Origin: a virus
Direction: 5' to 3' (one strand)
Length of the DNA stretch: 20,646 bases
Virus record (IMG/VR): IMGVR_UViG_3300027899_000087
Location: 1-20,646 of that record
Under the pieces are notes generated by a model. It did not search any database. It worked only from the letters and a program-made list of their open reading frames with translations, and had not been told where the DNA came from. This document shows positions 1 to 20,646 of the stretch, piece after piece. Numbering within the stretch: the stretch's first letter is position 1; the number at the start of each line of letters is the position of its first letter. A program made the translations under genes and the position numbers.

Positions 1-261
1 CGTTGATCCCGTTTGTGGATAAACAGTCAATGAACTAGCACCATCATTGATTACTACCATCATCGCGCCAGCTTCCGCAGGGGGAAGTTTAACGCCAGTA
101 GAAGCAGCAGTCGTTGATACGCGATTTACAACAGCAGACAAAGCAAGAGCATCACCCGCAGCCGATCCAGTGGCCGTCAACGTATTTGCAACATCGCCGC
201 AAATAGCAGTTGTCGTACCGCCAGATGTACCTGCGCCTAAGACACGCGAAGGAAACGCCAT
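1..261 (-). CDS. Small virion-type protein, partial at left edge
   Basis: The first 87 codons of a minus-strand gene that runs off the left edge. It starts at ATG (261) after a strong AGGAGA ribosome-binding site about 5 nt upstream. The visible part begins MAFPSRVLGAG and is rich in Gly, Ala, Thr and Val, with no charged clusters and no transmembrane segment. Small beta-rich proteins of this composition, with VVNDG-like strands, are common in phage head regions, where they are usually unassigned structural or decoration proteins. It is the third gene after the major capsid gene on the same strand and is separated from its upstream neighbour by a terminator-like hairpin at 279-300. The structural role is inferred from context and composition. 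The C-terminus is outside the window. Confidence 0.6.
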   Translation of the reverse strand, partial: MAFPSRVLGAGTSGGTTTAICGDVANTLTATGSAAGDALALSAVVNRVSTTAASTGVKLPPAEAGAMMVVINDGASSLTVYPQTGST

Positions 262-278
262 ATATATCTCCTAAAGAA

Positions 279-300
279 AGGGGGCAGCGAACCGCCCCCT
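279..300 (-). terminator. GC-rich hairpin terminator or attenuator after head genes
   Basis: A perfect 7-bp inverted repeat, AGGGGGC (279-285) and GCCCCCT (294-300), with an 8-nt loop. On the minus strand it is followed by TTCTTT. It lies between the stop of the 88-aa gene (310) and the ribosome-binding site of the next gene (start 261), so it could end or reduce transcription after the major head genes. The T-tract is interrupted, so partial termination is more likely than complete stopping. Confidence 0.6.
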
Positions 301-309
301 AGATTTACA

Positions 310-576
310 TTACAACGGAGAAGTGGTCTTGCGTACCCAGCCGTATTCACCGCTTGCAAATGCCGTATCTGCGGTATAACTACCGGCAGCATCGGTCAAA
401 TTGAAAGAGGCATCTACAGTACAAGTACCAGTAGCCACAGCTTCAGTTGCTTTGACATATACCCAAGTGTCGTTCTGATTGCCGAGATTAGGCGTACCAA
501 CGGCCACTACTGGAGTAGTGTCTTTAGCAGCGAAATTCGGAGCAGCATAATTAAGAATACCAAATGTGCTTGCCAT
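310..576 (-). CDS. Small head/decoration-like protein, 88 aa
   Basis: An 88-residue protein that starts at ATG 576 behind AGGAGAT with 7-nt spacing, directly downstream of the major capsid gene (15-bp gap). It begins MASTFGILNYAAPNF and is rich in Ala, Thr and Val with little charge, suggesting a compact beta-rich fold. No enzyme motif, signal peptide or membrane segment is visible. Genes of this size immediately after the capsid gene often encode capsid decoration or head-stabilising proteins, and that is the best guess from position. I do not recognise a named family. Confidence 0.65.
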   Translation of the reverse strand: MASTFGILNYAAPNFAAKDTTPVVAVGTPNLGNQNDTWVYVKATEAVATGTCTVDASFNLTDAAGSYTADTAFASGEYGWVRKTTSPL

Positions 577-591
577 GATATTTATCTCCTA

Positions 592-1611
592 TTAAGCACT
601 CAGGATGCCGCAGAATTGCGGGCCTGAAGAAGTTAAATTACCGGCCCAACCAATCAGCTTCACAATCGCGTCTTGGTTTACTGCTTGACGTTCGCCACCG
701 ATCGGCACGAAGTTACGATCTTTGTGTGGACGGAACATCAGGTACTTGGTGTTCAGGAAGTACATGCGGTTAGCATTACCCGAACCACCATCATAAGTGC
801 TGGAACCGATACCACCGTCCAGTACAACGTCAGAAGCCATACCAGCACCGAAGTACTTGAGGCTTGCAAAACCAGCACCAGCAGCAGCACTGCCTTCGCT
901 AGAAATACGTTGAATGGCCTGCAGTGATTGCAGATACAAACGGTAATAGTTGCTGTCAGCAACGATCAAGTCAGGTTTGTCAGTACCGCGAACCAACTGA
1001 ACGGCTACAGTGTCCATGTACTGTTGAATGTTGCTTGCAGAAACAGCAGCACCGCCATCGGACACGCCAGAGTAAGCATAGTTACGCCAGAAAGACCAAG
1101 TAGCACGGTTAATACCACCGTAAGTGCCGCTGGCCGGAGAAGCAGAAACCGCAGCTTTAAGACCAGTCAGGTTCTTACCGCTGTTGCCAGTACCGTCACC
1201 ATACAGGTCACCGCTGATGCGGTTAGCAAGTTGGGCTTCGGCTACTTGCATACGGCCATCGAGCAGGTCGATGATCGCTTCTTTACCGCTGTTCTGGATC
1301 ATTTCCAGACCAGAGATAGACACAGCAGCAGCGTACTGAGCAATGCTGAACTGAGCAGCAGAGATCGGGCTGTTCTGACCTACGTTCAACACTTCATAGC
1401 CAGAGTAGCTGTTGGTGTTGTTGGTGGTGCTGTCGTTGTACATGATTTCTTGCAAAATCACGTTACCGCCTGAGAATGTTTTTACATTCCCACGCTCTTT
1501 TAAGCGGCGAAGCAACGCATTGTTGTTCGTCACGTTGTCAGCGAGTTCACCAGAGCGGCTTTGAATGTTAGTCGCAATGATGTCGCTGATTGAGGAATTG
1601 GCAAATGCCAT
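592..1611 (-). CDS. Major capsid protein (HK97-fold)
   Basis: A 339-aa protein recognisable as the phage major capsid family that accompanies P22-like portals. It has an N-terminal helical segment (about residues 1-45), a GGNVILQEIMY strand region typical of the E-loop/P-domain (about 48-60), VSISGLEMIQNSG followed by a long helix (DLLDGRMQVAEAQL, about 97-130), then GDGTGN, and a C-terminal beta-rich A-domain ending in IVKLIGWAGNL. It should form the icosahedral shell around the scaffold encoded just upstream (22-bp gap). The start at ATG 1611 has AGGAGA about 5 nt upstream, which fits very high expression. No N-terminal prohead protease domain is present, consistent with a separate scaffold. 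Confidence 0.92.
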   Translation of the reverse strand: MAFANSSISDIIATNIQSRSGELADNVTNNNALLRRLKERGNVKTFSGGNVILQEIMYNDSTTNNTNSYSGYEVLNVGQNSPISAAQFSIAQYAAAVSISGLEMIQNSGKEAIIDLLDGRMQVAEAQLANRISGDLYGDGTGNSGKNLTGLKAAVSASPASGTYGGINRATWSFWRNYAYSGVSDGGAAVSASNIQQYMDTVAVQLVRGTDKPDLIVADSNYYRLYLQSLQAIQRISSEGSAAAGAGFASLKYFGAGMASDVVLDGGIGSSTYDGGSGNANRMYFLNTKYLMFRPHKDRNFVPIGGERQAVNQDAIVKLIGWAGNLTSSGPQFCGILSA

Positions 1612-1633
1612 GAAAGTCTCCTAATCAGGTTGG

Positions 1634-2617
1634 TTAAACACGGCTACTGATCTCTCCGAATTGTTCTTCGAGTAGTGACCGCCTATCTTGCGCTTTGGAT
1701 GCCGTTGTCGCTCCGGGTGTGGAACTTCTGACGCTGACCGCAGCAGCACGAGCAGCTTTCGCCGCCCGATTAGCCTCCATACTTCTCTGTTGCTGCACCT
1801 TCGCATTGTGTTGCTGTTGTACAGTTTCAAAGAGTTCTGGAGTCAATCTAATGGCTTTATCATAAGCCTCATCTAAAGTCTGCGCTAGTCCCACATTTAA
1901 TAGCTGAATCATCGCAGGACGCGCTTCTTCAAAGTACTCCGCTTTAGATGCAAAGTTGTTAATCTCGCCTAACAACACTTGGTTTTGTTGTTGTTCTTGC
2001 ATTTCTTTCCATGAGCCTATCTCACCACGAATTTTGTTCAGTTCGTTTTGCAGTGAGTACACAGTGTTATCTACTGGAGCCATTGGCTGATTGCCAAGGT
2101 TAATCCCATAAGATTGTGCAAGCTGCATAAAGTACTGCATACGCTGATCTGGTGATGAATTACGCAGAGTGTGATCTGCTTCCATCAGTGCCTTAACAGC
2201 TTGTGTCGGTTCAATACCTAATCCACGAATAGTGTTCATGTAGGGCTGAATCACTTCGTGCATCTGGTCGGCAAACTGTGCTTTTTGAATCAGCGGCTCA
2301 ACACCTGCCCGCATTTGTTCTTCACGCTGCCAGGCATATTCTTGCAATCGAGGATCAGCAGTTTTCCACGCTTCGTGATAATCCTTTTTCCAGCTTGCAG
2401 GTGGACGCTTCCAGATTGGTTCTTCTTCTTGTTTAACTTCTGGTGTTTCAGCAGGTGCTTGCTCAGTAGCAAACCGACCAGCTTCATCCCGTACACGCTC
2501 GGACTTAACAACTTCTGGCGTTTCTGCCATTTCGTTGTTTTCGATTTCGGTAAACTGTTCCTCTAACAGATTCTTTCTTGCGTCTGAATCCACTGCGTTA
2601 ATATCGTCAATCGCCAT
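1634..2617 (-). CDS. Scaffold / head assembly protein
   Basis: A 327-aa, highly charged, Gln/Glu-rich, almost wholly helical protein directly upstream of the major capsid gene, the classical place for a phage scaffold. The N-terminal third is acidic and Pro-rich (about residues 30-75, with APAETPEVKQEEEP). Coiled-coil-like helices follow (about 95-260), and there is a basic, Ala-rich C-terminal helix (ANRAAKAARAAAV, about 283-295). A basic C-terminal end is how P22-type scaffolds bind coat protein. An LLEEQF(T/G)EI motif occurs near both ends (about residues 17-25 and 315-323). It is predicted to organise coat subunits during procapsid assembly and then leave the shell. The role rests on position and composition. 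Confidence 0.8.
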   Translation of the reverse strand: MAIDDINAVDSDARKNLLEEQFTEIENNEMAETPEVVKSERVRDEAGRFATEQAPAETPEVKQEEEPIWKRPPASWKKDYHEAWKTADPRLQEYAWQREEQMRAGVEPLIQKAQFADQMHEVIQPYMNTIRGLGIEPTQAVKALMEADHTLRNSSPDQRMQYFMQLAQSYGINLGNQPMAPVDNTVYSLQNELNKIRGEIGSWKEMQEQQQNQVLLGEINNFASKAEYFEEARPAMIQLLNVGLAQTLDEAYDKAIRLTPELFETVQQQHNAKVQQQRSMEANRAAKAARAAAVSVRSSTPGATTASKAQDRRSLLEEQFGEISSRV

Positions 2618-2619
2618 CG

Positions 2620-2964
2620 CTATCTCCTGCTGTAGTTTGTGAAGCGTATATGGTCACGGATTTGGTCGAGAATCTTGTTAGCATCTCGGTCGGTCATGTT
2701 GTGAAGTTGGTCACGCAGGATTTCCTTGCGTTGGCTGTTGACTAGTTTTGTCTCACGCTTAGGCGCAAATTCCTCGTTGCCAATCTCAAAGCAGTTGTTC
2801 TCTTTAAGATGCCGTTTGTGCTTAGTGCGGCTGTCAATCATTCGCCCGTCAATCATTGACTTGTAGGGCTTAATTTCGTCTTGGATAACGTAATGGTGGT
2901 TACGCGCTACGGACGATGGTTTCTCCACCATCTCGCCATCAACCCAGATGTAGGTTCGTTTCAT
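2620..2964 (-). CDS. Phage protein of unknown function, 114 aa, basic
   Basis: A 114-residue basic protein (MKRTYIWVDGEMVEK...) between the scaffold gene (2-bp gap) and the preceding gene, with which it overlaps in an ATGA stop/start at 2961-2964. The N-terminal 20 residues look like two short beta strands. The middle contains SMIDGRMIDSRTKHKRHLKE, and the rest is charged and helical (NKILDQIRDHIRF). No catalytic motif, Cys/His cluster or membrane segment is visible. It resembles small hypothetical proteins seen between portal and scaffold genes in podovirus-like phages. A head-assembly role is possible from context only. Confidence 0.65.
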   Translation of the reverse strand: MKRTYIWVDGEMVEKPSSVARNHHYVIQDEIKPYKSMIDGRMIDSRTKHKRHLKENNCFEIGNEEFAPKRETKLVNSQRKEILRDQLHNMTDRDANKILDQIRDHIRFTNYSRR

Positions 2965-3332
2965 AGTAGTAACAGGACTTCCTCATCGTCTAACTCTTGA
3001 TATTCGCGATAAAGTTTTTGTACTGTGTCTAAACTGCTTAACAGTTTGTCGTAATCTATTACTGGCGTGACGGTAGCAGTCTTAACGTCCTCTGTCACGA
3101 CCATGAACGGAGCAACGATTTCTTCTGCTATTCGTGGCTTGCCTTCAACCAATTCTTCGTAGATCGCCTTAAGTTCGGCTTTCTTCTTGTTCTTGGCTTC
3201 TATTTCTTCCTGATAGCGTTTCTTGCGTTTTTCTTCACCGTCATGCGTGTCGATAACAACGACAGGCGTAGGTGCGGCTGCAATGCTAAGACTACAGAAT
3301 GGTAGTTCAGCAAATGCGCCAAAACCAAACAT
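2961..3332 (-). CDS. Small phage protein with FGFGAF-type N-terminus, 123 aa
   Basis: A 123-aa protein that begins MFGFGAFAELPFCSL. This FGxGxF...F start is common to small phage proteins encoded next to tail fibres. Residues about 32-62 form a strongly charged helix (GEEKRKKRYQEEIEAKNKKK), and the C-terminus is acidic (YREYQELDDEEV) and ends in LLLL. Its start (3332) overlaps the previous stop by one base (TAATG), so translation is probably coupled to the upstream gene. No catalytic residues are evident. It sits in a set with the fibre gene and the 112-aa gene, which suggests a virion or fibre-accessory role. That role is inference. Confidence 0.65.
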   Translation of the reverse strand: MFGFGAFAELPFCSLSIAAAPTPVVVIDTHDGEEKRKKRYQEEIEAKNKKKAELKAIYEELVEGKPRIAEEIVAPFMVVTEDVKTATVTPVIDYDKLLSSLDTVQKLYREYQELDDEEVLLLL

Positions 3333-3670
3333 TAGTTAGCCCAAGGCAACGCTGGTGTAAGTATTGGTGGGGTGACCTGTGCGTCAATCATTGCTTGGAT
3401 TTCAGCTTCAGTATCGGCTTTAACCGTTCCTTGCTCAAATACCCATTCCAATGCTTCTGCTTCGGTCAAATCGGCATACAGCACATAGTGATGGGCTGGA
3501 TTGTATGGGATAACAGTATTGCGACATAAAGTTGCAATATAAGTATTGCCATTTACATCTTGCGAACCAATACACTCCCAGTACACGACAGACACCATAT
3601 CATCGTGTCCGTCTACTAGCCGATTTTCTACGCCAAGTTCGGTGACGTGCCATGTAATTGTTGCGGTCAT
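3332..3670 (-). CDS. DUF7936-like phage protein, 112 aa
   Basis: A 112-aa protein starting MTATITWHVTELGVE. It has a pattern I recognise from a widespread small phage family, the type annotated as DUF7936: an N-terminal beta strand (T.TWHV..L.V), a VVYWEC strand with variable loop, a YADLTEAEALEWVFE helix, and a short tail with VTPPILTPALPW. Function is unknown. In many phages it lies near fibre or structural genes, as here between the fibre gene and the FGFGAF gene, joined to both by TAATG overlaps (3670 and 3332). The family name comes from recalled sequence pattern, so it is moderately sure. Confidence 0.65.
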   Translation of the reverse strand: MTATITWHVTELGVENRLVDGHDDMVSVVYWECIGSQDVNGNTYIATLCRNTVIPYNPAHHYVLYADLTEAEALEWVFEQGTVKADTEAEIQAMIDAQVTPPILTPALPWAN

Positions 3671-5322
3671 TAGTAATCACTCTCTACATAAATTTTGGCA
3701 ACGCCAAGTGTAATTGAGTTGGCAGGTGTTAATGCTGCATTACTCGCTAAAACGTATGGATATTGTAATTGGGTATTTGTTGGCAAGTTTGCCGTAGCCG
3801 TACCAGATGCCGATGTGCCAGCGTTAATATCTACAATCTGCCATGTATATTGGCTGGAATTTGGCGAACAATAGATATACAAGTCATATCCTTTGTTAGA
3901 TGTAATCGTATACCCAGTGCTTGCTTTTGTTGCGGCAGTGCCACGAGTTAAAAACGATATTGCGCCATTGTCGGCTGCGTCTACGCAAAAACCAACAGTC
4001 TGGTTTACTGTGGATGGATCAGCAGAAGCAACAGTTGTGGCTACTGATAGCCCAGCAAAGAATCTACCGCCATTTGTCCATACATCAAATCCGCATCGAG
4101 CGTGATAAAAAAATCCACCTTGTCCTGCAACACTTCCTCGAAAAAAACCAGTTTGTGCCGCCGTGACTCCCAAAATCTGATTTGTAGTGGTAATAACATT
4201 TGAATAAGTGGATCGTTTTATTGTCTGATATTTTGTTGCACCGACAGTAGGTGAAACAATAGCAAATGTACCGTTACCTGTGCCACCTACACCAAGCCAA
4301 AAACCATTTGTGCTAGTTGCATTTGTCCATAAATAGAAATTTTTATTCCACAATGCCGACTGCAAACCAAAAGGCGTATTCAATGCGTTACGGGCGGCAA
4401 GTGTTGGATACCCGCCAAAGGTTTTAGCGTAAAACGCTACGTTGCCATTAGATGGTGCAGATGGATCAGTAATCGCGGTGATTGTTTCTGCGCCAGTTCT
4501 AGTGATTGTTGTAAATGCACCTGAGTTTGGAGTTGTATTACCAATAGCCGGGGGCGAACCAAAATCAAGCCAACTTAAATTACCAGAGCCATCAGTCTTT
4601 AGTACTTGGTTGTTTGATCCGGCTGAAGTTGGGAGGGTTAAAGTAAAAGAACTTGCTAATGATGTTGAGGATTGAATTTTTATAGATTCTGTATTTGTTG
4701 AATCATAAAGACGGATAAAGCCGCTTAATGTTCCGTCACCATAAGAAACGTATCCTATTGCTGTTGCTGTTGTATTTATAGTAAGAACACCACCAGTAAT
4801 ACTAAGTCCACCGGGAAAAGCCACTGGATAAACATTACTATATATATCTGCGCCGTAAATGTTCAGATAATCATATCCATCGCCGCCGTCCTGCATCTGA
4901 ATGACACCATAGATGTCATTACCAAGATTTATCCTTTCTGGTAATTTAATATCAGTATTAGCCGTTACCGTAGTACCAGTAATAGCATTAGGCGTAGTGC
5001 CGCCGATGGCTGGTGGTGAGGCAAAGCCTTCTGCTGGCAGTGTGACAAATACATCTTTAATGTTCGAGCCGAAATTAACTAAGTTGTTGCTGTTGGACGA
5101 TTCATACACAGTATCCCGTGATAATTGATTTGGCGCAGTATAAGTACCTAGCCCCACTTCCCAGTTAGCCCCTGATTGGTCGGCAATTGTGTAATAGGTC
5201 GTGTTACCTGTCCCAATAACAGTAAAGTCTTGGAATCCCGTAACCGATCCTGACAGCGTAATCGTTCCCGTTCCGGCTGTCGTTGATGTTTGCCGTACAC
5301 GGTCTTTAATTACCAAAGCCAT
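3670..5322 (-). CDS. Tail fibre / receptor-binding-type virion protein, 550 aa
   Basis: A 550-aa beta-rich, Gly/Thr/Asn/Ser-rich protein. The N-terminus (MALVIKDRVRQTSTT...GTGTITL) is a common virion-attachment module of environmental phage fibres. Two copies of a linker motif, SPPAIG(G/N)TTPN, occur at about residues 102 and 255 and separate the shaft segments. The C-terminal half contains ALWNKNFYLW, FFRGSVAGQGGFF and GGRFFAGLS motifs, resembling carbohydrate- or receptor-binding tips of phage fibres. No lyase or hydrolase active site is evident. It overlaps the portal stop by one base (TAATG at 5322). A fibre gene between portal and scaffold is unusual. Confidence 0.8.
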   Translation of the reverse strand: MALVIKDRVRQTSTTAGTGTITLSGSVTGFQDFTVIGTGNTTYYTIADQSGANWEVGLGTYTAPNQLSRDTVYESSNSNNLVNFGSNIKDVFVTLPAEGFASPPAIGGTTPNAITGTTVTANTDIKLPERINLGNDIYGVIQMQDGGDGYDYLNIYGADIYSNVYPVAFPGGLSITGGVLTINTTATAIGYVSYGDGTLSGFIRLYDSTNTESIKIQSSTSLASSFTLTLPTSAGSNNQVLKTDGSGNLSWLDFGSPPAIGNTTPNSGAFTTITRTGAETITAITDPSAPSNGNVAFYAKTFGGYPTLAARNALNTPFGLQSALWNKNFYLWTNATSTNGFWLGVGGTGNGTFAIVSPTVGATKYQTIKRSTYSNVITTTNQILGVTAAQTGFFRGSVAGQGGFFYHARCGFDVWTNGGRFFAGLSVATTVASADPSTVNQTVGFCVDAADNGAISFLTRGTAATKASTGYTITSNKGYDLYIYCSPNSSQYTWQIVDINAGTSASGTATANLPTNTQLQYPYVLASNAALTPANSITLGVAKIYVESDY

Positions 5323-7580
5323 TACATTACCTCAGTAGAAACTACTTCGACTCCAGCAGCACGACCGTCTGGCCCACGAATGATGCGCTTCGGTGCTTTC
5401 ATTGTGTTCATCAATTCGCCTAATTGATTCAATGTCGCACCGTGCATCTGCGTTGTGTTGTCGTGAAGTGCTGTCATGTGGTTAATAGCTGCTGCAACGG
5501 TGTTGCCCAAATCTTCCACTGCCTTCTCAACAATCGGGGTCTGATCTTCAAGCATTGTGATGTCAACACCGGGATTTGCACCGATACGCGCCACAAGTAT
5601 CTTTGTAGCAGCATCCAATTCAGCTTTCCAGCGATCAAACTGTTCTTGCTGTGCAATCTCCATAGCCTTGAGTTGCTGCTCTTGCTGCTGTCGAGCAGAT
5701 TCCATCTCAGCTTTTTGCGCTTCAATCTGTTGTTCGGCTTGTAGCTTCATTTGCTCAATCTGCATATTGGCTTGCATCTTAGCCTGTTCAAGCTGCATTT
5801 GAGCCTGTAACTTCGCCTGTTCAGCCTGCTGTTCGGCTTGAGCCTGTTGTTGTTCTGCGCTTGGCCCTTGCTGACCCTGACCTTGCTGATACTGTTGCAG
5901 GGCTTGATCCAATACACCTTCAAGCTGCTTGGCTTGCTTAAACGCACCCACGCCAAATTTCATGATCTCAACCATCAATGGCGCAATCTGTGGTGTCTGC
6001 TGAACTGCTGGCATGGTTTGCTGCATAAACCCACCAAAGGCTTGCAGGAATTCCATACGGTCTTGCTTTAACTGTTGTTCGTCTAATTGTACAAGTGTGT
6101 CAGCAGCAACTTCTACACGAAAATTGCGTAGCGGCTTGTCTTGTAGCAATTGAAGTGCTTGTGGGATCAACTGCTGGTCGGCAGGTTGCATCTGTTCGGC
6201 AGCGGCATAAGCCAATATCGTCTGTGGCTGGAACTTAGTACAAATGATCTGCGCTTTAAGACGGATAATCTCGCTGGCAAACAGTGCCACATCTTCCTGC
6301 ATGGCTCGTAACCGTAGCCCGGCGTACTGACCCTTAATCTGTTGTGCAGTAGCCGTCTCGGAGGCGTAACTCGCACCGCGAATAATGTCGCTGATGCCAG
6401 TGATCTCATAAATCTGTGCCTTGATGTCGGAACGGGCCTGATAGCACTGATTCAATGCCATTGCTAGCGTGTCGATAGGTAACAGGTCGATAGAACCTTT
6501 CAAGCCACCCTTTTCGCCAAATGCCAGCCACTTATCTACAGGAATAAGCGAATTGTTATCGCCTTCTGTCAGCAAACGTTGAAGTGCTGGTTGTGATGCG
6601 TCATACACGCCACGCACTCGCAGTGACTTGACCAGACCGTCAATTCGGTCAGACAGAATATCAAGTTCTTGGGCTTGATCTTGGTACAGGGTGAAGTCTG
6701 GTACTGGGATCAGGTTATCGCTTGTTGTGGTGGCGTATAGCGGCTTAGGGCATGGGAAAAAACCCTCTAAACCTAGCGGGTCTTCACGCACATCAATAAA
6801 GTCAGGGACAGACTTGCTGAACCAGTACACCTTGAGTGTTTCTTTGTCCCACAGTTCGCATATCTTGGCACGGTTCTGCGACTTCTTAGACTCGTTATAA
6901 GCGTTTAGCGGTTCAGGGCCTTGGTCTAGCGGTATGCGCTTGGCCTTTTCTTCACCAAAGCGTTCTACAAGAGCGTCATAGCCCATGAACACCCAACGCC
7001 ATACGCAGGTCACTTCGTCCCATGTACGGGCTTGAGAATGTCCAAAGTCACGCCAGTGGACGTAATCAACTACTGCGCATTCGTAGTCAATCTCCTCTGG
7101 CATCTCCATTTCGGCGGATTCGCCAGCTTCGATCTTATCGGTGATCTCTAACCCGTCATCAGGCATTTCCTGAGTGCGTACATGCGGCTCGTATCTAGCC
7201 CATGCCACACCACGACCGCCGAGGAAACGATCCTCAACAGCGTGTTTCATCGCAGCACGGAAATCTGGGTAATGCTCTATCTCAAAGTCGATAGCACGTT
7301 CCAGCAACAAACCAGCCACACGGCTGACAGGATCGATGTCACCGAATCGCCGGGATACATCTGCTTTAGGTAACTTGGAATAGACCGCTGGGATTAGCGT
7401 CTGAACATTAGACCATAAGATATTGAACTTAGCCGTTTCATTACCGGATTGGCCACGAGTGTCATCACGATAGCGTTTAAGAATCTTCTTAACACGCGAT
7501 AACCATTTAGCAAACTCGTTTTCGTACCCGCCCACAGTGGACAGGTACTTTTCCAAACCAGTAGAACGGATAGGTTCCAT
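5322..7580 (-). CDS. Portal protein (P22-like, long form)
   Basis: A 752-aa protein that forms the dodecameric ring at one capsid vertex for DNA entry, head-tail joining and ejection. The N-terminal region (YENEFAKWLSRVKKILKRYRDD, then NILWSNVQTLIPAVYSKLPKADVSRR) is characteristic of long portals in podovirus-like phages. The central part contains WRWVFMGYDALVERFG and LSDRIDGLVKSLRVRGVYD, typical clip/stem surroundings, and ITGISDIIRG with SETATAQQIKGQYA. Residues about 560-660 are an extremely Gln/Ala/Glu-rich coiled coil, like the C-terminal barrel helix of the P22 portal but lower in complexity. The gene follows the terminase large subunit with only two small genes between, as expected for a packaging module. 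Confidence 0.9.
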   Translation of the reverse strand: MEPIRSTGLEKYLSTVGGYENEFAKWLSRVKKILKRYRDDTRGQSGNETAKFNILWSNVQTLIPAVYSKLPKADVSRRFGDIDPVSRVAGLLLERAIDFEIEHYPDFRAAMKHAVEDRFLGGRGVAWARYEPHVRTQEMPDDGLEITDKIEAGESAEMEMPEEIDYECAVVDYVHWRDFGHSQARTWDEVTCVWRWVFMGYDALVERFGEEKAKRIPLDQGPEPLNAYNESKKSQNRAKICELWDKETLKVYWFSKSVPDFIDVREDPLGLEGFFPCPKPLYATTTSDNLIPVPDFTLYQDQAQELDILSDRIDGLVKSLRVRGVYDASQPALQRLLTEGDNNSLIPVDKWLAFGEKGGLKGSIDLLPIDTLAMALNQCYQARSDIKAQIYEITGISDIIRGASYASETATAQQIKGQYAGLRLRAMQEDVALFASEIIRLKAQIICTKFQPQTILAYAAAEQMQPADQQLIPQALQLLQDKPLRNFRVEVAADTLVQLDEQQLKQDRMEFLQAFGGFMQQTMPAVQQTPQIAPLMVEIMKFGVGAFKQAKQLEGVLDQALQQYQQGQGQQGPSAEQQQAQAEQQAEQAKLQAQMQLEQAKMQANMQIEQMKLQAEQQIEAQKAEMESARQQQEQQLKAMEIAQQEQFDRWKAELDAATKILVARIGANPGVDITMLEDQTPIVEKAVEDLGNTVAAAINHMTALHDNTTQMHGATLNQLGELMNTMKAPKRIIRGPDGRAAGVEVVSTEVM
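5600..5890 (-). repeat. Low-complexity Gln-rich coiled-coil coding segment in portal gene
   Basis: CAG/CAA/GCN-rich codons encode a run of QAE-, QAQ- and EQAK-like heptads in the C-terminal third of the portal (about residues 563-660). Short direct repeats at DNA level (the gcctgttcagcctg / gcttgcatcttagcctg types on the plus strand) make this segment prone to slippage. It probably forms the long helical barrel of the portal. Confidence 0.6.
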
Positions 7581-7582
7581 AA

Positions 7583-7783
7583 TTATTTAGCTTCTAATGT
7601 CTTTTTCAGCATTGTGATAAATGCTTCACGACCAACCTGAATCTGATCCATATTGAAACGCATCGAGGCCAGCTTACGGTCTAAGTCACCGATGTGCTGC
7701 ACCATCAATTGCTGTTCTTGAGTCAAATCTTCGATGTTGTGTTCTACGCCGTCCAAGGTAACTGTTTGTTTCTCTTTACCCAT
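7583..7783 (-). CDS. DUF6447-like small helical phage protein, 66 aa
   Basis: A 66-aa protein starting MGKEKQTVTLDGVEHNIEDL. A short beta hairpin is followed by a long helix pair (EQQLMVQHIGDLDRKLASM...QVGREAFITMLKKTLE). The pattern (T.DG.E...L...Q.....I...D..L..L......Q..R..F...LK..L) matches the small proteins annotated DUF6447 in many phages. Function is unknown. It lies 2 bp upstream of the portal gene and 10 bp after the preceding small gene, so it belongs to the packaging and head operon. The family name is from recalled pattern. Confidence 0.65.
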   Translation of the reverse strand: MGKEKQTVTLDGVEHNIEDLTQEQQLMVQHIGDLDRKLASMRFNMDQIQVGREAFITMLKKTLEAK

Positions 7784-7793
7784 GATTTACGCC

Positions 7794-8102
7794 TTATTGA
7801 GTGAATTTGCCAATGCCGATAACCTGCACACCTGCGCCGGTCGTTACTTTCCAAGCACCGCTTTGACTAGCAACGTCAAATTGGTAAGTGTAAACACCGT
7901 TAGCTAACACGCTGTTAGCCACGCTCAGAATCGTTGTGGCGTTGTCCAAAATTGAAAACGCGCTAGTAGCCGTAGCTGTCACGTTTACAACGATACGGTG
8001 AAGATTGTCACCGACTGCGCCTGTACCACCCAGCACTTGCGCTGTTTGGCTGGCCGCCACTGTTTCGTATTGATAGTTAAATGGGTTTTGAATACCGCTC
8101 AT
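7794..8102 (-). CDS. Small beta-rich structural protein, 102 aa
   Basis: I place the start at ATG 8102, not at the GTG at 8147. ATG 8102 overlaps the terminase stop in an ATGA junction and has AGGAA about 7 nt upstream. The GTG start would add 15 residues that overlap the terminase gene. The 102-aa product begins MSGIQNPFNYQYETVAA and is rich in Val, Thr and Ala, with alternating strands (HRIVVNVTAT, YTYQFDVAS, VQVIGIGKFTQ). It has no membrane segment or enzyme motif. Composition and position between terminase and portal suggest a small virion protein (decoration or head-fibre type). No named family is recognised. Confidence 0.65.
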   Translation of the reverse strand: MSGIQNPFNYQYETVAASQTAQVLGGTGAVGDNLHRIVVNVTATATSAFSILDNATTILSVANSVLANGVYTYQFDVASQSGAWKVTTGAGVQVIGIGKFTQ

Positions 8103-9370
8103 ATTCTGTTCCTGCGCGTTGACATGGATTGTTGATGTATTTGCCACATATCGTTAAGCGTAACTTCATTGTCAGGCCCAACGATAAGTACCTTCTCTTC
8201 TTTTGGCACTGAAGCTGTAGGCTCTGCTTGCCAAGCGACTGCTAACATTCGGAAAGCGTCAGCAGGGTGACTGCACCAGTTGTGCTTGGGTGTCTGCCTA
8301 AACGCCTTCTTATCTTCATCGTATTCTCTCTCATATTGACGTAGTGCTTCAACCCCATCCTCACAACGCTTGTCAAACCACACTCTTGGCAACATCCTAC
8401 GAACTGCCTGAATTCCGTCCTGTAATCCTAAATCTGGGACGATTGTTAAGTGTTTTATGTCCAAATGCGCTGCCATTTGCTCAATGATGGATTTGCCACC
8501 AGAGGCTAATGTCTTGGCCCTAGCGTCATGTGGTAGGTGATGCTTGCCATACACATAATGCTTGCTTAACACCACATCAGCAAGTTCAGCAATGCTGGCT
8601 CCGCTGACTGAATAGAAGTCCAACACATGAATCTCACCCCTGATGACTTGATACCACCATATCGCAGTATCGTCTCTGTAGCCCAAGTCCCATGCGGTAT
8701 GCACTGGCACTGTTGGCTGGTATGGCACTTCAGTGATACGGCCTTCGTGATCAACCTGACGCATCTCCTTACCCCAGATTGCACCCACAATAGCGGCATC
8801 AAAACTGCACTCAAACTCTTGTAGGAACTGATCCTCTGTTAATTGCGCCTTGGCTGCTTCCAGTTCTGATGGTGGTAGCAATCCTGATTTACTGGCCGGC
8901 AGCTTGAGACAAAACCACTCATCGCTGTTCTCAGCCATCTTCATCACATCGTAGAACTGATTACGGCCTTTGGGTGTACCGGCCATAACGCACCAGCCTT
9001 GTTTGTCTGCCAATGCAGGTCGAATAATGTTCCCGAATACGCTAGGTCTGAAATCGCCATATTCGTCTAGAAAGATGCCGCTAAAGCCTAAGCCGCGCAT
9101 AGAGTCAGCGTTGTCAGCACCAAAGAGGCGTATGACAGCCCCGTTCACTAGCCTTACTGTCAATTCAGCTTCGTTAGTTGATGCAGTGATAGGGGCTGCA
9201 TACGTTTTTAGGTAATCCCATGCTACTGACTTTGCTTGCGTACGGTAAGGGCATACATAGCCAAATAAGGGATTTGGCCCCTTATATGTAATGGCTGCAC
9301 GGATAATGTCATTAATAGCGGCTACTGTTTTACCAGCACTTAACGCCGGTGGGCTACTAAACACGCCCAC
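8099..9370 (-). CDS. terL: Terminase large subunit, main fragment (5' frame broken at Walker A)
   Basis: The ATPase and nuclease motor that packages DNA through the portal. In the open frame (nominal GTG at 9370), residues 11-15 are SAGKT (P-loop end), residues 98-103 are GIFLDE (Walker B with catalytic Glu), and MAGTPKGRNQFYD (129-141) is the coupling motif. The C-terminal RNase-H-like nuclease has Asp228 (WDLG), Asp282 (HDA) and Asp371 (HPADAF). The residues encoded before SAGKT in this frame do not resemble a terminase. The true N-terminus (FMPFHDRSQRWACLVAHRR) is encoded just upstream in another frame (9340-9444) that stops at 9340. Five extra bases (9338-9342) separate the frames. The gene may be mutated, miscalled in sequencing, or read through by recoding. 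Confidence 0.88.
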   Translation of the reverse strand: MGVFSSPPALSAGKTVAAINDIIRAAITYKGPNPLFGYVCPYRTQAKSVAWDYLKTYAAPITASTNEAELTVRLVNGAVIRLFGADNADSMRGLGFSGIFLDEYGDFRPSVFGNIIRPALADKQGWCVMAGTPKGRNQFYDVMKMAENSDEWFCLKLPASKSGLLPPSELEAAKAQLTEDQFLQEFECSFDAAIVGAIWGKEMRQVDHEGRITEVPYQPTVPVHTAWDLGYRDDTAIWWYQVIRGEIHVLDFYSVSGASIAELADVVLSKHYVYGKHHLPHDARAKTLASGGKSIIEQMAAHLDIKHLTIVPDLGLQDGIQAVRRMLPRVWFDKRCEDGVEALRQYEREYDEDKKAFRQTPKHNWCSHPADAFRMLAVAWQAEPTASVPKEEKVLIVGPDNEVTLNDMWQIHQQSMSTRRNRI

Positions 9371-9444
9371 CGCTGACTCCTATCATGGAAAGGCATAAAC
9401 GCCCTTCGTGGTTGGTAATCGAGTTCTATCTCTGTAGCTGCCAA
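9340..9444 (-). pseudogene. terL: Terminase large subunit, N-terminal fragment (34 codons, other frame)
   Basis: From TTG 9444 this frame encodes LAATEIELDYQ then PRRAFMPFHDRS and QRWACLVAHRR, followed at once by TAA (9342-9340). ELDYxPR, FMPFH and QRWACLVAHRR are the canonical start of this terminase family, which normally continues AGKT. Here GCT GGT AAA ACA (AGKT) is present but five bases later, out of frame. A GGAGAGG sequence about 6 nt before the TTG (within the HNH gene end) is a plausible ribosome-binding site. Its first 19 bases overlap the end of the HNH gene. If the five bases were absent, a terminase of about 445 aa would result. Confidence 0.8.
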
Positions 9445-9917
9445 TTCTTGCCTCTCCAGATTTCATAAATCGCGCTTTTGCTTACTTTATACAGCTTTGC
9501 GAAATGAGTTCCGGGCAGCCTTTTGGTTCTTATATCTTCAACATCTTTCAGGGTCAACTTAGACCATGACGCTCTTTCACCACGATTGTCTGGCATAAAG
9601 TTGCGTTTTCTTTTTACGCAGTCCTGCATATTGTCAGACAGGGTTCCAAGTCTAAGATGATTGGGATTCACACACGCTGAAACATCGCAGGAGTGCAATA
9701 CATTCAGGCCAGCAGGTATTTCGCCTTTATGTAGGCGGTACGACACTTTATGCGCTTTGTCCGTACCTTCTTGTCTGTGGCCTAGTCCGATCACGCCATA
9801 ACCAAACTCTGACACTGATGCCGTCCAAAGCCAGCAACCAGAATTGGGTTCTGGGACAAATTTCTCATAGAATCTGTCCCATAGCGTTTTGCGCAACCTG
9901 AAATCGCCCTTTGCCAT
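9426..9917 (-). CDS. HNH homing-type endonuclease with C-terminal HTH, 163 aa
   Basis: A free-standing HNH endonuclease of the kind common as selfish genes in phages. The N-terminal RFYEKF...GCWLWTASVSEFGYGVI is the standard pre-HNH domain. The beta-beta-alpha nuclease has His56 (AHKVSY), His75 (VLHSCD) and Asn84/His87 (CVNPNHL). Residues about 119-160 (LTLKDVEDIRTKRL...HFAKLYKVSKSAIYEIWRGKNW) are a helix-turn-helix DNA-binding module. It starts at ATG 9917, sharing one base with the terS stop (TAATG), behind AAGGAG. Its end overlaps the terminase N-terminal frame, so it is inserted exactly between terS and terL. It probably cuts terminase-region alleles that lack it (inference). Confidence 0.9.
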   Translation of the reverse strand: MAKGDFRLRKTLWDRFYEKFVPEPNSGCWLWTASVSEFGYGVIGLGHRQEGTDKAHKVSYRLHKGEIPAGLNVLHSCDVSACVNPNHLRLGTLSDNMQDCVKRKRNFMPDNRGERASWSKLTLKDVEDIRTKRLPGTHFAKLYKVSKSAIYEIWRGKNWQLQR

Positions 9918-10156
9918 TATTTAGGCTCCTTCCACCTGACGATCAGTTCAGCAGGGCCATCCTCTGCGCTAGTAAGTTCCTGCCTAGCAAGGTCTGGTAC
10001 GACCTTACGCAGCAGTATCTCGCCCACCTTAATCTGGGTGGCCGATAACTCTCTCTTGCCGTTAAAGTGCAGCATAAAGCCATTAACGATCTGGCTGGCC
10101 TGTATTTTAGCCTTCCAATCGTCTCGTAAAGTCGTGTGTATTTTTCGCGCAGCCAT
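9917..10156 (-). CDS. terS: Terminase small subunit-like protein, 79 aa
   Basis: A 79-aa protein (MAARKIHTTLRDDWKAKIQASQIVNGF...) matching the short terminase small subunits of podovirus-like phages. These have a helical DNA-recognition part with K.Q.SQ..N, then ELSATQIKVGEILLRKVVPDLA, a hallmark segment, and a short charged tail. It is expected to bind phage DNA at the packaging start and recruit the large subunit. In related phages it sits immediately before the large-subunit gene; here an HNH endonuclease gene separates them. It starts at ATG 10156 with no strong ribosome-binding site, after a 49-bp gap that holds a 14-bp palindrome. Confidence 0.78.
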   Translation of the reverse strand: MAARKIHTTLRDDWKAKIQASQIVNGFMLHFNGKRELSATQIKVGEILLRKVVPDLARQELTSAEDGPAELIVRWKEPK

Positions 10157-10194
10157 GTGTTTGTTTTTTAACAGGTTGTGAAAGGATACTACAT

Positions 10195-10208
10195 TAACAA
10201 ATTTGTTA
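10195..10208. promoter_or_regulatory. 14-bp perfect palindrome upstream of terS
   Basis: TAACAAATTTGTTA is a perfect 14-bp palindrome that overlaps the stop codon of the upstream gene. On the minus strand it is followed by TAGTAT, a possible -10 box, about 39-48 nt before the terS start. It could be an operator for terminase-module transcription. The -35 is poor, so this is weak. Confidence 0.35.
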
Positions 10209-11555
10209 TTTACCAGCCTTTGTTTTTTCTACATATTGCATTAACTGATCTAGCCATTCTTGGTTAAGTGGCTGTACTACATTGCTCATTGAATATGATC
10301 GCCAGTCACTAGATGGAGCCTTGCCCAATGCTCTACGCTGATTGTAGAAGTTAGGAAACATGACTTGTGATGGCACTTCAGTTTCTAAGCCGCCAGCATA
10401 ATCTCCCATCAATTGTGTATTGTAGGTTTTATGCGGTACGGCAGGGTTTGGATTGATTGCTAGTTCTGGGCTGATTTTAGCAATAGTTCTGCCAGATTGA
10501 CCCAATGATGCGTTTATAAGTTCTGGTTCTGTAATTGCTGCGCGAGTTGCAGGTACATCAGGGAATCCCATTTTCTGAAATTCAGCAGTATTCATGCGTT
10601 CAATAAATGTTTTGCGCAAATCGCCTTCGCCGTATCGAAGCAATTGTTCAGCGGCTTTAGGGTTTTCAATTCCAACGAAGTGACCACCGGGATGTACCAA
10701 TTCACCCTTAGCATTTCGGGCTGTGACGTTACGCACTGCATCGTTAAATTGTTCTATTTGCCTTTTGTTTAACTTTGATGGATCAAATTGATTCATCACG
10801 GCTTCAGTCAACATTGTGTTGAAATTCACACCCGTTGGAGACATAGCAGAATAAACGCCATATACAGGCTTTCCTTCTCTAGCTGCTTCCTGAGCAGTTC
10901 TATTTAATTTAGATATTACACCTGTATCAGATGCCCAAATTCCGCTTTTACCGGTTTCGGGGATGGTATGTGCCAGCATATAATCTGGCCCGCCTTCCAT
11001 AGCCACACGACTGGATAACGGTTTTCCTTCTACAGAAGTTAAAAATGTGCCAGTCCTTGCCCTATCTCCTACAAATGGAATGGCATAACCGCCTACCATT
11101 TGCTCAGGCGTTAAAATCTTACGTTCTGCTAATGGCATATCTAAATTAAGAACATGCTCAGATTGCATTTCTGATACAGGCTTGCTGAGTTTAATGCCAC
11201 CGCCAATGTCGTGATACAGCCCTAATGCTTCGCCTTCTGCTTTGCTCATGCGCTTAGGCATCTTCTCTAATGCTTCAGCAATCTTTGAGGCTTTAGTAGC
11301 AGTCTTGCCAGCCTTAACAACGCCACCAGCGACTGGAATCATGCTGGCCGCAGATAATCCCATACCTAACCAATCGTTTTCCCTGCGCGACCGTTCAAAA
11401 TCTCTGGCTCCCTGTGCTGTACCTAAACCCGGCACAAACCCCATAGCTACATCACCCAAGGTTTCGCCCAAGGTCTGATCTTTAGGCGTGTCTAGGGAAA
11501 TGTATTTCTTCGCTAGGTTTTGTGAGTACGTTAAGAGGTCAGCAAGACTAGCCAT
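10206..11555 (-). CDS. Putative internal virion / DNA-ejection protein, 449 aa
   Basis: A 449-aa protein with MASLADLLTYSQ at its N-terminus. Residues about 30-85 (LGDVAMGFVPGLGTAQGARDFERSR, then WLGMGLSAASMIPVAGGVVKAG) form two Gly/Ala-rich hydrophobic helices around a charged loop. That looks like membrane-inserting hairpins seen in polyvalent phage ejection proteins and toxin delivery modules. The remaining residues (about 90-449) are a mixed globular domain without a recognisable active site, with motifs VYGVYSAMSPTGVNFNTM, HPGGHFVGIENPKA and SQVMFPNFYNQRR. It follows the 232-aa gene by TAATG overlap and shares its N-terminal MASLA(D/E)LL. An internal virion protein co-injected with DNA is my best inference. 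Confidence 0.6.
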   Translation of the reverse strand: MASLADLLTYSQNLAKKYISLDTPKDQTLGETLGDVAMGFVPGLGTAQGARDFERSRRENDWLGMGLSAASMIPVAGGVVKAGKTATKASKIAEALEKMPKRMSKAEGEALGLYHDIGGGIKLSKPVSEMQSEHVLNLDMPLAERKILTPEQMVGGYAIPFVGDRARTGTFLTSVEGKPLSSRVAMEGGPDYMLAHTIPETGKSGIWASDTGVISKLNRTAQEAAREGKPVYGVYSAMSPTGVNFNTMLTEAVMNQFDPSKLNKRQIEQFNDAVRNVTARNAKGELVHPGGHFVGIENPKAAEQLLRYGEGDLRKTFIERMNTAEFQKMGFPDVPATRAAITEPELINASLGQSGRTIAKISPELAINPNPAVPHKTYNTQLMGDYAGGLETEVPSQVMFPNFYNQRRALGKAPSSDWRSYSMSNVVQPLNQEWLDQLMQYVEKTKAGK

Positions 11556-12253
11556 TATCGTGCCTTTTTGTTTTTATCCAGAATTGTAGATGGCATTGGT
11601 GCAGTGGCTTCGTATGCTTTTAAAGCCTTTTCTACTGACGCATATTTTGGATTTCCAAATGCTGGGAATGCCGCTTTCCGCAAACTAGCAAAATATGGAT
11701 CATCTCGTCGCATCTCTTGATCCCTTGCTAACTGATATTGTGCTTTTGCCAGATTGCCCTCTGGTTTACCGGCATAGCGTTCGTAAGTAAATCTGCGGTT
11801 TTGCATTTCATCAGGTAATACGTCATGGCTGCCTTCATGTCCAACAACAACTTCAGTATTGCCGCCACGCTCTGTTACCAATTTGTTAATTCCTGCTTTT
11901 TTATATTCGTTAATCATCTCTGGGCTTATACCCCAACCAGCAGCTTGCAATTCCTTAGCTGCATAATATGGAACTGTGCGACCAAAGTTAGCACCTGCTA
12001 CGTTAGAATTTTGGAATTTAACAGTCGGTACGGTAGCGGTTCCTCGTGCGGCTAGTTCTTGTGGGCTAAGTTGTGGCATTTCACCAAATGCAGTCTGGTC
12101 AGCAGGTCTCAACATGCCTGAAGCGGCCATTGGTTGATTCTGTAGCTGTGCTGCTTGTGCAGTTGCACGGTTGATTCCCGGCAGTTGTGTAATCCTACGC
12201 AGTTGTTCTTCTTGATCTTGTTGTGCTTGTAGTAATTCAGCCAGACTAGCCAC
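11555..12253 (-). CDS. Putative virion protein with HEXXH zincin motif, 232 aa
   Basis: A 232-aa protein starting at GTG 12253 (MASLAELLQAQQDQEE). The first 70 residues are Gln-rich and helical or disordered. A second part follows (about 75-232). Residues 135-143 read VVVGHEGSH, so His139-Glu140-x-x-His143 fit the HEXXH zinc metallopeptidase signature, placed after a hydrophobic strand as in zincins. Acidic residues downstream (ARDQEMRRDD, about 175-185) could supply a third ligand. The N-terminal MASLA(E/D)LL is shared with the 449-aa downstream gene. Its start overlaps the stop of the 53-aa gene by 8 bp. It may process virion proteins or act on the cell envelope during entry. Both are inference; HEXXH can occur by chance. 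Confidence 0.6.
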   Translation of the reverse strand: MASLAELLQAQQDQEEQLRRITQLPGINRATAQAAQLQNQPMAASGMLRPADQTAFGEMPQLSPQELAARGTATVPTVKFQNSNVAGANFGRTVPYYAAKELQAAGWGISPEMINEYKKAGINKLVTERGGNTEVVVGHEGSHDVLPDEMQNRRFTYERYAGKPEGNLAKAQYQLARDQEMRRDDPYFASLRKAAFPAFGNPKYASVEKALKAYEATAPMPSTILDKNKKAR

Positions 12254-12407
12254 GATGTTTCTCCAATGCTTTTGCTAACTTCTTTCCCTTGTCGGCTTGG
12301 TTGTATTCTTGAGCCACAGCCATAGGTATGCCTACCTTCTTAGCAAACTCTGGTGAGTGTGCTGCGGCTTGCATAAATCTACGTTGTTTGTCAGATACGC
12401 TGGGCAT
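12246..12407 (-). CDS. Small conserved phage protein, 53 aa (MPSVSDKQ...)
   Basis: Starts at ATG 12407 inside the end of the HNH gene (17-bp overlap) and stops at TAG 12246, overlapping the start of the next gene by 8 bp. The product begins MPSVSDKQRRFMQAAAH, then SPEFAKKVGIPMAVAQEYN, and ends in QADKGKKLAKALEKHRG. This follows the pattern MPS.S..Q..FM.A.AH.P.FAKK.G.P..V...F..ADKGK of a small protein found in very many phages near virion genes. Function is unknown. It is Lys-rich, helical and soluble. The close match to a known pattern makes it a real gene despite its length. Confidence 0.8.
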   Translation of the reverse strand: MPSVSDKQRRFMQAAAHSPEFAKKVGIPMAVAQEYNQADKGKKLAKALEKHRG

Positions 12408-12744
12408 TTCTGCGTTTGTATTCCTTAATGAAATTACAATTATGGCAAAGAAGCTGTAACTCGCCTTGCGGCCAACCCTTTGCCTTCAGTTGTCTGTACA
12501 TGTGATAACCACCGTTATGACCGTTTTTTTTACGATCATCTTGTGCGTTATCAAATATATGATCTAGCACTAATACTAGCGGGTTACTTTCTCCGCAATG
12601 TTTACAATCTCTACCGTAGGCTAAGATCATTTCTGCTCTTAGATTTTGACGGTATCTTGATTCTGATATTCTTAATTTATCTCTGTTTTCCTTTCCGTAA
12701 GCCTTCATCCTTGCCTTTCTTGCTTCAGACAGCTTGTAAGGCAT
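12391..12744 (-). CDS. HNH-family endonuclease-like protein, 117 aa
   Basis: A basic N-terminal helix region (about residues 1-40, rich in Lys, Arg and Glu) is followed by a zinc-bound HNH/His-Me finger. The visible motifs are Cys47-x2-Cys50, Asp61-His62 (LVLVLDHI) and Cys100-His-Asn-Cys103-Asn (LLCHNCNFIKEYKRR). This order, CxxC...DH...CxxCN, is typical of small phage HNH proteins that act as homing enzymes or in DNA packaging. It starts at ATG 12744, sharing one base with the previous stop (TAATG). It differs from the HNH gene at 9426-9917, which has no CxxC pairs. Whether it is selfish or has a phage function is open. Confidence 0.85.
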   Translation of the reverse strand: MPYKLSEARKARMKAYGKENRDKLRISESRYRQNLRAEMILAYGRDCKHCGESNPLVLVLDHIFDNAQDDRKKNGHNGGYHMYRQLKAKGWPQGELQLLCHNCNFIKEYKRRNAQRI

Positions 12745-12980
12745 TATCGCACTTGCAAGCCTCTAGGCATGTTCTGTTGTTGTTGATCTGTACTAGGGCC
12801 AGCCATGCCTCCCTGTGGTTGACGTTGCATAGACATTGGCATTTCATTTGTTTGTTTGCCATCTTTCTTCTGTAGCAATTCAGCTAATTTTGAAGCAATC
12901 GGCAATGGACTACCTGTTTTATCTTTAACAGTTTCAAATACCTTTCCTGCTATTGGTAAGGGGAAATTAGACATACCCAT
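12744..12980 (-). CDS. Small protein with tandem LPIA repeat and Gln-rich tail, 78 aa
   Basis: A 78-aa protein starting at ATG 12980 (or ATG 12974). Residues about 7-24 and 25-42 are two imperfect copies of an 18-residue unit beginning PLPIA(G/S)K, each an amphipathic helix. The tail (about 48-78) is rich in Gln, Met and Pro (SMQRQPQGG, TDQQQQNMPRG) and likely disordered. There is no membrane segment or catalytic motif. It lies between the DUF5856-like gene and the HNH gene and is coupled to the latter by TAATG. No family is recognised. A virion or assembly role is conceivable because disordered Gln-rich tails are frequent there. Confidence 0.55.
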   Translation of the reverse strand: MGMSNFPLPIAGKVFETVKDKTGSPLPIASKLAELLQKKDGKQTNEMPMSMQRQPQGGMAGPSTDQQQQNMPRGLQVR

Positions 12981-12986
12981 AGTGTG

Positions 12987-13361
12987 TTACTCGAAGGTTT
13001 TAATCATGTAGAGGGTGGAATCAATCAGATCAAGGATGTCTGCGTATGTGTTTTGCAGGTTTGGCTCATCTGGTAATGTTTTAGCTGCGGTTTTTACATA
13101 TACTTTCAATCTTTGAAAGTAGGTTTTTGGGTCAGTAGCAGCGTGAAAATCGGTAGGATATTCCTCAATCACCGAGTAACAGCCCTGATAGGCTTCTGCG
13201 TATTTGTCGGCAAGGTCAACAATATCTTCGTAAAAGTGACCCAGTGCTTTGTGTTGTGCATAGGACTTAGTCTGCAAGTGCATAAAATGGGTAATCGTTC
13301 CGGCATGGAACAACACCGCAACAAATTGCGCTACAGCTTTTTCATAGTTTTCTTTTGGCAT
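12987..13361 (-). CDS. DUF5856-like four-helix protein, 124 aa
   Basis: A 124-aa, wholly helical protein. Its motif series FVAVLFHAGTITHFMHLQT, SYAQHKALGHFY and IVDLADKYAEAYQG is the signature of the phage family annotated DUF5856, whose H...HL...S...H.ALG.FY...D...E..QG pattern recalls ferritin/Dps-type bundles. Function is not known. The conserved His and Glu residues could bind metal, but only the sequence pattern supports that. The start (ATG 13361) overlaps the upstream gene by 20 bp. It sits in the block of small genes between replication and packaging functions. Confidence 0.75.
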   Translation of the reverse strand: MPKENYEKAVAQFVAVLFHAGTITHFMHLQTKSYAQHKALGHFYEDIVDLADKYAEAYQGCYSVIEEYPTDFHAATDPKTYFQRLKVYVKTAAKTLPDEPNLQNTYADILDLIDSTLYMIKTFE

Positions 13362-13650
13362 TTCCGATACGCACCGGTCTGATATTAACTAGATTGTCAC
13401 CCAGTTGCGCTTTGGGTTCAAGGGCATACGCCCTAAGAGCCTCTGCTGACACCTCTAGCATTTCACAGACCCAGTTAAACGTCTGCGGTTCATCACCGGG
13501 ATACCGTACCCATGCCTTAGCCCACTGTCGTAAGTCTCTGGGGTTGTCGCACTTTTTACGGTACGGTACGTCCCTTAACTTGCAATCGTTAAGTGCTGTT
13601 AGCAGTACAGCACTCCACATTGCCCTGTAAGTTGAATTTTCACTTTCCAA
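13342..13650 (-). CDS. Phage protein with F-x2-VCEMLEV motif, 102 aa
   Basis: The frame opens at TTG 13650 (11-bp overlap with the resolvase-like gene, with AGGGTGA upstream). An ATG at 13620 would give a 92-aa form with a tightly spaced AGGG. The centre reads WAKAWVRYPGDEPQTFNWVCEMLEVSAEALR. The W....p....F..VCE.L......R/A pattern resembles a small helical protein common in phages, often near nucleases or late regulators, of unknown function. The C-terminus (VNIRPVRIGNAKRKL) is basic. I cannot name the family with certainty, and start choice is uncertain. Confidence 0.6.
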   Translation of the reverse strand: MESENSTYRAMWSAVLLTALNDCKLRDVPYRKKCDNPRDLRQWAKAWVRYPGDEPQTFNWVCEMLEVSAEALRAYALEPKAQLGDNLVNIRPVRIGNAKRKL

Positions 13651-13963
13651 TTAGTTCACCCTGTATCAATGGCAGTGCATCTTCCAATCGCATCATCACA
13701 AGCCAACCCTTGTGATCTGCCCGCATCGCAACCACTGGTGTCTCTCCGTCTTTACACGCTGCTGTAATTTGATCCATAAATTCATACACAGAAATCTTAG
13801 CCCTGCGCTTAACTTCCCATTTAAACTTGCCGGTTTGTATGTCGTCACCGCCATCTCTGGCTTGACCCAGTTTACGGGTAACTTTAGTGCCAATAACATC
13901 CGTAAGAATACCTGCTAACTCACGTTCACCCGCAGCACCTTTAGTGCGTTGCATTTTGCTCAT
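13640..13963 (-). CDS. Holliday-junction-resolvase-like PD-(D/E)XK nuclease, 107 aa
   Basis: A 107-aa basic protein with the order of catalytic residues of the PD-(D/E)XK fold: Glu13 in KGAAGERELA, Asp40/Asp41 in GQARDGGDDI, and Glu50-Val-Lys52 in FKWEVKRRA. The rest (YEFMDQITAAC, PVVAMRADHKGWLVMM) gives the core strands and helix. Small phage proteins with this layout are annotated as Hjc-like Holliday junction resolvases or VRR-NUC-like nucleases. They would cut branched recombination or replication intermediates before packaging. It is coupled by ATGA to the upstream zinc-finger gene (13960-13963). The fold assignment is firm; the exact substrate is inferred. Confidence 0.8.
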   Translation of the reverse strand: MSKMQRTKGAAGERELAGILTDVIGTKVTRKLGQARDGGDDIQTGKFKWEVKRRAKISVYEFMDQITAACKDGETPVVAMRADHKGWLVMMRLEDALPLIQGELIGK

Positions 13964-14274
13964 GCTTTGTTTCCTATTGTTTCCAACTTAACTCTTCTAA
14001 ACTTATACGCTTCGTGCAACATTGCTTTAACTTCTGGTCTAGCACGGTAAGCTGCACGCTTGGCTTTTGCTTCTGGTGCGTTTTGTCTTAGCCGTTGCTT
14101 GGCGTTGTAATACTCTTTCTTCAGGCTTTTGTTTTCAGATACGTTTTTTTTATGACATTCACGACACTCGTGAAAATACCCATCTAACGTAGTTGGATGT
14201 TTGTAAAAGTTGCGTATTGTCTTTTCTTGGTTGCATACCTTGCAGGTTTTGCAACGCATAGGCCCTGTCATCAT
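13960..14274 (-). CDS. Zinc-finger protein, HNH-related, 104 aa
   Basis: An N-terminal zinc-binding module has Cys8, Cys11 and Cys14 (CKTCKVC) and Cys37/Cys40 (HECRECHKK), around FYKHPTTLDGYFH. This CxxCxxxK...F......DGY...CxxC pattern is the one that precedes HNH or endonuclease VII-type domains. The rest (about 43-104) is a basic helix rich in Lys, Arg and Ala without the DH...H or N residues of an intact nuclease. It may be a DNA-binding protein or a shortened HNH homologue. It starts at ATG 14274 after AGGAAAAAG, overlapping the stop of the 32-aa gene. Confidence 0.7.
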   Translation of the reverse strand: MMTGPMRCKTCKVCNQEKTIRNFYKHPTTLDGYFHECRECHKKNVSENKSLKKEYYNAKQRLRQNAPEAKAKRAAYRARPEVKAMLHEAYKFRRVKLETIGNKA

Positions 14275-14369
14275 TTCTTTTTCCTAGGCTTAAATATCTT
14301 ATCCCAGTTATCGTCAAACTTTTTTCTGGGTACGCTAATAGGTCTTGGTTTACTGCCCTTGCCGCTCAT
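14271..14369 (-). CDS. Conserved phage micro-protein, 32 aa (MSGKGSKPRP...)
   Basis: Reads MSGKGSKPRPISVPRKK, then FDDNWDKIFKPRKKK and stop. The MSGKGSxPRP...F..NWD.IF pattern is a micro-protein encoded by very many phages of different types, so this short frame is a real gene. It is very basic, and function is unknown. The start (14369) forms an ATGA overlap with the preceding gene, and the stop overlaps the start of the zinc-finger gene (ATGATGA), so all three are translationally linked. Confidence 0.85.
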   Translation of the reverse strand: MSGKGSKPRPISVPRKKFDDNWDKIFKPRKKK

Positions 14370-14602
14370 AGTCTGATCTCATCCAACATAAACGTATGCG
14401 CTTTATGCTCGCCATCTTGCGGCACTTTTACGCCCTTTAATTCGTAGGCCAGCACAGTTTCACCATCTTTCATAATTTGCTGTGTTTTAAATATCCAGTC
14501 CCAAGGACTGCCCAACTGTCTTGGTGATAACTGTCTTGTGCCGTTGTTATGCTGCCAAAGCACATATTTGCAAAGCTGAGTTTTAACATCTAATTCGCTC
14601 AT
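14366..14602 (-). CDS. Hypothetical phage protein, 78 aa
   Basis: A 78-aa protein starting MSELDVKTQLCKYVLWQHNN. A helix is followed by PRQLGSPWDWIFKTQQIMKDGETVLAYELKGVKVP, probably a small beta sheet, and the end HKAHTFMLDEIRL. No catalytic or metal-binding pattern is obvious. It is coupled to both neighbours by ATGA junctions (14599-14602 and 14366-14369), so it is co-expressed with the helicase-loader-like protein. A link to replication is possible from context only. Confidence 0.65.
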   Translation of the reverse strand: MSELDVKTQLCKYVLWQHNNGTRQLSPRQLGSPWDWIFKTQQIMKDGETVLAYELKGVKVPQDGEHKAHTFMLDEIRL

Positions 14603-15105
14603 ACCTTACCCCACGCAGCAAACAAAGCATCACGAATCTCCCTACCTGTTAAGCTGTTATCTTCTGCCAAGATTTGCTTAAAGTCACTAACTATTTTGTT
14701 CTTGATGGCAACCATCTCTTTCACCTGCTCAGTGCTGTAGCTGCGGGTTGATTTCCACAAGAACGCAAGCAAGCACTTCTGGCCGTGACACCACACAGGT
14801 TCATCGTATTGGCTGGCAATGCGAGGCAATGCTGTAGTAGATGGTGTTGGTGTTTGATCTTCTTCTTCAGAGTATTTACAAGCTGCCACAAACTGCGGAA
14901 GTGTTGGCGGTGTGCCAGACCCTTTATGCAGCAGCTTACGCAAGCCACGCTGAATCTCATGCTCTTTGAATCCGTTTATAGCTACCGTCCACATCTGGGA
15001 CGGTTTGTCACCGTAATTGGAATTAAATTTACTACCGAACATTTCGCATAAGTTCTTCCAAACTTGCAAAGCCCGTTCCTGATTGTTCGCCGACCACTCG
15101 TTCAT
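14599..15105 (-). CDS. Helicase-loader-like replication protein (lambda P-type region)
   Basis: A 168-aa protein from ATG 15105. A GTG at 15114 is also in frame, but AGAGGTGA is better spaced from the ATG. The N-terminal two thirds read WKNLCEMFGSKF, YGDKPSQMWTVAING, and HEIQRGLRKLLHKGSGTPPTLPQFVAACK. The W...A..G....I..GL..L......PP.LP.F...C pattern is typical of phage replication proteins placed after an O-type initiator and thought to load the host DnaB helicase. It begins inside the end of the initiator gene (74-bp overlap), an O-P style pair. The loader role is inferred from pattern and position. Confidence 0.75.
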   Translation of the reverse strand: MNEWSANNQERALQVWKNLCEMFGSKFNSNYGDKPSQMWTVAINGFKEHEIQRGLRKLLHKGSGTPPTLPQFVAACKYSEEEDQTPTPSTTALPRIASQYDEPVWCHGQKCLLAFLWKSTRSYSTEQVKEMVAIKNKIVSDFKQILAEDNSLTGREIRDALFAAWGKV

Positions 15106-15904
15106 CTCTCTCACCTCTTGATTTGCTAATTGCTAACTCAACTCTTTCTACTGCCGATAACTGTCTCATGCCTTTGGGTTCTTCAGGTGTCTGCCATAAC
15201 TCCGAAAAGCCTTTATTCGGCCCCAAGAATGTAGAAGCCATTTGGACATACTCAGAACCCAACTTACCAGTTATCGTCAAAAACTTGGTGTAACGATCTA
15301 TACCCCAGCAAATTTCCTCGTGGGTATGCCCTTCACGCAACCGTGCGTTGTATGCCTTCTCAGCATCTCCCCACTTCTGGCTGCCTCCTCTCTTTGGGTA
15401 TCTTTGACGAACTTCCAGAAATAAATTTGGTTCTTGTACTGTGTCGCTTGCGATACAAGTTAGATCCTTTCCTTGATCTTTTCCTTGATCCTTTCCTTGA
15501 TCCTTAGATCCCTTCCTTGATCCTAGATCCTCACACGAACGTTCGCGAGGATTCGAGAGGATTCGCGAATCTTCGGTGAATGCAGGTATTTTGCTTGCTG
15601 AAGGTTTATCAATCTTCTGATGTTTCAACCAGTTAGAGATTTGTATGTATGTATCATCTTCAACTGCATAACGCACTAAGCACTTCTCATGCTCAAGTTC
15701 GCTTAACCATTTGTCGATTAACTTTCCAGCGTCCAAATCATAGGGGTATAGAAGGCTCGCGAGCATTCGCGAATTCCCGCGAAGCCTCCCCGAATCATCT
15801 GCGAGAGTCCAAAGAAGAATGAAACAATACCGGCTTTCACGGCTTACCCTGCCCATAGATTCGGACTGAGGGAATTCAGGTTTAATAGTACGGATTCGTG
15901 CCAT
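15032..15904 (-). CDS. Replication initiator, O-like winged-helix protein, 290 aa
   Basis: The N-terminus MARIRTIKPEFPQSESMGRVS with YCFILLWTLADDSGRLRGN and LLYPYD is the standard winged-helix domain (about residues 1-100) of phage replication initiators. The middle (about 131-147) is a Lys-Asp-Gln-Gly tandem linker encoded by 12-bp direct repeats. The C-terminal domain (about 160-250; FLEVRQRYPKRGG, WGDAEKAYNARLREGHTHEEI, YVQMASTFLGPNKGF) is the family's second conserved part. The protein should bind iterons in its own gene, as lambda O does, and recruit the helicase loader encoded next. ATG 15904 is preceded by GGTGA. The 100-nt leader is structured. Confidence 0.88.
   Translation of the reverse strand: MARIRTIKPEFPQSESMGRVSRESRYCFILLWTLADDSGRLRGNSRMLASLLYPYDLDAGKLIDKWLSELEHEKCLVRYAVEDDTYIQISNWLKHQKIDKPSASKIPAFTEDSRILSNPRERSCEDLGSRKGSKDQGKDQGKDQGKDLTCIASDTVQEPNLFLEVRQRYPKRGGSQKWGDAEKAYNARLREGHTHEEICWGIDRYTKFLTITGKLGSEYVQMASTFLGPNKGFSELWQTPEEPKGMRQLSAVERVELAISKSRGERDERVVGEQSGTGFASLEELMRNVR
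15463..15532. repeat. 12-bp iterons in initiator gene, candidate replication origin
   Basis: On the plus strand, GATC(C/T)TTTCCTT occurs as three head-to-tail 12-bp units (starts 15463, 15475, 15487). A shortened GATCCTTA (15499) follows, then another unit GATCCCTTCCTT (15507) and two partial units GATCCTA and GATCCTC. The period is in frame and encodes KDQG repeats. Iterons in the middle of an O-type initiator gene are the classical layout of a lambdoid replication origin. Confidence 0.65.
15536..15571. repeat. Palindrome pair with TCGCGA cores beside iterons
   Basis: CGAACGTTCG (15536-15545) is a perfect 10-bp palindrome that runs into a TCGCGA (15543-15548). GATTCGCGAATC (15560-15571) is a perfect 12-bp palindrome with the same TCGCGA core (15563-15568). 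They adjoin the iterons and may be part of the origin. Confidence 0.55.
15755..15774. repeat. Second palindrome pair with TCGCGA cores
   Basis: GCTCGCGAGC (15755-15764) and ATTCGCGAAT (15765-15774) are two abutting perfect 10-bp palindromes, both centred on TCGCGA, within the initiator gene about 190 bp from the first pair. The shared core suggests one DNA-binding factor or a modification target. Confidence 0.55.
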
Positions 15905-15905
15905 A

Positions 15906-15996
15906 GTTCACCAATTACCAAATCACCTTAAAGAATCGCGGCGCGTAGGAAGGTGAGAGACCTACTGTCACAGGTGGATCAGACCTGCCAAGCCGC
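15906..15996 (-). ncRNA. Structured leader RNA of initiator gene (candidate cis-regulator)
   Basis: The only gap above 80 bp among the leftward genes. As minus-strand RNA it can form an outer stem GCGGC/GCCGC (15996-15992 with 15942-15938). That stem encloses two hairpins: CAGGT/ACCTG (15987-15983 with 15975-15971, 7-nt loop) and GTAGG/CCTAC (15965-15961 with 15949-15945, 11-nt loop). The second loop, UCUCUCACCUU, has a perfect 7-bp partner AAGGUGA at 15929-15923, making a pseudoknot. UCACC can also pair with the GGUGA (15912-15908) just before the initiator ATG. All pairings were read by eye. No known riboswitch class was recognised. Confidence 0.5.
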
Positions 15997-16005
15997 AACT
16001 GAAGC

Positions 16006-16665
16006 CTATTCTATCTCATTTGTGGCTGTCAACAACTTTCGCCACCGCCAAATAGCAGGTTTGCACTGGGAAAAATAATTATCAAAATCTTTTCCTAGAG
16101 TCCGTCTGCCGTAGTCATTCCTGTCAGTAGGCTCAATGTATAGGTCAAGCGTTAGCCCGGCTTCTGTAGCTTTACGCTCCATTTCCTCACGAGAATTTAC
16201 GGTGTATGCCAGCTCCTTGATTCGGTCATTACCGCCAATCATGTCAAATACAAACACAATTCCGTCAGGCTTCACTAACCGAGCCATTTCTTTAAGTGCT
16301 TTGGCTTGGTCGCAGTGGCCGATAGCAAACAAACATATTGCAGCATCAAACGATTTATCTGGTTCTGGAACCGATGTCATGTCGCAAATATGCTTTCTGG
16401 GATGGTCTATGTACGCCATCTGTTCAGGGCTTAAATTAACTAATGTAATGCGTATATCAGGTCTGAATTGCGACCAAACATAAGTCACAGTACCTACCCC
16501 GCAACCCATGTCAATCAAGTTGCAATCTTTAGGTAGATCAGCCCACAACAACATACGCCATAGGTGATGCAAATCGTTGTCACCAAAACGATAGGCTTGG
16601 AATATGGTTTCGCCTCGCTCTACTAATGCTTTAGTAGCTTTGGCAATTTCAGCTAAGTCGGTCAA
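16006..16665 (-). CDS. Class I SAM-dependent methyltransferase, 219 aa
   Basis: Motif I of the SAM-binding Rossmann fold is LIDMGCGVGTVT (about residues 50-61), followed by an acidic strand region. FDAAICLFAIGHCDQAKALKEMARLVKPDGIVFVFDM (split across about 108-145) is the post-motif typical of Methyltransf_11-type enzymes. There is no NPPY/DPPY motif of adenine or N4-cytosine DNA methylases and no PC motif of C5 enzymes, so DNA is not an obvious substrate; small molecules, RNA or protein are possible. It opens at TTG 16665 (no ATG is available after an in-frame stop at 16680) and overlaps the nuclease gene by 17 bp. Its role in the phage is unknown. Confidence 0.82.
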   Translation of the reverse strand: MTDLAEIAKATKALVERGETIFQAYRFGDNDLHHLWRMLLWADLPKDCNLIDMGCGVGTVTYVWSQFRPDIRITLVNLSPEQMAYIDHPRKHICDMTSVPEPDKSFDAAICLFAIGHCDQAKALKEMARLVKPDGIVFVFDMIGGNDRIKELAYTVNSREEMERKATEAGLTLDLYIEPTDRNDYGRRTLGKDFDNYFSQCKPAIWRWRKLLTATNEIE

Positions 16666-17128
16666 TTTGTATTTTTCTTAACTGGCTTTGATCCAGTGCG
16701 TAACCATCACCATGCCCGCCCAAATTACGGATATTCTCAGGCTTACAAAGTTCGTGCTTATATGCCCAACCAGCAAACGTGACAGCGTTGTCGTTCAGTA
16801 GGGCCAGCACATAAATGTCAACGTCAGGATTATCTTTAAGTCTACAAAGCAAGCGGCCATCAGCCCGGCGGGTTGTTTTAATGTCTATGCGCTTACCCTT
16901 TACCAGACAATCATAACTTCCCGATCGGGAATGCAGCCCTAAGTCGGGCCAAACGTTAAATGCCTGACAAAACGCTAATTCGCCTAAAATACCGTCAATA
17001 TCTGCATCCGCGCCTGATTGCGGGCCAACCTTGGCATCTTTGACATTTCCCGAACGGGAAACGAAAGTTCTGAACCCACCCCAGACCGAGGCAAGTAGTC
17101 TCAGATCGTGGGTGATAGGTATTTTCAT
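16649..17128 (-). CDS. PD-(D/E)XK nuclease-like protein, 159 aa
   Basis: A 159-aa protein with Glu50 in DGILGELAFCQAF, Asp73 in SGSYDCLV and Asp82-Ile-Lys84 in KRIDIKTTRR, the order E...D...(D/E)xK of the PD-(D/E)XK nuclease fold. YVLALLNDNAVTFAGWAYK gives later core strands. Phage proteins of this type are annotated as putative nucleases; their substrates are mostly unknown. It is coupled by ATGA (17125-17128) to the HTH gene upstream and overlaps the methyltransferase gene downstream by 17 bp, so all three are in one early leftward transcript. The fold is likely and the substrate unknown. Confidence 0.75.
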   Translation of the reverse strand: MKIPITHDLRLLASVWGGFRTFVSRSGNVKDAKVGPQSGADADIDGILGELAFCQAFNVWPDLGLHSRSGSYDCLVKGKRIDIKTTRRADGRLLCRLKDNPDVDIYVLALLNDNAVTFAGWAYKHELCKPENIRNLGGHGDGYALDQSQLRKIQIDRLS

Positions 17129-17313
17129 TGCTGACGGACAGATTCCGCTAACTGTGGATCAACTTGCAATTTGCCTTCGCTGATCTGCTGTAATTGCCAC
17201 TGGCGCAGTTCTGGCACTGCTTTCCACTGGGTAATGGCGGCTCTGGATACGCCGATCAGTTTGCTTAAATTGGCTGCGCTACCAGCCCATGCGATTGCTT
17301 CAAGTTTGGTCAT
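17125..17313 (-). CDS. Cro/YdaS-like helix-turn-helix regulator, 62 aa
   Basis: A 62-aa protein. The AWAGSAANLSKLIGVSRAAITQWKAVP segment (about residues 8-34) is a helix-turn-helix with the GS.A.LA..LGVS...I..WK pattern of Cro/YdaS/DicC-type DNA-binding proteins. It is followed by ELRQWQLQQISEGKLQVDP, the usual C-terminal strand-helix of this family. It is the first leftward gene, with AGGAGA 6 nt before ATG 17313, next to the divergent promoters. It probably binds operators in 17314-17428 and perhaps the duplicated site at 17630-17658. No CI-like partner lies in the window. Confidence 0.82.
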   Translation of the reverse strand: MTKLEAIAWAGSAANLSKLIGVSRAAITQWKAVPELRQWQLQQISEGKLQVDPQLAESVRQQ

Positions 17314-17332
17314 GTAAGTCTCCTTAACGTGC

Positions 17333-17361
17333 TACTTAGCGGACATTTTTGTCTTTGTCAA
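17333..17361 (-). promoter_or_regulatory. Leftward promoter, perfect -35
   Basis: On the minus strand TTGACA (17361-17356) is a perfect sigma-70 -35 box. A 17-nt spacer leads to TAAGTA (17338-17333), a poor -10, about 20 nt before the HTH gene start. The weak -10 suggests regulated use. An inverted repeat, GACA-TTTT-TGTC (17342-17353), lies in the spacer. Confidence 0.5.
17342..17353. promoter_or_regulatory. Inverted repeat in leftward promoter spacer (operator candidate)
   Basis: GACATTTTTGTC has perfect 4-bp arms GACA/TGTC around TTTT and lies between the -35 and -10 of the leftward promoter. This is an expected position for an autoregulatory operator of the Cro-like protein. It is short, so chance cannot be excluded. 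Confidence 0.35.
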
Positions 17362-17370
17362 CTAAAAAGG

Positions 17371-17399
17371 TTGCATATTTGGTTAAGCTGGATTAAATT
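17371..17399 (+). promoter_or_regulatory. Rightward promoter/operator, copy 1
   Basis: TTGCAT (17371-17376), a 17-nt spacer containing GTTAAGCTGG, and TAAATT (17394-17399) lie 30 nt before the first rightward gene. The same -35, spacer length and GTTAAGCTGG core recur at 17630-17658, which supports a shared regulated promoter. Confidence 0.65.
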
Positions 17400-17428
17400 C
17401 GGCTAAGTTAAACCACAGGAGCAACCAA

Positions 17429-17626
17429 ATGCACCCACAAATTGTTAGTGAATTACAGAACCAAATTTCTAGTTTAGAGGCTTGCGCAGATGCTACAGAG
17501 CGTACAGAACTGGCCGCCCGGCTTACTCTGGCCGCATCAGTAATGCGTAAAGCCATCCATATACTGTCCGCGCCAGTGCTTGAAAACGATGACATTCCAA
17601 TGTTTTTGCGTAAACAAGCAGAATAA
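17429..17626 (+). CDS. Small helical early protein, 65 aa
   Basis: The first rightward gene. ATG 17429 follows AGGAG with 7-nt spacing. The 65-aa product (MHPQIVSELQNQISSLEACAD...) appears wholly helical, with a probable coiled coil in residues 3-50 (ELQNQISSLEACADATERTE) and a short charged tail. No DNA-binding motif or membrane segment is visible. As an immediate-early type gene behind a regulated promoter it could act on host or phage regulation. No family is recognised and no function is assigned. Confidence 0.65.
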   Translation: MHPQIVSELQNQISSLEACADATERTELAARLTLAASVMRKAIHILSAPVLENDDIPMFLRKQAE

Positions 17627-17629
17627 TTG

Positions 17630-17658
17630 TTGCATACCCAGTTAAGCTGGGTTAATAT
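17630..17658 (+). promoter_or_regulatory. Rightward promoter/operator, copy 2
   Basis: TTGCAT (17630-17635), a 17-nt spacer and TAATAT (17653-17658) form a good sigma-70 promoter. The spacer holds CCCAG-TTAAG-CTGGG (17637-17651), an inverted repeat. The GTTAAGCTGG part equals that in copy 1. It begins right after the stop of the 65-aa gene and should drive the second rightward gene and the recombination operon. Confidence 0.7.
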
Positions 17659-17667
17659 GCTTCCACA

Positions 17668-17682
17668 CCAGCAGATTGCTGG
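17668..17682 (+). promoter_or_regulatory. Inverted repeat near transcript start, 5' UTR hairpin
   Basis: CCAGCA-GAT-TGCTGG has perfect 6-bp arms and a 3-nt spacer, about 10 bp after the -10 of promoter copy 2 and 22 bp before the next ATG. It may stabilise the 5' end of the mRNA or be a further operator (CCAGC/GCTGG resembles the CTGGG arm of the promoter repeat). Confidence 0.45.
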
Positions 17683-17704
17683 CAGAATTTACCGGAGAAA
17701 TAGG

Positions 17705-18058
17705 ATGAACATCGCAACATATATCAAACGCGACCAGATCAAGACCGACCTTAATGTCCGTGCTGAGGCTGTAGAAACCCCAGTATTCGACAATTCCGAT
17801 ATGTGGTTCTCCACATGGAAGCACCGCAATCGCGTAGTGCTTGAAGATTATTTTAATCAGCTTGGCGTTACCGCCGAAGAAGAATACATCTGCACAATGA
17901 TCCAATACGAGCGTCAACAGGCTGTTCAAGCTGAATCTGACTATGCACAACGTCAGGCCGCTCAGGAGGAGTTGTATCACATTGGATACACCATGCGTGA
18001 CGATGAATCTTCATTTTCTATGTTCCACGATGGCATTCCAATGATCGGAGAAATCTAA
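17705..18058 (+). CDS. Early phage protein of unknown function, 117 aa
   Basis: I place the start at ATG 17705, with GGAG about 8 nt upstream, rather than at the TTG at 17627, which lies upstream of the promoter. The 117-aa product (MNIATYIKRDQIKTDLNVRA...) has a polar N-terminus, a helical middle (RVVLEDYFNQLGVTAEEEYICTMIQYERQQAVQ) and an acidic end (MRDDESSFSMFHDGIPMIGEI). It is acidic and soluble, with no catalytic motif. The stop shares one base with the next start (TAATG). It is the first gene of the recombination operon, and no family is recognised. Confidence 0.65.
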   Translation: MNIATYIKRDQIKTDLNVRAEAVETPVFDNSDMWFSTWKHRNRVVLEDYFNQLGVTAEEEYICTMIQYERQQAVQAESDYAQRQAAQEELYHIGYTMRDDESSFSMFHDGIPMIGEI

Positions 18059-18144
18059 TGGATACCGCGTTTTATAACGAATTAGCAGTTTATTTTTTTG
18101 TTTTATCAGCAATCCTGTTTGCATTAGCTTGGAGAAATAAGTAA
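18058..18144 (+). CDS. Single-span membrane micro-protein, 28 aa
   Basis: The frame reads MDTAFYNELAVYFFVLSAI then LFALAWRNK and stop. Residues about 9-24 form one hydrophobic membrane span, with acidic residues before it and Arg/Lys after it, which predicts an N-out/C-in span. Both ends are TAATG overlaps (18058 with the preceding gene, 18144 with the ERF gene), and GGAG lies upstream. It might act on the host membrane or only couple translation. Function is unknown; the tight fit between two genes supports it being real. Confidence 0.65.
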   Translation: MDTAFYNELAVYFFVLSAILFALAWRNK

Positions 18145-18704
18145 TGAGCGACATCAAAGAAATTGCCAGCGCATTAGTACTGGCTCAGTTAGAAATGCAG
18201 AATCCGGTATTCGATGCCAAAAACCCGCATTTTAAAAACCAGTACGCAAGTCTTGCAGCAGTGCGTAATGCCATTGTCCCAGTGCTGGCAAAACACGGTA
18301 TTGCGTTTATTCAAAACCTGACAACCGCTGAGGGGACTGTTTCATGTGAAACAGTGTTAATTCATAAAAGCGGCCAGATGTTGTCTTATGGGCCATTGAC
18401 GCTGCCAGTAACCAAGATGGATGCGCAGGGCTACGCTAGTTCGATTACATACGCTCGCCGAATTTCCGCTATGGCCGCTATGAACATTGTGGGTGACCAC
18501 GATGACGATGGAGAGGCTGCTGTAGGTCGTACCGTGACCTATATCAATGCCGATCAACAAGCTGTAATTGAAAAGCTGCTGACAGAAACAAAATCTAATA
18601 AAACAGCGTTTTTGAAGTATTTGGGTGTTGCCAGCGTTAATCAATTGCCAGCCAACCAATACAACGATGCCGTATCAGCATTAGAAAAAAAGGTGCAGAA
18701 ATGA
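18144..18704 (+). CDS. erf: ERF-family single-strand annealing protein, 186 aa
   Basis: ERF proteins anneal complementary single-stranded DNA in phage recombination and genome circularisation. The N-terminal domain shows NPHFKNQYASLAAVRNAIVPVLAKHGIAFIQN, then GPLTLPVTKMDAQGYASSITYARRIS and AAMNIVGDHDDDGEAA. The last is the hallmark D/G-rich end of the ERF core (about residues 1-130). The C-terminal part (about 133-186) is a small helical module. TAATG links it to the membrane peptide, and ATGA (18701-18704) links it to the exonuclease gene, its natural partner in a two-component recombination system. Confidence 0.93.
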   Translation: MSDIKEIASALVLAQLEMQNPVFDAKNPHFKNQYASLAAVRNAIVPVLAKHGIAFIQNLTTAEGTVSCETVLIHKSGQMLSYGPLTLPVTKMDAQGYASSITYARRISAMAAMNIVGDHDDDGEAAVGRTVTYINADQQAVIEKLLTETKSNKTAFLKYLGVASVNQLPANQYNDAVSALEKKVQK

Positions 18705-19300
18705 TCCAAGGCAGCGATGAATGGTTCCAAGCCCGACTTGGTAAGGTTACGGCTAGTCGTATTGGAGACGTTCTAGCCAAGACCAAAACTGGCTGGGGTG
18801 CATCTAGGTATAGCTACATGGGTGAACTCATTGCTGAGAGGCTTACAGGCCGTCCTAACGAGTCTTTTACCACTGCCGCTATGCAATGGGGTAAAGACAA
18901 CGAAGCCAAGGCCCGTGCTGCGTACATTTTTAAGTACGACCGCGAAGTCACCGAAGTCGGCATGATCGAGCATCCACGCATGGAGGGATTGGCCGGTGCT
19001 AGTCCTGACGGTTTAGTGGAGGATGGGTTGATCGAAATCAAATGCCCGTCAACCATTACGCATTTGGACACCATTAGCAGCGGAAATGTCCCAACCCGTT
19101 ACATGCTGCAAATGCAGTGGCAGATGGAATGCACCCAGCGTGAATGGTGCGACTTTGTTAGTTTTGATCCACGTTTGCCAGAAAATCTACAGTTGTTTGT
19201 TAAGCGAGTAAAGATAGGAGAGTTATTAGAACCAGAAGTTAGAAGATTTACAGATGAAATGCGTATGAAGTTATTAGTTTTAGAATCTTATAGAGGTTAA
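18701..19300 (+). CDS. YqaJ-type (lambda exonuclease-like) recombinase exonuclease, 199 aa
   Basis: A 5'-3' double-strand exonuclease that makes single strands for the ERF annealing protein. Family motifs are QGSDEWFQARLGKVTASRIGDVLA at the N-terminus, Glu68 in WGKDNEAKA, Asp103 in GASPDGLV, and Glu112-Ile-Lys114 in IEIKCPS, the PD-(D/E)XK catalytic set. QMQWQMECTQREWCDFVSFDP follows as in YqaJ proteins. Length (199 aa) is normal. The start overlaps the ERF stop (ATGA), so the two are translationally coupled. Confidence 0.94.
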   Translation: MIQGSDEWFQARLGKVTASRIGDVLAKTKTGWGASRYSYMGELIAERLTGRPNESFTTAAMQWGKDNEAKARAAYIFKYDREVTEVGMIEHPRMEGLAGASPDGLVEDGLIEIKCPSTITHLDTISSGNVPTRYMLQMQWQMECTQREWCDFVSFDPRLPENLQLFVKRVKIGELLEPEVRRFTDEMRMKLLVLESYRG

Positions 19301-19304
19301 TTTT

Positions 19305-19544
19305 ATGAAAGAAAATACAGGCACATTGGGTAAAAACGATCGCAAGACCCAGCCCAATCATCCAGATTCATCCGGCAGCATGAATGTTGTTTGCCAGCAC
19401 TGCAACAAGCCAAATGACTTTTGGATCAGCGGTTGGTCTAAAGAGTCAGTTCGTGGTCGTTTTTTATCGTTGGCATTTAAGGCAAAACAGTTAATTACAA
19501 AACAAGAACCTGAGCCTGAATTTGACGATAAATTTCCATTCTAA
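19305..19544 (+). CDS. Small phage protein with WISGW motif and CxxC, 79 aa
   Basis: Begins MKENTGTLGKNDRKTQPNHPDSSG. Together with FWISGWSKES and RFLSLAFKAK it matches a small phage protein often found in recombination operons (pattern ...G.L.KND.K....HPD.TG...V....WISGW.KE......LSL.FK.K), which may have an OB-like fold. Function is unknown. The acidic tail EFDDKFPF, ending in aromatic residues, resembles the C-terminal tip of single-stranded DNA-binding proteins that recruits partners. VCQHCNK inserts a CxxC pair in the middle. AGAGG lies 8 nt before ATG 19305. Confidence 0.7.
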   Translation: MKENTGTLGKNDRKTQPNHPDSSGSMNVVCQHCNKPNDFWISGWSKESVRGRFLSLAFKAKQLITKQEPEPEFDDKFPF

Positions 19545-19552
19545 GGTGACAC

Positions 19553-20646: not shown

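Follow-up and report, generated by a model that had tools for sequence, protein, structure and literature searches.

The int-alpA RNA (RF02996) is a relative of the leader element described here, and its authors reportedly proposed for it a role in trans. A three-stem junction with a loop/tail pseudoknot is also the architecture of the glnA and Downstream-peptide (glutamine) riboswitches. In phage T4, the leader pseudoknot of gene 32 is bound by the gene's own product, which controls translation (PMC3014915, PMC535899); according to a 2010 review, it may be the sole viral pseudoknot employed for translational autoregulation (PMC3014915). In the IncI/IncB plasmids (e.g. ColIb-P9), the leader of the initiator repZ/repA holds a pseudoknot switch together with an antisense RNA directed against its loop, according to references given in PMC10724649.

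The window analysed here is the whole of a 20,646-nucleotide stretch of viral DNA (IMG/VR record IMGVR_UViG_3300027899_000087). On its minus strand, a three-way junction with a 7-bp pseudoknot ends 18 nt upstream of the ATG of a replication initiator (table 1). The element resembles the T4 gene 32 and IncI systems in outline, but its architecture differs. As in T4, a phage replication gene has a leader pseudoknot; there, however, the pseudoknot is approximately 28 nt long and the gene's own product nucleates cooperative binding, whereas here a three-way junction is combined with two competing partners, and the leader is kept while the gene is swapped. With IncI repZ, as presented in the references above, it would share the use of a pseudoknot before a replication initiator as a translational switch; antisense RNA operates there, whereas a consensus scan of positions 15600-17700 revealed no promoter-like site here, and in Rfam the leader matched no known family of plasmid leaders. 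The glutamine riboswitches have other conserved letters, the leader does not match them in Rfam at E ≤ 5, and nitrogen-metabolism genes are absent. No Rfam riboswitch match was obtained in the window, and its gene content points to no ligand for a metabolite riboswitch. Positions 16649-17128 encode a protein of unknown function (phrog_18407) with 48% identity to a gene of Methylophilales phage MEP301, a likeness that hints at a betaproteobacterial host.

Table 1. The leader element and neighbouring genes in the window.
Feature	Positions	Strand	Basis or remark
Whole leader element, P1 to start codon	15902-16000	-	covariance-model match at 15902-16000
P1, 5' strand, AGUUGCGGC	15992-16000	-	pairs with 15942-15934
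J12, UUG	15989-15991	-	sequence
P2, 5' strand, GCAGGU	15983-15988	-	both sides altered at 4/6 pairs in L001
L2 loop, CUGAUCC	15976-15982	-	UGAUCC retained in L110 and L122 on differing stems
P2, 3' strand, ACCUGU	15970-15975	-	partner of 15988-15983
J23, GACA	15966-15969	-	GAAAA in branch B and int-alpA
P3, 5' strand, GUAGG	15961-15965	-	compensatory replacement in L087 and L440
L3 loop, UCUCUCACCUU	15950-15960	-	15956-15950 is the pseudoknot 5' strand
P3, 3' strand, CCUAC	15945-15949	-	partner of 15965-15961
P1, 3' strand, GCCGCGAUU	15934-15942	-	partner of 16000-15992
Tail AAGGUGA, pseudoknot 3' strand (L3 partner 1)	15923-15929	-	7 bp with 15956-15950
GGUGA in ribosome-binding region (L3 partner 2)	15908-15912	-	pairing and L3 match tests
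Replication initiation protein, 290 aa	15032-15904	-	phrog_16167, 4e-33; presumed controlled gene
SAM-dependent methyltransferase ORF, upstream of leader	16006-16665	-	not conserved alongside the element
Cro-like repressor, operon head	17125-17313	-	PF14549

A first-pass annotation of the letters had proposed three stems arranged as a three-way junction, a 7-bp pseudoknot between a loop and the 3' tail, and the GGUGA preceding the ATG as a second possible partner of that loop. P1, P2 and P3 were all found on the minus strand, the pseudoknot was located exactly at the two strands given in table 1, and the alternative pairing is present. The minimum-energy structure from P1 to the ATG is the three-way junction (−24.1 kcal/mol); another nested fold takes over when a few extra 5' bases are included, and the stability of the leader is not unusual compared with shuffles (z = +0.77). 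Folding energy alone is no proof, and it is covariation that carries the case. In five leaders, 99.2% of the cells were paired and both sides had changed at 12 of 25 pairs (0/500 shuffles as high; slid controls, 32-54%). The 12 distinct leaders finally available gave 99.6% of cells paired and changes on both sides at 16 of 20 pairs, including all five counted pairs of the pseudoknot helix, with slid controls at 33-47% and a covariation score reached by 0/500 shuffles; the rows counted were trimmed and structure-based, which somewhat favours the structure, and the shuffles and slides were applied to the same rows. The compensatory changes expected of homologous leaders were thus observed, and no frame is open throughout the leaders, which argues against a coding origin. 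An Rfam 15 scan of the window gave no match, a scan of positions 15800-16100 at E ≤ 5 nothing meaningful, and the window contains no tRNA.

Relatives fall into two branches. For the window's own branch (A), scanning IMG/VR with the window initiator yielded 80 loci, only the two closest of which, L001 and L002 (88-91% identical; on the same contigs as L082 and L083, respectively), display a like leader; the entire P2 hairpin of L001 is exchanged for another perfect hairpin. A further member, L087, found by scanning with a recombination nuclease gene, has GGGU/ACCC as P3 in place of GUAGG/CCUAC, and the gene after its leader is a different initiator, DUF1376 (PF07120). In L440, found with a degenerate pattern, the pseudoknot itself is exchanged (CCCGUCU/AGACGGG), a DUF1376 initiator again lies downstream and an unrelated gene upstream. 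The leader cores of L087 and L440 are identical at 34/34 positions, compared with approximately 71% identity in the downstream coding sequence, and upstream of the leader their likeness is at random level, the genes being unrelated.

Relatives of the upstream methyltransferase led only to the contig of L087, and named phage and plasmid collections contained no leader match. DUF1376 phages of Shewanella (X14), Vibrio and Acinetobacter have no leader, the initiator start overlapping or abutting the upstream gene. Exact patterns with a fixed P3 returned from IMG/VR the close relatives and two chance matches devoid of the other stems (L081, L084); pattern matches L166-L285, most of L345-L447 and genome matches L448-L450 were discarded as chance, their stems being unpaired, as was L451, in which the 18-nt P2 word falls inside a coding sequence of an unrelated phage. 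L086 (4440-4580, minus strand), from a phage closely related to that of the window, is without this leader; upstream of its phrog_26426-type initiator, UUGGCGU/ACGCCAA crosses a stem of approximately 17 bp (AACCUGAUAAG..AGUCC/GGACUGCUUAUCAGGUU) followed by seven T, a pseudoknot-like arrangement for which Rfam gave no meaningful match.

The second branch (B) emerged from covariance models. A model of the five close leaders recovered L110 (E 0.001 in 0.9 Mb); with L110 included it recovered L122 (also in L124), L109 and L112, and, enlarged again, L027 (1e-11), L106 (3e-6) and, weakly, L093 (0.06). The latter was retained on two grounds: a DUF1376 initiator follows it directly, and it possesses the L2 loop AAGUCAUGAG common to L027 and L106. 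Branch B stems comprise an outer GAAAC/GUUUC and an inner CGGC/GCCG (the inner one varied in L106 and L093), joined by J12 UA, J23 GAAAA and J31 CU. Self-complementary L2 loops are frequent in the window and its relatives (GAUC, UCAUGA, UAAUUA, AGCU), with a summed palindrome length at p = 0.006 against shuffles for just six loop types; such loops may possibly serve as RNA dimer contacts.

It is branch B that leads to int-alpA. In a permissive Rfam search, L112 matched RF02996 over its full length (31.1 bits, E 4e-5) and L106, L027 and L110 scored 32.2, 32.0 and 28.3 bits, all tested members remaining under the curated cut-off of 35.8 bits. Branch B aligns over the full model (1-71/71) with P1, P2 and P3 in model order; the window and L002 gave no match at E ≤ 10. 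Reciprocally, model R3, built from branches A and B without int-alpA, recovered 10 of 45 int-alpA loci exactly in place (best E 1e-4). Order of stems, three-way junction, junction letters (J12 UA, J23 GAAAA, J31 CU) and the L3/tail match are the same in int-alpA and branch B, and CUAG...CGAAAAG...CCUG is retained in the latter; the window's branch differs, with J12 UUG, J23 GACA and J31 GC/GU (CUUG...GACAG...CGC). The phage branches also differ in preceding replication genes in a cro operon, the element lying between cro-operon genes and the replication gene rather than near int and alpA, as the name of the family implies. These comparisons indicate that the window leader is a diverged branch related to the int-alpA RNA via the branch B models; the curated RF02996 does not include it, both the score cut-off and the location near int/alpA setting it apart. 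The initial impression that the RNA belonged to no described class is consequently only partly right: the window's own branch falls below detection, but branch B has its sub-threshold match, and covariance models connect the window's branch with B.

RF02996 matched 37 of 321 Gammaproteobacteria genomes and exceeded its cut-off in 36, whereas R3 under strict filters found no match in 369 genomes of this class, which indicates that the phage branches are uncommon there. The int-alpA RNAs (L459-L503) occur in about one in nine of the sampled Gammaproteobacteria genomes, with up to four copies per genome, and precede many unrelated ORFs of unknown function.

What follows the RNA is variable. The downstream genes are of the window initiator type, DUF1376 primosomal proteins or a third initiator type (phrog_26426), along with HNH and GIY-YIG-like ORFs, and in the bacterial int-alpA loci unrelated ORFs. 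The element is not bound to one protein, as it can be followed by any of three unrelated families of replication initiator or by an endonuclease ORF, and the idea that it was specific to the initiator has to be abandoned. Autoregulation by the downstream replication protein, in the manner of T4 gp32 on its own leader pseudoknot, has this phage precedent in its favour (PMC3014915, PMC535899); nevertheless, the same core stands before the three initiator families, the endonuclease ORFs and the unrelated bacterial ORFs, and since the downstream protein changes family, control by that protein is very improbable. The HNH and GIY-YIG-like ORFs sit exactly between leader and next genes (L027, 2591-2998; L109, from 7517 downwards, minus strand), giving the impression of an insertion behind the ribosome site, whose control they would have captured.

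By contrast with this turnover of genes, the spacing is constant: the end of the pseudoknot lies 13-20 nt from the start codon in 12/12 phage leaders and 13-30 nt (median 20) in the int-alpA loci, 38 of 45 of which possess an ORF starting at that spacing, with at least 100 codons in 33. Judging from the usual 30S footprint, the pseudoknot would lie within reach of a subunit positioned at the start codon. A function at the DNA level, for example as a replication origin or as a site of single-strand initiation, might be suspected from the adjoining initiator gene, but it would hardly account for the G-U pairs used in P1, P2 and P3, for the strict position relative to the start codon, for the co-variation of L3 with the ribosome site described below, or for the non-replication ORFs that also follow; we deem it extremely unlikely.

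The main new point of this work is that L3 has two partners with which it co-varies: the tail of the pseudoknot and, next to it, the ribosome-binding region. Among ten representative leaders, L3 matches its own tail at −8.53 kcal/mol (permuted, −5.19) and its own ribosome-binding region at −7.81 (permuted, −4.86), each with p = 5e-5, and permutations within subfamilies gave p = 0.0013 for the tail and p = 0.0006 for the ribosome site, values that ignore relatedness and are hence optimistic. Tails and ribosome-binding regions are both purine-rich, which inflates raw complementarity, and the permutations control for base make-up; likewise, the effect could be trivial if any Shine–Dalgarno (SD)-like word sufficed, and the permutations use the ribosome sites of other members. 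L3 pairs best with its own tail, as in L440, where it does so at −11.6 kcal/mol and with other tails at −1.6 to −2.2. With the ribosome site, L3 is weakly complementary in L110 (−2.6) and modestly so (approx. −6) in L002, L112 and L027.

The same holds in bacterial loci. For 31 distinct int-alpA loops, the ribosome-side duplex energy is −8.30 for own sites and −6.43 for permuted ones (z = −6.1), and the longest word complementary to the ribosome side averages 5.35 versus 4.02 (z = +8.3). The direct repeat between tail and ribosome site reaches z = 7.4 in these loci, where the tail test is partly circular, the tail end being set by the L3 match, a circularity from which the ribosome-site test is free. 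Non-SD-like words occur in two copies each in L500 (GTGAGAG) and L501 (CAAGGTGCG, a 10-nt complement), and L498 and L502 possess the non-SD-like TACGA, in two copies in L498. The int-alpA ribosome site is held in a small hairpin (mean spacer energy −5.16; shuffled, −2.39) that is absent from branch A, and L3 would thus meet it there as a loop-loop contact.

These data bear on two further explanations. A trans-acting small RNA, cut or terminated and pairing through L3 with other mRNAs, would agree with the Rfam type line of int-alpA ('Gene; sRNA', a further difference from the leader as understood here), with the U-rich stretch 3' of P1 in branch B and int-alpA, and with an L3 that is anti-SD-like in many members. 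We nevertheless consider it unlikely: L3 fits the ribosome site of the adjacent ORF better than those of other members, the distance of 13-30 nt is fixed, with a following ORF in most int-alpA loci, and the U-run of branch A is only 3-4 long. An early-operon antitermination element acting on RNA polymerase, like lambda nut or HK022 put, is very unlikely. Cis-acting antiterminator RNAs such as put are known (PMC9378689), and several branch B elements (L110, L122, L109, L112, L027) come directly after a Cro-like gene, i.e. at the place of lambda nutR; however, the branch A element is several genes past cro, no boxA word lies near the element, L3 co-varies with the ribosome site, and the start-codon spacing, kept before unrelated first genes, is better explained by translation.

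We regard as the probable reading a cis-acting translational leader, a diverged relative of int-alpA, in which L3 would form two mutually exclusive pseudoknots. The proposal of a cis-regulatory RNA is upheld by conservation, placement in cis, compensatory changes and the dual-partner loop, and translational control is its most likely mode. Junction, pseudoknot, the match and co-variation of L3 with the ribosome site, fixed spacing and independence from the downstream gene are the parts of this reading backed by sequence. The three-way junction would present L3 so that it is free to form either pseudoknot. In the ON state, L3 would pair with the tail just 3' of P1, leaving the ribosome-binding region free; in the OFF state, it would pair with the second copy of the word, in the ribosome-binding region between tail and start codon, and presumably block 30S binding. 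The two pairings have similar computed energies, as expected for a switch. As the tail is transcribed first, the default state may be ON, and something binding the conserved junction could shift the balance; the conservation of the junction letters points to a bound factor or ligand. In phages, the leader would set the timing or dosage of the replication operon's first gene; in bacterial int-alpA loci, it would control the gene following the RNA.

A broader view, which we advance only tentatively and hold to be somewhat less probable than its negation, unites int-alpA with its phage relatives in a single, widespread family: translational switches, carried by mobile elements, that sense a ligand or factor ('two copies, one loop'). 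The complement of the loop would be written twice, as decoy tail and as ribosome site, and the junction would sense a signal, from host or phage, by which replication or mobilization of the element is started.

Returning to the translational leader, int-alpA, though catalogued among free small RNAs, is probably a switch built in ahead of the gene that follows it. If true, an orphan class typed as sRNA would gain a rule of location, just before a start codon, and int-alpA would gain both a mechanism and a wider range, in phage replication operons as well as bacterial genomes. Leader pseudoknots known to control phage replication genes are very few, and the element would enlarge their number; a platform with one word in two copies, decoy and ribosome site, would moreover be a compact arrangement of general interest.
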